The translations under genes were made by a program, and so were the position numbers. The notes beneath the pieces were generated by a model. The model worked only from the letters and a program-made list of their open reading frames with translations. It made no database searches and was not told the DNA's origin. A stretch of DNA of 64,000 bases from Plantactinospora soyae (GTDB taxonomy: Bacteria > Actinomycetota > Actinomycetes > Mycobacteriales > Micromonosporaceae), in the NCBI RefSeq assembly GCF_014874095.1, contig NZ_JADBEB010000001.1, forward strand, positions 6,138,001 to 6,202,000. Direction: 5' to 3'. This document shows, one piece after another, positions 1-64,000 of this stretch (position 1 is the first letter of the stretch; each line of letters begins with the position of its first letter).

Positions 1-166
1 TCAGCCCGACCAGGAAGCCGAGCAGCTGCCCCTCCGCGGGTGGGGCGCACATGCCGTGCGCGAGCAGCTCCATGGTGGCCATCCGCAGCCCGTGCGCGAT
101 GTCGTCCTCGCGAAGCGACACGTCCACCACGTACTGCTCGATCACTCCGAGTTCCCCGGTCGCCAT
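1..166 (-). CDS. Truncated protein of unknown function, N-terminal part only
   Basis: The gene runs leftward off the window edge, so only about the first 55 residues are visible. An ATG at 166 has a GGGAGG ribosome binding site seven bases upstream. A second in-frame ATG at 172 is too close to that site, so 166 is the better start. The visible residues (beginning MATGELGVIEQYVV) are soluble and mixed in composition, with no signal peptide. I do not recognise the family. The upstream gene at 377 is divergent, so the roughly 210 bases between them should hold both promoters. Confidence 0.6.
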   Translation of the reverse strand, partial: MATGELGVIEQYVVDVSLREDDIAHGLRMATMELLAHGMCAPPAEGQLLGFLVGL

Positions 167-376
167 CAGCATTCCTCCCAGTCGTGATCAACACAGATTC
201 CGCCCGACGAGGATCAACTCGGCGTGCGTGAACAGATAGTCGCACCTGGGGTCGGCGCGGCCTTCTCGAAAGGTGCGCAGAATCGCAGACTTGGAGACGT
301 CCACACGCCGGACGACCGATACTCTCAGCGCCAGAAAATATGTGGGGAAATGATCATCCGAACGTCGGAGGACGCG

Positions 377-1750
377 ATGCCGGATTCGATTCAAGCCGGT
401 CTGCCGATCATCATCGAGGCATGGCTCGGAGACAGCGCAAAGATCGAGGGCACCGACGAGGACATGCTTCCGGGGACCGGAAACCCGATCGTCGACGCGG
501 CGCATTCGTTCAACGTGGCTCATCCGGAGTACGAGGTACGTATCCGCAAGATCGACTATCGGGAGCTGCCAAAGGCGGTCGCCGAGGCGGTCGCGCAGGG
601 CAATCCACCCGCGCTGGCGGAGTACGTGTACACGGCGACCCAGGTCGCGCTCGACACACGCGCCCGCGCGGGCGGTCCGCTGTTCGTGCCGGTGGAGCGG
701 GCGGTCAGGGATCGCACCGAGATCCTCGGCGAGCCCGTGATCCTCGACGACATCGTGGCCTCCGCGCGCGAGTACTGGAGCCGCGGGGGCGAGCTGGTCT
801 CGGTGCCGACGACCGTGACGTGCAACGTCCTGTTCGCCAACAGGGCCATTCTCGAGCGCGCCGGAATCGACCGGATGCCGGCGACGTGGCAGGACCTGGA
901 GGCCGCGTGCGCCGCGGTCGCCGCGCTGCCCGACGGACCGGCGCACGGCGTGACCTGGCCCAACTACGGCTGGCTGTTCCACCGGGAGGTCGTCGGGCAG
1001 GGCGGGCTGTTCTGCAACGGCGACAACGGCCGCGCCGGCCGGGCCACCCGGGTCTTCCTGGACTCCCCCGAGATGCTCGCCTACGTCCAGTGGTGGAAGC
1101 ACATGCACGACCGCGCCTACTACCACTACACCGGCGAGGTGAACGACTACTTCGGCGCCATGGTCGCGTTCGGCCGGCAGGACGTCGCCTTCGCGGTCAC
1201 CTCGTCGGCGGTCGGCCAGGAGATGCTGGACATAGCCACCGCCGCGGGCTTCGAACTACTCGCGGGTCACCTGCCGCGGTCCGGCGCCGAGCCCTACTCC
1301 AGCGGGCCCCTCGGCGGCCAGTCGTTCTTCCTGACCGCCGGCCTGCCTACGGCGGTCGAGGACGGCGCGCTCGCCTTCCTCCAGCACCAGCTCAACCCGC
1401 AGCACGCGATCGCCCGCATGCACAGCCGTTCACTCCCGTTGACCCAGCCCGCCCACGAGCAGGCCACCGCGGAGCAGTGGACCGAGCCGTTTCCCGGCTA
1501 CCTCGTGGCGACCGAGCAGCTCGCCTCACCGAACCGGACTCCGGCAGCAGCCGGGCCGCTGCTCGGCAACCTCAACGGCATCAACGGCATCATGATCGCG
1601 GCGATGGATGACGTGCTCAAGCGGGGGGCGGAGCCGGCCGCCCGGTTCCGCGAGGCGAGCAGGGCGGCCCAGGCGCTGCTCGACCGTTACAACGCGTCAG
1701 CGCTCGCCTACCCGCCCGTGACCCCCGAAGCATTGACCGTCACGGCCTGA
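377..1750 (+). CDS. Family 1 extracellular solute-binding-like protein lacking a signal peptide
   Basis: The 457-residue product resembles sugar-type ABC solute-binding proteins. It has the two-lobe SBP style: an early 'PIIIEAWLGD' strand, a middle 'ATWQDLEAACAAVAALP' segment, and a late GPLGGQSFFL strand typical of the family. The start at 377 is preceded by GGAGG at a five-base spacing; an in-frame ATG at 350 has a poorer site. Neither start gives a hydrophobic leader or a lipobox Cys, which is unusual for this family. No ABC permease or ATPase lies nearby. It could be a cytoplasmic SBP-fold protein or a gene separated from its transporter. Confidence 0.6.
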   Translation: MPDSIQAGLPIIIEAWLGDSAKIEGTDEDMLPGTGNPIVDAAHSFNVAHPEYEVRIRKIDYRELPKAVAEAVAQGNPPALAEYVYTATQVALDTRARAGGPLFVPVERAVRDRTEILGEPVILDDIVASAREYWSRGGELVSVPTTVTCNVLFANRAILERAGIDRMPATWQDLEAACAAVAALPDGPAHGVTWPNYGWLFHREVVGQGGLFCNGDNGRAGRATRVFLDSPEMLAYVQWWKHMHDRAYYHYTGEVNDYFGAMVAFGRQDVAFAVTSSAVGQEMLDIATAAGFELLAGHLPRSGAEPYSSGPLGGQSFFLTAGLPTAVEDGALAFLQHQLNPQHAIARMHSRSLPLTQPAHEQATAEQWTEPFPGYLVATEQLASPNRTPAAAGPLLGNLNGINGIMIAAMDDVLKRGAEPAARFREASRAAQALLDRYNASALAYPPVTPEALTVTA

Positions 1751-1974
1751 ACAATCGGGCGACGTGCGGCGACGACCTCGGGAAATACGTCTTCCCTCGC
1801 CGCTTCGCCGAGCATTCGGCAAGAGGCATGATGGGTCAGCTGGACATCGCCCCTGTTCCACCTGATCTTTCCAGCAATTCAGGAGACGCTCGTCCGAGCG
1901 GCAGCCTGAAAGACTACCGCAGCGTTTCCGGGCCGCCGCGTTGTCGGCCCCGTGACCGGCTGGGGAGTGGCCCG

Positions 1975-4457
<2,483 letters not shown>

Positions 4458-4461
<4 letters not shown>

Positions 4462-5122
4462 CGCTGCACGTGAAGAGCATGAGTGACCCGGCAGCGCCAG
4501 CGCCGACGGGGGATCCGGCGCGCTCCGGCACGCCGTTCTGGCGGCGCCCGTGAGTCGGGCCGCTGGCCGTCCTGGCCGTCCTGTACCTGTACACGACGTC
4601 GAAGCCGTTCCTCGGGGTGCCGGAGAGCAAGGCGCCACTGCAGCCGCACGACAACTTCCCGCTCTACTACCCGGTGCTCATCGTTCACATGATCGGCGGC
4701 ACGATCGCCATGCTGGCGGTCGTCCCGCAGGTCTGGCCGTGGTTGCGCACGCACCACCCGAAGGTGCACCGGACATTCGGGCGGATCTACCTCGTCGGCA
4801 CCCTCGTGGCGGTCGCCACGGGACTCGTGGTCGTCTGGTGGGCTCCGAAGCCCGGCAAGACCGGCGCGCTGTGCTTGCTGCTGGTCTGGGGCGCTACGAG
4901 CGCGATCGGGTACCACGCCGCCCGCCGCCGGAACTTCGCCAAGCACCGCCAGTTCATGCTGTACAGCTTCGCGATCGCGATGAACAACATCTGGGCCGCG
5001 TTCGCCCTGATCGTGCTGGTGGCGCTGCTTGGATCCCCTGGGTCGGCAACCTGATGCTGGTGCAGTGGTGGCTCTACCGCACCGCGCGGCCGGCCGAGGT
5101 GGCCGGGACGGCGACGACATGA
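4458..5122 (+). pseudogene. DUF2306-type membrane protein gene, broken by a stop and a frameshift
   Basis: A GTG at 4458 overlaps the TGA of the upstream gene (GTGA), a coupled start. The frame is stopped by TGA at 4551, at the edge of the first membrane helix (RRP, stop, VGPLAVLAVLYLY). It then continues in the same frame through a recognisable DUF2306 body ('VLIVHMIGGTIAM', then 'RTFGRIYLVGTLVAV', then 'KHRQFMLYSFAIAMNNIW'). Near 5028 the frame shifts by one base: the expected C-terminus 'WIPWVGNLMLVQWWLYR' lies in another frame and ends at 5122. Two independent lesions make a decayed gene the simplest reading; sequencing error at one site cannot be excluded. Confidence 0.75.
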
Positions 5123-6675
5123 CAGACGCCAGTAGCGCATCCACTCGCCCGCTGACCGGCGAGGAGTACCTCGAAACCGTGCGCGACGACCGGGAGATCT
5201 ACATCTACGGCGAGCGGGTCAAGGACGTCACCGAGCACCCCGCGTTCCGCAACCCGGCCCGGATGACCGCACGCCTCTACGACGCACTGCACGACCCCGA
5301 GCACCACGACGTCCTCACCACCGCCACCGACCACGACGGCCCCCGGGGCTACACCCACCGCTTCTACACGACACCGCACACCGTCGACGACCTCGTCGCC
5401 GACCAGAAAGCCATCGCCACCTGGGCCCGGCTCAGCTACGGCTGGATGGGCCGCAGCCCCGACTACAAGGGAGCGTTTCTCGGCACGCTCGGCGTCAACG
5501 CCGACTTCTACAACCCCTTCGCCGACAACGCCCGCCGCTGGTATCGAGAGGCCCAGGAAAAGGTCCTCTACTGGAACCACGCCTTCGTCCACCCACCCGT
5601 GGACCGCGACAAACCAGCACACGAGGTCGCCGACGTGTTCATCCACGTCGAACGCGAGACCGACAGCGGGGTGATCGTGTCCGGGGCGAAGGTGGTGGCC
5701 ACCGGATCGGCACTGACCCACCACAACTTCATCGCCCACGCCGGGCTGCCGGTCAAGGACCGCAAGTTCAACATCGTAGCCACCGTGCCGATGAACGCAC
5801 CCGGCCTCAAACTGATCTGCCGGCAGTCCTACGCGGCGGCGTCGACGCTCACCGGCAGTCCGTTCGACTACCCCCTGTCCTCCCGGATGGACGAGAACGA
5901 CGCCATCCTCATCCTGGACAAGGTGCTCATCCCCTGGGAGAACGTCTTCATCTACGGCGACGCGATGAAGGTCGGCATGTTCACCGGACAGTCGGGTTTC
6001 AACGAGCGATTCACCTTCCAGGGCTGCACCCGGCTGGCGGTGAAATTCGAGTTCCTCGCCGGCCTGCTCGCCAAGGCCTTCGAGATCACCGGCGTCAACA
6101 ACTTCCGCGGCGTGCAGACCCGCCTCGGTGAGGTACTCGCGTGGCGCAACCTCTTCTGGGGACTCTCCGACGCCGCCGCCCGCAACCCCGTACCCTGGCG
6201 CAACGGATCAGTGCTACCCAACCCGGACTACGGGTCGGCGTTCCGCTGGTTCTCCCAGCTCGGCTACGCACGCCTACGAGAGATCGTGCTACAGGACGTG
6301 GCCAGCGGGCTGATCTACCTCAACTCCAGCGCACAGGACTTCGGCAACGACAACGTCCGGCCGTACCTGGACAAATACCTCCGCGGCTCACACGGCATCG
6401 ACTCCGTCGAACGCGTCAAAGTCATGAAACTGCTCTGGGACGCCGTCGGCTCCGAATTCGGTGGCCGCCACGAACTCTACGAACGCAACTACACCGGCAA
6501 CCACGAGAACACCCGGATCGGGATTCTGATGGGGCAGATGGCCGACGGCCAACTCGACGGCTACAAAAGCTTCGTCGACCAATGCCTCGCCGAATACGAC
6601 CTCGACGGCTGGACCGTCCCCGACCTCTCCTCCTTCGAGAACATCGGCCGACAGGCACGCACCCTGCTGAGCTGA
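5119..6675 (+). CDS. HpaB-family flavin-dependent 4-hydroxyphenylacetate 3-hydroxylase-like enzyme, copy 1
   Basis: The 518-residue protein matches the 4-HPA 3-monooxygenase large-subunit family (usual length about 480-520). Visible family segments include '[19 protein letters not shown]' near the N-terminus, a central '[20 protein letters not shown]' stretch, and '[15 protein letters not shown]' at residues 267-281. These enzymes use free FADH2 to hydroxylate phenolic rings and need a separate flavin reductase, which is not seen nearby. The ATG at 5119 overlaps the terminal TGA of the broken DUF2306 frame, and GTG/ATG coupling suggests the same transcript. A near-copy in inverted orientation lies at 8226-9788. 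The true substrate is not clear from sequence. Confidence 0.85.
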
Positions 6676-6697
6676 CCACAGATCACAGATCACAGAA

Positions 6698-6733
6698 GGC
6701 CCGCACGGGGGCACGAACGCCCACGTGCGGGCC
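6698..6733 (+). terminator. Strong hairpin after hpaB-like copy 1
   Basis: GGCCCGCACG at 6698-6707 pairs perfectly with CGTGCGGGCC at 6724-6733 around a 16-base loop, 23 bases after the stop codon. There is no clear T-tract, as is common for actinomycete terminators. Confidence 0.7.
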
Positions 6734-6772
6734 CTGCCTACCCCGGGGTCGATCGACCTCGGGTTCCTTGAT

Positions 6773-8167
6773 GGGGTCTGTGGATCTAACGGTGTTTCCG
6801 GCCTGACCTACCGGGCGTTGTGCCTGGTGAGGAGGGTGCCGTGATGACCGCGACGCGGAACGATGTGAACGCGAGGAAGATCAAGGCCGAACCGTCGGCG
6901 GAGGCGAAGGCCGCCGCCGAGTTGGTGCGGCTGGCCAAGGAACAGGGGCTGTCGCTGACCGGCCCGGACGGGTTACTCAAACAGCTGACGAAGACGGTTC
7001 TGGAGACTGCGCTCAACGAGGAGATGACCGGGCACCTCGGCTACGAGAAACACGAACCGAGCGGCGCGGGGTCGGGCAATGTCCGTAACGGCTCCCGGTC
7101 GAAGACGGTGCTGACCGATACCACCGGACCGGTCGAGATCGACGTGCCACGCGATCGGGCGGGAACGTTCGATCCGCAGATCGTGCGTAAGCGTCAGCGG
7201 CGGTTGTCCGGGGTCGACGAGGTCGTGCTGTCGTTGTATGCCAAGGGACTGACGACCGGGGAGATCTGCGCGCACTTCGCCGAGATCTACGGGGCGTCGG
7301 TGTCGAAGGAGACTATTTCCCGGATCACCGACAAGGTGATCGAGGAGATGACCGACTGGTCTCACCGGCCCTTGGACGAGGTCTACGCGGCGGTGTTCAT
7401 CGACGCGATCGTGGTCAAGGTGCGGGATGGGCAGGTGAGCAACCGGCCGTTCTACGCCGCGATCGGGGTCACCCTCGACGGGGAGAAGGACATTCTCGGC
7501 CTGTGGGCCGGCACCGGTGGTGAGGGCGCGAAGTTCTGGATGAGCGTGCTGACCGACCTGCGCAACCGGGGGGTCAAGGACGTGTTCTTCCTGGTCTGCG
7601 ATGGGTTGAAGGGCCTACCGGAGGTGGTCACGAACGTCTGGCCCCGCGCCATCGTGCAGACATGCATCATCCACTTGATCCGCAACACGTTCCGGTTGAC
7701 GTCCCGCAGGTACTGGGACGAACTGAAACGAGACGTCAAACCGATCTACACCGCGGTGAACGCCACCGCGGCCCGGGCCGCGTTCGACGACCTGGCCGAG
7801 AAGTGGGGCGGCCGCTACCCAGCCGTAATCCGCCTCTGGGACAACGCCTGGTCCGAGTTCATCCCGTTCCTCGACTACGACCTCGAGATCCGGAAGGTCA
7901 TCTGCTCGACGAACGCGATCGAGTCACTGAACGCCCGCTACCGGCGCGCGATCAAGGCCCGTGGCCACTTCCCGAACGAACAGGCCGCGTTGAAGTGTCT
8001 GTACCTGGTCACCCGGTCCCTGGACCCGACCGGGACCGGCCGAACCCGGTGGGCGATGCGGTGGAAACCCGCGTTGAACGCCTTCGCCATCACCTTCAAC
8101 GACCGCTTCCCGACCACTGAAACCTACTAACTAAGATCGCCGGAAACACCGTTGGCGAGACAGCCCC
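6773..8167 (+). mobile_element. IS256-family insertion sequence
   Basis: A single transposase gene is bounded by inverted repeats. AACGGTGTTTCCGGC at 6788-6802 is repeated exactly in inverted orientation at 8139-8153. Outside these cores, GGGGTCTGT on the left (6773) matches ACAGCCCC on the right (ending 8167) less perfectly, so the outer ends are estimates. I see no 8-9 bp target duplication directly flanking these ends. The element sits exactly between the two inverted hpaB-like genes. Confidence 0.8.
6844..8130 (+). CDS. IS256-family (Mutator-type) DDE transposase
   Basis: The 428-residue product carries the mutator transposase signature: an N-terminal 'NEEMTGHLGYEKHEPSGAGSGN' type region, 'LSLYAKGLTTGEICAHF', a first catalytic Asp in 'VFIDAIVVKVRDG', a second in 'FLVCDGLKGLPE', and a downstream 'STNAIESLNARYRRA' with the catalytic Glu. 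It appears full length and intact. GAGGAGGG lies just upstream of GTG 6841 and ATG 6844; either may be used. An in-frame ATG at 6820 has no ribosome binding site. It moves the IS by cut/copy-and-paste transposition. Confidence 0.92.
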   Translation: MTATRNDVNARKIKAEPSAEAKAAAELVRLAKEQGLSLTGPDGLLKQLTKTVLETALNEEMTGHLGYEKHEPSGAGSGNVRNGSRSKTVLTDTTGPVEIDVPRDRAGTFDPQIVRKRQRRLSGVDEVVLSLYAKGLTTGEICAHFAEIYGASVSKETISRITDKVIEEMTDWSHRPLDEVYAAVFIDAIVVKVRDGQVSNRPFYAAIGVTLDGEKDILGLWAGTGGEGAKFWMSVLTDLRNRGVKDVFFLVCDGLKGLPEVVTNVWPRAIVQTCIIHLIRNTFRLTSRRYWDELKRDVKPIYTAVNATAARAAFDDLAEKWGGRYPAVIRLWDNAWSEFIPFLDYDLEIRKVICSTNAIESLNARYRRAIKARGHFPNEQAALKCLYLVTRSLDPTGTGRTRWAMRWKPALNAFAITFNDRFPTTETY

Positions 8168-8225
8168 GACGATCCGCGAAATCGGCTGTCGACCGTGCGG
8201 CGGATGTCATGGCCCGGTTCCCTCG

Positions 8226-9788
8226 TCAGCTCAGCAGGGTGCGTGCCTGTCGGCCGATGTTCTCGAAGGAGGAGAGGTCGGGGACGGTCCAGCCGTCGAG
8301 GTCGTATTCGGCGAGGCATTGGTCGACGAAGCTTTTGTAGCCGTCGAGTTGGCCGTCGGCCATCTGTCCGAGGAGCAGTTCCACGCGGGTGTTCTCGTGG
8401 TTGCCGGTGTAGTTGCGTTCGTAGAGTTCGTGGCGGCCACCGAATTCGGAGCCGACGGCGTCCCAGAGCAGTTTCATGACTTTGACGCGTTCGACGGAGT
8501 CGATGCCGTGTGAGCCGCGGAGGTATTTGTCCAGGTACGGCCGGACGTTGTCGTTGCCGAAGTCCTGTGCGCTGGAGTTGAGGTAGATCAGCCCGCTGGC
8601 CACGTCCTGTAGCACGATCTCTCGTAGGCGTGCGTAGCCGAGCTGGGAGAACCAGCGGAACGCCGACCCGTAGTCCGGGTTGGGTAGCACTGATCCGTTG
8701 CGCCAGGGTACGGGGTTGCGGGCGGCGGCGTCGGAGAGTCCCCAGAAGAGGTTGCGCCACGCGAGTACCTCACCGAGGCGGGTCTGCACGCCGCGGAAGT
8801 TGTTGACGCCGGTGATCTCGAAGGCCTTGGCGAGCAGGCCGGCGAGGAACTCGAATTTCACCGCCAGCCGGGTGCAGCCGTGGAACCAGGCGCGTGCGTT
8901 GAAACCCGAGTGCCCGGTGAACATGCCGACCTTCATCGCGTCGCCGTAGATGAAGACGTTCTCCCAGGGGATGAGCACCTTGTCCAGGATGAGGATGGCG
9001 TCGTTCTCGTCCATCCGGGAGGACAGGGGGTAGTCGAACGGACTGCCGGTGAGCGTCGACGCCGCCGCGTAGGACTGCCGGCAGATCAGTTTGAGGCCGG
9101 GTGCGTTCGTCGGTATGGCGGCGATCAGTGCGAACTTGCGGTCCTTGATGGGCAGCCCGGCCTGGGCCACGAAATTGTGGTGGGTCAGTGCCGATCCGGT
9201 GGCCACCACCTTCGCCCCGGACACGATCACCCCGCTGTCGGTCTCGCGTTCGACGTGCATGTATACGTCGGCGACCTCGTGCGGAGGCCGATCGCGGTCG
9301 ACCGGCGGATGCACGATCGCGTGGTTCCAGAAGAGGACCTTTTCCTGGGCCTCTCGATACCAGCGGCGGGCGTTGTCGGCGAACGGGTTGTAGAAGTCGG
9401 CGTTCACCTTCAGCGTGCCGAGGATCGCCGCCGAGTGTTCCGGGCTGCGCCCGAGCCAGCTGTAGCTCAGCCGTCCCCACGCGGCGATGGCTTTCTGGTC
9501 GGCGACGAGGTCGTCGACGGTGTGCGGTGTCGTGTAGAAGCGGTGGGTGTAGCCCCGGGGGCCGTCGTGGTCGGTGGCGGTGGTGAGGACGTCGTGGTGC
9601 TCGGGGTCGTGCAGTGCGTCGTAGAGGCGTGCGGTCATCCGGGCCGGGTTGCGGAACGCGGGGTGCTCGGTGACGTCCTTGACCCGCTCGCCGTAGATGT
9701 AGATCTCCCGGTCGTCGCGCACGGTTTCGAGGTACTCCTCGCCGGTCAGCGGGCGAGTGGTTGCGGTGTTGGGCGCCTGTTCGCTCAT
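8226..9788 (-). CDS. HpaB-family flavin-dependent hydroxylase-like enzyme, copy 2
   Basis: The 520-residue product is a full-length second copy of the HpaB-like enzyme. Long segments are identical to copy 1 even at DNA level (for example the parts corresponding to copy-1 residues 9-100 and 302-466). Short patches (copy-1 residues about 101-126, 151-175, 205-224, 291-301 and 467-472) differ in most codons. The ATG at 9788 overlaps the stop of the upstream monooxygenase gene, so the two are translationally coupled. Identity with copy 1 stops one base after the TGA. The clustered differences suggest gene conversion between paralogues. Confidence 0.88.
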   Translation of the reverse strand: MSEQAPNTATTRPLTGEEYLETVRDDREIYIYGERVKDVTEHPAFRNPARMTARLYDALHDPEHHDVLTTATDHDGPRGYTHRFYTTPHTVDDLVADQKAIAAWGRLSYSWLGRSPEHSAAILGTLKVNADFYNPFADNARRWYREAQEKVLFWNHAIVHPPVDRDRPPHEVADVYMHVERETDSGVIVSGAKVVATGSALTHHNFVAQAGLPIKDRKFALIAAIPTNAPGLKLICRQSYAAASTLTGSPFDYPLSSRMDENDAILILDKVLIPWENVFIYGDAMKVGMFTGHSGFNARAWFHGCTRLAVKFEFLAGLLAKAFEITGVNNFRGVQTRLGEVLAWRNLFWGLSDAAARNPVPWRNGSVLPNPDYGSAFRWFSQLGYARLREIVLQDVASGLIYLNSSAQDFGNDNVRPYLDKYLRGSHGIDSVERVKVMKLLWDAVGSEFGGRHELYERNYTGNHENTRVELLLGQMADGQLDGYKSFVDQCLAEYDLDGWTVPDLSSFENIGRQARTLLS

Positions 9789-11029
9789 CGGTCACCTGCC
9801 ACGTCGAAGACCAGCTCGGCCAACTGCCGGTTGGCCACCTTGGCCAGGAAGATGCTCACGCCGGCGTGGCTCTGCTGGGTGGACATGTCCCGCCAGATGC
9901 GTTCGATGCGTTCGCCCGTCCGCACCGCGCTCGATCCAGCGGTCGGGAACAGGTTCTCCGACATCGCACTCCACGACAGGCGGACGGTCTCGCGGCTGAT
10001 CAGCGACAACCGCAGGTCCACCTCGCGGGTGAACTCGGCCGACCCGCGGTTCGCGGTCTCCTGCCACTGCCGCACTGCATCGAACAGCGCGGCCCGCGCG
10101 GTGGAGATGCGGGCAGTCGCCTCGCCGTAGTCGAACTGGAAGTCGGGGTCCTCGGCGCGCGGCCTGATCGGCGGGTAGATGGTCGTGCGGTCGCGCATCA
10201 GCTCGCCGTAAGCGTCGAGGGCGCCGGTGGCCATGCCGATCGCGAGCGCACCGTTCTGGAACTGGATCATGCTCAGCACGCCGCCGCCGTACAGGGTGTT
10301 GCCGTGCAGGGCGAGTCCCGGCGTGCCGTTCTCGACCGTCGCCGTGCCGATATGGGTGTTCAGCACGCGGTACTCGGGAACGAAGGCCCTGTCGATCTTG
10401 ACGCTGTGCGACCCGCTGCCCTTGAGACCGAGCTGGTCGCCCCAGTCGTCGAGCCGCTCCCACTGGTCGCGGCGCACGATGAACATCATCGGCGCGGGCG
10501 GCCCGCCGTCCGCGCCGGCGACGAGAGAGTGGCCGATGAAGTGGGTCGCGTAGGGTGATCCCGAGCTGTAGCGATGGACTCCGTCGACGATCCAGCCGCC
10601 CTCGGCACGCTCCGCGAAGCCGACCGGCCCGATGGTGCCCGGGCAGATGAAGTCCCCGCCCGCGAACACCTCGTCCTGCGCCTCCGGGCCGAACAGGGTG
10701 GCAACCGCATGGGCGTGGGAGGCCCCGAAGGTGAACATCCACGCGGTGGAGGGACAACCCCTGGCGAGCGCGGTCACCACCCTCAAATGGGTGTCGACGC
10801 CGAATTCGTAGCCGCCGTAGCGCCGCGGCACGAGAAGCCGGTAGAAACCCGCAGCGAGGAACTCTTTGTGTGTATCCAGCGCGTAATACCCGCGCTGTTC
10901 GGTCTCGTGCTGCCGCTCGACGAGACCGGCCGCGATCCGCTCCGCGCGGGCCACGATTTCGTCAGCGGTCAGCCGCGGCTCCGGCGGAGCGGGAAAGCTG
11001 TCTGCGGACACGCTCGTGGCGGCAGTCAT
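9785..11029 (-). CDS. Acyl-CoA dehydrogenase-fold flavin-dependent monooxygenase
   Basis: The 414-residue protein has the ACAD-fold layout of group D flavin monooxygenases such as HsaA or the oxygenase of p-hydroxyphenylacetate hydroxylase. It shows an N-terminal helical part with 'FLAAGFYRLLVPRRYGGYEF', 'GCPSTAWMFTFGASHAH', a beta-domain with 'GPVGFAERAEGGWIVDG', and a C-terminal four-helix domain ending 'ANRQLAELVFDVAGDR'. It lacks the catalytic-base context of a true fatty acyl-CoA dehydrogenase as far as can be judged by eye. Its stop overlaps the start of hpaB-like copy 2, so the two flavin enzymes are probably co-made. No flavin reductase partner is present in the window. Confidence 0.75.
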   Translation of the reverse strand: MTAATSVSADSFPAPPEPRLTADEIVARAERIAAGLVERQHETEQRGYYALDTHKEFLAAGFYRLLVPRRYGGYEFGVDTHLRVVTALARGCPSTAWMFTFGASHAHAVATLFGPEAQDEVFAGGDFICPGTIGPVGFAERAEGGWIVDGVHRYSSGSPYATHFIGHSLVAGADGGPPAPMMFIVRRDQWERLDDWGDQLGLKGSGSHSVKIDRAFVPEYRVLNTHIGTATVENGTPGLALHGNTLYGGGVLSMIQFQNGALAIGMATGALDAYGELMRDRTTIYPPIRPRAEDPDFQFDYGEATARISTARAALFDAVRQWQETANRGSAEFTREVDLRLSLISRETVRLSWSAMSENLFPTAGSSAVRTGERIERIWRDMSTQQSHAGVSIFLAKVANRQLAELVFDVAGDR

Positions 11030-11282
11030 GTCGTGTCATCCCTTCGGCGAATGTTGCTCGACCTCGAGGATCACACGGACGCTCGGCGGCTGACGTCTTT
11101 GGGAATGCGGCCTTCGCTCTTTCAGGCCGGCGGCGGGGCGACTCAGCCGGCGATCGCCGGGTGCTCGGGCGTCCGGCGGTGGGCGGGCATGGCCGGGAGC
11201 GCCCCGCCGGGTCGGACCGGTCGCCGGGGCTCCTCCACGGTCACGCGGCAGAAGGGTACTTCGTCTTGGCGTGGTGGGCCTT

Positions 11283-11300
11283 GACTGCCTCCTGGCAGTC
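11283..11300 (-). terminator. Small perfect hairpin after the SCO6745-like gene
   Basis: GACTGCC (11283-11289), loop TCCT, GGCAGTC (11294-11300) lies just downstream of the stop of the leftward gene ending at 11309. The 11030-11308 gap holds nothing else I can support. Confidence 0.45.
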
Positions 11301-11308
11301 GCTGCTCG

Positions 11309-12148
11309 TCACCGCGATTTCGCGGCCACCAGCGTCGCGGTGATGGGTTCGAGCTCGGCGACCAGTTCGTCGAGCTCGGCGGTGGAGAGTGCTTCGTACG
11401 GCGGGGCGGCGAGCTCGTCGGTAAGTGCTTCGATGCGCTGGTAGGTCTCGCGGCCGGCGTCGGTGAACCGGCCGTCGGTGTCGACGAGCCCCCGCTCGCG
11501 TAAGCCGTCCATGACCGCGGCCAGCCGCTGTTTCGGCAGGTGATGGATACGCCCGAACGACTCCGGCGGATGGATGCCCATTGCCAGCGCGTTGAGCACG
11601 TGGGCCTCCGTGCCGCCGATGCGCGCGCCGACGAGAGCGGCGACGTGCCCGTCACCGCGGTGCTCGCGCAGCATGGTCGCGGAGTGCCACAGCCGGGCGA
11701 CCGGGTCGCTGGGCACCGCAAGAGTGCGCATCGCAGCGTACATCACCCGACCTGCTGTGGGCGCGTTCGTCGCCGCTTTGGTGGTCAGGTCGGCGGCGCG
11801 TACCAGGCCCGGGGAGTTGGCCAGCTCATCACCGAGAATCCGCCGTACGGAGGCCGCGCTGCCCCGCTCCCGCGCGGCGACCGATGCCTCGGGCGCGATA
11901 ATCTCCCACGCGCTCGGGATGTGCCGCGCGGCCTCCGCTTCGGCGAAGCTGTAAAAGGCCGCGTGCACCACCTGCGCCGGGACCCGCCCCAGCGGGGCGG
12001 CGCGGCTGGCGAAGTAGCCGTCCCAATAGGTGCGGTGGCCGAGCGCGGCCAGCTCTTCCTTGCACTCGTCAGCGAAGAAGGTGACCAGGCAGATCGGCTC
12101 CATGAGCTCGAACATGCGACGCGATGTACCAATCATGGCCGACATCAT
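11309..12148 (-). CDS. SCO6745-like putative regulator with winged-helix-like C-terminus
   Basis: The 279-residue product begins MMSAMIGTSRRMFELMEPICLVTFF and contains the 'AALGHRTYWDGYFASRAAPLGRVP' and 'YSFAEAEAARHIPSAW' segments characteristic of the actinobacterial SCO6745 family. Its C-terminal half has a MarR-style helix-turn-helix feel ('LVDTDGRFTDAGRETYQRIE'). Longer upstream frame exists, but family resemblance begins at the methionines at 12148/12145; no strong ribosome binding site decides between them. Function is unknown. It is transcribed leftward and may precede the two flavin-enzyme genes, though 280 bases and a hairpin separate them. Confidence 0.6.
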   Translation of the reverse strand: MMSAMIGTSRRMFELMEPICLVTFFADECKEELAALGHRTYWDGYFASRAAPLGRVPAQVVHAAFYSFAEAEAARHIPSAWEIIAPEASVAARERGSAASVRRILGDELANSPGLVRAADLTTKAATNAPTAGRVMYAAMRTLAVPSDPVARLWHSATMLREHRGDGHVAALVGARIGGTEAHVLNALAMGIHPPESFGRIHHLPKQRLAAVMDGLRERGLVDTDGRFTDAGRETYQRIEALTDELAAPPYEALSTAELDELVAELEPITATLVAAKSR

Positions 12149-12163
12149 GCCAGCCGCCACGAG

Positions 12164-12544
12164 ATGAAGGCGCCGCCGGCGTACCTCTCGCCCGACGGTC
12201 CACGGCATCTTGAGGCCGTTCTTCCCTCTGCCGGCCCGGCGGTCGCCGACTCCGCCATCACCACCGCGCTGGCCACCGGCGCCGAGCCGGCCACCTTCTC
12301 CTGCCGGGACCTGCTCACCCCGGGGCAGCTGGACCAGGCGCGACAGGCCGCCCGGCAGCTCTACCCGACGATGCTGTCCAACACCGAGGCGCTGGCGAGC
12401 TTCGGCAACCAGGCGCTGGACCAGGTCAACGCGCAGGTCAGCCGGATCTTCCGGGACGTCGGCCGGGTGGACATCCCCGAGCTGACCAGCATCATGATGG
12501 ACTGCGCACCGATGCGTAAAATCTGTGTCCGAGGGGGGACTTGA
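12164..12544 (+). pseudogene. Truncated TelA-like (toxic anion resistance) fragment
   Basis: About 110 residues resemble the N-terminal part of TelA/KlaA proteins, notably 'AALASFGNQALDQVNAQV'-type text ('LASFGNQALDQVNAQVSRIF') followed by 'RVDIPELTSIMMD'. Full proteins are about 350-400 residues; here similarity ends near 12500 and the frame runs into the tRNA gene and stops at 12544. There is no convincing ribosome binding site. The break lies within about 25 bases of the 3' end of tRNA-Leu, the classic position of a site-specific recombination junction. I treat it as a gene remnant. Confidence 0.55.
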
Positions 12545-12609
12545 ACCCCCACGCCCTTTACGGGCACTAGCACCTCAAGCTAGCGCGTCTGCCATTCCGC
12601 CACCCGGAC
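12526..12609 (-). tRNA. tRNA-Leu (anticodon GAG)
   Basis: On the minus strand the acceptor 5' arm GTCCGGG (from 12609) pairs with CTCGGAC near 12527-12533, with discriminator A. The anticodon arm has stem CTAGC/GCTAG around loop TTGAGGT, giving anticodon GAG. A long variable arm (TGCCCGTAAAGGGCG) and a T-arm GGGGGTTCAAGTCCCCC are present, as expected for a class II leucine tRNA. The 3' CCA is not encoded. Confidence 0.95.
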
Positions 12610-13152
12610 CTACTCGTCAACCCTACCTTTGGCCCCTTGAGCGCTTACATCGCCCATCGGCCGCCCGTAGGGCCGCACGGGGCACTACTGTACACGGCAC
12701 TCATGGATCATGCACAGCGGCTGGTCCGCGGGGCGTCCGGGCACTCCGGCGGCAGTTCCGAGCCATGATGATCTCCCGCGTCGCACCGTTGGATCGGGGC
12801 TCGACGCCCCCCGATGACGACCCCTGGCGGCCTGAGTCGAGCGTGGCCGAGCAACCTCCAGGAGCGCCCCCGATCACGCCGGGTCGGACCCGGCCGTACG
12901 CAGGGATGCGGACCTACGCCCCGCGACCCGAACCTGCGAACCGCGCCGGTTGATCACTTGGCCGCCGGGAACCCCCACCTCATGGCTGCGCTGCCCTTGA
13001 TCATCTGAGAGAGCCCGTGATCCACGTCGCCAACCGCCGGAGGGCCGAGGACGTACGGCGGTGTGAGCGGGAGCCCCAAGCGGTACGACGGCTGCGCTGC
13101 GGCGCAACCAACCGGCGGCGGATGGACGCACTGTGGGTGCAGCAGGGCTCAC
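12610..13152. other. Intergenic region without a supported gene
   Basis: This 543-bp stretch between tRNA-Leu and the sulfonate ABC genes has open frames on both strands, but all are Arg/Pro-rich, lack ribosome binding sites and do not resemble known proteins. One of them begins inside the tRNA. The tRNA promoter must lie just right of 12609. I see no repeats or clear hairpins. Confidence 0.5.
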
Positions 13153-13911
13153 TCAGTGCAGGGCGGAGCCACCATCGGAGCCGGGTCGCACACCGAGCCG
13201 GTCGAGCAGGTGGCGACGAACCGGGCCGAAGCCGGGATCGTCGGGGGCGCGCGGCCGGGTCAGCGGGACCGGTGCGTTCTCCACGATCTGTCCGCCGTCG
13301 AGTACGAGGGTGCGGTCGGCCAGCAGCAGTGCCTCGTCCACGTCGTGCGTGACCAGCAGGGCGGCGAAACCGTGCTCGGCGTGCAGCCGGCCGAAGAGGG
13401 TCTGCATCCGGAGCCGGGTGAGCGCGTCGAGTGCGCCGAACGGCTCGTCGAGGAGCAGCAGCGCCGGCTCCCGGACCAGCGCCCTGGCGACGGCGACCCG
13501 TTGTGCCTGCCCGCCGGAGAGTTCGGCCGGCCAGGCCCGCCCGCGGTCGGCGAGCCCGACCTCGGCGAGCGCGGCGCTCACCCGCTGGCGTACGTCGCCG
13601 CCCGTCACCCCGAGCGAGACGTTGTCGACCACCCGCTTCCAGGGCAGCAGCCGGTGTTCCTGGAAGACGACGGCCTGACTGCCGGTCCGGGAGATCTCGC
13701 CACTGGCATCCGGGTCGAGACCGGCCAGGATACGTAGCAGGGTGCTCTTGCCGGAGCCGCTGCCGCCCAAGAGTGCCACCACCTCGCCCGGAGCGATGGC
13801 CAGGTCGACGCCGTCGAGCACGACGGTCCCGCCGAAGGACCGGCGTACCTCGTGCGCGGTGATGACCGGCCGGGTGGCGGTGCTCAGCTCGCCTGGAGTC
13901 CGCGTCGCCAT
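13153..13911 (-). CDS. ssuB: SsuB-type ABC transporter ATP-binding protein
   Basis: The 252-residue ATPase shows Walker A GGSGSGKST, a Q-loop in 'VFQEHRLLPW', the signature LSGGQ, Walker B LLLLDEP followed by the FGALDALTR D-loop, and the switch His in 'LVTHDVDEAL'. The 'LLPW' after the Q-loop and 'DVDEAL' are typical of nitrate/sulfonate/taurine importers. The ATG at 13911 overlaps the end of the permease gene by 28 bases. An upstream open frame exists but is only the permease in another frame. It energises uptake of an aliphatic sulfonate or similar compound with the next two genes. Confidence 0.88.
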   Translation of the reverse strand: MATRTPGELSTATRPVITAHEVRRSFGGTVVLDGVDLAIAPGEVVALLGGSGSGKSTLLRILAGLDPDASGEISRTGSQAVVFQEHRLLPWKRVVDNVSLGVTGGDVRQRVSAALAEVGLADRGRAWPAELSGGQAQRVAVARALVREPALLLLDEPFGALDALTRLRMQTLFGRLHAEHGFAALLVTHDVDEALLLADRTLVLDGGQIVENAPVPLTRPRAPDDPGFGPVRRHLLDRLGVRPGSDGGSALH

Positions 13912-14726
13912 GTCAGGGTTCTCCTTTCCGCCGTACGCAGCGCGAGGTCCGACAGCAGCCCGAGGAGTGCGTAGACGAGCAGGCCGAGGAGGACGACGTC
14001 GGTCTGGCTGAACTCCCGGGCCTCCATCATCAGGAAGCCGATCCCGGTCTGCGCGTTCACCTGCTCGCCCACCACGAGACTCAGCCAGGCGGCGCCGAGG
14101 GCCAGCCGGAGGCCGAGGAAGAGCGACGGCAGCGCGCCGGGCAGCACGACGTGGCGGAGCCGGGCCAGCTGACCGAGGCCACAGGCCCGGGCCGCCTCGA
14201 CCAGGCGTTCGTCGATGTCTCGGATCCCGGCGTACGTGTTGAAGTAGATCGGGAAGAACGCCCCGAGGGCGACCAGTGTGATCTTCAGTGACTCGCCGAT
14301 GCCGACCCAGATGATCAGAAGTGGTACCAGCCCGAGATGCGGCAGCATCCGGGCCATCTGTACCGGCGGATCGACCAGGTCGTCCCCGAGCCGGAGCAGT
14401 CCCGCTGTGGCGCCGAGCAGCAGGGCCAGGACCCCGCCGATGGCCAGTCCGATCCCGGCCCGGGTGAGTGAGTCCAGCAGGTGGATGCCGAGGGTGCCGT
14501 CGCGGGCGAGCCGCCAACCGGTCCGCGCCACCTCGCTGGGCGCGGAGAGCTTCTCCGGTGGCAGCAGGCCGGTCTGCGCCGCCGCCTGCCAGACCAGGAG
14601 CAGGCCGACCGGGGTGAGTGCGCGGCGCCAGCGTCGACCCGGACGGACACTCCGGCGTACGTCGCTGCGGGCCGGCGTGGGGGAGGCCGGGGAGCCGTCG
14701 ACCGTACCGACGAGGGTGCTCGTCAT
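13884..14726 (-). CDS. ssuC: SsuC-type ABC transporter permease
   Basis: The 280-residue inner-membrane protein has about six hydrophobic segments and the BPD_transp_1 coupling motif seen as 'EAARACGLGQLARLRHVVLPGALPSLFLGLRLALG'-type text near residues 165-200. The N-terminus (MTSTLVGTVDGS) is hydrophilic, followed by 'ALTPVGLLLVWQAAAQTG'. Its start overlaps the stop of the substrate-binding gene by four bases, so the three genes form one leftward operon. Family membership is the nitrate/sulfonate/taurine group. Confidence 0.88.
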   Translation of the reverse strand: MTSTLVGTVDGSPASPTPARSDVRRSVRPGRRWRRALTPVGLLLVWQAAAQTGLLPPEKLSAPSEVARTGWRLARDGTLGIHLLDSLTRAGIGLAIGGVLALLLGATAGLLRLGDDLVDPPVQMARMLPHLGLVPLLIIWVGIGESLKITLVALGAFFPIYFNTYAGIRDIDERLVEAARACGLGQLARLRHVVLPGALPSLFLGLRLALGAAWLSLVVGEQVNAQTGIGFLMMEAREFSQTDVVLLGLLVYALLGLLSDLALRTAERRTLTWRRGLQAS

Positions 14727-15727
14727 CGGAACACCCCGCTGAACTGGTCGTCCACCAGGGAGACCATGTCGACCGTACCCGGGATCAGCTTGAGTTCGGT
14801 GAAGCCGTCGGCGATGGACTGTAGTTCGGCGCCGATCTCCGGGCCCACCGGTGCGAGCGGCTTCGCGCTGCGGGCCAGGGCGCGGGCGGTCGTCGACTCG
14901 TCGATCTTCAGCTCCGGCGCCAGGATGCTGGTCCGCTCCTGCGGGTTGGCGATGCCCCAGTCGGTGGTGCTCCGGTACGTCTCCAGGAACGTCCGGATCT
15001 GGTCCGGCTTCTGCTCCAGCGCCTCCGGCGATACCAGGATGTACTCGCGATTGCTGGCCAGTCCCGTGGCGTCGGCGAGGATCTTCACTCCGGGCTGCTC
15101 GGCGAGGGCGAAGTACGGGTCCCAGATGATCCAGGCGTCAACCTGGTCGTTGTCGAACGCCGGACGTGCCTCCGCCGGCTTGAGGTACTTGACGTTGATG
15201 TCCGCGAGGGTCATCCGATGCGCCTCGAGTAGCCGGACCAGTAGCCAGTTGACGTTCGATCCCTTGTTCAGGGCGACCGTCCTGCCCTTCAGGTCGGCGA
15301 ACGTGCGGAAGCCCTTCGACTCCTTGACCAGGACCGCCTCGCCCTGTGGCACCGGTTCCGACGTACCGATGATCCGGAACTTGATTTTGCCGGCGGCGGC
15401 GAAGATCGGTGGCGCCTCGCCGACCTGGCCGATGTCGATCGCGCCGGCCTTGAGCGCCTCGGTCAGCGCCGGCCCGCTCTCGAACAGCGACCAGTCGGCG
15501 TCCGGCGCCTCGCCGCGGGCCTTCACCAGGCTGAGCCCGCCGAACCGCTGGTAACCGACGCGCAGTTTCCCGGCGTCCGCGTCGGCGCTCTCCTGCCCGC
15601 ATCCGCTGGTCGCCCCGGTGGTCACCAGGGCCACGGCGAGCAGGCCCACGAGGAAGGGGCGACGCCCTCGCGGGGCACGGAACAGGGCTCGGGGACGGTC
15701 GGCAACGGTCCTGACGGGGTGGGACAT
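14723..15727 (-). CDS. ssuA: SsuA-type sulfonate-binding lipoprotein
   Basis: The 334-residue precursor has an Arg-rich N-terminus, hydrophobic core 'FLVGLLAVALVTTGA' and a lipobox ending at Cys43 (TSGC), so the mature protein should be membrane-anchored. It then follows the SsuA pattern: 'LRVGYQRFGGLSLVKARG', 'AIDIGQVGEAPPIFAAAG', 'KGSNVNWLLVRLLE' and 'VDAWIIWDPYFALAE'. The ATG at 15727 is preceded by AGGAG. It delivers substrate to the adjacent permease. Divergent placement from the SsuD-like gene supports sulfonates as substrate. Confidence 0.88.
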   Translation of the reverse strand: MSHPVRTVADRPRALFRAPRGRRPFLVGLLAVALVTTGATSGCGQESADADAGKLRVGYQRFGGLSLVKARGEAPDADWSLFESGPALTEALKAGAIDIGQVGEAPPIFAAAGKIKFRIIGTSEPVPQGEAVLVKESKGFRTFADLKGRTVALNKGSNVNWLLVRLLEAHRMTLADINVKYLKPAEARPAFDNDQVDAWIIWDPYFALAEQPGVKILADATGLASNREYILVSPEALEQKPDQIRTFLETYRSTTDWGIANPQERTSILAPELKIDESTTARALARSAKPLAPVGPEIGAELQSIADGFTELKLIPGTVDMVSLVDDQFSGVFR

Positions 15728-15920
15728 GGGGATGCTCCTGAAGGGAAGGAATCCGTCCGGCGGGGCCGGCTGGTCTCGAATGCGGCGGGGATGACCGGTA
15801 CGGCGGCGGACCGGGCACGGCGGCGGACCGGGTCCGGCCGGACGCGGGCCGGGTGGGACAAACGGCCGACCGGTGTACGGCCAGCAGCCGGCCACATTGG
15901 ACGGCGGACCGCGTGGCGCG

Positions 15921-16017
15921 GAGGACCGCGTGCGAGCGGGGGATCGCGTGCGAGCGGAGGACCGCGTTCAGGTAGCCGGTGGACTGCGTTCGGGCAGCCG
16001 GTGGACTGCGTTCGGGC
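15921..16017. repeat. Tandem short repeats in the ssuA-ssuD intergenic region
   Basis: Two exact adjacent copies of a 22-bp unit (AGCCGGTGGACTGCGTTCGG plus GC) occupy 15974-15995 and 15996-16017. Left of them are two near-identical 18-19 bp units containing CGCGTGCGAGCGG (15921-15958). They sit 200-300 bases from either start codon and could be slippage products or clustered binding sites. Confidence 0.7.
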
Positions 16018-16062
16018 ACGCCGGACCGCGTGCCGGGGCCGGTGGTCGGCTCCGGATTGCAG

Positions 16063-16079
16063 CCTACTAAACCGATAGG
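16063..16079. promoter_or_regulatory. CCTA-N9-TAGG dyad upstream of the SsuD-like gene
   Basis: CCTACTAAACCGATAGG is an AT-rich island in a very GC-rich intergenic region, with inverted ends CCTA and TAGG. TAGGAT at its right side could serve as a -10 for the rightward gene. It is a candidate operator or promoter for sulfur-responsive control of the divergent ssu genes; assignment is by position only. Confidence 0.4.
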
Positions 16080-16216
16080 ATTTGTGGATAGAGTGTCGAG
16101 GTCGGAGATCGGATGGCACCGCCGTCCGTCCCGCCAGTTGCCAGCCGTCAGCCGTCCACCGGCCGTCGAACCTCGCCGTTCACGCCCGCGTGCCCACCCG
16201 TGACTGGAGAGACACC

Positions 16217-17548
16217 ATGACGCTCACCTTCCATTGGTTCCTGCCCACCTACGGCGACAGTCGGGACATCGTCGGCGGTGGCCACGGCCTGCCGGCGGGA
16301 ACCGCCGGGGGTGCCCGGCCGGCCACCGTCGCGTACCTCGGCCAGATCGCCCGGACCGCCGAGCAACTCGGGTTCGTCGGCGCGCTCACCCCGACCGGCG
16401 CCTGGTGCGAGGATGCCTGGCTGAGCACCGCGATGCTCACCGAGGTCACCGAGCGGCTGAAGTTCCTGGTGGCGTTCCGGCCCGGACTGACCTCGCCGAC
16501 GCTGGCCGCCCAGATGGCCTCGACCTTCCAGCGACTGTCCCGAGGACGGCTGCTGCTCAACGTCGTCACCGGCGGTGAGTCGCAGGAGCAGCGCGGCTAC
16601 GGCGACTTCCTCGACAAGGACGCCCGGTACGCCCGCGCAGACGAGTTCCTGCACGTCGTACGGGGACTGTGGCGGGGCGAGACGGTGACGCACACCGGTA
16701 CGCACCTGCGGGTCGAGCAGGCCCGGTTGAGTCGGGTACCCGAGCCCGCCCCGCCGATCTACTTCGGTGGCTCGTCGGCCGCCGCCGGCCCGGTGGCCGT
16801 ACGCCACAGCGACGTCTACCTCACCTGGGGCGAGCCGCCGGCACAGGTGGCGGAGAAACTGGCCTGGATTCGAGGGCTGGCCGCCGAGGCCGGGCGGGAA
16901 CTGCGGTTCGGGATCCGGCTGCACGTCATCTCCCGGGACACCTCGGAGGCGGCCTGGGCGCAGGCGCAGCGGCTCCTCGCCGGGATCGCCGAGTCGGACA
17001 TCAGGGCCGTTCAGGCCGGGCTCGGGCGCAGCGAGTCGGAGGGGCAGCGCCGGATGCTCGCCCTGCACGGCGGATCCCGGGACGGACTGGAGGTGTCGCC
17101 GAACCTGTGGGCCGGGGTGGGCCTGGTCCGGGGCGGCGCGGGTACGGCGCTGGTCGGTAGCCACGCCGAGGTGGCCGACCGGATCGCGGAGTACCACGCT
17201 CTCGGGATCACCGAGTTCATCCTCTCCGGACATCCGCACGTGGAGGAGGCGTACTGGTTCGGCGAAGGGGTGCTGCCGATTCTGCGTCGTCGCGGACTGT
17301 GGCGGCACCCGGACGGCGAGCCGGCCGCCCCGGTCGCCGACGTCCCGTTCGCGGCGACTAACAGAGGACCGGCCGCCGACGGCCCGATCGCGGTGACCAA
17401 CGGAGGATCCGGTGCTCCGGCCGGCGCCGAGGGTTCCACGAGCCCCGCCGGGGACGGTGGGTCGACTGGGGACGGTGTCCGGGCCGCTGCGGGGCAACTG
17501 GCGACGGACGTAGCTCCGTCGACGCCGGCTCGCGCCGCCACCCGGTAG
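16217..17548 (+). CDS. ssuD: SsuD-type FMNH2-dependent alkanesulfonate monooxygenase (LLM class)
   Basis: The 443-residue protein begins MTLTFHWFLPTYGDSR, as in SsuD, and carries 'LGFVGALTPTGAWCEDAW' with the conserved active-site Cys region, 'LKFLVAFRPGLTSPTLAAQMA', 'LLLNVVTGGESQEQRGYGDFLDKDARYAR'-type text, and 'ITEFILSGHPHVEEAYWFGEGVLP'. It desulfonates alkanesulfonates using reduced FMN supplied by a separate reductase, which is not seen here. ATG 16217 follows TGGAGAG. After the catalytic body (ending about residue 370) there is an unusual 70-residue Ala/Gly/Ser/Thr-rich tail. It is divergent from the ssuABC operon. Confidence 0.87.
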   Translation: MTLTFHWFLPTYGDSRDIVGGGHGLPAGTAGGARPATVAYLGQIARTAEQLGFVGALTPTGAWCEDAWLSTAMLTEVTERLKFLVAFRPGLTSPTLAAQMASTFQRLSRGRLLLNVVTGGESQEQRGYGDFLDKDARYARADEFLHVVRGLWRGETVTHTGTHLRVEQARLSRVPEPAPPIYFGGSSAAAGPVAVRHSDVYLTWGEPPAQVAEKLAWIRGLAAEAGRELRFGIRLHVISRDTSEAAWAQAQRLLAGIAESDIRAVQAGLGRSESEGQRRMLALHGGSRDGLEVSPNLWAGVGLVRGGAGTALVGSHAEVADRIAEYHALGITEFILSGHPHVEEAYWFGEGVLPILRRRGLWRHPDGEPAAPVADVPFAATNRGPAADGPIAVTNGGSGAPAGAEGSTSPAGDGGSTGDGVRAAAGQLATDVAPSTPARAATR

Positions 17549-17685
17549 TTCGTCCGTCGCATCCCGCAGGGCACGGCAATCCGGCCGAGACGGCCCCGCT
17601 ACCCCGGTCCGCCGCCCGTCACGCGAATCGTCCGCGTGGCGGGGGTGGCCCGATCGTCCGATGTGGTGTCGCCGGTCTCAGTATC

Positions 17686-17707
17686 GATAGACGTCGACTT
17701 GTCTATC
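17686..17707. promoter_or_regulatory. Perfect dyad GATAGAC-N8-GTCTATC
   Basis: Seven perfectly inverted bases flank an eight-base spacer, itself centred on GTCGAC. The centre-to-centre distance of the half-sites is about 15 bp, suiting a dimeric regulator. It lies 270 bases before the GalB-like start. Confidence 0.5.
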
Positions 17708-17855
17708 CGGTCGCGCGGGTCCTGCGGGTCGCCGCGCCGGCCGTACCGCGGATTCTGGCTATTCCAGTACGGCGGCCCGCAGCATACCCGCTCGCTCGTC
17801 GGCATTGTGAACTGCTCGCCGTCCTCGTCCGGGGCGCGGGAACGAGGGGAGATTG

Positions 17856-17874
17856 TTGACAATGTTATTGGCAA
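17856..17874. promoter_or_regulatory. Dyad TTGNCAAT-N3-ATTGNCAA
   Basis: TTGACAATGTTATTGGCAA reads almost the same on both strands (one mismatch pair). The TTG...CAA style resembles operators of GntR-family regulators, though no GntR gene is in the window. It lies about 100 bases before the GalB-like start. Confidence 0.5.
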
Positions 17875-17976
17875 TGGTGTTGTCCACACCTATGATCGGT
17901 CTGCCTCCGACATGCATGGCGGGTTCCGGCGTGACCTGACGGACGCGTTCGCGGAACCGCTCGGAAAGGATTGTCG

Positions 17977-18711
17977 ATGACAGCGTCCGCAACCGGTCGA
18001 GGACCGGTCCTTGTGGTAAGCGCGCACGCCGCCGATTTCGTCTGGCGCGCCGGTGGTGCCGTCGCACTGAGCGCCTCCCGGGGTCAGCAGGTGCACGTGC
18101 TCTGCCTTACCTTCGGCGAAAAGGGAGAATCGCAAGGGTTGTGGAAGCAGCCCGGGATGACCCTCGAACGCGTCAAGGAGGCGAGACGGGACGAGGCGAG
18201 CCGGGCGGCGAAGGTCCTCGGCGCCGAAATCGAGTTCCTCGACGTGGGAGACTACCCGCTGCGCGCGACCGACGCGCTCTACGACAGCGTCACCGCGACC
18301 ATCCGGCGGATCAACCCCGCCACGATCATCACCCACCCGGTCAAGGACCCCTACAACCTCGACCACTCGCTCACCCACGAGATCGTGCTGCGGTCCCGGA
18401 TGGTCGCCCAGGCGGCCGGACACGACCGCTCCAGCCAGCCGATCGGGGCCACCCAGGTGCTGCAGTTCGAGCCGCACCAGCCGGAACAGTGCGACTTCGT
18501 ACCGAACCTGCTGCTCGACATCTCCGAGGTCTTCGAGCGGAAGGTCGAGGCGATGCGGATCATGGGGGCGCAGGGTCACCTGGTCGCGTACTACACCGAT
18601 CTCGGCGTCCGGCGCGGTGTGCAGGCGGTCCGCAACGGCGGTCCCCGCTCGATCACCCACGCCGAGGCCTTCCAGCGGGTGTTCCCGGTAGTCGGGAGCG
18701 AACTCCTGTGA
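17977..18711 (+). CDS. PIG-L/LmbE-family hydrolase, likely 4-oxalomesaconate hydratase (GalB type)
   Basis: The 244-residue protein belongs to the PIG-L (LmbE) zinc family: N-terminal 'VLVVSAHAADFVWRAGG', then 'CLTFGEKGES', 'EARRDEASRAAKVLGAEIEFLDVGDYP' and 'HPVKDPYNLDHSLTHEIV'. The usual AHPDD zinc motif is AHAAD here, as in the GalB branch rather than sugar deacetylases. GalB adds water to 4-oxalomesaconate in the gallate and protocatechuate 4,5-cleavage routes. Direct overlap with an RraA-type aldolase, the next step, and a LigB-LigA dioxygenase in the cluster support this reading. ATG 17977 follows GGAAAGGA. Confidence 0.78.
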   Translation: MTASATGRGPVLVVSAHAADFVWRAGGAVALSASRGQQVHVLCLTFGEKGESQGLWKQPGMTLERVKEARRDEASRAAKVLGAEIEFLDVGDYPLRATDALYDSVTATIRRINPATIITHPVKDPYNLDHSLTHEIVLRSRMVAQAAGHDRSSQPIGATQVLQFEPHQPEQCDFVPNLLLDISEVFERKVEAMRIMGAQGHLVAYYTDLGVRRGVQAVRNGGPRSITHAEAFQRVFPVVGSELL

Positions 18712-19514
18712 GCGGCCACGTCATCGTCCGGACCACCGTCGCGCCGCCGGCCGATGCCGTCAAGCGCCTCGGCGAACTCGGCGTGTCGACGGTGCACGAG
18801 GCGCAGGGGCGGACCGGGCTGCTCGGCCACCTGCTCCGGCCGATCTACCCCGGCGCCCGAATCGCCGGTCGGGCGGTCACGGTCTCGGCCCAGCCGGGCG
18901 ACAACCTGATGATCCACGCGGCGGTCGAACAGACCCGGCCCGGTGACGTCCTCGTGGTGGCCTTCACCTCGCCGAGCACCGACGGCGCCTTCGGTGAACT
19001 GCTCGCCACCTCGTTGCGCGCCCGTGGGGTGCTCGGCCTGGTCATCGAGGCGGGCTGCCGGGACGTGGCCGAGCTGACCGAGATGCGGTTTCCGGTGTGG
19101 TCACGGGCGGTCTCCTCGCAGGGGACGGTCAAGGCGAGTCCCGGCTCGGTGAACGTCCCGGTGGTCGTCGGCGGCGGATACGTACGGCCCGGCGACGTGA
19201 TCGTGGCCGACGACGACGGGGTCGTGGTGGTGCCGCGCGAGCGGGCCCAGGCGGTCGCCGCGGCGGGCACCGAACGGCAGGACAAGGAAGAGGAGAAGCG
19301 TCGGCAACTGGCCGACGGCGTACTCGGCCTGGACATGTACAACCTCCGGCCGCTGTTGGACCGGCTCGGCGTCCAGTACGTCGACGCCCCGGACGGCGAC
19401 GGAACCAACGGCGACGGAACCAACGGCGACGGAAGCGACCACGACGGGACCGACGGCGACGCGTCGGGTGGTGACGGGTCCGGGCGCGGATCGACCGGCC
19501 CGGCAGCCTCCTGA
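18708..19514 (+). CDS. RraA-type 4-carboxy-4-hydroxy-2-oxoadipate aldolase / oxaloacetate decarboxylase
   Basis: The 268-residue product starts at GTG 18708, overlapping the TGA of the hydratase gene. It has the RraA fold pattern: 'LGVSTVHEAQGRTGLL', 'IAGRAVTVSAQPGDNLMIHAAVE', 'LVIEAGCRDVAEL' (metal/substrate region GxxRD) and 'VRPGDVIVADDDGVVVVPRERA'. Such aldolases split 4-carboxy-4-hydroxy-2-oxoadipate into pyruvate and oxaloacetate, the last step of the gallate pathway. The C-terminal 35 residues are a low-complexity Asn-Gly-Asp/Gly-Ser tail built on a 15-bp DNA repeat (around 19396-19440), beyond the usual family length. Confidence 0.82.
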   Translation: MSGHVIVRTTVAPPADAVKRLGELGVSTVHEAQGRTGLLGHLLRPIYPGARIAGRAVTVSAQPGDNLMIHAAVEQTRPGDVLVVAFTSPSTDGAFGELLATSLRARGVLGLVIEAGCRDVAELTEMRFPVWSRAVSSQGTVKASPGSVNVPVVVGGGYVRPGDVIVADDDGVVVVPRERAQAVAAAGTERQDKEEEKRRQLADGVLGLDMYNLRPLLDRLGVQYVDAPDGDGTNGDGTNGDGSDHDGTDGDASGGDGSGRGSTGPAAS

Positions 19515-19617
19515 CGCCGCTCACCGACCAGCACCTGGTCGTCACCACACCCGATCGACCGACCTCCGGGCATGCCGCCACGCCGGTCGGCACCAGCATG
19601 ATCGAGGAACCTGCCTG

Positions 19618-19947
19618 ATGGAGTTTCTGGTACGACAACTGAACCGGATGCCGGCCGACGAGGAGTCCCGTCGGCTCCGTGAGGAGCTACGCCCGAAGGA
19701 ACGTCGCGTCGCCCAGGAACTGCGGGACGCGGGCATTCTGCGCAGGCTGTGGCGGGTGCCGGGCACCCAGCACGCGATCGGCCTGTACGAGGCCGACGAC
19801 GCCACCGCGCTGCACGACGCGCTGTCGTCGCTGCCGATGTTCCCGTGGCTGGAGATCGAGATCCAGCCGCTCGCGGTCCACCCGCAGGAACGGGGAACGC
19901 CGCCGGTGGCTCCGACCGCACCGGCGTCCGGTCCGGTACCCGGGTAG
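19618..19947 (+). CDS. Muconolactone delta-isomerase-like small protein
   Basis: The 109-residue product resembles muconolactone isomerase (CatC) of the ferredoxin-like dimeric fold: 'MEFLVRQLNRMPADEESRRL', 'WRVPGTQHAIGLYEADDATALHDALSSLPMFPWLEIEIQPLAVHP'. The SLPMFPW segment is the family hallmark. The intradiol beta-ketoadipate pathway to which CatC normally belongs is not encoded here, so the protein may isomerise another ring-cleavage product, perhaps 4-oxalomesaconate tautomers. The last 20 residues are a Pro/Ala tail. ATG 19618 is 103 bases after the aldolase gene. Confidence 0.75.
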   Translation: MEFLVRQLNRMPADEESRRLREELRPKERRVAQELRDAGILRRLWRVPGTQHAIGLYEADDATALHDALSSLPMFPWLEIEIQPLAVHPQERGTPPVAPTAPASGPVPG

Positions 19948-19994
19948 CAGAGGTTCCGGGCCGTCGTCCGTGGTCGTCGGGGGTCTTCCGGGTG

Positions 19995-20082
19995 CGTCAA
20001 ATGACGTACCCGGACCCGCCCCGATCGGCCACGGTGGCCCGTCATTTGCGTATCGACCCGGCCCGCCGTATTCCATATTTTC
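19995..20082 (+). promoter_or_regulatory. Regulatory module A: inverted ATGAC/GTCAT pair plus CCATATTT
   Basis: CAAATGACGTA (19998-20008) and its inverse GTCATTTGCGTATCGACC (20041-20058) are separated so that ATGAC to GTCAT start-to-start is 40 bp. TTCCATATTT follows at 20071. The same arrangement recurs at 37065-37150 and, in reduced form, at 27811-27870. It lies 140-220 bases before the selenoprotein operon and probably holds its promoter. Confidence 0.75.
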
Positions 20083-20220
20083 TATCTTGACGCCGACGGA
20101 TGGCGATGGTGTCGCACAGTTCGAAGCATTCGTCGAGGTGTGCCATTCCGGCCTGCCCGACAACGGGGGGAACGCTCGGGCGGGGATCGATTCAGCGAGA
20201 TCCGGGAGGACGTCACCACA

Positions 20221-20757
20221 ATGGCAGTGGAACCACTGATCGATCCCACCGGTAACGGCGACCTTACCTCGAATACCACCCTCGCGCCGCGACCGGGTAC
20301 GTTGCGTGGCCGAACCCTCGGTCTGCTGAACAATACCAAGCCGAATGCCGCCGTCCTGCTACAGGAACTCGGCGAGCAGCTCCAGCGTGGATACGGCCTC
20401 CGCGAATTCGTCATCTACACCAAGCCCTACTTCGGCACCCCGGTGGAGCAGACCCAGATCGAGCGGATCGTCCAGGAGTGTGACTTCGCCGTCGCGGCGG
20501 TCGGTGATTGAGGCTCCTGCAGCGCGGCCAGTCTGGCCGACGGAGTTCTGCTCGAACGTGCCGGGATCCCGACGGTGAGCATCTGCACCGACGCCTTCCG
20601 GGTGCCCGCCGACGCGATGGCGAAGGCGCTGGGCTTCCCCGGGTTCGAGTACGTGACGGTCCCGCATCCGGTGGCGAGTCTGACGCTGCCCGAGGTCAAG
20701 GAGAGGGTACGGACGATGTTGCCCCGGTTGCTGAGGATCCTGGGGGTGGAGCAGTGA
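20221..20757 (+). CDS. UGSC-family selenoprotein (Sec at residue 97)
   Basis: The reading frame runs from ATG 20221 through an in-frame TGA at 20509-20511 to TGA 20755-20757, giving 178 residues with selenocysteine at position 97. Around it the sequence reads AAVGD-U-GSCSAAS, the motif that names the UGSC family, and the frame after the TGA is clearly the same protein ('LERAGIPTVSICTDAF', 'PGFEYVTVPHPVASLT'). This resembles the Sec-containing segment of GrdB-like reductase subunits. A SECIS-like hairpin follows the TGA. GGGAGG lies upstream of the start. The stop overlaps the GTG of the next gene, a partner by position. Function is unknown; a redox or Se-dependent reductive role is inferred. 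Confidence 0.85.
20509..20545 (+). promoter_or_regulatory. SECIS-like element after the in-frame UGA
   Basis: After the UGA (20509-20511), CTCC at 20514-20517 can pair with GGAG at 20542-20545, and CGGCC (20525-20529) pairs with GGCCG (20535-20539) around loop AGTCT. The apical loop begins 18 bases past the UGA and has a G in its first two bases, both as expected for bacterial SECIS elements. Confidence 0.7.
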
Positions 20758-21881
20758 CGACCACCGCTGCCCCGTCCGGGGTCGGCGGCGGCCCGGACCA
20801 GTCGCCACCGGCAGCGCCGTCGGCGTTGGACCCGGTGGCGGCGCGCGAGGTGATCGAGCACTACTACGCGCAGGGCTGGACCGACGGCCTGCCCGTGGTG
20901 CCGTGCTCGGAGAGCCTGCTCGCCGAGTTCCTCGCCGAGGTGGACCAGGATCCCGACGAGATCATTTTCGCCATGCCGCACCTCAACCGGACCTGCTCGG
21001 TACGTCTCGCCGCCGTCAACGCGGCCATGGCCGGCTGCCGCCCCGAGTACTTCCCGGTGGTGCTCGCCGCCTGGGCGGCGCTCGCCGAGGAGGGGTACGC
21101 CGGCAAGGGCATCTGGCAGAGCACGACCGGAAACGGCACCTTCCTGATCGTGAACGGGCCGGCCCGGGACCGACTGGAGATCAACAGCCGGGGCAACATC
21201 TTCGGCTCCGGCTTCCGGGCCAACGCGACGATCGGCCGGGCGATCCGGCTGACCGCGATCAACGCGTTCGGGCTGCGTCCGCACGTCCTCGACCAGGCGA
21301 CCCAGGGAACACCGGCGAAGTACACCTGCTGCATCGCCGAGAACGAGGAGGAGAGTCCCTGGCCAGCGCTGCACACCGACCTCGGCTTCGAGGCCGGGCA
21401 GAGCGCGGTGACGGCGATGATGACCCGGTCGGTGGTGCACATCGAGGCCCGGCACACGATCGAGTCGGACCAGCTTCTGAATGACCTCGCCAACACCGTC
21501 GCCCGGACCGGTGCGCTGGTGCACGAGACCATCAGCGCGTGTGTCGTGCTGGGGCCGGAGCACGCGAACCTGCTGGCCCGGGCGGGAATGTCCAAGGCGG
21601 ACGTACGACAGGCGCTCTTCGACAAGGCGGTGCAGAGCCGGGCGACGCTGGACGCGGTCGGCAAGGGCGCGGTGTCCCGCAACACCCGGTGGCGGATCCC
21701 CCGGGAACATCCGGACGCCGTGCTGGACGGCGAGACCGACCAGGTCCGGGTGCTCAACTCACCGGAGGCGGTCGTGGTCGTCGTCGCCGGTGCCTCCAAC
21801 GCTGGCGTCTCGGCGGTCGCCGAGACGTTCGGACCCAGAGGTGGCCCCCCGGCCACCGCCCGAGTGAAGGATGTGCGATGA
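20754..21881 (+). CDS. Uncharacterised cysteine-bearing partner of the UGSC selenoprotein
   Basis: The 375-residue protein starts at GTG 20754 inside the stop of the selenoprotein gene. Its conserved-looking text includes 'GWTDGLPVVPCSESL', 'HLNRTCSVRLAAVNAAMAGCRPEYFPVV', 'LIVNGPARDRLEINSRGNIFGSGFRANATIGRAIRL' and 'KYTCCIAENEEESPW'. Several Cys residues occur in these conserved-looking blocks. I know this kind of protein mainly as an unnamed companion of UGSC proteins. There is no signal peptide and there are no membrane helices. Its stop overlaps the start of the next gene, so strict co-translation is likely; it may form a complex with the selenoprotein. Confidence 0.7.
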   Translation: MTTTAAPSGVGGGPDQSPPAAPSALDPVAAREVIEHYYAQGWTDGLPVVPCSESLLAEFLAEVDQDPDEIIFAMPHLNRTCSVRLAAVNAAMAGCRPEYFPVVLAAWAALAEEGYAGKGIWQSTTGNGTFLIVNGPARDRLEINSRGNIFGSGFRANATIGRAIRLTAINAFGLRPHVLDQATQGTPAKYTCCIAENEEESPWPALHTDLGFEAGQSAVTAMMTRSVVHIEARHTIESDQLLNDLANTVARTGALVHETISACVVLGPEHANLLARAGMSKADVRQALFDKAVQSRATLDAVGKGAVSRNTRWRIPREHPDAVLDGETDQVRVLNSPEAVVVVVAGASNAGVSAVAETFGPRGGPPATARVKDVR

Positions 21882-22135
21882 CCACTGAGCAGAAGACCAC
21901 GGATCCGGCCCTGGAGACCGCGTTCGCCGACACCGTGACGGTGCTGGCCCGGGACGGCTACGCCGCGACGTGGGAACTGGACGGCGAGGGCGCGGTCACC
22001 TTCCGGGTCGCCGCGACCGCCGACGCCTGCGCGGACTGCCTCGTGCCGGCCCCGGTGATGCAGGCCATCCTCGACAGCGCCCTGGAGGGGACCGGCTACC
22101 GGATCGGCCGGGTGGAACTTCCCGCCGACCACTGA
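21878..22135 (+). CDS. Small CxxC protein of unknown function
   Basis: An 85-residue protein starts at ATG 21878, overlapping the preceding TGA. It contains one CADC motif (Cys51, Cys54) followed by LVPAPVMQAILDSAL and a short beta-rich end (YRIGRVELP). The size and motif suggest a small thiol or metal carrier for the neighbouring redox enzymes, but I recognise no family. Confidence 0.65.
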   Translation: MTTEQKTTDPALETAFADTVTVLARDGYAATWELDGEGAVTFRVAATADACADCLVPAPVMQAILDSALEGTGYRIGRVELPADH

Positions 22136-22227
22136 CGCGCCGACGGCCGCGCGGTCATTGCACCGGTACGCCGACCACCGACCGCCGGCAGCTCACCGGC
22201 GACCACCACCCGTGCGAAAGGCGATCC

Positions 22228-23649
22228 ATGGCAGTCGGAGACACCCACATCCGTGAACCGGAACGGGCCACCCCGGTACGCGGCGAGTACGACGTGGTCG
22301 TGGTCGGCGGCGGACCGGCGGGCCTGATGGCCGCGGCGGCGGCGGCGCGTACCGGCCGGTCGACCATCCTGCTGGAGCGGTACGGCTTCCTCGGCGGCGC
22401 CGGCACGATGGGCGGGCTGAGTACGTTCTGCGGCCTGCACGCCCGGGTGCACGGCGAGCACCAGCGGGTGATCCGGGGACTCACCGACGAACTGCTGGAC
22501 CGGCTGGAGCGGATGGACGGGCTGAACGCGCCGCACCTCTCGGTCGCCGACCGGATCATGGCGCAGGCGTTCGACATCTCGGCGTACAAGATGGCCGCCG
22601 ACGACCTGGTCCTGGCCGGTGGCGGGAAGCTGCTGTTCCACGCGACGGCGGTCGGGGTGTCGATGGCCGGTCCGACCGAGATCGACGCCGTGATCGTCGA
22701 GTCGAAGTCCGGCCGGAGCGCGATCCGGGGCCGGGTGTTCGTCGACGCCTCCGGGGACGGGGACCTCGCCGCCTGGTCCGGTGCGCCGTACGAGGTGTCG
22801 GAGAAACTGCTCTACCCGTCCCTGATGTTCCGGATCAACGGCGTCGACGCCGCCCGCGCCGGGCAGGCGTGGAAGACCGTCGCCCGGCTGATGGACGAGG
22901 CGGAGCGGGCCGGCACGCACACGTTCCCCCGGAAGAAGCCGATCGTCCGGCCCCAGCGCAACCCGCTCGAGTGGCGGGCCAACCTGACCCAGTTGAGCAA
23001 TCCGGACGGCAGTGCGGTGGACGGCACCGACGTCGACGGGCTGACCCACGGCGAGATCCAGGGCCGCCGGCAGGTACGCGACGCCTTCGCCTTCATCCGG
23101 GAGCACACGCCGGGCTTCGAGGACTCGTACGTCGTCGACCTCTCACCGCAGATCGGCATCCGGGAGACCCGTCGGATCGTCGGCCCGTACCAGCTCACCG
23201 AGGACGACATCCTCGACTGTGTCGACTTCCCGGACACCATCGGGGTGAACGGCTGGCCGGTCGAGGCGCACGTCGCCGGGGACGTCGAGTTCCGGTTCCC
23301 GCGTGCCGACGCGGCGTCCCGGGGATTCAACCAGTTGCCGTACCGGATGATGCTGCCGCAGGTGGTGGAGAACCTCTTCGTCGCCGGCCGGTGCGCGTCG
23401 ATGACCCAACGCGGGCAGTCCTCCGCCCGGGTCACCGGGCCGTGCTTCGTGATGGGGCAGGCCGCCGGTACCGCCGCCGACCTCGCGCTGTCGGCCGGCG
23501 TCGCGCTCCGGGACGTCGACATCGCCACCTTGCAGAAACGGTTGACCGGCGACGGCGCCTACCTCGGCACCGACCTCGCGCCGGACACCGCTGCCACGGA
23601 CACCGCTGCCACGGACAGCGCGGGCGCCGGCACCGGGGAGCACCGATGA
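22228..23649 (+). CDS. FAD-dependent oxidoreductase (FAD_oxidored family)
   Basis: The 473-residue protein opens with a dinucleotide-binding fold, 'YDVVVVGGGPAGLMAAAAAARTG', followed by 'ILLERYGFLGGAGTMGGLSTFCG', the pattern of the FAD-dependent oxidoreductases related to glycine/thiazole and precorrin-type enzymes. 'VFVDASGDGDLAAWSGAPYEV' and the late 'LFVAGRCASMTQRGQSSARVTGPCFVMGQAAGTAA' complete the FAD-binding pattern. ATG 22228 follows GAAAGG. Its stop overlaps the next gene by four bases. A short Thr/Ala/Asp tail is encoded by a 15-bp repeat. Substrate is unknown; context is the selenoprotein operon. Confidence 0.8.
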   Translation: MAVGDTHIREPERATPVRGEYDVVVVGGGPAGLMAAAAAARTGRSTILLERYGFLGGAGTMGGLSTFCGLHARVHGEHQRVIRGLTDELLDRLERMDGLNAPHLSVADRIMAQAFDISAYKMAADDLVLAGGGKLLFHATAVGVSMAGPTEIDAVIVESKSGRSAIRGRVFVDASGDGDLAAWSGAPYEVSEKLLYPSLMFRINGVDAARAGQAWKTVARLMDEAERAGTHTFPRKKPIVRPQRNPLEWRANLTQLSNPDGSAVDGTDVDGLTHGEIQGRRQVRDAFAFIREHTPGFEDSYVVDLSPQIGIRETRRIVGPYQLTEDDILDCVDFPDTIGVNGWPVEAHVAGDVEFRFPRADAASRGFNQLPYRMMLPQVVENLFVAGRCASMTQRGQSSARVTGPCFVMGQAAGTAADLALSAGVALRDVDIATLQKRLTGDGAYLGTDLAPDTAATDTAATDSAGAGTGEHR

Positions 23650-25346
23650 CCCGCCAGCTGCGCAGCAACTTCGAACCCGGCACCACCCGGTGGGCGATGC
23701 GCCGGGCCCAGTGGCGGGCGATGGGCCTGACCGCCGAGGACGAGGTCAAACCGAAGATCGCCATCGTGAACAGCTCGTCGGCCCTGGCGAGCTGCTTCAG
23801 CCACCTCGACGACATCGTGGGGCCGCTCAAGGCCGCGATCAGGTCCGCCGGCGGGGTGCCCTTCGAGGTACGGACCGCCGCGCCGAGCGACGCGATCACC
23901 AGTGCCGGCCGCGCGGGGCAGTACATCCTGCCCAGCCGGGACCTGATCGTGCACGACATCGAGGTGGCGGTCGAGGGCGCCCAGCTCGACGGCATGGTCT
24001 GTCTGGCGTCCTGCGACAAGACGGCACCCGCGCACCTGATGGCCGCGGCCCGGCTCGACCTTCCGACCATCGTGGTGGCCTGCGGGTACCAGGCGACCGG
24101 GCGGTACCGGGGCGAGCACATCGACTTCGAGGACATCTTCCTGCGGGCGGGGCACGTCGCCAGCGGGCGGCTCACCGTCGACGAGCTCAGCGAGATGAGC
24201 GAGTGCGCGATCGGCGGGCCCGGGGTATGCGCCGGGATGGGTACGGCCAACTCGATGCACATCGCCTGTGAGGCGCTGGGCATGTCGATGGCCGGCAGCA
24301 CTCCGGTACGCGCCAACGGCGACCGGATGTGGCGGGCGGTCCGGCGGGCCGGTGAACGGATCGTGGAACTCGTGACCGAGGACGTCCGGCCGAGGCAGAT
24401 CCTGACGGCGGACGCCTTCCGCAACGCGGTTACCACGATTCTCGCGGTGAGTGGCTCGGTCAACACGCTCAAGCACCTCCAGGCGGTCGCGGTGGAGGCG
24501 GAGTGCGCCGTCGACATCGCGGGCCTGTTCGAGGAACTCGCCGCGCAGGTGCCGCTGCTGACCGGGGTGAAGCCGAACGGCGACCGGCACGTCGACGAGT
24601 TCGAGGACGCGGGGGGTACGCCGGCGCTGCTGAAGCAGTTGGCGCCGTTGCTGCGGCTCGACGCGGCCACGGTCACCGGCCCCCGGCTCGGCGAACTGCT
24701 GGCCGGGGTCGAGGTGGCCGACGCCGACGTCATCCGACCGCTGGAGAACCCGCTGGCCCGGCATCCGGCCATCGTGGTGGTACGCGGCTCGCTGGCCCCG
24801 GACGGAGCGATCATCAAGCGTACGGTGGCCGACGACGCGCCGTTGCGGTTCCGGGGACCGGCGCGGGTCTTCACCTCCCGCGAGGAGGGGCTGGCCGCGA
24901 TCAAGCGGGGCGAGGTCCAGCGGGGCGAGGTGCTGGTGCTCAGCGGTCTCGGCCTGCGCGGTTCGCCGGGAATGGGCCTGACCTCCGCGTTCGTCTTCGC
25001 GCTCGACGGTGCCGGCCTGGGCGAGCACGTCGCGGTGATCACCGACGGCCAGCTCTCCGGCCTGGTGAACAAGGGTCTGGTCGTCGGCGAGGTGGCTCCC
25101 GAGGCGGCCACCGGTGGGCCGCTCGGCCTGGTCCGCGACGGCGACGTCATCACCGTGGACGTCCGGGAACGCACCGTCGACCTGCTGGTGGACGACGCGA
25201 CCCTGGCCGCGCGCCGGGACCGGCTGCCGGCGCCCGTACCGGCGGTCGGTTGTGGCTGGCTCTCCGTCTACGCCCGGGAGGTGGGCCCGCTGACCGAGGG
25301 GGCCACGCTGGGCGGTCGACTGCCCCGAAGTGTCGCGACAGAGTAG
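23646..25346 (+). CDS. IlvD/Edd-family Fe-S dehydratase
   Basis: The 566-residue protein is of the dihydroxy-acid dehydratase/phosphogluconate dehydratase family. Cluster-ligand cysteines are at Cys50 (ALASCFSHL), Cys123 (ASCDKTAPAHLMAAARLDLP) and Cys195 (GPGVCAGMGTANSMH). Late family blocks 'LRGSPGMGLTSAFVFALDGAGLG' and 'VITDGQLSGLVNKGLVVGEVAPEA' are present. It is in a catabolic operon and not near ilv genes, so it more likely dehydrates a sugar acid or hydroxy acid than makes branched-chain amino acids. ATG 23646 overlaps the stop of the FAD enzyme. It ends the selenoprotein operon before the sensor kinase. Confidence 0.85.
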   Translation: MTRQLRSNFEPGTTRWAMRRAQWRAMGLTAEDEVKPKIAIVNSSSALASCFSHLDDIVGPLKAAIRSAGGVPFEVRTAAPSDAITSAGRAGQYILPSRDLIVHDIEVAVEGAQLDGMVCLASCDKTAPAHLMAAARLDLPTIVVACGYQATGRYRGEHIDFEDIFLRAGHVASGRLTVDELSEMSECAIGGPGVCAGMGTANSMHIACEALGMSMAGSTPVRANGDRMWRAVRRAGERIVELVTEDVRPRQILTADAFRNAVTTILAVSGSVNTLKHLQAVAVEAECAVDIAGLFEELAAQVPLLTGVKPNGDRHVDEFEDAGGTPALLKQLAPLLRLDAATVTGPRLGELLAGVEVADADVIRPLENPLARHPAIVVVRGSLAPDGAIIKRTVADDAPLRFRGPARVFTSREEGLAAIKRGEVQRGEVLVLSGLGLRGSPGMGLTSAFVFALDGAGLGEHVAVITDGQLSGLVNKGLVVGEVAPEAATGGPLGLVRDGDVITVDVRERTVDLLVDDATLAARRDRLPAPVPAVGCGWLSVYAREVGPLTEGATLGGRLPRSVATE

Positions 25347-25497
25347 TCGCGTGATGACTCGACGTGACCGTGGTGCGGGCGGTCCGCTGCGGCCGAACTC
25401 GGTCACGGCCGGGCCCTTGACGGTCCCCATATTCTGATCGAACGGAATTGCCGCTGGTCAAGGCGGCAATGGCCGCTCAGCGCAGCGGGAAAGGATC

Positions 25498-27105
25498 ATG
25501 ACGACGACGTCACCGGCGGAAGGCACCGCAGCCGTGGTCGCGGGGCAGGAGTTCGCGCTGCTCCAGGCGATCGGGCAGGTCGCGTCCGGCGGGCTGGCGG
25601 TGCTCGACGAGCGACACCGGGTGCGGTGGCTCAACCCCACCGCCGCCGAGATGTTCGGCGAGGCGGCGTCGACCCTGCTGGACCGGCCCTGGCCGTGGCA
25701 GTTGACCACGATCGAGGACGGCAATCCGGGACGGCCGGAGGGCGTACCGGACGACGCGTCGGTGAGCCTGGACGGTCCGGGCGGGCGACGCCTGTTGCAG
25801 TACCGGGCCGCCTGGGTGGACCTGGGTGGCGCGAGGCGCGTGGTCGTCTCGATCACCGATGTGACGCAGGCGCGTCGCCAGCAGCGGCGGCTGGCGGCGG
25901 TGGCCCGCGCCGCGTCGAGCGTCGCGGACGCGGGACGGCTCAGCGCCACCCTGGACGCGCTGGCCCGGGCGGTGTTCGAGTCCACCGGTCTGGCCGCCGT
26001 GCAGATTCTCACCCTGCACGGCGAGGAGCGGGAACTGCGGATGATGGGCGAGGCCGGATTCTTCGACGTCGAGAACTTCAGCGAGAAACTCGCCGAGTGC
26101 CGCCGCCGGGGCGCCGAGCTGAAGATGCTCGAGGCCGCCGTCCGGTGCGCACCGATCGTCGTACTGCACCGCAAGCCCGACATCATGCGGGACCCCGCCT
26201 GGGAGCCGTTGCACGGGATCATGGGCGCGGTCGACTGGGACAGTTTCGTCAGCATGCCGCTGTCGGCACGTGACCTCTGCGTCGGGGTGCTGAACGCCTT
26301 CTTCACCCCCGGCGAGGATCCCGGGCCGGCCGAACTGGAGTTCCTGGCCGCGATCGCCGACCAGGCCGCGATGGCGGTCGACTACGCCGGGCTGCTCGCC
26401 GCCTCCCGCGACGAGGTACGGCGGGAGGAGCGCCAGCGGCTCGCCCGGGACCTGCACGACTCGGTGGTGCAACGGGTCTTCTCCATGCGGATGCAGTCCA
26501 GCGCGCTCCGGGCCAGGATCAACCAGCGCGCCCCGGCGGTGGTCACCGATCTCGGCCCGATCGCCGACGAGCTGATCACCCTGTCCAAGACGGCCCTGGC
26601 GGACCTCCGTGACCTGATCTTCGAACTGCGCCCCGCCGAACTGGTCGACGTCGGCCTGCTGGAGGTGCTCCGGGTGCACGTGACCTCGACCGAGGCCCGT
26701 ACCGGCATGCGGATCATGATCGAACTTCCGGAGTCGCTGGAGGAGGTGCCGACGGAGGCGCAGGAGGACCTGTACCGGATCGTGCAGGAGGCCCTGCACA
26801 ACGTGGTCAAGCACGCGCAGGCGAGTACGGCGTGGGTCCGCCTCCAGGTGACCGGACCGCTGCACGACCGCCTCGACATCGAGGTACGCGACGACGGATC
26901 CGGGGCCGGTCGGCACGGCAACCCCACGCTGGGACTGGGACTGGTGTCGATGAAGGAACGCGCCGAACGCTGGGGCGGCTCCCTCGAGGCGGGCCGCCTG
27001 CCCAGCGGAGGCTTCCAGGTCCGGGCCGTCTTCCCCCGACTACTGGCCGCCGGCACCCCCGGCGCCGTGCAGCACGATCCGAGGAGCAGGTTTGAGCGAG
27101 CGTGA
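25498..27105 (+). CDS. NarL-type sensor histidine kinase with PAS and GAF domains
   Basis: The 535-residue soluble kinase has a PAS-like N-terminal domain (residues about 15-125: 'GGLAVLDERHRVRWLNPTAAEMFG'), a GAF domain (about 145-300), a HisKA_3 dimerisation helix with the phosphorylated His at 320 (ARDLHDSVVQRV), and a HATPase_c domain ('YRIVQEALHNVVKHAQAS', 'VRDDGSGAGRH', 'GLGLVSMKERAERWGGSL'). No membrane helix is seen, so it should sense a cytoplasmic signal. ATG 25498 follows GGGAAAGGA. It overlaps the response regulator gene by 14 bases. Confidence 0.92.
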   Translation: MTTTSPAEGTAAVVAGQEFALLQAIGQVASGGLAVLDERHRVRWLNPTAAEMFGEAASTLLDRPWPWQLTTIEDGNPGRPEGVPDDASVSLDGPGGRRLLQYRAAWVDLGGARRVVVSITDVTQARRQQRRLAAVARAASSVADAGRLSATLDALARAVFESTGLAAVQILTLHGEERELRMMGEAGFFDVENFSEKLAECRRRGAELKMLEAAVRCAPIVVLHRKPDIMRDPAWEPLHGIMGAVDWDSFVSMPLSARDLCVGVLNAFFTPGEDPGPAELEFLAAIADQAAMAVDYAGLLAASRDEVRREERQRLARDLHDSVVQRVFSMRMQSSALRARINQRAPAVVTDLGPIADELITLSKTALADLRDLIFELRPAELVDVGLLEVLRVHVTSTEARTGMRIMIELPESLEEVPTEAQEDLYRIVQEALHNVVKHAQASTAWVRLQVTGPLHDRLDIEVRDDGSGAGRHGNPTLGLGLVSMKERAERWGGSLEAGRLPSGGFQVRAVFPRLLAAGTPGAVQHDPRSRFERA

Positions 27106-27766
27106 CGCCCGGATCGGGGTACTCGTGGTGGACGACCACACCGTGGTCCGCCGAGGTCTGCGGGCCTACCTCGAGGTGGTCGACGGGGTCGACGTGGTCG
27201 CCGAGGCCAGCGACGGCCAGGAGGCGATCGACCGGCTCGCCCGGCTGGCGACCGAGCACCGGCTGCCCGAGGTGGTGCTGATGGACCTGGTCATGCCCCG
27301 GATGGACGGGATCGCGGCGATCCGGGAGATCGCCCGCCGCCATCCGGACGTCCGGGTCGTGGTGCTGACCAGTTTCGGCGAGGTCGAGCGGGTGCAGACG
27401 GCGTTGCAGGCGGGCGCCGCCGGCTACCTGCTCAAGGACGCCGAGCCGGAGGAGGTCATGCAGGCCATCTTCGCGGCGGCCCGGGGCGAGGTGCACCTCG
27501 ACGCCGCGGTGACCCGACGGCTGACCCGGCAGATGGTCTCCCGGGACGTCGGGCTCTCCGCCCTCACCCCACGCGAGCGGGACATCCTGGCGTTGGTGGC
27601 CGAGGGGCGGTCCAACCAGCAGATCGCCGAGCAGTTGGTGATCAGCGAGCGGACCGCGCGTACCCACGTGAGCCACGTGCTCAGCAAGCTCAACCTGACC
27701 TCGCGGACCCAGGCCGCCCTGGTCGCGATCCGGGAGGGCCTGGTCCCGCCGCCCGGATCGGACTGA
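27092..27766 (+). CDS. LuxR/NarL-family response regulator
   Basis: The 224-residue regulator has a receiver domain ('VLVVDDHTVVRRGL', phospho-acceptor Asp65 in LMDLVMPRMDG, and Lys in GYLLKDAEPEEV) and a LuxR-type helix-turn-helix ('LTPRERDILALVAEGRSNQQIAEQLVISERTARTHVSHVLSKL'-type region, residues about 150-210). It starts at a TTG with GAGGAGCAGG upstream, inside the kinase gene. It is the likely binder of the ATGAC/GTCAT modules upstream of three transcription units in this cluster, one of which starts directly after it. Confidence 0.92.
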   Translation: MSERDARIGVLVVDDHTVVRRGLRAYLEVVDGVDVVAEASDGQEAIDRLARLATEHRLPEVVLMDLVMPRMDGIAAIREIARRHPDVRVVVLTSFGEVERVQTALQAGAAGYLLKDAEPEEVMQAIFAAARGEVHLDAAVTRRLTRQMVSRDVGLSALTPRERDILALVAEGRSNQQIAEQLVISERTARTHVSHVLSKLNLTSRTQAALVAIREGLVPPPGSD

Positions 27767-27810
27767 GTCCTCCGGTACGCCCCCGGGGCGCGGTGGGCGG
27801 CGGTGACCGG

Positions 27811-27870
27811 AATGCGACGGATGACGTAGCCGCACTGCTACAGAGTGTCCGCCGGGTGCCGTCATTCGCG
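27811..27870 (+). promoter_or_regulatory. Regulatory module C: ATGACGTAGC / GTCATTCGCG pair
   Basis: GGATGACGTAGC (27819-27830) and the inverse CCGTCATTCGCG (27859-27870) have ATGAC and GTCAT starts exactly 40 bp apart, as in modules at 19995 and 37065. The outer bases are less conserved (GGATGAC instead of AAATGAC). It lies about 90-140 bases before the reductase gene. Confidence 0.65.
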
Positions 27871-27956
27871 TGAGGCCCGCTCCCGTCCGGCCGACCTAGT
27901 CTCGCAGGGCCGGGGGAGGAAGGCTCCCCCGCCGGGGCGGGAGAGGGACTTCGTCG

Positions 27957-28988
27957 GTGGTGGGACCAGCAGCACCTCCACAGGTGGCACCCGCGTCACG
28001 CGTCTCCGGCGACTCCGGACCACGGGTCGGAGCGCCCGGCGCCGACCAGGAGATCGCGGTCAGCGTCGTCCGGCGCCGGCTGGTTGCCGACGACGTCCTC
28101 GAACTGGCCCTGGCCCGCCCGACGGGGCAGGCACTTCCACAATGGACGCCGGGGGCGCACGTCGACGTACTCCTGCCGGGCGGCATGGTCCGGCAGTACT
28201 CGCTCTGCGGCGACCCGGCACAGACCGGAAGCTGGCGGATCGGCGTACTGCGCGAGCCGGCGGGACGCGGCGGATCCGCGTGGCTGCACGACCACGCCGT
28301 CGAGGGAACCGAACTCGTCCTTCGTGGACCCCGGAACAACTTCCCGCTCGACGACGCCGACCGGTACGTCTTCGTCGCCGGCGGGGTCGGGATCACCCCC
28401 GTACTGACCATGGTGCACGCGGCGGAACGCGCCGGCCGACCCTGGGTGCTGTGGTACGGCGGACGCCGCCGCTCCTCGATGGCCTTCCTCGACGAACTGA
28501 CCGGGTACGGCGACCGGGTGCGCCTGCGCCCGGAGGACGAGTCCGGCCAGCTCGACCTGGCCACGGTGCTCGCCGACCGGGACCCGGGCACCCTGTTCTA
28601 CTGCTGCGGTCCTCCCGGACTGATCGACGCGATGCGCTCCCGGTGCCAGTCGATGCCGGCCGGGAACCTGCGGGTCGAACGGTTCAGCGCGGTGCCGCAG
28701 CCGGCCGCCGACGAACCCGACGGCGGCATCGAGGTGATCTGCCAGCGGTCCGGCCTGACCGTGGCGGTGCCGCCCGGGCTGAGCATCCTCGACGCGGTAC
28801 GGCAGGCCGGGGTGGACGTCCTCTCCTCGTGCACGGAGGGAATCTGTGGAACCTGCGAGACGACCGTGCTCGACGGCGTGCCGGCGCACCGGGACTCGCT
28901 GCTGACCGAGGACGAGCAGGAGGCCGGCGACACCATGATGATCTGCGTTTCCCGGGCCCTCGGCGACCGGCTGGTACTCGACCTGTGA
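27957..28988 (+). CDS. PDR/VanB-type oxygenase reductase (FMN/NADH/2Fe-2S)
   Basis: The 343-residue protein has a flavin-binding barrel ('PGAHVDVLLPGGMVRQYSLCGDP'), an NAD-binding domain ('VFVAGGVGITPVLTMVHAA', 'FYCCGPPGLIDAM') and a C-terminal plant-type ferredoxin domain with ligands Cys292, Cys297, Cys300 and Cys330. This is the domain order of phthalate dioxygenase reductase and VanB. It passes electrons from NADH to a Rieske oxygenase, here the gene directly downstream. Two consecutive GTG codons at 27957/27960 serve as start, with GAGAGGG upstream. Confidence 0.9.
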   Translation: MVGPAAPPQVAPASRVSGDSGPRVGAPGADQEIAVSVVRRRLVADDVLELALARPTGQALPQWTPGAHVDVLLPGGMVRQYSLCGDPAQTGSWRIGVLREPAGRGGSAWLHDHAVEGTELVLRGPRNNFPLDDADRYVFVAGGVGITPVLTMVHAAERAGRPWVLWYGGRRRSSMAFLDELTGYGDRVRLRPEDESGQLDLATVLADRDPGTLFYCCGPPGLIDAMRSRCQSMPAGNLRVERFSAVPQPAADEPDGGIEVICQRSGLTVAVPPGLSILDAVRQAGVDVLSSCTEGICGTCETTVLDGVPAHRDSLLTEDEQEAGDTMMICVSRALGDRLVLDL

Positions 28989-29028
28989 CGTGCGCCCGCC
29001 GCACCATGACGACTGCCAAGGAGATCTG

Positions 29029-30066
29029 ATGCCACACGTCCAGAACGGTTGGTACCTCGCCGCGTGGTCGGACGAGGTGGGACGTACCTTGACCCAGCGG
29101 TGGATCGCCGGCAATCCGGTCTGCTTCTACCGGCTGGGCGACGGCACCCCGGTCGCCCTCGAGGACCGCTGCCCACACCGCAAGTTCCCGCTCTCGCTGG
29201 GCCGGCTCGACGGCGACGTGCTGGAGTGCAACTACCACGGCTACCGGTTCGACGCGACGGGCAGCTGCGTCGGGGTAGCCGAGCAGCAGGACAAGCCCCG
29301 GGCCGCCACCCGCCGGTTCCGGCTGCTCGAACGCGACGGCATCGTCTGGATCTGGCCCGGCGACCCGGACCGGGCCGACGAATCCCAACTGCCCGACACC
29401 TCGTGGCTGACCGATCCGAACTGGACACACGTCAAGGGCGTACTGCCGCTGAAGGCCCGGCACCTGCTGCTGGTGGAGAACCTGCTCGACCTGTCGCACG
29501 AGACGTTCCTGCACCCGTCGACGATCGGCAACGCGGCGGTCGCCGCCACCCCGATCGAGGTGACCACCTCCGGTCCGAGGGTCTTCTTCCAACGCCGGAT
29601 GATCGGGGTGCAGGCGCCGCCGTTCTACGAGAAGTCGATGGGGCTGACCGGTCTGGTCGACCGCTGGCAGGACGGCGAGTTCCATCCGCCGGGGGTGTTC
29701 CTGCTCAACATCCGGCTGGCCGCCACCGGTACCGAGGAGCCCGAGGGCTTCCACATGAAGGTGCTGTACGGAATGACCCCGTCGACCGAGAACGAGTGCC
29801 ACGACTTCTACGCGCTCGCCCGGGACTACGCGGTCGACGACGCGGAGCTGACCGCGTTCCAGCACCAGCAGCAGCTCTCCGTGATGGGCGAGGACGTGGA
29901 CGCCCTCGAGGTGCAGGAACTGATGTACGCCACCGAGCGGCGCCGGACCGTGGAGTCGAGCATCCGGTCCGACCTGGCCGCGCTGCGGGGGCGCCGGGTA
30001 CTACAGAAGATGCTGGCCGCCGAGGCGGCCGAGGAGAACTCCGGCGCCGTACCGGCCGGGCGGTAG
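29029..30066 (+). CDS. VanA-type Rieske oxygenase (probable aromatic O-demethylase)
   Basis: The 345-residue oxygenase has a Rieske cluster with Cys48-x-His50 and Cys67-x2-His70 (RCPHR and CNYHGYRF) and, past it, the non-haem iron region with 'NLLDLSHETFLHPSTIGN', giving the D/H-x3-H ligands. The architecture and length match VanA, the vanillate O-demethylase oxygenase. Such enzymes release a methyl group as formaldehyde. The preceding reductase and following formaldehyde dehydrogenase fit this. ATG 29029 follows AAGGAG. The substrate is probably a methoxylated benzoate such as 3-O-methylgallate, syringate or vanillate. Confidence 0.85.
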   Translation: MPHVQNGWYLAAWSDEVGRTLTQRWIAGNPVCFYRLGDGTPVALEDRCPHRKFPLSLGRLDGDVLECNYHGYRFDATGSCVGVAEQQDKPRAATRRFRLLERDGIVWIWPGDPDRADESQLPDTSWLTDPNWTHVKGVLPLKARHLLLVENLLDLSHETFLHPSTIGNAAVAATPIEVTTSGPRVFFQRRMIGVQAPPFYEKSMGLTGLVDRWQDGEFHPPGVFLLNIRLAATGTEEPEGFHMKVLYGMTPSTENECHDFYALARDYAVDDAELTAFQHQQQLSVMGEDVDALEVQELMYATERRRTVESSIRSDLAALRGRRVLQKMLAAEAAEENSGAVPAGR

Positions 30067-30143
30067 TTCCACCTGGCGCGGTGGCGCCCGGCGGGCGACG
30101 ACGGACCAGCAGACGACCAGCGAGGCAGGGGAGAGGGAAACCG

Positions 30144-31382
30144 ATGGCAGGCAACCGGGCGGTCGCGTACGTCGAGCCGGGCAAGGTCGAGGTGCAGGAG
30201 ATTCCGTACCCGACGCTGGAGCTTCGGGACGGGCCGGGCGTACATCCGGCGAACGTCGGCCGGCAGTGCCAGCACGGCGTCATCCTGAAGGTCGTCACGA
30301 CCAACATCTGCGGCAGCGACCAGCACATGGTGCGGGGACGGACCAGCGCCCCCCGGGACCTGGTGCTCGGCCACGAAATCCTCGGTGAGGTCGTCGAGGT
30401 CGGTCGCGACGTCGAGTTCGTCAAGGTCGGCGACCTCTGCTCGGTGCCGTTCAACATCGCCTGCGGCCGCTGCCGCAACTGCAAGGAGGGCAAGACCGGG
30501 ATCTGCCTGACCGTCAACCCGGACCGCCCCGGCTCGGCGTACGGCTACGTCGACATGGGCGGCTGGGTCGGTGGCCAGGCCGAGTACGTCATGGTGCCGT
30601 ACGCGGACTGGAACCTGCTCCGGTTCCCGGACCGGGACCAGGCGATGGCGAAGATCCTGGACCTGACGATGCTGTCGGACATCTTCCCGACCGGCTTCCA
30701 CGGTGCGGTCACCGCCGGGGTCCGGCCGGGCTCCACCGTGTACGTCGCCGGAGCCGGCCCGGTCGGACTCGCCGCCGCGGCCGGCGCCCGGCTGCTCGGC
30801 GCGGCCGTGGTGATCGTCGGCGACCTGATCCCGGAGCGGCTCGACCGGGCTCGGCGTGCCGGATTCGAGGCGGTCGACGTCTCGCTCGGCGACCCGGCGG
30901 ACCAGGTCGAGCAGATCCTCGGCGTACCCGAGGTGGACGCCGCCGTCGACGCGGTCGGCTTCGAGGCGCGCGGGCACGGCGCCGGAGCCGCGCAGGAGGC
31001 GCCGGCCACCGTGCTGAACTCGCTGATGGAGCTGACCTCGGCGGGCGGCGCCATCGGCATCCCGGGCCTCTACGTCACCGCCGACCCGGGCGCGGTCGAC
31101 GAGCCCGCCCGACGCGGATCGCTCAGCCTCGGCCTCGGCACGGGCTGGGCCAAGTCACTCTCCTTCACCACCGGCCAGTGCCCGGTGATGCGCTACAACC
31201 GCAGCCTGATGATGGCGATCCTGCACGACCGGGTCTCGATCGCCGACGTCGTGGGGGCCACCGTGATCTCGCTCGACGACGCGCCGCAGGGTTACGCGGA
31301 CTTCGACGGCGGTGCCGCCCGCAAGTACGTGATCGATCCGCACGGCATGGTCGGCGCGACCTCGGCGGTGGCCGCCGGATGA
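30144..31382 (+). CDS. fdhA: Glutathione-independent formaldehyde dehydrogenase (zinc ADH superfamily)
   Basis: The 412-residue protein matches the Pseudomonas-type FdhA: 'AVAYVEPGKVEVQEIPYP', catalytic zinc region 'TTNICGSDQHMVRGRT' with 'LGHEILGEVVEVG', structural zinc Cys set CGRCRNCKEGKTGIC, and nucleotide fold 'VYVAGAGPVGLAAAAGARLLGA'. The long insert with 'GYVDMGGWVGGQAEYVMVPYAD' is typical. It oxidises formaldehyde with bound NAD. Its position after a demethylating Rieske oxygenase makes detoxification of released formaldehyde the likely role. ATG 30144 follows GGGAGAGGG; the stop overlaps the next start. Confidence 0.88.
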   Translation: MAGNRAVAYVEPGKVEVQEIPYPTLELRDGPGVHPANVGRQCQHGVILKVVTTNICGSDQHMVRGRTSAPRDLVLGHEILGEVVEVGRDVEFVKVGDLCSVPFNIACGRCRNCKEGKTGICLTVNPDRPGSAYGYVDMGGWVGGQAEYVMVPYADWNLLRFPDRDQAMAKILDLTMLSDIFPTGFHGAVTAGVRPGSTVYVAGAGPVGLAAAAGARLLGAAVVIVGDLIPERLDRARRAGFEAVDVSLGDPADQVEQILGVPEVDAAVDAVGFEARGHGAGAAQEAPATVLNSLMELTSAGGAIGIPGLYVTADPGAVDEPARRGSLSLGLGTGWAKSLSFTTGQCPVMRYNRSLMMAILHDRVSIADVVGATVISLDDAPQGYADFDGGAARKYVIDPHGMVGATSAVAAG

Positions 31383-32089
31383 GCACGTTCGTGCTGGTGC
31401 ACGGCGCCTGGCACGGCGGCTGGTGCTGGCGCCGGGTCACCCCGGCGCTGCGCGCGGCCGGCCACGAGGTGCTGACCCCGACGCTGACCGGGGTCGGTGA
31501 CCGGGCCCACCTGATCAGTCCACTGGTCGGCCTGGAAACACACGTCGAGGACGTGGTCCGGCTGATCGACGCCGAGACCGACGGCGACGGCGACGTGGTG
31601 CTGGTCGGGCACAGCTACGCCGGCATGGTGATCACCGGCGTCGCCGACCGGCGGCCGGCCCGGGTACGCCAGCGGGTGTACCTGGACGCGTTCCTGCCGA
31701 CCGACGGCGAGGCCGCCATCGACCTGCTGCCCGCACACGTCGCCGGGCACTACCGGGAGTCGGTCGCGGGACCCGGACACGGCTGGCTCATCCCGCCGCG
31801 CTCGTTGCAGGTCCTCGGGGTCACCGAGCCGGACGACCTGGACTGGCTCACCCCACGGCTGACCCCGCACCCCTGGCGGAGCTACGCCGAGCCGCTGCGG
31901 ATCGGCGCGGCCGTCGACGACGTACCCGGGGCGTTCGTCGAGTGCGTGGACTGGATGCGGGTCTTCACCCCGTACGCGCAGCGGGCCCGGGACCGCGGCT
32001 GGCGGGTGCTCGACCTGCCGACCGGGCACGAGGCCATGGTGACCGCGCCGAAGGCGCTCGCCGAGGCGCTCCTGCGGCTGGTCGGCTAA
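31379..32089 (+). CDS. Alpha/beta-fold hydrolase
   Basis: The 236-residue protein has the fold start 'FVLVHGAWHGGWCWRRVTPAL', nucleophile elbow GHSYAG (catalytic Ser) and a late 'LPTGHEAMVTAPKALAE' with the catalytic His. It resembles small esterases of the salicylate-esterase/EstC type. In this cluster it may free an aromatic acid from an ester or open a lactone. The start ATG at 31379 overlaps the FdhA stop. Confidence 0.82.
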   Translation: MSTFVLVHGAWHGGWCWRRVTPALRAAGHEVLTPTLTGVGDRAHLISPLVGLETHVEDVVRLIDAETDGDGDVVLVGHSYAGMVITGVADRRPARVRQRVYLDAFLPTDGEAAIDLLPAHVAGHYRESVAGPGHGWLIPPRSLQVLGVTEPDDLDWLTPRLTPHPWRSYAEPLRIGAAVDDVPGAFVECVDWMRVFTPYAQRARDRGWRVLDLPTGHEAMVTAPKALAEALLRLVG

Positions 32090-32092
32090 GCC

Positions 32093-32941
32093 GTGTCCGG
32101 AGCCAGCCGGGACGGGTCCGGGGTCGGCCGGGACGAGGCGGAGCGGGGCGGGCGCGGAAACGGGGTAGCGGACCGGCTGTGCGGCCGGGTCGCGGTGGTG
32201 ACCGGTGCGGCCGGCGGCCTCGGCCGGGCGATCGCGCGGCGGCTGCTCGACGAGGGCGCCCTGGTGGCCGGGCTGGACGTGTTGCCGGTCGAGGAGACGA
32301 CCCGGGCGGTCGGGGCCGGGGAGCCGGCCGCCGCCGACGCCACGGCACCGGCCTTCCGGGCCTGGCGCTGCGACGTCACCGACCCGGACGCCGTGGCGGA
32401 GGTGGTCGCGGCGGTCGCCGCCGGGCTGGGTCCGGTCGACGTGCTGGTGAACAACGCGGGCCTGCTCTCCGGCCGGGCCGGCATGGCCGGTACGACCAGC
32501 GCGCAGATGCTGCGGTACTTCGAGGTCAACGCGGTCGGGCCACTGCTGATGGTGCAGGCCTGCCTCGACCACCTCCGGGCGAGCCCGCACCGGGGACGTG
32601 TCGTCAACGTGGCGTCCCGGACCTTCTTCACCGGCAGCCCCGGGCAGCTCGCCTACGTCGCCAGCAAGGGCGCGCTGGTGGGGATGACCCGGGTGCTGGC
32701 CCGGGAACTCGGTGCGGACCGGATCACGGTCAACGCGGCCGTACCGGCCCAGGTGGAGACGCCCGGCACCGCGCAGCACTCCACCGCCGAGGTGTTCGAG
32801 GCGACGATGCGGCAGCAGGCGATCCAGGAGTACGTGACGCCGGAGCGGTTCGCCGGGCTGGTCGCGTACCTGGCCTCCGACGACGCCGCGTTGATGACCG
32901 GCCAGACATTGGTGTACGACGGTGGAGGGCTGCTTCGTTGA
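32093..32941 (+). CDS. Short-chain dehydrogenase/reductase
   Basis: The 282-residue protein starts at GTG 32093, three bases after the hydrolase gene. It has the classic SDR cofactor motif TGAAGGLG, the NNAG motif (VLVNNAGLLSG), a Ser in VNVASRTFF, the Tyr-x3-Lys motif YVASK, and a C-terminal 'LMTGQTLVYDGGGLLR'. The first 25 residues are a low-complexity Gly/Arg extension. It probably oxidises or reduces an alcohol/ketone in the aromatic route. Its TGA overlaps a TTG start for the next small gene. Confidence 0.85.
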   Translation: MSGASRDGSGVGRDEAERGGRGNGVADRLCGRVAVVTGAAGGLGRAIARRLLDEGALVAGLDVLPVEETTRAVGAGEPAAADATAPAFRAWRCDVTDPDAVAEVVAAVAAGLGPVDVLVNNAGLLSGRAGMAGTTSAQMLRYFEVNAVGPLLMVQACLDHLRASPHRGRVVNVASRTFFTGSPGQLAYVASKGALVGMTRVLARELGADRITVNAAVPAQVETPGTAQHSTAEVFEATMRQQAIQEYVTPERFAGLVAYLASDDAALMTGQTLVYDGGGLLR

Positions 32942-33180
32942 CCACCCGGCAGGACGACGGCACGCGGTTCCGGGAGCCCGTCGCGACGGCAACGGAAATC
33001 TTCTCCGCCACCTGGACCCCCGGGTCGACCACGCTCACCGGAACCTGTTTCTGCGGGGCACGGCACCACGACTCGGATCCGGTGGCGATGTGGGACTGGC
33101 TCGACGCCCATCCGGTGGGGCACGACGACCGACAGGAGGACTGTGACATGAGGGGCAGATCCGGGAGGGACCATGGCTGA
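32938..33180 (+). CDS. Small 80-residue protein with CxC motif, unknown
   Basis: A TTG at 32938 overlaps the SDR stop (TTGA), and the frame ends at 33180 eight bases into the dioxygenase gene, so it is tightly packed in the operon. The protein reads like a single small domain with 'TLTGTCFCGARHHDSDPVAMWDWLDAHP', a CxC plus His-His pair. I recognise no named family. Coding is supported by the overlaps on both sides and by normal third-position GC. It could be a metal-binding or accessory protein for the dioxygenase. Confidence 0.55.
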   Translation: MTTRQDDGTRFREPVATATEIFSATWTPGSTTLTGTCFCGARHHDSDPVAMWDWLDAHPVGHDDRQEDCDMRGRSGRDHG

Positions 33181-34339
33181 GATCGTCGCGGCGGCGGCCG
33201 CCGTACACGCGCCGCAGTTGATCAGCCGGCCGCAGAACGAGGAGTTGGAGAAGCTCGACCGGGGTACGGACGCGCTGCACCGGCTGGGGCGGGTACTCGA
33301 CGAGACGTCCCCCGACGTCCTGCTGGTGATCGGCCTCGACCACCTGGAGACGTTCTGGCTCGGCGCGGCGCCGACCTTCACCGTCTTCGTCGGGGAGCAC
33401 GCCGAGGCGGACTACGCCGGGCGGGTGCACCGGAAGGTGCCGGTGCACACCGAGATCGCCGTGGACCTGCTCAAGGGGCTGGTGGCCCGGGACTTCGACA
33501 TGACCTTCTCCCAGGAGGGCACGCTGGGGCACGCCTTCCTCACCCCGTTGCAGTACGTCCTGCAGGACCGGCAGATCCCGGTGGTGCCGTTGCTGGTCAA
33601 CGTCTACCTGCCGCCGCTGCCGAGCCCACGCCGCTGCTACGCGCTGGGCCGGGCGATCGCCGACGTCCTCGCGTCCCGGCCGGAACGGGTCGCCGTGCTG
33701 GCCAGCGGCGGAATGTCCCACTTCCCCGGCACCGCGCGCTACCACGACCCGCAGTTGTCGTTCGACGAATGGGTGTTGCAGGAGGTCGGCGCCGGCCGCT
33801 GGCAGGAACTCCTCGACCTGACCCCGGTGCAGCTCGACGAGGTGGGGGAGGGGGAGCTGCTGACCTGGTTCGTGATGCTCGGGATCACCGGTGAGATGCC
33901 CGCCTCGATGCTGTCGTACCAGGCGCTGTCCCATCACGGGCACGGCGTCGTACAGCTCATCCCGCCGCTCGCTCCGGCGGTCGCGGCGCCGGAGCCGACG
34001 GTTCCGCGCTACGGCGGGCACGTCTTCACCCAGGACGACTACCGCTGGTACAAGTTTCCCGAACCGAGCAGCTTCGCGCTGAACAAGCTGCTGCACCAGA
34101 TCATCGTGAATCCCGGCTTCCGGGCGGAGTTCGTCCGGGACCGGGCCGCCGTCGTCGGGGCCGCCGCGCTGACCGACCCGGAACGCCGGGCGCTGCTGGC
34201 GGAGGGCTTCGACGAACTCGTGGCGGTCGGCGCGCATCCACTCCTCGCGCTCTCCGCCCGGCAGGTCGTGGCGCTGGAACAGCAGAACGCCGCACCAGCC
34301 CCGGGCACCGCCCCGGCATCCGGCGCCGGGAGCCGGTGA
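33173..34339 (+). CDS. Fused LigB-LigA class III extradiol dioxygenase (gallate-type)
   Basis: The 388-residue protein joins a LigB-like catalytic domain (residues 1-280) to a LigA-like domain (about 300-375: 'ALNKLLHQIIVNPGFRAEFVRDRAAVV', 'LTDPERRALLAEGFDELVAVGAHPLL'). Likely iron and acid-base residues are His12 (AAVHAP), His57 (GLDHLE), the His of GGMSHFPG, and the Glu of VGEGELLTWF. This one-chain fusion is the architecture of gallate dioxygenase and 3-O-methylgallate dioxygenase. It opens the ring between C4 and C5 to give 4-oxalomesaconate, the substrate of the hydratase at 17977. GGGAGGG precedes the ATG. Confidence 0.88.
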   Translation: MAEIVAAAAAVHAPQLISRPQNEELEKLDRGTDALHRLGRVLDETSPDVLLVIGLDHLETFWLGAAPTFTVFVGEHAEADYAGRVHRKVPVHTEIAVDLLKGLVARDFDMTFSQEGTLGHAFLTPLQYVLQDRQIPVVPLLVNVYLPPLPSPRRCYALGRAIADVLASRPERVAVLASGGMSHFPGTARYHDPQLSFDEWVLQEVGAGRWQELLDLTPVQLDEVGEGELLTWFVMLGITGEMPASMLSYQALSHHGHGVVQLIPPLAPAVAAPEPTVPRYGGHVFTQDDYRWYKFPEPSSFALNKLLHQIIVNPGFRAEFVRDRAAVVGAAALTDPERRALLAEGFDELVAVGAHPLLALSARQVVALEQQNAAPAPGTAPASGAGSR

Positions 34340-35835
34340 TGGCCACGATCCGGCACTGGATCGGCGGGGCCTGGTCGGCCGGCTCCTCCGACCGGACCAC
34401 ACCGGTATGGGATCCGGCGACCGGCCAGCAGCGCGCCGAGGTGTCCCTGGCCGGGCCGGCGGAGGTGGACGCCGCCGTCCGGGCCGCCGCGGTGGCGGCC
34501 GAAAGCTGGGCCGAGACCTCGGTCGCGGCCCGGACCCGGGTGCTGTTCCGGTTCCGCGACCTGGTGGACCGGCACGCCGGAGATCTGGCCCGGCTGATCA
34601 CCGACGAGCACGGCAAGGTCCTCTCCGACGCCCGGGGCGAGGTGCAGCGCGGGTTGGAGGTGGTCGAGTTCGCCTGCGGAATCGGTGAACTGCTCAAGGG
34701 CGTCTACTCGGACCAGGTGTCCAGCGACGTCGACGCGTTCACCTTCCGCCAGCAGCTCGGCGTCGTCGCCGGGATCACCCCGTTCAACTTCCCGGCCATG
34801 GTGCCGATGTGGATGCATCCGGTCGCCATCGCCACCGGGAACACCTTCGTACTCAAACCGAGCGAACGGGTCCCGTCGGCGTCCGGACTCGTCGCCGAGC
34901 TGTACGCCGAGGCCGGACTGCCGAGCGGGGTCTTCAACGTGGTCCACGGCGACCGGGTCGCCGTCGACGCGATCCTCGACCATCCGGACGTGGCCGCCGT
35001 CTCGTTCGTCGGATCGACGCCGATCGCCCGGTACATCCACGAGCGGGCCGCCCGGGCCGGGAAACGCGTCCAGGCCCTGGGCGGCGCGAAGAACCACGCG
35101 GTGGTGCTGCCGGACGCCGATCTCGACTTCGCGGCCGAGCAACTGGTCGCGGCGGGCTTCGGGTCGGCCGGCCAGCGCTGCATGGCGATCTCGGCGGTCG
35201 TCGCCGTGGGAACCGCCGCCGAGCCGTTGCTGAAGCGGATCAGCGCGCTCGCCGGACAGTTGCCGGTCGGCCCCGGCCGGGACGAGCGTTCCCAACTGGG
35301 GCCGGTCATCTCGGCGCAGGCGCGGCAGCGGATCCTCGGTGCCGTCGGTACCGCCGTCGAGGCCGGCGCCGAACTGGTCCTGGACGGAACCGGGCTGCGG
35401 GTACCCGGACACGAGGAGGGCTTCTTCGTCGGGCCCTGCGTACTGGACCGGGTCACCCCGGAGATGGCCGCCTACCGGGAGGAGATCTTCGGCCCGGTGC
35501 TCTGCGTACTGCGGGTCGACACCCTCGACGAGGCGTTGCGGTTGGTCAACGCCAACCCGTACGGCAACGGGGCCGCGCTGTTCACCGCGAGCGGAGAGGC
35601 GGCCCGGACGTTCCACCGCCGGGTCCAGGTCGGGATGGTCGGGGTCAACGTGCCGATCCCGGTGCCGATGGCGTACCACTCGTTCGGCGGATGGAAGGAC
35701 TCGCTGTTCGGGGATCGGCACGTGCACGGCCCGGAGGGGGTCGGCTTCTACACCCGGGCCAAGGCGGTGACGACGCGCTGGCCGCGTTCCGGCGCCACCG
35801 AGGCCGCGCCGCTGAGCTTCCCGACGTCCAGATGA
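34339..35835 (+). CDS. CoA-acylating methylmalonate-semialdehyde dehydrogenase-like (MmsA family)
   Basis: The 498-residue aldehyde dehydrogenase has the MmsA-family pattern: 'ITPFNFPAMVPMWMHPVAIATGN', 'GGAKNHAVVLPDADLD', and catalytic Cys281 in GSAGQRCMAIS, with 'VNANPYGNGAALFTASGEAAR' later. MmsA enzymes make acyl-CoA from semialdehydes, often with decarboxylation. Its start (GTG 34336 or ATG 34339) overlaps the dioxygenase stop. In this cluster it may act on an aromatic aldehyde or a semialdehyde ring-cleavage product; sequence does not decide. Confidence 0.85.
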   Translation: MATIRHWIGGAWSAGSSDRTTPVWDPATGQQRAEVSLAGPAEVDAAVRAAAVAAESWAETSVAARTRVLFRFRDLVDRHAGDLARLITDEHGKVLSDARGEVQRGLEVVEFACGIGELLKGVYSDQVSSDVDAFTFRQQLGVVAGITPFNFPAMVPMWMHPVAIATGNTFVLKPSERVPSASGLVAELYAEAGLPSGVFNVVHGDRVAVDAILDHPDVAAVSFVGSTPIARYIHERAARAGKRVQALGGAKNHAVVLPDADLDFAAEQLVAAGFGSAGQRCMAISAVVAVGTAAEPLLKRISALAGQLPVGPGRDERSQLGPVISAQARQRILGAVGTAVEAGAELVLDGTGLRVPGHEEGFFVGPCVLDRVTPEMAAYREEIFGPVLCVLRVDTLDEALRLVNANPYGNGAALFTASGEAARTFHRRVQVGMVGVNVPIPVPMAYHSFGGWKDSLFGDRHVHGPEGVGFYTRAKAVTTRWPRSGATEAAPLSFPTSR

Positions 35836-35845
35836 AGGGTTACCT

Positions 35846-36955
35846 GTGAAAGCCGTGGTGCTGAACGGCCCGTCGGGGGAGTTGCGCCTGGAGGAGCTGC
35901 CCCGACCGGAACCGGGACCGGGAGAGGTGCTGGTCGAGGTCGCCGCGTGCGGCGTCTGCCACACGGACCTGCACGTGATGAAGGGGGAGGTGGCGTTCCC
36001 GACGCCCTGCGTGCTGGGGCACGAGGTCTCCGGGATCGTCCGGGGTACCGGGACCGGCGTCCTCGGCTTCGCCCCGGGGGACCGGGTCGCCAGCAGCTTC
36101 ATCATGCCGTGCGGCACCTGCCGGCACTGCGTGCGCGGGCACGAGGACCTCTGCGAGACCTTTTTCGCGCACAACCGGCTCAACGGCACACTCTACGACG
36201 GCCGGACCAGGCTGGCCCGCGCCGACGGAACGCCGATCTGGATGTACTCGATGGCCGGCCTCGCCGAGTACGTCGTCGTGCCCGCCACCGACGTCTTCCG
36301 GGTGCCGGACAACCTGTCCCTGGTGGACGCGGCCGTGCTCGGATGCAGCGTCTTCACCGCGTACGGCGCGGTGCACAACGTGGCCGAGCTGCGGCTCGGC
36401 GAGACCGTGGCGGTGGTGGCGGTCGGCGGGGTCGGCTCCAACATCGTGCAGCTCGCCCGCGCCACCGGGGCGACCACCGTGGTCGCGGTGGACCGCAGCC
36501 CGGAGAAGCTGGCGGCGGCGGCGGAACTCGGCGCGACCCATCTGGTCGACGCCGAGACCGAGGACGTCGCGGCGAGGATCGCCGAGATCACCGGCGGCCG
36601 GGGCGTCGACGTCGCGTTCGAGGTGCTCGGCCGGCCGGAGACCTTCGAACTGGCCCTGAACCTGCTCGGCGACGGCGGTCGGGCGGTGATGGTGGGCATC
36701 GCCCCGGCCGGGGTGACCGGGCGGATCGACATCACCCGGCTGGTGCGCCGCAAGCTGCGGGTGCTCGGTTCCTACGGGGCCCGGGCTCGCACCGACATGC
36801 CGGCGCTGTTGCGGCTGGTGGCACAGGGACTGGTCCGCCCCGGACAGGTCATCACCCGCCGGTACGGGCTCGCGGACGCCGCGGAGGCGTACGCGGCGCT
36901 CGATCGTGGCGAGATCGTCGGCCGAGCCGTGATCGAGGTCCGCGACCTGGGGTGA
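35846..36955 (+). CDS. Zinc-dependent alcohol dehydrogenase
   Basis: The 369-residue enzyme has catalytic zinc residues in ACGVCHTDLH and LGHEVSG, a structural zinc set CGTCRHCVRGHEDLC, and nucleotide-binding text 'VAVVAVGGVGSNIVQLARATGA'. It starts at GTG 35846 with GAAGGG upstream, ten bases after the aldehyde dehydrogenase. Alcohol plus aldehyde dehydrogenase side by side suggests oxidation of an aromatic alcohol to its acid. It ends the catabolic operon; strong hairpins follow. Confidence 0.87.
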   Translation: MKAVVLNGPSGELRLEELPRPEPGPGEVLVEVAACGVCHTDLHVMKGEVAFPTPCVLGHEVSGIVRGTGTGVLGFAPGDRVASSFIMPCGTCRHCVRGHEDLCETFFAHNRLNGTLYDGRTRLARADGTPIWMYSMAGLAEYVVVPATDVFRVPDNLSLVDAAVLGCSVFTAYGAVHNVAELRLGETVAVVAVGGVGSNIVQLARATGATTVVAVDRSPEKLAAAAELGATHLVDAETEDVAARIAEITGGRGVDVAFEVLGRPETFELALNLLGDGGRAVMVGIAPAGVTGRIDITRLVRRKLRVLGSYGARARTDMPALLRLVAQGLVRPGQVITRRYGLADAAEAYAALDRGEIVGRAVIEVRDLG

Positions 36956-36960
36956 GCCGA

Positions 36961-37010
36961 CCCGTACCGGGTACGGGAGGTCGGGGCCTGGCCGGGTCCC
37001 GGCCTCCCGT
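36961..37010 (+). terminator. Nested strong hairpins ending the catabolic operon
   Basis: CCCGTACC/GGTACGGG form a hairpin at 36961-36977, and GGCCGGG/CCCGGCC another at 36990-37004. An alternative outer stem GGGAGG/CCTCCC spans 36974-37008. They start six bases after the alcohol dehydrogenase stop. Confidence 0.7.
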
Positions 37011-37064
37011 CGGCTTTCGGCCCGTCGGCGGGGCACGGCACTGCGGGACGGCTTTCCGGGTACG

Positions 37065-37150
37065 AGTCAAATGACGTAGCGGGACCGACCCGGCGTGGCG
37101 ATGTCGGCCCGTCATTTGCGTATCGACCTGTCGGGGACGGTTCCATATTT
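37065..37150 (+). promoter_or_regulatory. Regulatory module B: inverted ATGAC/GTCAT pair plus CCATATTT
   Basis: CAAATGACGTA (37068-37078) and GTCATTTGCGTATCGACC (37111-37128) are followed by TTCCATATTT at 37141. All distances equal those of module A at 19995. The rest of the 36956-37479 gap has the terminator on the left and no further recognisable element over the last 300 bases. Confidence 0.75.
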
Positions 37151-37479
37151 TTACCTGGACGTAACGTCTTACGGCGGCGTCAGTGTCCAGGTCGACCTGG
37201 GGTGTCGGGGAATTCGCAACAGTTATCGACACGATCAGGGACGGCGGCAACACCAGATACAACCGTGAACGCGTCGCGTATGAACCTGAACTGCGTGTGG
37301 AAGACGCTCAGCACCACCGTTGACGGTGGCCGGTGCCGCAGTCGACGGCCGTAACCTGCCGCGAAACCAGCAGGGCTGCCCGGATCTTCCGCCACGATAC
37401 CGGTGGCGTCCGGTGACCGTGACCGGATCCGGTGGCCTGGCCGCCCCTTCCTGGGCACCAGAAAAATAGGAGACAGCGA

Positions 37480-38571
37480 ATGGCCAGTTCGGCTCCCCGC
37501 AACCGTGGGCTCCTGCCGCTCCAGCAAAGTCGACGCGCATTCCTCGGCGCCGTCGCCCTCGGGGTCAGCGTGCCGTTGCTGGCCGCGTGCGGCGACGATT
37601 CCGACTCCGGCGGCGACGGTTCCGGCGGTGGATCGAAGGACCTGACGTTCCTCAGTGTCATTCCGCTGCCGAGCATCTCCAACGCACCCGAACTGCTCGC
37701 CGACACCGGCGGACACTTCACCAAGCACGGACTGAACGTCCAGTTCGAGGCGACCCAGGGCTCCCCGCCGGCGATCCAGACGGTCATCGCCGGTTCGGCG
37801 CTGCTGACCAAGCTCGGTGACATCGAGACGATCACCGCGATCTCCGACAAGAACGCTCCGCTGGTGAACCTCGGTGGGGTGGAGAAGCAGGGCCTGCTGC
37901 GGTTCATGTCCAGCAAGCGGAAGCCGTTGACGAAGGCGGAGGACTTCCGTGGGGTGACGATGGGCCTGCCGTCGACGGGTGGCACCAGCGAGAAGACCCT
38001 GGACCTCGTTCTCGCGTCGGCCGGGATCCCGAGGGAGTCGGTCAAGCGACAGGTGGTGGGGCTGGCGCCGGGCATCTTCGAGTTGGTGAAGTCGGGCCGG
38101 ATCGATGGCTACATCGTGTCGCTGGACACCTCGCTCTCGGTCCTGGCCCAGGAGCCGGACGCCGTGGCGTTCGCGCCCAGTTCGGTGGTCTCCGCCGGCA
38201 GCCAGGCGTACGCCACCTCGAAGGAGCAGTTGGCGCGGGCCGGGAACCAGGACCAGATCCGTCGGTTCCTCCAGGCGATCGCCGACTCGATCCGGTTCAT
38301 GGTCGACGACGAGAAGAACGACTTCAAGGAGACGATCCGGCTGATCGGCACGAAGCACCAGGTGCCGTCCTTCAAGGACCCGGGGGTCGCGGTGGAGGCG
38401 CTGAAGCTCTTCGTGAAGTCGTGGACCGTGGACGGGGTCGACAAGGTCGTGCAGACCAATCCCGACACCTGGCGGTCGACGTACGACGTGATGGTCAAGT
38501 CCGGGCTCGTTCCCGCCGGCAAGGACCCGTCGCAGTGGCTGAACGCCGACTACGCGCCGAAGGCCTCCTGA
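37480..38571 (+). CDS. NitT/TauT-family substrate-binding lipoprotein
   Basis: The 363-residue precursor has a twin-Arg-like 'QSRRAFLGAVALG' and a lipobox ending LLAAC, then a Gly/Ser/Asp linker, so it should be exported and anchored. The body shows the NMT1/SsuA-like pattern 'PSISNAPELLADTGGHFTKHGLNVQFE' and 'VVGLAPGIFELVKSGRIDGYIVS'. ATG 37480 follows TAGGAG. With the next two genes it makes a complete importer. Placement under regulatory module B at the end of the aromatic cluster suggests uptake of the aromatic acid substrate. Confidence 0.87.
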   Translation: MASSAPRNRGLLPLQQSRRAFLGAVALGVSVPLLAACGDDSDSGGDGSGGGSKDLTFLSVIPLPSISNAPELLADTGGHFTKHGLNVQFEATQGSPPAIQTVIAGSALLTKLGDIETITAISDKNAPLVNLGGVEKQGLLRFMSSKRKPLTKAEDFRGVTMGLPSTGGTSEKTLDLVLASAGIPRESVKRQVVGLAPGIFELVKSGRIDGYIVSLDTSLSVLAQEPDAVAFAPSSVVSAGSQAYATSKEQLARAGNQDQIRRFLQAIADSIRFMVDDEKNDFKETIRLIGTKHQVPSFKDPGVAVEALKLFVKSWTVDGVDKVVQTNPDTWRSTYDVMVKSGLVPAGKDPSQWLNADYAPKAS

Positions 38572-38593
38572 GGCGATTCCGGGTTACAACGAC

Positions 38594-39445
38594 GTGAGGC
38601 AAGGGGCAGCGGTGCAGCAGGACGGTACGGCCGCGGCGGACTCCCCGCCGCGGCCGGAGTTGGGGCCGGTGGAGCTTGAGTTGGCGGGGGTGAGCAAGGT
38701 TTATCAGGCGCGGTTGGGTCTGGTGGAGGCGCTCAGTGATGTGAACCTGTCGATTCGGCGGGGTGAGTTCATTTCGTTGGTGGGTCGGTCGGGGTGTGGG
38801 AAGACGACGTTGTTGCGGATCCTGTCGGGTCTGTTGCCGCCGTCGGCGGGTTCGGTGCGGGCGAACGGGCAGAGCATCTGGAAGGGTGCGAGCCGGGACG
38901 ATGAGGCGTTGAAGCAGGTTGGGTTGGTGTTCCAGGAGGCGAATCTGTTTCCGTGGTTCACGATCGTGGAGAACATCTCGTTGCCGTTGAAGTTGCGGGG
39001 GGTGGATAGGAAGGCTCGGGTGGCTCGGGCGGAGGAGTTGTGTGAGCTGGTCGGGTTGCGGGGGTTCGAGGGTGCGTATCCGCGGGAGTTGTCCGGTGGT
39101 ATGCGGCAGCGGGCGGCGATCGCTCGGGCGTTGAGTGCGCGGCCGTCGATTTTGTTGATGGATGAGCCGTTCGGTGCGTTGGACGCGTTGACGCGGGACA
39201 AGATGAATCTTGAGTTGCAGTCGATTCATGCGGCGACGGGGGCGACGGTGGTGTTTGTGACGCATTCGATTTCGGAGGCGGTGTTCCTGGCTGATCGGGT
39301 GGTGTTGTTGACGCCTCGGCCGGGGCGGATCCGGTCGGTGACGTCGGTGCCGTTGGTGCGGCCGAGGTCGGTGGAGACTGAGACGGGTGTGGAGTTCGGG
39401 CGGATTGTTCGTGGGTTGCGGGTGGAACTGGATGAGGAGTCCTGA
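38594..39445 (+). CDS. NitT/TauT-family ABC transporter ATP-binding protein
   Basis: The 283-residue ATPase has Walker A GRSGCGKTT, Q-loop 'VFQEANLFPWF', signature LSGGMRQRAA, Walker B ILLMDEPFGALD and switch 'FVTHSISEAVFLADR'. It starts at GTG 38594. From about 38690 codon use changes sharply to TTG, GTG, GGT/GGG and CGG/CGT codons, unlike the C-ending codons before and around. The protein itself is normal, so the change points to recent acquisition or recombination within the gene. Confidence 0.9.
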   Translation: MRQGAAVQQDGTAAADSPPRPELGPVELELAGVSKVYQARLGLVEALSDVNLSIRRGEFISLVGRSGCGKTTLLRILSGLLPPSAGSVRANGQSIWKGASRDDEALKQVGLVFQEANLFPWFTIVENISLPLKLRGVDRKARVARAEELCELVGLRGFEGAYPRELSGGMRQRAAIARALSARPSILLMDEPFGALDALTRDKMNLELQSIHAATGATVVFVTHSISEAVFLADRVVLLTPRPGRIRSVTSVPLVRPRSVETETGVEFGRIVRGLRVELDEES

Positions 39446-40230
39446 TGGGGGATCGGGAGCGGTTGAACAGGTTGCTGCCGTGGATCAGTTCGCCGATTTT
39501 GTTGGCGTTGTTCCTGGGTGGGTGGCAGTTCGCGGTGTCGGTGGTCGGGGTTTCGGAGTTTATTTTGCCGACGCCGGCGCAGACGGGGCGGGCGTTGGTG
39601 ACGATGTTGAGCGATGGTTCGCAGTGGGTGCATATTCGGGTGACGTTGCTTGAGGTGTTGATCGGGTTCGGGGTCGCGTTGGTGGTGGGTACGGCGTTGG
39701 GGGCGGTCCTGGGTCGGATGCAGTGGTTGGAGCGGGCGTTGCAGCCGGCGATGGTGGCGTTCCAGGTGGTGCCGAAGGTGGCGTTCGTGCCGATCTTTGT
39801 GATCTGGTTCGGGTTCGGGATGCAGTCGAAGATTGTGATGGCGGCGATTCTGGCGTTTTTCCCGATCATGTTGAATGTGTTGTTGGGGGTGCGGTCGGTG
39901 GATCGTGGTCATCGGGATGTGATGCGGGGGTTGGGGGCGTCGCGGTGGGCGACGTTCCGGAATCTGGAGTTGCCGTCTACGTTGCCGTACATTTTTGCTG
40001 GTGCTGAGGTCGGGATCGTGTTCGCGGTGATCGGCGCGATCGTGGGTGAGTATCTCGGTGGTAGTAAGGGGTTGGGTTATCTGGTGGTGTCGAGTCTGAA
40101 TGCTCTGGACGCGCCGACCCTGTTCGCGGTGATCGTGGTCCTGTCGGTTCTCGGTTCGGTTCTCTATCTGTGCGTGACGACCGCGAAGCGGTTCGTCATC
40201 CCCTGGCACGACTCCATCGCCAAGCAGTAA
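39445..40230 (+). CDS. NitT/TauT-family ABC transporter permease
   Basis: The 261-residue membrane protein has about six helices and the coupling motif 'VDRGHRDVMRGLGASRWATFRNLELPSTLPYIFAGAEVG'-like region (residues about 150-190). 'FQVVPKVAFVPIFVIWFGFG' is a family hallmark. The ATG overlaps the ATPase stop. It shares the unusual T/G-ending codon preference of the ATPase until about 40090, after which codons return to the local norm. It completes the importer. Confidence 0.9.
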   Translation: MGDRERLNRLLPWISSPILLALFLGGWQFAVSVVGVSEFILPTPAQTGRALVTMLSDGSQWVHIRVTLLEVLIGFGVALVVGTALGAVLGRMQWLERALQPAMVAFQVVPKVAFVPIFVIWFGFGMQSKIVMAAILAFFPIMLNVLLGVRSVDRGHRDVMRGLGASRWATFRNLELPSTLPYIFAGAEVGIVFAVIGAIVGEYLGGSKGLGYLVVSSLNALDAPTLFAVIVVLSVLGSVLYLCVTTAKRFVIPWHDSIAKQ

Positions 40231-40265
40231 CCGACGACGTCCGGGCCTCGACGTCCGGGCCTCGA

Positions 40266-41393
40266 CTACCGGGTCGAGATGACGAGCTGCTGGGACCGGT
40301 GGTCGGACAGACCGCCGGTCCCGCCGCCGATCCGATAGGAGTGCACCCGCACCGTCGCCGAGACGAAGGCCCAGTCCAACTGCCACCAGCGAGGCCAGCC
40401 CGAGGTGTCGGACCAGGTCGCGGGGAAGGGCGACGACGTCGCGTGGTTGGCGCTGCGTAACCCGTCCGGCATCTTGGCCAGATCACCCATTGCCGGGCTG
40501 GTGTTGAGGTCGCCGGCGACCAGCCGGGGGTTCGGGTTGGCCGCCACGTCCCGGGCCAGGGCCCGCCACTGCGGTTCACGCTGGGCGTGCTGCTCCCGGA
40601 CGATCCGGTAGAACTCCCCGTCCAGCGGACTGTGGTCCGGCGACAACTGCACCGGCAGGTGCAGGTTGTACGTCGACAGCACCCGCCCCTGCCCCAGATC
40701 CAGGTCGGTACGCAGCACCTTGTACCGCCAGTGTTCGGCCGAGCCCGCCGTCGCTGGTGGCATGTCCGGAGCCTCCAGCGGAATGCGCCGCAGGATCGGG
40801 AAACGGGACAGGGTGACCAGTTCGCCGACCACCGCGAGGTGGAAGCCGGGGAACTCGGCCCGCAACTGGTCGAGTGCGGACTCGGCCGGTCCCGACGAGT
40901 ACGCGTACCAGTACTCCTGTAGCAGGTAGACGTCGGCGTCGGCGGTCCGCAGCAGTTCGTGCATGGCGGCGGTCTGCCCGCCCTCGTCCCAGTACCCGGT
41001 GTTCCAGCTGAAGACCCGGATCGCGTCCGGGGGCGCGGGACCGTCCGCTCCGCGCAGCCCGGCGACGTTCACCCCGGACAGCGGCCCACCCAGCAGCAGC
41101 GCGGCGGCGGCGAGCAGGGCCACCGGCCACCGCGAGCGCCGACAGGGTGCGGCGGCCACGCCCAGCAGCACCGGCAGGACCAGGAAGGCCGGTGGCGGTA
41201 CCGCGTCGACCACGAGCCAGAACCACCACTGACCGCTGAGCACCAGGTGTGCCACGGTGAACGCCAGCCAGGCCGCCGCCGCGCCGACCAGCGCGGTGTA
41301 GAGCCACCACCGCCAGCCGCGCCGCCGTGCCGGCGGAGCGGCCCGGGGCGCGACGTCGACCGGAGCCCGGGCCTGCGGCGCGGAGACCGTCAC
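40266..41393 (-). CDS. Membrane-anchored endonuclease/exonuclease/phosphatase-family protein
   Basis: The 375-residue protein has three N-terminal membrane helices ('WWLYTALVGAAAAWLAFTVAHLVL', 'PPPAFLVLPVLLGVAAA', 'WPVALLAAAALLLGG') and a C-terminal EEP domain with 'FSWNTGYWDE', 'YLLQEYWYA', 'YNLHLPV', 'VAGDLNTSP', 'LDWAFV' and the active-site SDHRSQ. It starts at GTG 41393, overlapping the upstream glycosyltransferase stop. EEP domains cleave phosphodiesters; a membrane-bound one beside glycan genes could act on lipid or sugar phosphates outside the cell. Confidence 0.8.
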   Translation of the reverse strand: MTVSAPQARAPVDVAPRAAPPARRRGWRWWLYTALVGAAAAWLAFTVAHLVLSGQWWFWLVVDAVPPPAFLVLPVLLGVAAAPCRRSRWPVALLAAAALLLGGPLSGVNVAGLRGADGPAPPDAIRVFSWNTGYWDEGGQTAAMHELLRTADADVYLLQEYWYAYSSGPAESALDQLRAEFPGFHLAVVGELVTLSRFPILRRIPLEAPDMPPATAGSAEHWRYKVLRTDLDLGQGRVLSTYNLHLPVQLSPDHSPLDGEFYRIVREQHAQREPQWRALARDVAANPNPRLVAGDLNTSPAMGDLAKMPDGLRSANHATSSPFPATWSDTSGWPRWWQLDWAFVSATVRVHSYRIGGGTGGLSDHRSQQLVISTR

Positions 41394-42448
41394 GCTGTCC
41401 CCCGCAACGCGGTTCCCTCGACCGGGAAGGAGGCGTCGTAGAGCTGCCGGAAGGTCCGGGATACCAGCCACTGCACCGCGCCGGTGGCGACCCCGGCCGT
41501 GATGGTGACGTTGACCAGGAAGTGCAGTACCGCGAAGTAGAGCAGGAAGGGCAGGCCGTGCCGGCGCCGGACGAAGCCGTACATGCCGGCGTCGAAGCCG
41601 AGCGAGGCGGCGAGCAGCGCGATCGGAACGACCGCCCCCCACGCCCCGAACAGGACCGGCACCGCCAGCGCGGGCAGTACGGCGAACGCGGCCAGGCTGC
41701 CCCAGGCCCGGGCGGCGGTCTCGAAGCCCTGCCCGAACCGGCGGGCCCGGGCGTAGAGCGGGATACGGAGCCGACCCCGGTGGAACAGCTTGCGGAGCAG
41801 TCCGCGTAGCTGGTGGTCGTGGTCGTGTCGGCCGCGTACCCCGGAGGTGAGCACCAGCCGGTAGCGCCGGGTCAGCCGATAGCCGTAGTCGACCTCCTCG
41901 GTGTGCCGCAGTGCCGGGTTGAACGGGCCGATCTCGTCGAAGACGTCACGCCGGATCACGCACACGGCCGGGAAGAGGAACGACACGTCACCTTCAGAGC
42001 TGATCGACCAGTAGTGGTACTGCAGACCACGGTATCGGGCCACCGCCGTGTCGTGCAGCAGCGGCTCGGGATCCTCGATGCCGCAGACCGCGCCGATCCG
42101 GGAGTCGTCCTGGATCAGCCGTACCGCGTTGGCCACCGCGTCCGGGGCCAGGACGAGGTCGGAGTCGACGTAGCAGAGAAGCTCGCCCCGGGTGTGTGCG
42201 GCGCCGATGTTGCGGGCCCGGCCGCACCCGCCGTTGACCCCGGTGCTCACCACCGGTACGCCGAGCGCCTCGGCGACCACCACCGACTGGTCCGTGCTGC
42301 AGTCGTCCACCATCAGGATCTCGATGTCCGGGTACGTCTGGTCCAGGATGGACCGCAGACACAGGTCCAGCGACTCGGCGTAGTTGTAGTTCGGCACGAT
42401 CACCGAGACCAGCGGTCCTCCGCCCGCCGGGAAGTTCTCCGGGGTCAT
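41390..42448 (-). CDS. GT2-family glycosyltransferase with C-terminal membrane helices
   Basis: The 352-residue protein has a GT-A fold: 'VSVIVPNYNYAESLDLCLRSIL', 'IEILMVDDCSTD', the metal-binding 'CYVDSDLVLAPDAV' (DSD in the DxD position), and 'ALRHTEEVDYGYRL'. The C-terminal third is hydrophobic with two or three helices ('WGSLAAFAVLPALAVPVLFG', 'FLLYFAVLHFLVNVTITAGV'). Such enzymes often make polyprenyl-phosphate sugars. It is in a run of overlapping leftward genes and is a paralogue of the next gene. Confidence 0.85.
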   Translation of the reverse strand: MTPENFPAGGGPLVSVIVPNYNYAESLDLCLRSILDQTYPDIEILMVDDCSTDQSVVVAEALGVPVVSTGVNGGCGRARNIGAAHTRGELLCYVDSDLVLAPDAVANAVRLIQDDSRIGAVCGIEDPEPLLHDTAVARYRGLQYHYWSISSEGDVSFLFPAVCVIRRDVFDEIGPFNPALRHTEEVDYGYRLTRRYRLVLTSGVRGRHDHDHQLRGLLRKLFHRGRLRIPLYARARRFGQGFETAARAWGSLAAFAVLPALAVPVLFGAWGAVVPIALLAASLGFDAGMYGFVRRRHGLPFLLYFAVLHFLVNVTITAGVATGAVQWLVSRTFRQLYDASFPVEGTALRGTA

Positions 42449-43458
42449 CGGGTAGCCACCTCCGGCCGGTCGTAGAGTCCACGGAACCGGCGTGAGGCGA
42501 GCCAGGCGACCGCCCCGGACAGCGCGGCGACGGCGATCACCAGGTTCAGCAGGAAGTGCATCGCGGCGAAGTACGTCAGGAACAGCGTCCCCCGCTCCCG
42601 GAAGACGAACCGGTACATCGGCAGGTCACCGGCGAGGCAGGCGGCGAGGGCGACCAGCGGCACCGCGAGGTACGCCGGCCCGAGCAGGAGCGGCAGGGCC
42701 ACGGTCAGCACGGTCAGCAGGGCGGCGACGCTCACCCAGGCCCGGGGACCACTGCTGAGCCCGCCGGGGAACTCCGGCTTGCGGGCGTACATCGGGATGT
42801 GCAGCGCGGTCCGGGTGAACACCTTGCGGATCAAAACGCCCAGATCGTGGTCGTGGTCGTGCACGCCGCGCACCCGGGGCGAGAGCCAGATCTGGTACCG
42901 CTGAGCCAGCCGCATGCCGTAGTCCGCGTTCTCGGTCTCCCGCAGTCGCGGATTGAAGGGCCCGACCTCGGCGAAGACCCGGGCCGGAATCGCCAGCAGA
43001 GCGGTGTACAGGGTCATGATCCGGCCCTCGTCGGCGATCAGCCAGTAGGACTGCTGGAGGCAGCGGTACTCCTCCAGCAGGCTGTCCCGGACCAGCGGTA
43101 CCGGATCGTAGTTGCCGCAGATCGCGCCGATCTCCGGGTCGGCGCCGAGCAGTTCCACGGCGTTGGCCACCGCGTCCGGCTTCGCGGCCACGTCGGAGTC
43201 GATGAAGAACAGGATCTCTCCGGTCGCGTTCGCCGCGCCGAGGTTGCGGGCCGCCGCCGGTCCGGAGTTCCGAGGGGTACGCAGCACCCGGGCGCCGTAC
43301 GACCGCGCGACCCCGACCGAGTCGTCGGTGCTGCAGTCGTCCACCACGATGATCTCCAGGTCCGGATAGGTCTGTTCGCGGAGCGAGCCGAGGCACAGGC
43401 CGAGGGCGCCAGCGTAGTTGTAGTTCGGCACGATCACCGAGACGAGCGGTCTGTTCAT
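42445..43458 (-). CDS. GT2-family glycosyltransferase, paralogue of its neighbour
   Basis: The 337-residue enzyme starts MNRPLVSVIVPNYNYAGALGL and shows 'LEIIVVDDCSTDDS', 'NSGPAAARNLGAANATGE', and 'FFIDSDVAAKPDAVANAV', closely parallel to the downstream paralogue. It has two or three C-terminal membrane helices ('TYFAAMHFLLNLVIAVAALSG'). Start 43458 overlaps the stop of the UbiA-type gene (ATGA). The pair looks like a tandem duplication with later divergence of acceptor or donor specificity. Confidence 0.85.
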   Translation of the reverse strand: MNRPLVSVIVPNYNYAGALGLCLGSLREQTYPDLEIIVVDDCSTDDSVGVARSYGARVLRTPRNSGPAAARNLGAANATGEILFFIDSDVAAKPDAVANAVELLGADPEIGAICGNYDPVPLVRDSLLEEYRCLQQSYWLIADEGRIMTLYTALLAIPARVFAEVGPFNPRLRETENADYGMRLAQRYQIWLSPRVRGVHDHDHDLGVLIRKVFTRTALHIPMYARKPEFPGGLSSGPRAWVSVAALLTVLTVALPLLLGPAYLAVPLVALAACLAGDLPMYRFVFRERGTLFLTYFAAMHFLLNLVIAVAALSGAVAWLASRRFRGLYDRPEVATR

Positions 43459-44540
43459 GTGTCCATCCAGTTCAGCAGGTTCGGGTAGCGGGCACCGATC
43501 TCCGCCACGGTCAAGGTGGTGCCGATCAGGACGGCGATGGCCACGATCATCCGGTCCTGGAGCAGGGCCCGGATGGGATCGCCGCCGGCCTCGCGGACCA
43601 GCACCGTCTGGAGATAGCGGAACGCGGCGAGCAGGCCGAGCGGAACCACCACGGCGAGGGTGACCGGGCGCCAGGCGCCGAGCGGCGCGTCGGTGTTCAG
43701 GTAGAGCAGGAACGTGGTGCTGGTCAGTGCGGCGTTGAGCCCGATCAGGTGGTCGGCCAGCAGGATGTTGTATCCGGCCAGCGCGGGCCGGTGCGTCACG
43801 CCGGCGACGGTGAGTTCGTGCCGCCGCTTGCCGAGGATGAGGATCAGGCAGCCGCTGAAGACGGCGGTGAGCAGCAGTCCGGACGGGGCCGCGCCGCTGG
43901 CCGCGTACCCCTGGAGGACCCGCAGCACGAAGCCGGCGGCGATCACGCAGATGTCCAACAGCGGCAGGTGTTTCCACCACCGGCTGTACGCGACGCTGAG
44001 CCCGAGGTAGCCGAAGAGCGGCCACCACGGCAGGTCGGGTCCGGCGATCACCATCGTCGTCAGCAGCCCGGCCAGCCCGGCCGCGAAGAGTCCGGCCACC
44101 GGCACCGTGATCCGCCCGGCGGCGATCGGCCGGTGCCGCTTGACCGGATGCGTCCGGTCAAGCCGGCGGTCGGCGATGTCGTTGAGGACGTAGATCAGCG
44201 ACGCGGCCACCGAGAACGCCAGCACGGCCCAGCCGGTACGCAGCAGCGCCGCTCCGGTCCACCGCGGCACGTCGACCAGTGCCAGCGGCACGGCCAGCAG
44301 GTTCTTGACCGCGTGACCGGGGCGGGCCAGCGCGATCAGGTGCCCGACCAGTGCGCGGAGGTACCGGGCCAGGGCACCGAGTTGGCCGATCGCGGCGAGC
44401 ACCCGGCCCGGTGCCCCGCTCACCGGCCCGACGGCCCGGTCGACCACGGCCACCACGCCCTCGTCGACCATGGCCACCACGCTCCGGTCGACCGCGCTCT
44501 CCACGCCCCGTTCGACCGCAGCCTCGACGGCGGTCACCAT
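43455..44540 (-). CDS. UbiA-family prenyltransferase, decaprenyl-phosphate phosphoribosyltransferase-like
   Basis: The 361-residue membrane protein has the first aspartate motif 'YVLNDIADRRLDRTHPVKRHRPIAAGRI', the exact style of the DPPR synthase branch (NDxxDxxxDRxHPxKRxRPIA), and multiple helices ending 'GARYPNLLNWMDT'. It would move a phosphoribosyl group onto a polyprenyl phosphate. ATG 44540 with TGGAG upstream is my start. An open frame runs further upstream to 44609 into the next gene. The N-terminal 60 residues before the domain are unusual and encoded partly by a 24-bp tandem repeat. Confidence 0.82.
   Translation of the reverse strand: MVTAVEAAVERGVESAVDRSVVAMVDEGVVAVVDRAVGPVSGAPGRVLAAIGQLGALARYLRALVGHLIALARPGHAVKNLLAVPLALVDVPRWTGAALLRTGWAVLAFSVAASLIYVLNDIADRRLDRTHPVKRHRPIAAGRITVPVAGLFAAGLAGLLTTMVIAGPDLPWWPLFGYLGLSVAYSRWWKHLPLLDICVIAAGFVLRVLQGYAASGAAPSGLLLTAVFSGCLILILGKRRHELTVAGVTHRPALAGYNILLADHLIGLNAALTSTTFLLYLNTDAPLGAWRPVTLAVVVPLGLLAAFRYLQTVLVREAGGDPIRALLQDRMIVAIAVLIGTTLTVAEIGARYPNLLNWMDT
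44440..44535 (-). repeat. Four 24-bp tandem repeats in the UbiA-type N-terminal extension
   Basis: Units beginning TCGACC at 44440, 44464, 44488 and 44512 repeat imperfectly with a fixed 24-bp period. On the coding strand they give an eight-residue pattern of alternating Val and Asp/Arg (for example VDRSVVAM and VDEGVVAV), an amphipathic repeat outside the known domain. Confidence 0.75.
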
Positions 44541-44566
44541 CGACTCCAGGACACCATCGGCTCCAG

Positions 44567-45583
44567 TCAGAAGAAGATCTTGGCGAGGGACAGGGCGCCC
44601 TGCCGCCACGGGTCACGGCTGGTCCGGCCACCCCGGACCGGCGCCGTCCGGTGCCGCTGCGTGCGCCACCACTCGTAGGTGCGCAGGATCGCGTCCTGAT
44701 TGGACAGTTTCGGGGTGAAGCCGAGCCGGTCCCGGGCCTTGTCGACGCTCACGTACGAGTCGTGCCGGAGCTTGTGCAGCAGCCGGCCGTACACCGGGGA
44801 GAGCCGGGCCCGCTCCAGCAGGCCGAGCGCGGCCAGGGCCGGGCCGGCGGGTACGCCGACGACCCGCTTGCCGTGTCCGGCGGCGTCCAGCACCGCCTGG
44901 AAGTCCTCGCGCAGGGTACGGAACCGCCGCGCGGCTAGGTTGTACGTGTCGTCGGCCAGCTCGTCCGGCGCGGCCAGTACGGCGACCACCGCGTCCACCA
45001 GGTCGTCGACGGCGAACATCTGGATCCGTACGTCGCCCCGGCCCAGGACCGGAAAGTTCCGGCCCTCCTCGGCCCACTCGAAGAGCATCGCGAACAGGCC
45101 CATCCGGCCCGGCCCGAGGAAGGTCTTCGGTCGCAGGATGGCCACCGGCAGTCCGCTGCCCCGGTGCCGCTCGGCGATCTCCTCGGCGGTCGCCTTGGCC
45201 GCGCTGTACGTGTCGACCGGTTCCCGAGGATGCGTCTCCGGCGTCGGTACCTGCCGGGGCAGCCCGTACACGGCGGTCGACGAGATGTGGACGACGCGGT
45301 CCACCCGGGCCCGGCGCGCCGCCCCGAACACCGCGTCCGTGCCGTCCACCACGATGGACCGGATCTGCGCGGCGGGGTAGCTGGGCAGCGCCGCCGCGCA
45401 GTGGATCACGACGTTCGCGCCGGCGGTGGCCCGGGACATCAGGTCGGGATCGCGGATGTCACCGCGTACCGTGACGCCCGGCTCGGGACGGAGGTCCACG
45501 CCGCGCACCTCGTGCCCGTCGGCGGTCAGCCGCTGGACCAGCCGGGAGCCGAGCATCCCGGCGGCACCGGTGATGGTGATCAC
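44567..45583 (-). CDS. NAD-dependent epimerase/dehydratase (extended SDR)
   Basis: The 338-residue enzyme has TGAAGMLGSR for NAD binding, 'VIHCAAALPSY', Ser-Thr in 'VHISSTAVYGLP', the Tyr-x3-Lys as YSAAK, and 'AILRPKTFLGPGR'. It would alter a nucleotide sugar or similar group. It starts at GTG 45583 overlapping the aminotransferase stop (GTGA). With the aminotransferase it could make an amino- or deoxy-sugar for the glycosyltransferases in the same operon. Confidence 0.85.
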   Translation of the reverse strand: MITITGAAGMLGSRLVQRLTADGHEVRGVDLRPEPGVTVRGDIRDPDLMSRATAGANVVIHCAAALPSYPAAQIRSIVVDGTDAVFGAARRARVDRVVHISSTAVYGLPRQVPTPETHPREPVDTYSAAKATAEEIAERHRGSGLPVAILRPKTFLGPGRMGLFAMLFEWAEEGRNFPVLGRGDVRIQMFAVDDLVDAVVAVLAAPDELADDTYNLAARRFRTLREDFQAVLDAAGHGKRVVGVPAGPALAALGLLERARLSPVYGRLLHKLRHDSYVSVDKARDRLGFTPKLSNQDAILRTYEWWRTQRHRTAPVRGGRTSRDPWRQGALSLAKIFF

Positions 45584-46992
45584 CACAGCGTGGACCCCAC
45601 CTTCTGGGCGACGAACCGGGTGACGAGTCGACTCAGGCCCTGGTCGAGCACCTCGCCGAGCGCGTCGGCGCCGCGCTGTACGTCGGCGGGATCGGTGACC
45701 AGTGACGGTCCGATGATCAGCGGGTTGCGGCCGTTGAGGGTGTAGTAGGTGAAGATGTCGTGGTCCTGGTAGAGCGCGTTGATCACCGCGCAGGTGACCA
45801 GCTTCGCCTTGAACCTCGGGTCCCTGGCCATCCCGGCGGGGGCGAGCCGGGACACCAGGTCGAGGATCTTCGGCCCGCCGTCGATCTGTACGCCCCAGAG
45901 CGCGCCGGCGCCGGCGACCCGCCCCACCGCGTCCGGAAACTCCTTGGCCAGTCGGGCCAGCGCCGGTTCCAGCACCAGCTCCAGCTCGCGGGCCCGGGCC
46001 GGGTAGTCGTCCTCCACCACGATGTTGATCGCCTCGATCGCGGTGACACATTCCTCGCCCATGCCGTAGTACGTGGTGCTGGTGCTCTGCAGGAGCGCGT
46101 CGGTCAGGTTGTCGTACGCCTTCCGGAAAACCTTTTCCCGGGCGACGAATGCAGAGATCGATGACTTTCCGCCGCCGAAGGACTTTGATGTGGTAAGAAC
46201 ATCCGGTACGAGACCCGGATATCGCATGAAGTAGAACAGGCTGCCGGTCTTACCCCAACCGGTGTAGATCTCGTCGAATATGAGCACGATGTTCTGCCGG
46301 TCGCACAGCTCACGGACGCCACGGAGGAAATCTTCGTCGCACCACTGAATGGTGGAGGCGCTGAACGGCTCGACGACGAGCGCGTAGACGTCACCGGCGT
46401 GCGCCGCTACGGCCGAACGGACGGAATCCAGATCGCCATAGGTGAATGTTGCAATGCCCGGAATGGTGGGAAAATCGAACTGTGGCTGCCCGGTCAGCCC
46501 ACCCGAACCCAGGAGCTTTCCGTGAAAGCCGCAGTCCGCCCGGAGGATGGTTCCGCGCCGGCCACCGTGGTACTTGTAGGCCAGCTTCACGGCGCCCTCG
46601 ACCGCCTCCGCACCCGAGTTGGGCAGGAACGACATCCGCAGGTCGCCCGGGAGCAGCTGCGCCAGGTTGTGCCCGAGCGCCGCGAGATAGGGGGAGAAGT
46701 ACGTCTTGTGCACCTCCATCCGCCGATCCCGCGCGAACCGCTCCCGGGCGGCCAGGATGCGTGGATGGTTGTGCCCGTGGTTGAGTACGCCCACGCCCCC
46801 GGTGAGGTCGAGGATGCGTCGGCCGTCGCGGAGCACCAGATATGCGCCTTCGGCACTTTCGACCAATTCCCGGCCGAACCCGAACGAGGTCATCAGGCTG
46901 ACCTGGCTGGAGTTGACGTACCGGCGATAGAGGTCGTGCACCTCGCGAACGGTGAGCCGCTCGCAATCCTGGAGGCTGACCAGATTGGACAT
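45580..46992 (-). CDS. Class III PLP-dependent aminotransferase
   Basis: The 470-residue enzyme has 'LPNSGAEAVEGAVKLAYKYHGG', 'IVLIFDEIYTGWGKTGSLF' with the PLP-ring Asp, and the Schiff-base lysine Lys270 in TTSKSFGGG. The family acts on omega- or alpha-amino groups; the substrate cannot be set by sight. It opens the leftward glycan operon; the 180-base gap to the divergent glycosyltransferase at 47174 is AT-richer than its surroundings and should contain both promoters. Confidence 0.87.
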   Translation of the reverse strand: MSNLVSLQDCERLTVREVHDLYRRYVNSSQVSLMTSFGFGRELVESAEGAYLVLRDGRRILDLTGGVGVLNHGHNHPRILAARERFARDRRMEVHKTYFSPYLAALGHNLAQLLPGDLRMSFLPNSGAEAVEGAVKLAYKYHGGRRGTILRADCGFHGKLLGSGGLTGQPQFDFPTIPGIATFTYGDLDSVRSAVAAHAGDVYALVVEPFSASTIQWCDEDFLRGVRELCDRQNIVLIFDEIYTGWGKTGSLFYFMRYPGLVPDVLTTSKSFGGGKSSISAFVAREKVFRKAYDNLTDALLQSTSTTYYGMGEECVTAIEAINIVVEDDYPARARELELVLEPALARLAKEFPDAVGRVAGAGALWGVQIDGGPKILDLVSRLAPAGMARDPRFKAKLVTCAVINALYQDHDIFTYYTLNGRNPLIIGPSLVTDPADVQRGADALGEVLDQGLSRLVTRFVAQKVGSTLW

Positions 46993-47173
46993 GCCGCGAC
47001 GCTATCGATTGGCGTTGGTTTTTGACTGGACCGGCACTGGACGCGACCTGGATTACGTAAGGCAACGCTTGCCAGCCGACAACCCGCTAGATAACTTGGG
47101 TCGCGACACAGTTAATCTCCACTGGTCAATGTCCCTAACTGATTCTCCGCGTTCTGGGCAAGAGGTGCTGAAC

Positions 47174-48175
47174 ATGCCGCCGACGGTGTCGGTCATCATC
47201 CCCGTGCACAACGGCTCCAAGACCCTGCGCGCGTGCCTGGCGGCGGTCTACGCACAGCGACATCCGGTCACCGAGGTGATCGTGGTCGACGACGCGAGCA
47301 CCGACGACACCCGGGAGATAGCCGCCGAGTTCCCGTGCCGGCTGCTGGCGGCCGACCGCAACACCGGGCCGGCCGCCGCCCGCAACCGGGGCATCCGGGC
47401 CAGTACCGGCGGGCTGCTGTTCTTCCTCGACTCCGACTGCGCGCCGGAGCCGGACGCGTTGGGCAACGCACTGGCGATCCTGCGCGAGCAGCCCGACGTC
47501 GCCTGCGTACACGGCATCTACGCGGTGCGGCCACTCTTCGACGACGGGCCGGTCGAGGCGTACCGGTTGCTGCACGGGCACTATTGGCGGCTGCGCAACG
47601 TGGGACGGGTCCGGACCACCCTCTTCGCGGTCTGCGTGATCCGCCGGGCCGTCTTCGCCGAGGTGGGGCTCTTCGACGAGAACCTGCGGGCCTCGGAGGA
47701 CGTCGAACTCGGCGACCGGATGACCGAGGAGCACGGGATCGTGCTGACCGACACCGTGGTGTGCCGGCACGACGACGACAGCCACCTCGGCCGGCTGCTG
47801 CGCAAGCAGTTCGGGCGCTCGCAACTGCTGATCCCGGTCGCGCTGGCCGAACGCGGGCCGGCCGGGATCCGCGCCAACGGTCCGGTCGGGCTGCTCGCCG
47901 CCGGCCTGGTGCCGCCGACCGTACCGCTCGGGCTGCTCGATCCGGCGCTGCTGGGCGTACCGCTCTGCCTGCTCGTCCTGTTCGTCGTCGCCGACCCGGG
48001 TCTGCTCCGGTTCGTGACCCGCCAGCGCGGCCCCGGCTTCGCGGTGTTCTTCTACGGAGTCCATCTGCTGGTCCAGCTCGCCGTGCTCGCCGGTGCCGTG
48101 GTCGGCGGACTGCGCCACCTGGTCGACCGGAACTTCGGCCCGGCCCGGGTGGCCACCGCGAAACCGGGCCGATGA
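47174..48175 (+). CDS. GT2-family glycosyltransferase with C-terminal membrane helices
   Basis: The 333-residue protein begins MPPTVSVIIPVHNGSKTLRAC and has 'VIVVDDASTDDT', 'NTGPAAARNRGIRASTGG', and 'LFFLDSDCAPEPDAL'. C-terminal helices follow ('VPLCLLVLFVVADPGLL', 'GVHLLVQLAVLAGAVVGGL'). It is a third GT2 of the same subtype as those at 41390 and 42445 and like the C-terminal half of the 51862 fusion. Its stop overlaps the deacetylase start, suggesting work on the same product. Confidence 0.85.
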   Translation: MPPTVSVIIPVHNGSKTLRACLAAVYAQRHPVTEVIVVDDASTDDTREIAAEFPCRLLAADRNTGPAAARNRGIRASTGGLLFFLDSDCAPEPDALGNALAILREQPDVACVHGIYAVRPLFDDGPVEAYRLLHGHYWRLRNVGRVRTTLFAVCVIRRAVFAEVGLFDENLRASEDVELGDRMTEEHGIVLTDTVVCRHDDDSHLGRLLRKQFGRSQLLIPVALAERGPAGIRANGPVGLLAAGLVPPTVPLGLLDPALLGVPLCLLVLFVVADPGLLRFVTRQRGPGFAVFFYGVHLLVQLAVLAGAVVGGLRHLVDRNFGPARVATAKPGR

Positions 48176-48870
48176 GCGGCCATCCTGTGCGGGTCGGGTA
48201 CGCCCAGGCGCTGCACTATCTGCTGTTCGGCGTCCGGGCGCTCCAGTTCCGGCGGGCCCGGCCGGGCCTCGGCGCCCGGCGCGGGCCGGTGTTCGGGGTG
48301 CCGGGCCAGAGCGTGGCGCTGACCATCGACGACGGCCCGCATCCCGAGTGGACGCCCCGGATGCTGGACCTGCTCGGCCGGCACCGGATCCGGGCCACGT
48401 TCTTCCTCATCGGAGCCCGGGTACGCGAGCGCCCCGACCTGGCCCGGGACGTCCTGGCGGCCGGACACGTGCTCGGCAACCACTCGATGTCCCACCCGCA
48501 GCCGTTCGCGGCGCTGCCCGCACCCCGGGTACGCGTCGAGATCGCCGCCGGCCAGCGAGAGATCGAGGAGGCCACCGGGCTGCGGCCACGGCTGTTCCGG
48601 GCACCTGGCGGCAACTGGTCGCGGGACGTCCTGCGGGCGACCGCGGAGTCCGGCCTGACTCCGGTGGACTGGACGGTCAACCCGAGCGACTGGCGGAGTC
48701 CCGGCGTCGACCGGATCACCCGGTCGCTGTGCCGGGGCCGCGCCGGACACGTCCTGCTCTGTCACGACGGCGGCGGCGACCGGTCGCAGACCGTGGCGGC
48801 CCTGGAGACGGCCCTGCCGCGGCTGCTCGACCGGGGACTGCGGTTCGTCATCCCGGGCGGCGGTCGGTAG
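48172..48870 (+). CDS. NodB-type polysaccharide deacetylase
   Basis: The 232-residue protein carries the carbohydrate esterase 4 motifs: TIDDGPHPEWTP (catalytic Asp and metal Asp), HSMSHP (the two metal His), 'RAPGGNWS', 'VDWTVNPSDW' and 'LLCHDGGGD'. There is no clear signal peptide; the N-terminus has a weak hydrophobic part ('ALHYLLFGVRAL'). It likely removes acetyl from an N-acetylated sugar, possibly lipid-linked, since it is coupled to a GT2 gene. Confidence 0.87.
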   Translation: MSGHPVRVGYAQALHYLLFGVRALQFRRARPGLGARRGPVFGVPGQSVALTIDDGPHPEWTPRMLDLLGRHRIRATFFLIGARVRERPDLARDVLAAGHVLGNHSMSHPQPFAALPAPRVRVEIAAGQREIEEATGLRPRLFRAPGGNWSRDVLRATAESGLTPVDWTVNPSDWRSPGVDRITRSLCRGRAGHVLLCHDGGGDRSQTVAALETALPRLLDRGLRFVIPGGGR

Positions 48871-48979
48871 GTGGCGCCCATGCGGATCCGCCCGGCCCCG
48901 TCGCGGCCGCCACGTCGGCGGGGCACCGAAAAATGCGAAACCGGGCAGCGCGGCCCGACGGTCTGGGGGGAGTACGGCC

Positions 48980-49786
48980 ATGCCAGAGGATGACCTGTCG
49001 ATTCTGCTGCTGGGTCCGATCAGGGCCGCCCGGGGTGGCACCGCGCTCTACCTGGGCACACCACGCCAGCGTGAGGTGCTGGCGGTGCTGGCGCTGCGCA
49101 GCGGCATGGTGCTGTCGGTGCCGCAGATCGTGGACGCGATCTGGAGCGAGCGCCGGCCCGACTCGGTGGAGAACATGGTGCACACCTACATCGGCCGGCT
49201 GCGCCGGGTTCTGGAACACCCCGGACGGCCGCCCGCGCTGGCCCGGGTGCTGCGTTCCACCCGGCCCGGGTACACCCTGGAGTTGCCGGCGGGCGCGGTC
49301 GACATCACGCTGTTCGAACGCGACGTCAAGGTGGCCCGGGCGGCCCGGACCCAGGGCGACCTGTCCGGGGCGCTCTGCCTCTTCCAGCAGGGGCTGGCCC
49401 GCTGGTCCGGGCTGGCGCTCCAGGAGGCGGCCGGTCCGCTGGCGGAGGCGGAACGGATCCGCCTCACCGAGCTGCGCCAGGACGCGGTCGAGGAGAGCAC
49501 CGGAGTACGGCTGCTCCTCGGCGACGTCGAGAACCTCGTCTCGGAGCTGCGGTGCATGCTCGCCGAGCAGCCGATGCGGGAGCGGCTCTGGGAACTGCTG
49601 CTGATCGTACTCGGCCAGACCTCGCGCCGGGCGGAGGCGTTGACTGCGTTCGAGGACGCCCGGGTCACCCTGGCCGACCGGCTCGGCGTCGAGCCCGGTC
49701 ACCGGTTGCAGGACCTGCACCGCCGGCTGCTGCGTAGCGAGCCGGTCAGCGTACGGCCGTGGTGGGAGCGGCGGGTCCCGGTCTGA
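48980..49786 (+). CDS. SARP/AfsR-type transcriptional regulator
   Basis: The 268-residue regulator has an OmpR-like winged helix ('RQREVLAVLALRSGMVLSVPQIVDAIWSE', 'VHTYIGRLRRVLE') followed by a BTAD domain (about 100-245: 'LTELRQDAVEESTGVRLLLGD', 'QPMRERLWELLLIVLGQTSRRAEALTAFEDAR'). This is the short SARP form that commonly activates secondary-metabolite clusters. No ATPase domain follows. It is the best candidate controller of the surrounding glycan genes. ATG 48980 lies after GGGGGGAG. Confidence 0.9.
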   Translation: MPEDDLSILLLGPIRAARGGTALYLGTPRQREVLAVLALRSGMVLSVPQIVDAIWSERRPDSVENMVHTYIGRLRRVLEHPGRPPALARVLRSTRPGYTLELPAGAVDITLFERDVKVARAARTQGDLSGALCLFQQGLARWSGLALQEAAGPLAEAERIRLTELRQDAVEESTGVRLLLGDVENLVSELRCMLAEQPMRERLWELLLIVLGQTSRRAEALTAFEDARVTLADRLGVEPGHRLQDLHRRLLRSEPVSVRPWWERRVPV

Positions 49787-49961
49787 CCGGCCCTCCGGCT
49801 CCGGCCGACGCCCGGCGCCGTCGACGCCCGGCTCGCTACCGGCCGGGCGCTCCGGCACCCCGGGCCGGCGCCGGCGGCCCCGACGATGGGCGCCCGGTCA
49901 CCGGGTCGGGTCGCCCGGACGTCAAGGCGGTTGCCCGGACGTCGGGCCGGTGATCCGGACG

Positions 49962-50630
49962 TCAGGGCCGGGCGCTGTCGTCGCCCGCGTCGCCGCTGCC
50001 CCGGCCGGCCGGCTCGGCCGTGGCGGTGAGGACGAGGAAGATCCCGGACGGTCCGGAGCCGAGCCGGGTCGACAGTTCCTCGGCGACCGCGAGACCGGAG
50101 CCACGGACCAGCCGCAGCAGCTCCTCGGCCTGGGCCACGTCGTAGACCTGCACCAGGATCCTGCCCCGGGCGGTGAGCATTCCGGGCAGTCGACGCAGCA
50201 GGGTGGCCGACTCGGTCTCGGACAGGTAGTAGATGACCTCGCGCAGCAGGATCGCGTCGAACCGGTCCGTGGTGTCGAAGGTACGGATGTCGGCGACCTC
50301 GAACGAGGTGTCCGGCCGGCCGATCGCCCGGGCCTGGTCGATCGCCCGGCGGCTGATGTCGACCCCGTGGTAGCGCCGGTACCGTCCCGGGGCGAGCGGC
50401 AGGTTGGCGCTCGTCCCGCAGCCGAGGTCCAGGATCGCCGGGTCGGGGGCCCACCGCTCGATGAGCGACAGCGGCATGCCGCCATCGGACATGCCGTCGA
50501 GATAGCGCCAGAGACCCAGTGCGTACTGGGCGTTCCACAGCGCCGCGTTCATCCTCCGGTTCGGCCGGACCAGCATCCGCAGGGGCCTCATCGTCAGCCG
50601 GGCCACCGCCCGGACCAGCGGGTTCGTCAT
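49962..50630 (-). CDS. SAM-dependent methyltransferase
   Basis: The 222-residue class I methyltransferase has motif I 'AILDLGCGTSANLP', 'YHGVDISRRAIDQARA', 'VADIRTFDTTDRFDAILLREVIYYL' and 'GRILVQVYDV'. ATG 50630 overlaps the stop of the upstream membrane protein. It likely methylates a sugar or lipid head group in the glycan pathway. The 49787-49961 gap between it and the convergent SARP gene contains three copies of the 8-mer CGGACGTC and nothing else clear. Confidence 0.83.
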   Translation of the reverse strand: MTNPLVRAVARLTMRPLRMLVRPNRRMNAALWNAQYALGLWRYLDGMSDGGMPLSLIERWAPDPAILDLGCGTSANLPLAPGRYRRYHGVDISRRAIDQARAIGRPDTSFEVADIRTFDTTDRFDAILLREVIYYLSETESATLLRRLPGMLTARGRILVQVYDVAQAEELLRLVRGSGLAVAEELSTRLGSGPSGIFLVLTATAEPAGRGSGDAGDDSARP

Positions 50631-51643
50631 CAGCTCGCCACCTCTTCCGCCTTCTCCCGATCGAGCCGCCGCCGATGCAGGTACTGCGCCAGCAGCAGGC
50701 CGCCCGCACCGACCACGACCTCGCTGAGGGCGCAGACCAACCGGCTGGCCAGTACCACCGGGGTGGCGACCGCCGCCGGCATCACGGTGACCAGGCCGAC
50801 CATCAGGACGGCCTCCCGGACACCGAGACCGTCCGGGGCGACCACGACCAGCAGACCGGCCACGGTGGCGGCGGCGAAGCCCGCGACACAGACCAGGTAG
50901 GACCGGACCGGTGGCGCGCCGGCGGTGACCGCGAGCAGCCAGAGATGGTGCCCCGAGAGCACCCAGGACAGCGACTGCGTGGCGATCGCCCGACGGATGC
51001 CGGCCCGGGACGCGGCGACCTGCGGAGGCCGGCGCCGCAGCAGCCGGGCCAGCGCGACCAGCCCGCGGTTGAGCAGATCGGGCCGGGCGAACAAGGCGAC
51101 CAGTGGCAGTACGGCCAGCAGCAGCCAGCCGGTCGCGCCGGGGAGTATGCCCGGCCCGGCGGCGAGCGCGACGGTCATCCCGGTCAGCGCGACGACCGTC
51201 CAACTGAGCAGGAAGACGCCGGCCAGCCGGACCGGGCCGACATCGATCTCCTTGCCCATCCGCAACAGCACCGGCAGGGCGACGAAGCGACCTGGAACGA
51301 ACTTGGCGAGGAATCCGACGAAGAACAGCCGGGCTGCGGTCCACCGGTCCACCGCCGCACCCAGGTCGGCGAAGAGGGCCTGCCAGGAGACCAGCCCGAG
51401 GAGCAGCCCGACCGCGTTGATCAGCAGCGCGCCGGACAGGACCACGATGACCTGTACCGGATCCAGCCGCTGCGCCAACGACCTGACCGGGGTCCAGTCC
51501 TGGCTCCGCAGGAACAGCACCAGGCCGGCCGCCAGCGCCAGCACGAAGACCACGGTCAGCGCCCGGTTGGCCAGCCGCCACCAGCCGCGCCCGGCGGTCC
51601 CGGTGGCCCGCCGGCCCGGCTCGGCGGGTGCGAGCGTGCTCAT
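50630..51643 (-). CDS. LPG-synthase transmembrane-type (UPF0104) membrane protein
   Basis: The 337-residue protein has about eight hydrophobic helices and the family-like 'LFFVGFLAKFVPGRFVALPVLLRMGKE' and 'LLVVVAPDGLGVREAVLMVGLV' segments of the lysylphosphatidylglycerol synthase membrane region/flippase-like group. It may flip or transfer a lipid-linked glycan. ATG 51643 is preceded by GAGGTGAG and lies at the end of a chain of coupled micro-ORFs. Confidence 0.8.
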   Translation of the reverse strand: MSTLAPAEPGRRATGTAGRGWWRLANRALTVVFVLALAAGLVLFLRSQDWTPVRSLAQRLDPVQVIVVLSGALLINAVGLLLGLVSWQALFADLGAAVDRWTAARLFFVGFLAKFVPGRFVALPVLLRMGKEIDVGPVRLAGVFLLSWTVVALTGMTVALAAGPGILPGATGWLLLAVLPLVALFARPDLLNRGLVALARLLRRRPPQVAASRAGIRRAIATQSLSWVLSGHHLWLLAVTAGAPPVRSYLVCVAGFAAATVAGLLVVVAPDGLGVREAVLMVGLVTVMPAAVATPVVLASRLVCALSEVVVGAGGLLLAQYLHRRRLDREKAEEVAS

Positions 51644-51865
51644 CACCTCACCTCGCTTCGCTCGGCGTTGCGATGCGCTGCCCTGAACCAGCTGGTTCGC
51701 TCGCTGCGCTCGCTCATCGACCCACCTCGCTTCGCTCGGCGTTGCGATGCGCTGTCCTGAGCCGACTGGTTCGCTCGCTGCGCTCGCTCATCGACCCACC
51801 TCGCTTCGCTCGGCGTTGCGATGCGCTGTCCTGAGCCGGTCGGTTCGCTCGCTGCGCTCGCTCAT
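51643..51865 (-). repeat. Three 74-bp tandem repeats encoding coupled SERSERT micro-ORFs
   Basis: Copies start at 51651, 51725 and 51799 in plus-strand terms. On the minus strand each copy is an open frame of 24-25 residues beginning MSERSERT and ending near ERSEVGR: 51788-51865, 51714-51791 and 51643-51717. The ATG of the first overlaps the stop of the GT87-GT2 gene, each stop overlaps the next ATG (ATGA), and the last stop overlaps the ATG at 51643. Each copy also contains self-complementary GCGAGC-rich arms. Confidence 0.85.
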
Positions 51866-54276
51866 CGGCGCGGTCCCAGCGCCACCGGCCGGGTCCGGGC
51901 GTACCGGATCCGTCGCGCCACCGCCTGTGTCACTCCGAGCGCGAGTCCGGCGAACTCCGTGAGGTGGGTCAGGAACCGCAGCATTGCCGCGTAGAGCAGG
52001 AACCCCGGTCCGCGCTGGCGGAGCGCGAACGTCAGCAACTCCCGATCGGCGGCGAGGAACCCGGCGAGCAGGGTCAGCGGCACGGCCAGCAGCCAGAGCG
52101 AGGCGATGACGAGGGGCAGGGCGGCGACCGCCGACGCGCTGCCGAGCATGCCGGCGACGGACCCGAGGTCGATCCGGTGCGGCTCCCGCCGCTCCGGCCC
52201 GGACGCGGGAAGCGGTCCCGGAAGCGGCCCGGATGTCGGAGGCGGCTCCGCCGCCGGGCGCGGGCCGGGCGTCGGCGGTGGTGTCCACCGGGCCACCACG
52301 ACCGCACCGGCATAGGTCCGTGCCCGGCGGAAGAGCTCGGAGAGGTACGGCCAGAGCCGGTCCACGTCGTCGTGCCGGCCGACCACCCGGTCACTCGTCC
52401 GGATCTCGTACGACGCCGGCAGGCGGGTGCCGAACTCCACGTCCTCGGCGTCGCGGAGCCGTTCGTCGAAGCCACCGACGGCGTCGAAGACGGGCCGGGG
52501 AACCGCGGTGAGTGCGAACATGGTGCTGGAGGTCACGCCGACGGCCTGGCGCCGCCAGAAGTGCTCGAACAGCGTCTTGTAGGACTCGACCGGTCCGTCC
52601 GCGAACAGCGGGTGCAGGTCGTAGATCCCCTGCACGACGCCGCAGCGGGGATGCTCCCGCAGTACCCGGAGCGCACCGGCCAGCGCGTCCGGGGCAAGGG
52701 CGATGTCCGAGTCGACGAAGAACAGCACCTCTCCGGTCGCCCGGGTCGCCCCGGCGTTGCGGGCTGCCGAGACGCCCCGGTTGGCCGGAAACGCGAGCAG
52801 GGTGCAGGGAAAACCGGCCACGATCTGTCGGGACCGGTCGGTGCTGGCGTCGTCGACGACTATCACCTCGGCCGGCGGGAAGCTCTGCGCGTACACCGCC
52901 GTCAGGCAGGCCTGGAGTGTCTTCTCCTTGTTGAAGTTCGGGATCACCACCGAGACCCGTACGGCAGGTGGCGGCGGTTCGTCATCGTGGTCGGGTCGGC
53001 ACGTCGGGTCCCGCTCCGCGGCGGCGTACATCGGAGGGTCGTACGCCGCAGTGCCGGTTCCTCCGCTGCTGTGGGCCGCGCGGAGCAGGGGGAACGGGAG
53101 CCAGCCGAGCAGGGCGAGTCCGGTCAGCACGTACAGGTTGCTGTGCAGCAGGCCCCAGTCGTCGAAGTGGAGATCCTGGCCCCGCAGCCCCACCAGCACC
53201 CAGCCGGTGCCCGCCACGAAGACGAGCCAGGCCAGTCCCACGGCGACGAAGCCGATCCGGCTGCCCAGCCGCCAGGCCCGCCCGGCGAGCAGGACCAGGG
53301 CGGGTACCGCCCAGACCCAGTGGTGGTGCCACGAGATCGGGGAGATCAGCAGACCGGTCGTCGCGCAGGCCAGCACGCCGAGCAGTTCCTCGCCGGCCCG
53401 GGCACACCAGACCGCGAGGGCGAGTCCCGCCGCGCCGACCAGCGCCACCGGCAGCCACCCGAGGCGCAGGTCGCCGGAGTCGGTCAGCCGGGCCAGCGCG
53501 CCGGGCAGGGACTGGTTCAGGATCGTCCGTAGGTCGGCGGTGACCCGGGAGGTGTCGACGAGTGCGCCGGACCAGTACGCCGACGAGTCCGCCGGCCGCC
53601 AGAGGTACCCGACGGCGATGGTGCCGAGGAACCCGCCGAGCGCCGTCGCCGCGGCCCGTACCCGGCCGGTGGCGAGCAGGTACACCACGAAGACGAGCGG
53701 GGTGAGCTTGATTCCGGCGGCGAGACCGACCCCGAGGCCGTACCACCGGCGGCGTGGGTCACCGGTGAGGTCGACCAGCACGATCAGCATCAGGAACAGG
53801 CCGACCTGGCCGACCTGGAGATGCCCCGACACGGCGAACATCGGCAGGGCGGCGACCGTGCCGACCAGGGTCAGCGTTCCGAGACGCGGTTGCGGCACCC
53901 CGGTCGCCCGCAGCACCAGCCGGAGTACCGCCGCCAGCGCGAGCATCGAGCCCAGCGTCCAGATCCCGATCGCGACCTCCGGCCCGACGACCGCGAAGGG
54001 CTGGAACAGCAGCGCCGCGAACGGCGGGTACGTGAAACCCAGCTCGATCCCGTCCGCACCGCGCACGGTCAACTGGTAGAGGCTGCCGTCGCCATCGGCG
54101 GCGGCGGACCCGCCCGCCCGGTAGACCGCGAGGTCGCCCCAGTACCGGCCGGTGATCCGGTGCACCGCGACGGCGCCGGCGGCGACCAGTGTCGCGAGCA
54201 GTGCCACGAGGACATTGCCGGAAGCCGCGCCGATCCGGGGTCGCAGCGGCGCGTTCGTTGCGGTAGCGGACGCCAT
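51862..54276 (-). CDS. GT87-GT2 fusion: membrane glycosyltransferase joined to a GT2 domain
   Basis: The 804-residue protein has an N-terminal multi-helix GT87-type mannosyltransferase-like half (residues about 20-400, with 'YWGDLAVYRAGGSA', 'GFTYPPFAALLFQP', 'GLAAGIKLTPLVFVVYLLA', 'SPISWHHHWVW'). A GT2 domain follows (about 445-800: 'VSVVIPNFNKEKTLQACLTAVYAQ', 'VIVVDDASTDRS', 'LFFVDSDIALAPDAL', 'RLRDAEDVEFGTRL') with a Pro-rich insert and terminal helices. ATG 54276 follows GGAGGG; a frame extends to 54306 without a better site. The two enzymes probably act in sequence on one lipid-linked glycan. Confidence 0.8.
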   Translation of the reverse strand: MASATATNAPLRPRIGAASGNVLVALLATLVAAGAVAVHRITGRYWGDLAVYRAGGSAAADGDGSLYQLTVRGADGIELGFTYPPFAALLFQPFAVVGPEVAIGIWTLGSMLALAAVLRLVLRATGVPQPRLGTLTLVGTVAALPMFAVSGHLQVGQVGLFLMLIVLVDLTGDPRRRWYGLGVGLAAGIKLTPLVFVVYLLATGRVRAAATALGGFLGTIAVGYLWRPADSSAYWSGALVDTSRVTADLRTILNQSLPGALARLTDSGDLRLGWLPVALVGAAGLALAVWCARAGEELLGVLACATTGLLISPISWHHHWVWAVPALVLLAGRAWRLGSRIGFVAVGLAWLVFVAGTGWVLVGLRGQDLHFDDWGLLHSNLYVLTGLALLGWLPFPLLRAAHSSGGTGTAAYDPPMYAAAERDPTCRPDHDDEPPPPAVRVSVVIPNFNKEKTLQACLTAVYAQSFPPAEVIVVDDASTDRSRQIVAGFPCTLLAFPANRGVSAARNAGATRATGEVLFFVDSDIALAPDALAGALRVLREHPRCGVVQGIYDLHPLFADGPVESYKTLFEHFWRRQAVGVTSSTMFALTAVPRPVFDAVGGFDERLRDAEDVEFGTRLPASYEIRTSDRVVGRHDDVDRLWPYLSELFRRARTYAGAVVVARWTPPPTPGPRPAAEPPPTSGPLPGPLPASGPERREPHRIDLGSVAGMLGSASAVAALPLVIASLWLLAVPLTLLAGFLAADRELLTFALRQRGPGFLLYAAMLRFLTHLTEFAGLALGVTQAVARRIRYARTRPVALGPRR

Positions 54277-54631
54277 CGCCGATCTCCCTCCGTGGCCGGC
54301 GGGCACACGCTAACAATCGACCTACCACGATTTCTGGAACGTGTCTGGATTACCCAGCGTCCACGCTGACCGGCGTGGGTGGTACCGGACCTCGGCGATC
54401 TGGCCAGCCGGCGGACGTACCGGCGGTCGCGCCGGGGACCGGCCGGCCCGAATCCGCTGGGCGCCCGGATATCCGCCCGCGAACGGTCGGCGTCCGCCGC
54501 TGTCGAGCGGCCACGACACGGACACGGAAAGTAGTCAGGACCATCCGACCGTACGACGAAGCGGCGGGCCCGGGCGGGAAATCATTGACGCCGACAGGCC
54601 GACAGCTCCTCCTCCCTCCATGGTGGAAACG
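54277..54631. other. Divergent promoter region
   Basis: This gap of about 355 bases separates the leftward GT87-GT2 gene from the rightward small membrane protein. Open frames across it are Arg/Pro-rich and have no ribosome binding sites. No clear operator or hairpin was seen. Confidence 0.4.
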
Positions 54632-55069
54632 ATGACGAAGCAGTGGGAAGGCTCGCAGCCGCCCCGGGTGATCGCGGTGGCCCGGTTCCTCGGGGTGCTC
54701 AGCGCGATCGGCGTGTTCGTCATCTACCTCGCCGGGCTCGCGGTCTCCTACCGGGCTGCGGGTGGCCTCGACGTGGAGGTCTCCGAGTCGCCGGCCTGGC
54801 TCTACCCCGTCGTGGTGGTCGGTCTGGTGATCGTCGGCAGTCTCGGCCTGGTGGCGGCCACGATCGATCCACAGCGGACCTCCCGGGTGTACCCCTGGCT
54901 GCTGGTCGGCATCGGCACGGTCACCCAGATCCTCTTCGGACTGGTGCTGACCGACCAGTCGCTCGACGCCCGGAACATCGCGGTGATCGTGCTGCCGCCG
55001 TTCACCGCCGCGCTCTCCATCGCCGAGTTCGCCCGCGAGCTGCGCAACCTGCTCCGCCCGCAGCCCTGA
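54632..55069 (+). CDS. Small four-helix membrane protein, unknown
   Basis: The 145-residue product has four predicted helices ('VARFLGVLSAIGVFVIYLAGLAV', 'LYPVVVVGLVIVGSLGLVAAT', 'YPWLLVGIGTVTQILFGLVLT', 'NIAVIVLPPFTAALSIAEFA') and a short C-terminal Arg/Leu tail. ATG 54632 has GGTGGAAACG upstream; an in-frame ATG at 54620 is the alternative. I know no family or function. It is convergent with the helicase gene. Confidence 0.65.
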   Translation: MTKQWEGSQPPRVIAVARFLGVLSAIGVFVIYLAGLAVSYRAAGGLDVEVSESPAWLYPVVVVGLVIVGSLGLVAATIDPQRTSRVYPWLLVGIGTVTQILFGLVLTDQSLDARNIAVIVLPPFTAALSIAEFARELRNLLRPQP

Positions 55070-55087
55070 CCACCGCGGGCGGCCCGG

Positions 55088-56830
55088 TCACTCCCGGTCG
55101 CCCTCCCGATCCCGGCGTACCGTCGTCTTGCGGCCCTTGATGGTGCTCTGGCGCAGCCGGGCGATCACCTCGTCGGCGGCCGACCGTGGCACCTCGACCA
55201 GTGAGAACCGGTCGGCGATCTCGATCGAACCGATCTCCCGGCCGCTGACCCGGGTCTCACCGGTGATCGCGCCGACCAGATCCTGCGGCCGGATTCCGGC
55301 CCGTCGTCCCACGCCGATGAAGAGGCAGGCCATGTCGCCCGGACGACTCCGACCGGCACCGGTACGTCGTTCGTCGCGGCCACCGTCCCGACCGCCGTCT
55401 CGGCGGGGCCGGCCGTCCCGGTCGCCCCGGAACGCCACCTGCGGGATGTCCTCCTCGTCGACCGTTCCGCCCGTCGACTCGTGCGCCAGCCGCACCGCGG
55501 CGAGGGCCACCTCCATCACATCGAACTCGTCGGTGAGGGTCTCCACGATCACCCGGAACGGCTCCAGGTCGTCCTCCAGGAGGCTCTCGTGCAGCGCGGC
55601 CCGGGTCATCTCCAACCGCCGGGTCCGCAGGTCGGCCACGGTCGGAATCTTGTCGATCGAGATCCGTTGACCCGTGGTCCGCTCGATGGTCTTGAGCATC
55701 CGGTGCTCCCGGGGCTCCGCCAGGGTGATCGCGATCCCCTGCCGGCCGGCCCGACCGACCCGGCCGATCCGGTGCACGTACGACTCCGGGGCGGACGGCA
55801 CGTCGTAGTTGACCACGTGGGTGAGCTGCTCGATGTCCAGCCCCCGGGCGGCCACGTCGGTCGCCACCAGCAGGTCTGCGGTGCCCGCCCGGAGCCGTCC
55901 CATCACCCGGTCGCGCTGTTCCTGGGTCATCCCGCCGTGCAGAGCCTCGGCCCGGTAACCCCGGCCGTTCATGGTCTCGGTGAGCCGGTCGACCTCCTCC
56001 CGGCTCCGGCAGAAGACGATGGCGGCGGTCGGCGCCTCGACGTCGAGGACCCGGCCGAGCGCCGCCGCCTTGTGCGACCGCGCGACGACGTACGCGGTCT
56101 GCCGGACCAGGGGTGCCGTACCGGAGGGAGCGGGCTGCCGGCCGATCTCGATCCGGGCCGGGTCACGCAGGTGCTGTCGGGCCATCCCGTCGATCCGGCT
56201 CGGCATCGTCGCGGAGAACAGCACCGTCTGCCGCTCTTCGGGCACGTGCTGCAGGATCGCCTCGATGTCCTCGGCGAAGCCCATGTCGAGCATCTCGTCC
56301 GCCTCGTCGAGCACCACCGTGGCGAGGCTGCCGAGTCGGAGCGTGCCCCGGGAGATGTGGTCCAGCGCCCGCCCCGGGGTGGCCACGACGACGTCGACGC
56401 CGCTGTCCAGTACCCGCAGCTGCCGGGCGATCGGCTGTCCGCCGTAGATCGGCAGCACCCGTACGCCGAGATCCCGGCCGTACCGGTGGATCGCCTCGGA
56501 GACCTGGACGGCCAGCTCGCGGGTCGGCACCAGGATCAGCGCGTTCGGCTCTCCGGAACGGCGGTCCGCCGGCATCCGCTGCAGCAGTGGTAACGCGAAA
56601 GCGGCGGTCTTTCCGGTTCCGGTGGCCGCCTGCCCGAGCAGGTCACGCCCGGCCAGCAGCGGCGGGATCGCCTCCCGCTGGATCGCGGTCGGCTCCTCGT
56701 AGCCCAGGGTGCTCAGCGCGTCGAGGAGTTCGGCCCGTAGCCCAAGGTCGGCGAAGGTGCCGGTGTCGTCGTCGGTGCCGTCGGGGCTCGTGGTGTCCAC
56801 CGGATCGGGTTGTGCACTTTCGGAACTCAT
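55088..56830 (-). CDS. DEAD-box ATP-dependent RNA helicase (CsdA/DeaD type)
   Basis: The 580-residue helicase has the Q motif 'YEEPTAIQREAIPPLL', Walker A AATGTGKT, DEAD in VLDEADEMLDMGF, FSATMPSR, and the HRIGRVGRAGR motif. The C-terminal part (about 490-575) is a DbpA-like RNA-binding domain ('ACLFIGVGRRAGIRPQDLVGAITGE'), after a charged Arg/Gly/Asp linker. It remodels structured RNA and ribosome precursors. This is a housekeeping-type gene and appears complete. Confidence 0.93.
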   Translation of the reverse strand: MSSESAQPDPVDTTSPDGTDDDTGTFADLGLRAELLDALSTLGYEEPTAIQREAIPPLLAGRDLLGQAATGTGKTAAFALPLLQRMPADRRSGEPNALILVPTRELAVQVSEAIHRYGRDLGVRVLPIYGGQPIARQLRVLDSGVDVVVATPGRALDHISRGTLRLGSLATVVLDEADEMLDMGFAEDIEAILQHVPEERQTVLFSATMPSRIDGMARQHLRDPARIEIGRQPAPSGTAPLVRQTAYVVARSHKAAALGRVLDVEAPTAAIVFCRSREEVDRLTETMNGRGYRAEALHGGMTQEQRDRVMGRLRAGTADLLVATDVAARGLDIEQLTHVVNYDVPSAPESYVHRIGRVGRAGRQGIAITLAEPREHRMLKTIERTTGQRISIDKIPTVADLRTRRLEMTRAALHESLLEDDLEPFRVIVETLTDEFDVMEVALAAVRLAHESTGGTVDEEDIPQVAFRGDRDGRPRRDGGRDGGRDERRTGAGRSRPGDMACLFIGVGRRAGIRPQDLVGAITGETRVSGREIGSIEIADRFSLVEVPRSAADEVIARLRQSTIKGRKTTVRRDREGDRE

Positions 56831-57140
56831 ACCGCCAGCCTTTCACCACGCCGAACCGCGCGGCTCAGCGACCGGCCATCCGGGCCTTACCGGAGGGTGG
56901 TCCGGGGCCCGCGCCGGCCGGCCCGACCCGACCAAACGGCCGGTGTGACCGGCGGATCGGCGCTGGCCGCGCGCCCTGTGTCCGGCTGCCGCTCCGTTCG
57001 GGGCTGCTGAAATCGGTAACTTCACCGTAACTTCACCGTCCCTTGACGGGCCTTCACCCCGCCTCGTGGACTATGCTGCCGGCAGAACCAAGTCGCCCGT
57101 AGTCATGGAATACAACGCCGTATTGGTCAGGTGCTGGTGT
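56831..57140. other. Divergent promoter region, helicase and TetR gene
   Basis: This 310-base gap contains an exact direct repeat AACTTCACCGT (two copies, about 57017-57041), placed to influence the rightward TetR gene or the leftward helicase. No open frame here looks coding. Confidence 0.45.
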
Positions 57141-57899
57141 ATGAGTGATCGCCGTAAGGACCAGAGTGACAGGTCCGGGACCGAGTCGGGCGGATCCGCC
57201 CGGGCACTGGGAACCCGGGACCGGCTGCTTCGCGCGGCGATGGATCTCTTCGCCGAACAGGGCTACCGGAAGACCACCATCGGGGAGATCGAGGCGCGGG
57301 CCGGGCTGGCACCGAGGTCCGGGGCGCTCTACCAGTACTTCGCCAGCAAGGAGGAGGTGCTCCGGGCCGGCATCGAGCGGCACATCGAACAGCTGAGCGT
57401 GCTCACCTCCGCGCTCGACCTGCTGCCGCTGGCCGACCTCCGGTCCGAGATCATCCTGCTCGGGCGGTGGAACCTCCAGGACCTGAACCGCCGGGAACCG
57501 CTGTACCGGCTGGTCCGGCAGGAGGGGGAGGTCGTACCCGGGCTCCTCGACCAGCTCCGGGAGGCCGTACACGACAATCCGCACCGGCGGATCGCGGAGT
57601 GGATCAGCCGCAGCGCCGAGGCCGCCGGCTCCACGCGGGTGGACGCCGAAGCGCTGGCCCTCATCGTCGCCGGCTCGATGGGGCACTACCGCACGCTCGA
57701 ATCGATCTACGGCCGTAAACCGCTCGACATCGACGACGAGCGGTTCCTTGCCACCTGGGTCGAGGTGTGCATCGCCATCGCCCAGCACTTCGGCCTCGAC
57801 GCCGCCCGGGACAGCACATACGGCCGCAACGGCTTTCCGCGTCCGGACCAGCCCAGGAGCGCCGGGGGAGAGGACTCCTCCCATGCCCGAGACACCTGA
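57141..57899 (+). CDS. TetR-family transcriptional regulator
   Basis: The 252-residue regulator has an N-terminal helix-turn-helix ('TRDRLLRAAMDLFAEQGYRKTTIGEIEARAG', 'GALYQYFASKEEVLRAGIE') after a polar 30-residue leader, and a helical ligand-binding domain. ATG 57141 gives MSDRRKDQSD; the ribosome binding site is weak. It ends 17 bases inside the MFS gene, so it likely represses this exporter, as is typical of TetR/MFS pairs. Confidence 0.88.
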   Translation: MSDRRKDQSDRSGTESGGSARALGTRDRLLRAAMDLFAEQGYRKTTIGEIEARAGLAPRSGALYQYFASKEEVLRAGIERHIEQLSVLTSALDLLPLADLRSEIILLGRWNLQDLNRREPLYRLVRQEGEVVPGLLDQLREAVHDNPHRRIAEWISRSAEAAGSTRVDAEALALIVAGSMGHYRTLESIYGRKPLDIDDERFLATWVEVCIAIAQHFGLDAARDSTYGRNGFPRPDQPRSAGGEDSSHARDT

Positions 57900-59322
57900 C
57901 GCCAGGTCCCGTGCCCGGCGGGTACTCGCCGTCTGTTCCCTCGCCGCCTTCATGGCCTTCCTGGACGTCACCATCGTCAACGTCGCCTTCCCGGACCTCC
58001 AGCGATACTTCCCCGACGTACGCGAGGACGAGCTGTCCTGGGTGCTCAACGGCTACAACGTGGTCTTCTCCGCGGCGCTGGTCCCGGCCGGTCGGCTCGC
58101 CGACATGGTGGGCCGGCGGCGGCTGTTCCTGATCGGGCTGCTCCTGTTCACGGTCGCGTCTGCGGGCTGCGCCGCGGCGCCGTCCGTCTGGTGGCTGATC
58201 GCGGCCCGCGTCGTGCAGGCGATCGGCGCGGCGGCGGTGATCCCGAGTTCGATCGCCCTGCTGCTGCACGAGTACCCGGCGGAGCGCCGGCTCGCCGCCA
58301 CCTCCATGCTGGGCGCCTGCGCCGCCGCGGCGGCGGCCTTCGGCCCCACCGTCGGCGGCGTGCTGATCGAGGTGCTCGACTGGCGGCTGGTCTTCCTGGT
58401 CAACGTGCCGATCGGGGTGGCCACGATGCTCTGGGGCGCCCGCGTGCTGCGGGAGTCGGCGGACCAGCGCCGGGGCCGGATGCCCGACCTGCTCGGTGCC
58501 GCCGCCCTCGCGCTGGGGCTCGGCGGGCTGGCGCTGACGATCACCAAGGGCAACGACTGGGGCTGGGCCAGCCCCCGTACGGTCGGCCCCTTCGCCGGGG
58601 CGCTGGCCCTGATCGGCCTGGCGCTCTGGAGATCCGCGCGACATCCGGCGCCGGTGCTGGAACTCGGTCTGCTCCGGCTCCGTCCGGTCGCGGCCGGCAA
58701 CGCCGCCCTGGTCCTGTTCTCCATCGGGATCTACGGCAAAATTCTGGTAGATGTGCTCTATCTCAGTGATGTGTGGCATTTGCGGCCGGTGTTGACGGGA
58801 CTGGCACTCGCGCCCGGTCCGCTGATAACCGCCGCCTGTGCGCCGTTCGCCGGCATGCTGGCCGACCGATTCGGGGGAAAACGGATCGCCGGTATCGGCG
58901 TGGTGGTCTACGGGCTTGGCTGCGTATGGTTTGCCACAGTTCCGGGAGTTGAGCCCAATTATCTGACTGAATGGTTGCCAGGCTCGTTTTTCACGGGTAT
59001 CGGGAACGCGATGGCTTTTCCCGTATTGACCGGAGTTGCCGTTGCGTCGCTCCCGATCTCCCGGTTCGCCACCGGCAGCGCGGTCAACGCCACGGCCCGG
59101 CAGGTCGGGGCCGCGCTCGGGGTCGCGGTCGTGGTGGCCATCCTGGGACCGCTCGGTGGACTGGAGAGTCGGGACGCCCTGCTGCGCGGCTTCTGGTGCA
59201 CGGGCGTGGCGTCCGGACTGGCGCTGTTCGCGGTGCTGGCCCTGCGTGGACGGTCGGCCGTGCTGCCGGTCGTAGCGGGCCCACCGCTGCCCGCGCCCAC
59301 CGCGCAGGACCGGGTCGGCTGA
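57883..59322 (+). CDS. MFS exporter, DHA2 (14-helix) family
   Basis: The 479-residue transporter has motif A in 'GRLADMVGRRRLFLIGLLLF', the early 'AFMAFLDVTIVNVAFPDLQRYF' of DHA2 drug exporters, and motif C-like 'LGACAAAAAAFGPTVGGVLIE'. Hydrophobic helices continue to the end. It overlaps the TetR gene by 17 bases. It could provide self-protection or product export for the phosphonate cluster to the right, but that is only by position. Confidence 0.88.
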   Translation: MPETPDARSRARRVLAVCSLAAFMAFLDVTIVNVAFPDLQRYFPDVREDELSWVLNGYNVVFSAALVPAGRLADMVGRRRLFLIGLLLFTVASAGCAAAPSVWWLIAARVVQAIGAAAVIPSSIALLLHEYPAERRLAATSMLGACAAAAAAFGPTVGGVLIEVLDWRLVFLVNVPIGVATMLWGARVLRESADQRRGRMPDLLGAAALALGLGGLALTITKGNDWGWASPRTVGPFAGALALIGLALWRSARHPAPVLELGLLRLRPVAAGNAALVLFSIGIYGKILVDVLYLSDVWHLRPVLTGLALAPGPLITAACAPFAGMLADRFGGKRIAGIGVVVYGLGCVWFATVPGVEPNYLTEWLPGSFFTGIGNAMAFPVLTGVAVASLPISRFATGSAVNATARQVGAALGVAVVVAILGPLGGLESRDALLRGFWCTGVASGLALFAVLALRGRSAVLPVVAGPPLPAPTAQDRVG

Positions 59323-59349
59323 GCCCGCCGCCAACCCGATCCAACCTCA

Positions 59350-59484
59350 TCCGACCCGACCCGACCCGACCCGACCCGACCCGACCTGATCCGACCCGAC
59401 CCGACCCGACCCGACCCGACCCGACCCGACCTGATCCGACCCGACCCGACCCGAAGTGATCCGACCCGACCCGACCCGACCCGG
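59350..59484. repeat. Pentanucleotide (CCCGA)n tract with interruptions
   Basis: About 27 tandem units of CCCGA/CCGAC run between the convergent MFS and NRAMP genes, broken by CCTGATCCGA twice and AAGTGATCCGA once. It is a simple-sequence tract from slippage, not a coding or CRISPR region. The unequal interruptions suggest larger unit duplications. Confidence 0.9.
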
Positions 59485-59507
59485 GACCTGGCCCGGCGGC
59501 GGTGACC

Positions 59508-60794
59508 TCAGGCGCCGACCAGCAGGGTCAGCGCGGCCAGTACCGAGATGAAGACCGCCGCACAACCCGCCGCCACCGTGGTGATCCGGCGGTTGACCAG
59601 CTCGCCCATCAGCGACGCGTCCCGGGTGAAGAAGACCAGGGGCCAGAGGGCGAACGGGATGCCGATGCTCAGCGTGACCTGGCTGAGCACCAGCGCCCTG
59701 GTCGGTTCCATGCCCAGGGCCAGGATGCCGAGCGCGGGCACGATGGTGACCAGCCGACGTACGGTCACCGGGATGGAGCGGCGGAGGAAGCCGGCCAGGA
59801 TGACCGAGCCGGCGTACGTGCCGACCGAGGAGGAGACCAGCCCCGAGACGAGCAGGGCCAACCCGAAGCAGGCCGCCGCGAGCGCACCGGACCGCTCGTC
59901 GAAGAGGTGGTACGCCGCCTCGAGTTCGGTGACTCCGCTGCCGGCCAGGCTGCCCGCCGCGATCGCGATCAGCAGAACATTGGTGGCACCGGCCACCAGC
60001 ATCGCCGCCACCACGTCGATCCGGGTCGCGGTGAGCAGCCGGCGGCGGGCCGGAACGGTGCGTACGACGCCGAAGCGGTCCCGGATCAGTGCGGAGTGCA
60101 GGTAGATCGCGTGCGGCATGATCGTGGCGCCGAGGATCGCCGAGGCGAGCAGGATGCTGCCCCGGTCCGGCAGGCCGGGAAGCAGGCCACCGGCCAGCCC
60201 CCGGGCTGAGGGCTCGGCGGTGACGGCCGCGTACCCGAAGCCGACGAAGATCAGCGCCAGCATCGCCGCGGTGAGCCGTTCGAAGCTCCGTTGGCCACGC
60301 CGGGTCTGCACCAGCAGCAGGACGAACGCCACGGCTCCGGTCAGGAAACCGCCGGCCAGCAGGGGCACGCCGAAGAGCAGGTAGAGGGCGACGGCACCGC
60401 CGAGCACCTCGGCGACGTCGGTGGCGACGGCCACCACCTCGGCCTGCCCCCAGAGCAGGTAGACCACCGGCCGGGGGAACCGCTCGCGGCAGAGTTCCGG
60501 CAGGGTACGACCGGTGGCGAGGCCGAGCTTCGCCGACAGGTACTGGGTCAGGACGGCGAGCAGGTTCGCGAGCACCACGACCCAGACCAGCTGGTACGCG
60601 TACTGCGAGCCCGCCGAGACGTTCGTCGCCACATTGCCGGGGTCGACGTACGCGATCGCCGCCACGAACGCCGGACCCAACCGAATGACCAGGTGTCCGA
60701 GGGGCATCTTGCCGGTAATGGACGAGTTCAGCTTCGATGAAGAACGGGCTACATTACTCTGGGCGCTCGACCGGGTACCATTCTGTGACCGCAC
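59508..60794 (-). CDS. NRAMP-family divalent metal (Mn2+/Fe2+) transporter
   Basis: The 428-residue protein has the metal-binding helix 'AIAYVDPGNVATN' and helix 6 'ILGATIMPHAIYLHSALI', both NRAMP signatures, with about eleven helices. It imports Mn2+ or Fe2+ with protons. GTG 60794 follows GGAGG; ATG 60707, closer to the domain, is an alternative start with a poor site. It is divergent from the phosphonate genes, whose dioxygenase needs iron. Confidence 0.85.
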   Translation of the reverse strand: MRSQNGTRSSAQSNVARSSSKLNSSITGKMPLGHLVIRLGPAFVAAIAYVDPGNVATNVSAGSQYAYQLVWVVVLANLLAVLTQYLSAKLGLATGRTLPELCRERFPRPVVYLLWGQAEVVAVATDVAEVLGGAVALYLLFGVPLLAGGFLTGAVAFVLLLVQTRRGQRSFERLTAAMLALIFVGFGYAAVTAEPSARGLAGGLLPGLPDRGSILLASAILGATIMPHAIYLHSALIRDRFGVVRTVPARRRLLTATRIDVVAAMLVAGATNVLLIAIAAGSLAGSGVTELEAAYHLFDERSGALAAACFGLALLVSGLVSSSVGTYAGSVILAGFLRRSIPVTVRRLVTIVPALGILALGMEPTRALVLSQVTLSIGIPFALWPLVFFTRDASLMGELVNRRITTVAAGCAAVFISVLAALTLLVGA

Positions 60795-60848
60795 CGTGCC
60801 TCCAGTCTGCGTAGGTACGCATCCCCCAGCGGGTAAATCGCTAAGTTT

Positions 60849-60885
60849 CACAACTCGCCTGAGGGCCCTCAATACGGACGTTGTG
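60849..60885 (-). promoter_or_regulatory. Structured leader hairpin upstream of the NRAMP gene
   Basis: CACAAC (60849-60854) pairs with GTTGTG (60880-60885), enclosing the perfect palindrome GAGGGCCCTC at 60861-60870. It lies between the putative promoter and the start codon, where metal-responsive leaders often occur. I cannot match it to a known riboswitch. Confidence 0.4.
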
Positions 60886-60919
60886 ACTACTCACCGCTTT
60901 GAGGTTGCTGCTCATATTG

Positions 60920-60962
60920 TTGACTTCATGTAGTCGTAGTTTGTACGCTTCGACGCTGTCAA
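60920..60962. promoter_or_regulatory. Overlapping divergent promoters for NRAMP and phpC-like genes
   Basis: Rightward: TTGACT at 60920-60925 and TACGCT at 60944-60949, spacing 18. Leftward: TTGACA at 60962-60957 and TACGAC at 60938-60933, spacing 18. The two promoters interleave, so binding of polymerase to one should exclude the other. Confidence 0.5.
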
Positions 60963-61028
60963 GGCTTTAGATTCCCGGCTGATTGGCCGCATCGGCTTGA
61001 CTGATCAAGTTGCTTGTTTGGGGGCCAC

Positions 61029-62333
61029 ATGCGACTTGCACCGCAATCTCCGTTTAGCACCGCCCCCGTGCCCGCTGCCCCGGCCCCGGTCCAACGCGCG
61101 GTCGTCGGGCCGGGCGCCGTCGCCGCCGTACCGGCCGAGGCCGAGGCGATCTGCGGGATTCCGGCGTCGGAACTGGACACCCTCCTGGTCGTCGGGCCCG
61201 GGTTCGACACCCGCCCGTGGGCCGAGCGACTGGTCGCCGCGCTGCGCCCGCTGCCGATCCGGCGGTACGTCCAACCAGGCCCGGCCACTCCCGCTGGCGT
61301 GCTGCGCCTGGCACGGCTGCTCCGGGACGACCGGCCCGGGATCGTGCTGGCGGTCGGCGGCGGCACCGTACTCGACACCGTGAAGGCGGCGGTGGCGCTA
61401 CAGCCGTACCCCGACCTCGACGAGCGCGACGTGGCGCGCGGTTGCGACGACCCCGAGCCGCGGCGGCGCTGGCGGACCGGGGTGTGCACCCGGCCGGCGG
61501 TGGTCGCGGTGCCCAGCACCCCGGGCACCGGAGCCGAGGCGACCCCGTTCGCCACGCTCTGGGACACCGCCGGTGGTCGGAAGCTCTCCCTGACCGGTCC
61601 CGAGTTGCTGCCCGGGGCGGTGATCCTCGATCCGGACCTGCTGGTGGGGCTGGACCGGACCGTCCTGGTCGGCGCCGTGCTGGACACGATCTGCCAGGGC
61701 GCCGAGGCGGCCTGGTCGATCCGCTCCACCCCGGCGTCGACCGCCTTCGGCCTGACCGCACTCGGCACCGCCGCAGGGGTACTGGACCGACTCGTCGCCG
61801 GGCGGCTGGACGACGCCGGGCGGCTCGCCCTGCTCTTGGCCGGTCACCACTCCGGTCGGGCCATCGCCGCCGCGCCGACCTCGTCCTGCCATGCCATCTC
61901 GTACCCGCTGACCCTCTGGCTGGGGCTGGCGCACGGGCACGCGTGCGGGGTGAGCCTGCCGAGGCTGCTGCGTCACAACGCCGATGTGACCACGGCGGAC
62001 TGCGCGGACCCCCGGGGCGTCCGGCACGTCCGCGCGGTCGTCGACCGGATCGCGGTGGCCCTGGCCGCCGACGCGGTGCCCGGGACGGGCGGAACCGTCG
62101 CCGCCCGGGCCGGAACCGTCGCCGCCCGGGCCGGTGCCGCCGCCGCCCGGGTCGAGCGGTTGCTCGCCGGGGCCGGCCTGGCCCCCCTCGACGAGTTGCC
62201 GGTCGACGCCCACGATCTGGCCGTCGAGGCCCTCAACTACCCCCGATGCCACGACAATCCGCGCCGGCTGGACGTCCCCGTCCTCCGCCGGCTCCTCGGC
62301 ACTCCGCTGGGACTGGAGGAGTCATGCTCGTAG
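61029..62333 (+). CDS. phpC: Phosphonoacetaldehyde reductase-like iron-containing alcohol dehydrogenase (PhpC type)
   Basis: The 434-residue enzyme is a group III Fe-dependent alcohol dehydrogenase: 'VLAVGGGTVLDTVKAAVAL', 'VAVPSTPGTGAEATPFATLWD' and metal-ligand His residues in 'AGHHSGRAIAAAPTSSCHAISYPLTLWLGLAHGHACGV'-type region (two His pairs). Gene order with phpD-like and phpE-like genes identifies it as the reductase making 2-hydroxyethylphosphonate. ATG 61029 follows a GGGGG run. Residues about 355-375 contain a three-unit 21-bp repeat (62091-62153) encoding GTVAARA units, absent from typical relatives. It overlaps the next gene by ten bases. Confidence 0.82.
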   Translation: MRLAPQSPFSTAPVPAAPAPVQRAVVGPGAVAAVPAEAEAICGIPASELDTLLVVGPGFDTRPWAERLVAALRPLPIRRYVQPGPATPAGVLRLARLLRDDRPGIVLAVGGGTVLDTVKAAVALQPYPDLDERDVARGCDDPEPRRRWRTGVCTRPAVVAVPSTPGTGAEATPFATLWDTAGGRKLSLTGPELLPGAVILDPDLLVGLDRTVLVGAVLDTICQGAEAAWSIRSTPASTAFGLTALGTAAGVLDRLVAGRLDDAGRLALLLAGHHSGRAIAAAPTSSCHAISYPLTLWLGLAHGHACGVSLPRLLRHNADVTTADCADPRGVRHVRAVVDRIAVALAADAVPGTGGTVAARAGTVAARAGAAAARVERLLAGAGLAPLDELPVDAHDLAVEALNYPRCHDNPRRLDVPVLRRLLGTPLGLEESCS

Positions 62334-63664
62334 ACCCGTTCAAGGTCGCGCACTGGATGAACGCCCGCAAGCACACCTCGGCGCAGGTCGCCGAGCTGGC
62401 CGGGATGCCCGGGGGAGCGTTGACCGACCTGCTCGGCGGCGGCGTCGCCGAGGTCGACGACGCGCTGCTGGGCCGCATCGCGCTGGCGCTGCGCGTCGAC
62501 CCGGCCCAACTCTGCGCCCAGGGCGCCCGGGACCTCACCGTGGTGCACCAGTCGGCGGACGGGCTGGCCGCGACCTGCCGGCCGATCCAGCGCGACGGCA
62601 TCCACTTCTACAACTACTACTCGATGGCGGCGCCGCCCGGCCGGGTGGCACCGGTCATCCTCGACATCCTCTGCCCGGCCGACCGGCTGCCCGCGCTCAA
62701 CAACGGGCACCTGGAGCCGGCCATCACCGTCAACCTGGGACCCGGCGACATCCACGGCCGCTGGGGCCGGGAACTCACCCCGCAGACCTGGCAGGTGCTG
62801 CACGCCAACCCCGGCGACGACCCGTGGATCGTCGGCGACTCGTACGTCGAACCGTCGTACTGCCCGCACAGCTACTCGCTCGCCGGCACCGCCCCGGCCC
62901 GGATCGTCTCCTACACCGGACAGTCGAACATGGCGCCGGTGATCGAGGAGGCGAACGCCTGGTCCGACAGCGCCTACGCCCGGTACCTCGAACTGCTCGA
63001 CGGCGGGCTGCCCCCGGGTGACCTGCTGGACCTGCTGCTGGCCCGGCGCGGTCACCAACGGTCCTCCGCCGCGGCCGCGATCGGCCTCGACCCGGCGGCG
63101 CTGGACAAGGCGATCAGCGATCCGGTGGCCGGGATCCCCGTGCTCCGGGCCCTGGCCCGGACCGTGGGACTGGACTACCGGCTGCTGCTGCCGGCCGAGC
63201 GGAGCCACGACGAGGTCGGCAAGTCGTACCGGGACGTGCCGGGCGCCCGCGCGTCGCGCCGACGGCTCGGCCCGTACGAGGTGGCGTCGATGGCGAGCGC
63301 CCCGCACCTGCCCGACCTCACCGGGCTCTACCTGCTGGTCGACTCCGACGGGTCCGAGTCGCCCGGTGCCGACCTGGTGGAATCGGCGGAGTCGCACTAC
63401 TTCGTCGCCTCCGGTGTCCTCACCCTTGACTGGGACGACGCGCAGGGGCAGCGCCAGCGCACCACCCTCACCGCCGACGGCTCGGCGTGGGTCGGCCCGT
63501 TCGTCCGGCACCGCTGGTCCGGCGACGGCGCACTGCTGAAGTTCGGCTCCGGGTCGCACGTCGGCTATCTCGACCTGGTCGAACTGACCAACACGTACGC
63601 ACCGGCGGCCACCGCCCGGCGGGGCCGCCGCGACCTGTCCAGCTGGGGCTACGACGAGGGTTAG
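62324..63664 (+). CDS. phpD: 2-Hydroxyethylphosphonate dioxygenase (HEPD, PhpD)
   Basis: The 446-residue protein closely matches HEPD of phosphinothricin tripeptide biosynthesis: N-terminal helix-turn-helix-like 'DPFKVAHWMNARKHTSAQVAELAG', then 'RPIQRDGIHFYNYYS', 'PADRLPALNNGHLEPAITVNLGPGDI', 'WIVGDSYVEPSYCPHSYSLAG', and a second cupin repeat ending 'RRGRRDLSSWGY'. Iron ligands His129, Glu176 and His182, plus Lys16, fall at the same numbers as in the characterised enzyme. It cleaves 2-hydroxyethylphosphonate with O2 to hydroxymethylphosphonate and formate. ATG 62324 follows GGAGGAG. HTH-like N-terminus is part of the enzyme, not a regulator. Confidence 0.93.
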   Translation: MLVDPFKVAHWMNARKHTSAQVAELAGMPGGALTDLLGGGVAEVDDALLGRIALALRVDPAQLCAQGARDLTVVHQSADGLAATCRPIQRDGIHFYNYYSMAAPPGRVAPVILDILCPADRLPALNNGHLEPAITVNLGPGDIHGRWGRELTPQTWQVLHANPGDDPWIVGDSYVEPSYCPHSYSLAGTAPARIVSYTGQSNMAPVIEEANAWSDSAYARYLELLDGGLPPGDLLDLLLARRGHQRSSAAAAIGLDPAALDKAISDPVAGIPVLRALARTVGLDYRLLLPAERSHDEVGKSYRDVPGARASRRRLGPYEVASMASAPHLPDLTGLYLLVDSDGSESPGADLVESAESHYFVASGVLTLDWDDAQGQRQRTTLTADGSAWVGPFVRHRWSGDGALLKFGSGSHVGYLDLVELTNTYAPAATARRGRRDLSSWGYDEG

Positions 63665-63673
63665 GAGGCAACG

Positions 63674-64000
63674 ATGCGAGTGGTCTACACCGACCCGGCC
63701 TGGGCGCTCGACGCCCGCGGCCGACCCGATCCGAGCCGCGCCGACCTGGAACGCGGCATCCTCGGACCGGAGGTCAGCGTCGAGTTCGGTCCGTTCGAGA
63801 GCGGAACCGACCCCGGTCCGGCCGATGGTGCCCAGGTCGGACCGAGTGCCGACGGCGGCTTCGTGACCTGCGGCGACCAGCTGTTCGAGGCCGCCCGGGG
63901 GGCCGACGCACTGGTCATCTACCGGTGCCAGGTCACCTCGGAACTCGTCGAGGCACTCCGACCCAGCTGCCGGGTGGTCGCCCGCAGCGGCGTCGGCTTC
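63674..64000 (+). CDS. phpE: Partial 2-hydroxyacid dehydrogenase-like protein (PhpE type)
   Basis: The gene starts at ATG 63674 behind a strong GGAGG and runs off the right edge after about 109 residues. The visible part ('MRVVYTDPAW', 'LFEAARGADALVIYRCQVTSELVEAL', 'CRVVARSGVGF') is the start of a D-isomer-specific 2-hydroxyacid/phosphoglycerate dehydrogenase fold. In phosphinothricin clusters the gene at this position oxidises hydroxymethylphosphonate. The NAD-binding domain lies outside the window, so the assignment rests on N-terminal pattern and context. Confidence 0.75.
   Translation, partial: MRVVYTDPAWALDARGRPDPSRADLERGILGPEVSVEFGPFESGTDPGPADGAQVGPSADGGFVTCGDQLFEAARGADALVIYRCQVTSELVEALRPSCRVVARSGVGF

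Follow-up and report, generated by a model that had tools for sequence, protein, structure and literature searches.

Probable recoding of an in-frame TGA in a UGSC-family selenoprotein gene of Plantactinospora soyae, and its neighbour P375

The stretch of 64,000 nucleotides of Plantactinospora soyae DNA analysed here (the window) very probably contains a genuine gene for a selenoprotein of the UGSC family, in which an internal TGA is recoded as selenocysteine (Sec) (Table 1). As far as such a claim can be settled from sequence, the recoding appears about as certain as it can be made; it is a clean example of a phenomenon that is not new, and the family is already named in NCBIfam and Pfam. Novelty, if the reading proposed below is true, would lie rather in an enzyme formed by the UGSC protein together with an adjoining protein, P375, and related to the selenoproteins GrdB/PrdB. 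In the available part of PMC2398784, UGSC is among the commoner selenoprotein families of the Global Ocean Sampling data (255 sequences), and an excerpt of PMC13188914 lists a UGSC-containing protein among selenoproteins with largely uncharacterised functions. No function for UGSC was found in those parts of the open-licence literature on UGSC selenoproteins that were accessible; one may be in print elsewhere.

Table 1. Features of the UGSC locus, in window coordinates
Feature	Position	Strand	Basis
UGSC-family selenoprotein gene	20221..20757	+	NF041046 and PF24696 over cut-offs; single internal TGA
TGA probably read as selenocysteine (U of UGSC), codon 97	20509..20511	+	Sec or Cys there in relatives; TAG in L104 with CTA tRNA-Sec
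Putative bacterial SECIS upper hairpin	20525..20539	+	Stem CGGCC/GGCCG, loop AGUCU, 13 bases after TGA; covariation
P375, 375 aa	20754..21881	+	GTG start overlaps UGSC stop; AlphaFold2 pLDDT 94.3
LigK-type 4-carboxy-4-hydroxy-2-oxoadipate aldolase, upstream catabolic gene	18708..19514	+	NF006731 345.1 bits, TIGR02798 321.3 bits, both over cut-off
Small 85-aa protein with CxxC	21878..22135	+	In L078, L083, L084 of 20 regions; L099, L102, L123 of 80 loci
FAD-dependent oxidoreductase, recurring operon gene	22228..23649	+	PF12831, 374.3 bits; also at second UGSC locus L077
IlvD/Edd-type dehydratase, recurring operon gene	23646..25346	+	PF00920, PF24877; also at second UGSC locus L077

The frame spans 178 residues and is interrupted by stops only at codons 97 (the TGA) and 179. 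Its read-through product scores 164.5 bits against NF041046, "UGSC family (seleno)protein" (cut-off 125), and aligns with PF24696 from residue 6 to 175 (214 bits, cut-off 25), so that the similarity spans the TGA; the [U/C]GSC motif is present as U97-G-S-C, with a predicted strand (residues 89-95) preceding it. A second UGSC gene of the same genome, at C1:4653926-4654438, also carries one in-frame TGA. Between the window gene and its counterpart in genome G452, substitutions at codon positions 1, 2 and 3 number 9, 0 and 34 before the TGA (96 codons) and 7, 2 and 13 after it (81 codons), and the persistence of this third-position bias downstream counts against the TGA being an ordinary stop. 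The original prediction had placed the TGA on the U of UGSC within one continuous protein, and both points are borne out, by a frame with only this internal stop and by the extent of the PF24696 match. Its central claim of a UGA-decoded UGSC-family selenoprotein is likewise supported by the family cut-offs passed, by the Sec machinery in the genome and by relatives with Sec or Cys; in the alignment to UGSC relatives that it had proposed, residue 97 is occupied by Sec (encoded by TGA, in one case by TAG) or by Cys.

This exchange was counted in two sets of relatives. Among the 47 loci of the first, the Sec position is TGA in 26, Cys in 19 and unparsed in two (L051 and L062, both absent from the hairpin count of that set, which covers the 45 parsed loci); weak or partial matches (L052-L054, L067 and L072) and phylum-sample matches without a locus were left out. 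The second set, taken from genome contigs, covers 78 of 80 loci, with 64 recoded (63 by TGA and one by TAG), 19 Cys and one match without the motif (L168:5161). The two further loci, L171 and L174, are titled Bordetella parapertussis and were taken as mislabelled environmental assemblies; they were excluded from the recoded and Cys counts and from alignments A3-A8, and kept in the P375 scan, in the UGSC-P375 adjacency count and in the neighbour-gene counts over 80 loci. Alignment A3 comprises the window sequence and 68 of 79 usable relatives, and A4 the window sequence and 79 of 90.

Downstream of the TGA, with its T counted as base 1, bases 17-21 can pair with bases 27-31 around a five-base loop. 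Compared with shuffles, the folding energy of this hairpin is ordinary for its composition (z = 0.10) and gives no support by itself, so the element was judged by comparison among relatives. All five pairs are present in 26 of 26 TGA loci versus two of 19 Cys loci in the first set, and the full stem is found in 59 of 64 recoded loci (the other five lacking a complete stem) versus one of 19 Cys loci in the genome-contig set (Fisher p 8e-13, ignoring relatedness). In 62 distinct recoded rows, drawn from 65 recoded sequences with the window included, paired cells reach 96.5% versus 74.1% in shuffles, compensatory cells, with both sides changed, number 48 versus 13.2, and the covariation score is 0.533 versus 0.170, each value being reached by none of 500 shuffles. 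Further pair types stand out only mildly (10 versus 7.4; 8/500 shuffles reach the observed value) and the number of pairs with change on both sides does not (4 versus 3.4; 205/500), while sliding the partner by 1-3 columns lowers pairing to 19-58%. Cys relatives also pair slightly above shuffles, though mostly without the full stem (pairing 69.5% versus 62.6%, 3/500; score 0.172 versus 0.107, 12/500). The loop is supplied by the codon at U+7. Of 64 recoded loci, 55 have AGT there and nine have another codon; in 15 genes of the window, by comparison, 300 Ser codons include 16 AGT. Of the two-part hairpin that had been predicted after the TGA, the upper five pairs are thus upheld by covariation, whereas two further pairs, formed in 18 of 26 TGA loci, are absent in the window; only the upper five were assessed on the large recoded set.

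The host genome, a single contig of 9,715,930 bases, contains a tRNA-Sec with anticodon TCA (UCA) and, clustered at 7.009-7.013 Mb, selA (398.3 bits), selB (281.9 bits) and selD (390.2 bits), all over cut-off, so that the search suggested with the original prediction recovers every component that it named. A formate dehydrogenase frame that itself contains an in-frame TGA (ARI-U-HSATV; C1:7023549-7024289, L222) lies some 11 kb away from the sel cluster, and a Cys paralogue of it is located elsewhere in the genome (C1:4186197). In a phylum sample of 396 genomes, 29 have a PF24696 match (over cut-off in 27); in a family sample of 300, 14 do (over cut-off in 13). UGSC is accordingly uncommon in both, in contrast to the Sec machinery. 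Among 60 genomes searched for selA, a non-random set made up of those with UGSC plus some listed without it, 43 have it over cut-off, and the 21 of 34 same-family genomes in this set that have selA over cut-off do not bear out the earlier statement that Sec use is rare in the group. selA also passes its cut-off in 24 of the 26 genomes that carry a TGA-bearing UGSC gene, the exceptions being G036 and the 80%-complete G419, and it is present in seven of 12 genomes having only the Cys form; a weak UGSC match in G136 has Met at the Sec position. In the window gene, SelB and tRNA-Sec(UCA) would read the TGA as selenocysteine under direction of the hairpin.

The TAG-coded relative belongs to Geodermatophilus sp. 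TF02-6 (L104, 9736-9775, and L180), where TAG occupies the U position of UGSC and is followed, at the same position, by a hairpin with loop AGTGT. The tRNA-Sec of this organism (Rfam RF01852, 65.3 bits, over cut-off) has the anticodon CTA, because of which ARAGORN labels it as tRNA-Pyl; codon and anticodon have changed together. G. sabuli has a CTA tRNA too (L181), yet Cys at its UGSC locus (L108). The part of PMC5330540 that was available describes three Geodermatophilaceae genomes whose tRNA-Sec has the anticodon CUA, and refers to UAG-coded UGSC-motif selenoproteins of this family, crediting them to earlier work (its reference 56).

Immediately downstream of the UGSC gene, P375 is encoded by a frame whose window member is matched by neither Pfam nor NCBIfam with E values up to 1; among 18 other members of the P375 alignment, matches are scattered and weak, the strongest being PF24696 (E 0.00036) in one member, which we take to be L086. 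In L086 a single open frame encodes both P375 and a Cys-form UGSC. Profile comparison detects no relationship of P375 to UGSC or to GrdB/PrdB, and a structure search gave no Foldseek match at E <= 0.001, only weak alignments. Residues D44, C95, E196 and W203 are invariant, and C193 nearly so, across 80 P375 sequences. P375 adjoins UGSC in 20 of 20 fetched regions, and because these had been picked by their UGSC, a scan seeded with P375 provides the fairer test: at 80 loci, the best 80 of at least 570 P375 relatives, a same-strand UGSC gene lies within 1 kb of 85 of 97 P375 copies. Among the remaining 12, two are within 25 bases of a contig end and one has UGSC on the other strand. The order of the two genes varies, P375 preceding UGSC in many loci. 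MAG contigs of betaproteobacterial (L149) and Chloroflexi (L168) origin each contain four UGSC-P375 pairs within 21 kb. In plasmid records there are 24 P375 matches, and among the 15 listed, nine are annotated as hypothetical protein, four fall where no gene is annotated and two are in records without annotation; five of the seven UGSC matches in plasmid records are annotated as UGSC family. A fusion of UGSC to a domain called "Unknown_1" is mentioned in the portion of PMC2398784 that was available.

Around this gene pair, the window encodes a sulfonate-type transporter protein (TIGR01728, over cut-off), a luciferase-like monooxygenase, a PIG-L-type hydrolase, a muconolactone-isomerase-like protein and an HpaB-type hydroxylase in addition to the operon genes of Table 1, of which the 85-residue CxxC protein has no family match in Pfam or NCBIfam. 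There are two HpaB-type genes, 4-hydroxyphenylacetate hydroxylase-like and in opposite orientation (5119-6675 on the forward and 8226-9788 on the reverse strand), which when aligned agree at 479 of 519 positions, the stop counted in, and at 1471 of 1557 bases. ARAGORN also calls a tRNA-Trp inside the PIG-L gene (18396-18485), which Rfam does not report at gathering scores and which is probably false. The genes adjoining UGSC vary among loci. The FAD oxidoreductase and the IlvD/Edd dehydratase each occur in five of 80 genome-contig loci, with four loci in common, two of which overlap on one contig. A simple ORF picker, which also takes spurious frames, proposed 205 candidates; Pfam families counted in 132 neighbouring open frames selected from these include short-chain dehydrogenases (seven members), TctC receptors (five) and IclR regulators (five), with many catabolic families and no single common pathway. 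The genes around the pair in the window, and the recurrence of the FAD and IlvD/Edd genes, point to a probable setting in acid or aromatic catabolism.

A further clue comes from profile comparison, in which hhalign places the C-terminal half of UGSC (columns 84-174) on GrdB/PrdB with probability 94.5 and E 8.3e-8, Sec on Sec over 84 columns; four control comparisons, two of them against single sequences, gave probabilities of 0.2 to 1.2. This half of UGSC is distantly related to the Sec domain of GrdB/PrdB, which are subunits of glycine and proline reductase. Weak matches to the corresponding families among 69 UGSC members (TIGR01917 in 27, TIGR04483 in 20 and TIGR01918 in 14) are unspecific, with the unrelated flavoprotein family TIGR02032 also matching 12 of the 69 (best E 0.00017). 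Of the 396 actinobacterial genomes of the phylum sample, 80 have a match to TIGR01918 (GrdB/PrdB-like), which exceeds the cut-off in only 18; many of the matches are TGA-bearing frames that align over the C-terminal half only, apparently a PrdB-like selenoprotein group.

Considering gene order and the one reading frame shared in a relative, on which the pairing is proposed, UGSC and P375 are most likely two subunits of one catabolic selenoenzyme. The predicted fold of UGSC is a Rossmann-like alpha/beta domain whose Sec lies where a helix begins. Such an enzyme would act within a carboxylic- or aromatic-acid degradation operon, where P375 could hold a substrate on which the selenolate of UGSC acts as a nucleophile or a reductant; this reaction is put forward tentatively, as an inference. 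The constancy of the P375 neighbour and the relationship to GrdB/PrdB together give the specific idea of a Sec-dependent reaction on the acids of the operon's pathway. Instead of a reductase, UGSC and P375 might form a lyase or dehydratase, which we consider rather unlikely.

It is improbable that UGSC works alone, as a thiol oxidoreductase of the thioredoxin-like kind. Such a fold was suggested for the family in the available section of PMC2398784, where several other UxxC selenoproteins tabulated are thioredoxin-like, and the UxxC motif itself agrees with it; however, strand and helix alternate in the AlphaFold2 model of UGSC (pLDDT 93.1), its best PDB alignments are to receiver- and Rossmann-like domains, and both the GrdB/PrdB kinship and the constant presence of P375 speak against the suggestion. 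No thioredoxin chain is among the 50 structure alignments listed, which does not by itself exclude a thioredoxin fold. PDB sequence searches with three alignments yielded nothing credible.

Still less probable is a second role of the TGA as a selenium-sensing switch, by which translation without selenium would stop at residue 96 and lower the expression of P375: the latter does lie directly downstream, with its start at 20754 overlapping the UGSC stop, but it precedes UGSC in many loci, and coupling of this kind, if it exists, would arise as a side effect of Sec coding and would not compete with it as an explanation. An ordinary stop due to a nonsense mutation, a pseudogene or a sequencing error is scarcely credible, for although codon 97 formally ends the frame, the paralogue and 63 of the 84 UGSC matches of the genome-contig set have TGA at the same place, the third-position bias goes on past it, the hairpin covaries, the Sec machinery of the genome is intact and one relative combines TAG with a matching tRNA.

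In relation to known systems, the window protein resembles the UGSC family (NF041046, PF24696) in its cut-off scores, its motif and its Sec/Cys position, and comparison with these models found ordinary sequence divergence and nothing further. The UAG-coded UGSC selenoproteins of Geodermatophilaceae, of which L104 is a case, belong to the same protein family and phylum and have the hairpin at the same position, but combine TAG with a CUA tRNA-Sec where the window gene combines TGA with a UCA tRNA-Sec. From the GrdB/PrdB selenoproteins (TIGR01917, TIGR04483, TIGR01918), UGSC differs by scores far below cut-off (15.5 versus 602.2 bits for TIGR01917 and 11.6 versus 65.45 for TIGR01918), by its 178 residues compared to a 431-position profile and by a neighbour without a family-model match; it is like them in that its C-terminal half aligns with theirs, Sec on Sec. 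It is possible, if doubtful, that UGSC and P375 represent an undescribed class of two-subunit selenoenzymes that serve to break down carboxylic or aromatic acids aerobically; these would be oxygen-tolerant cousins of the clostridial glycine and proline reductases, with P375 in place of the pyruvoyl subunit.
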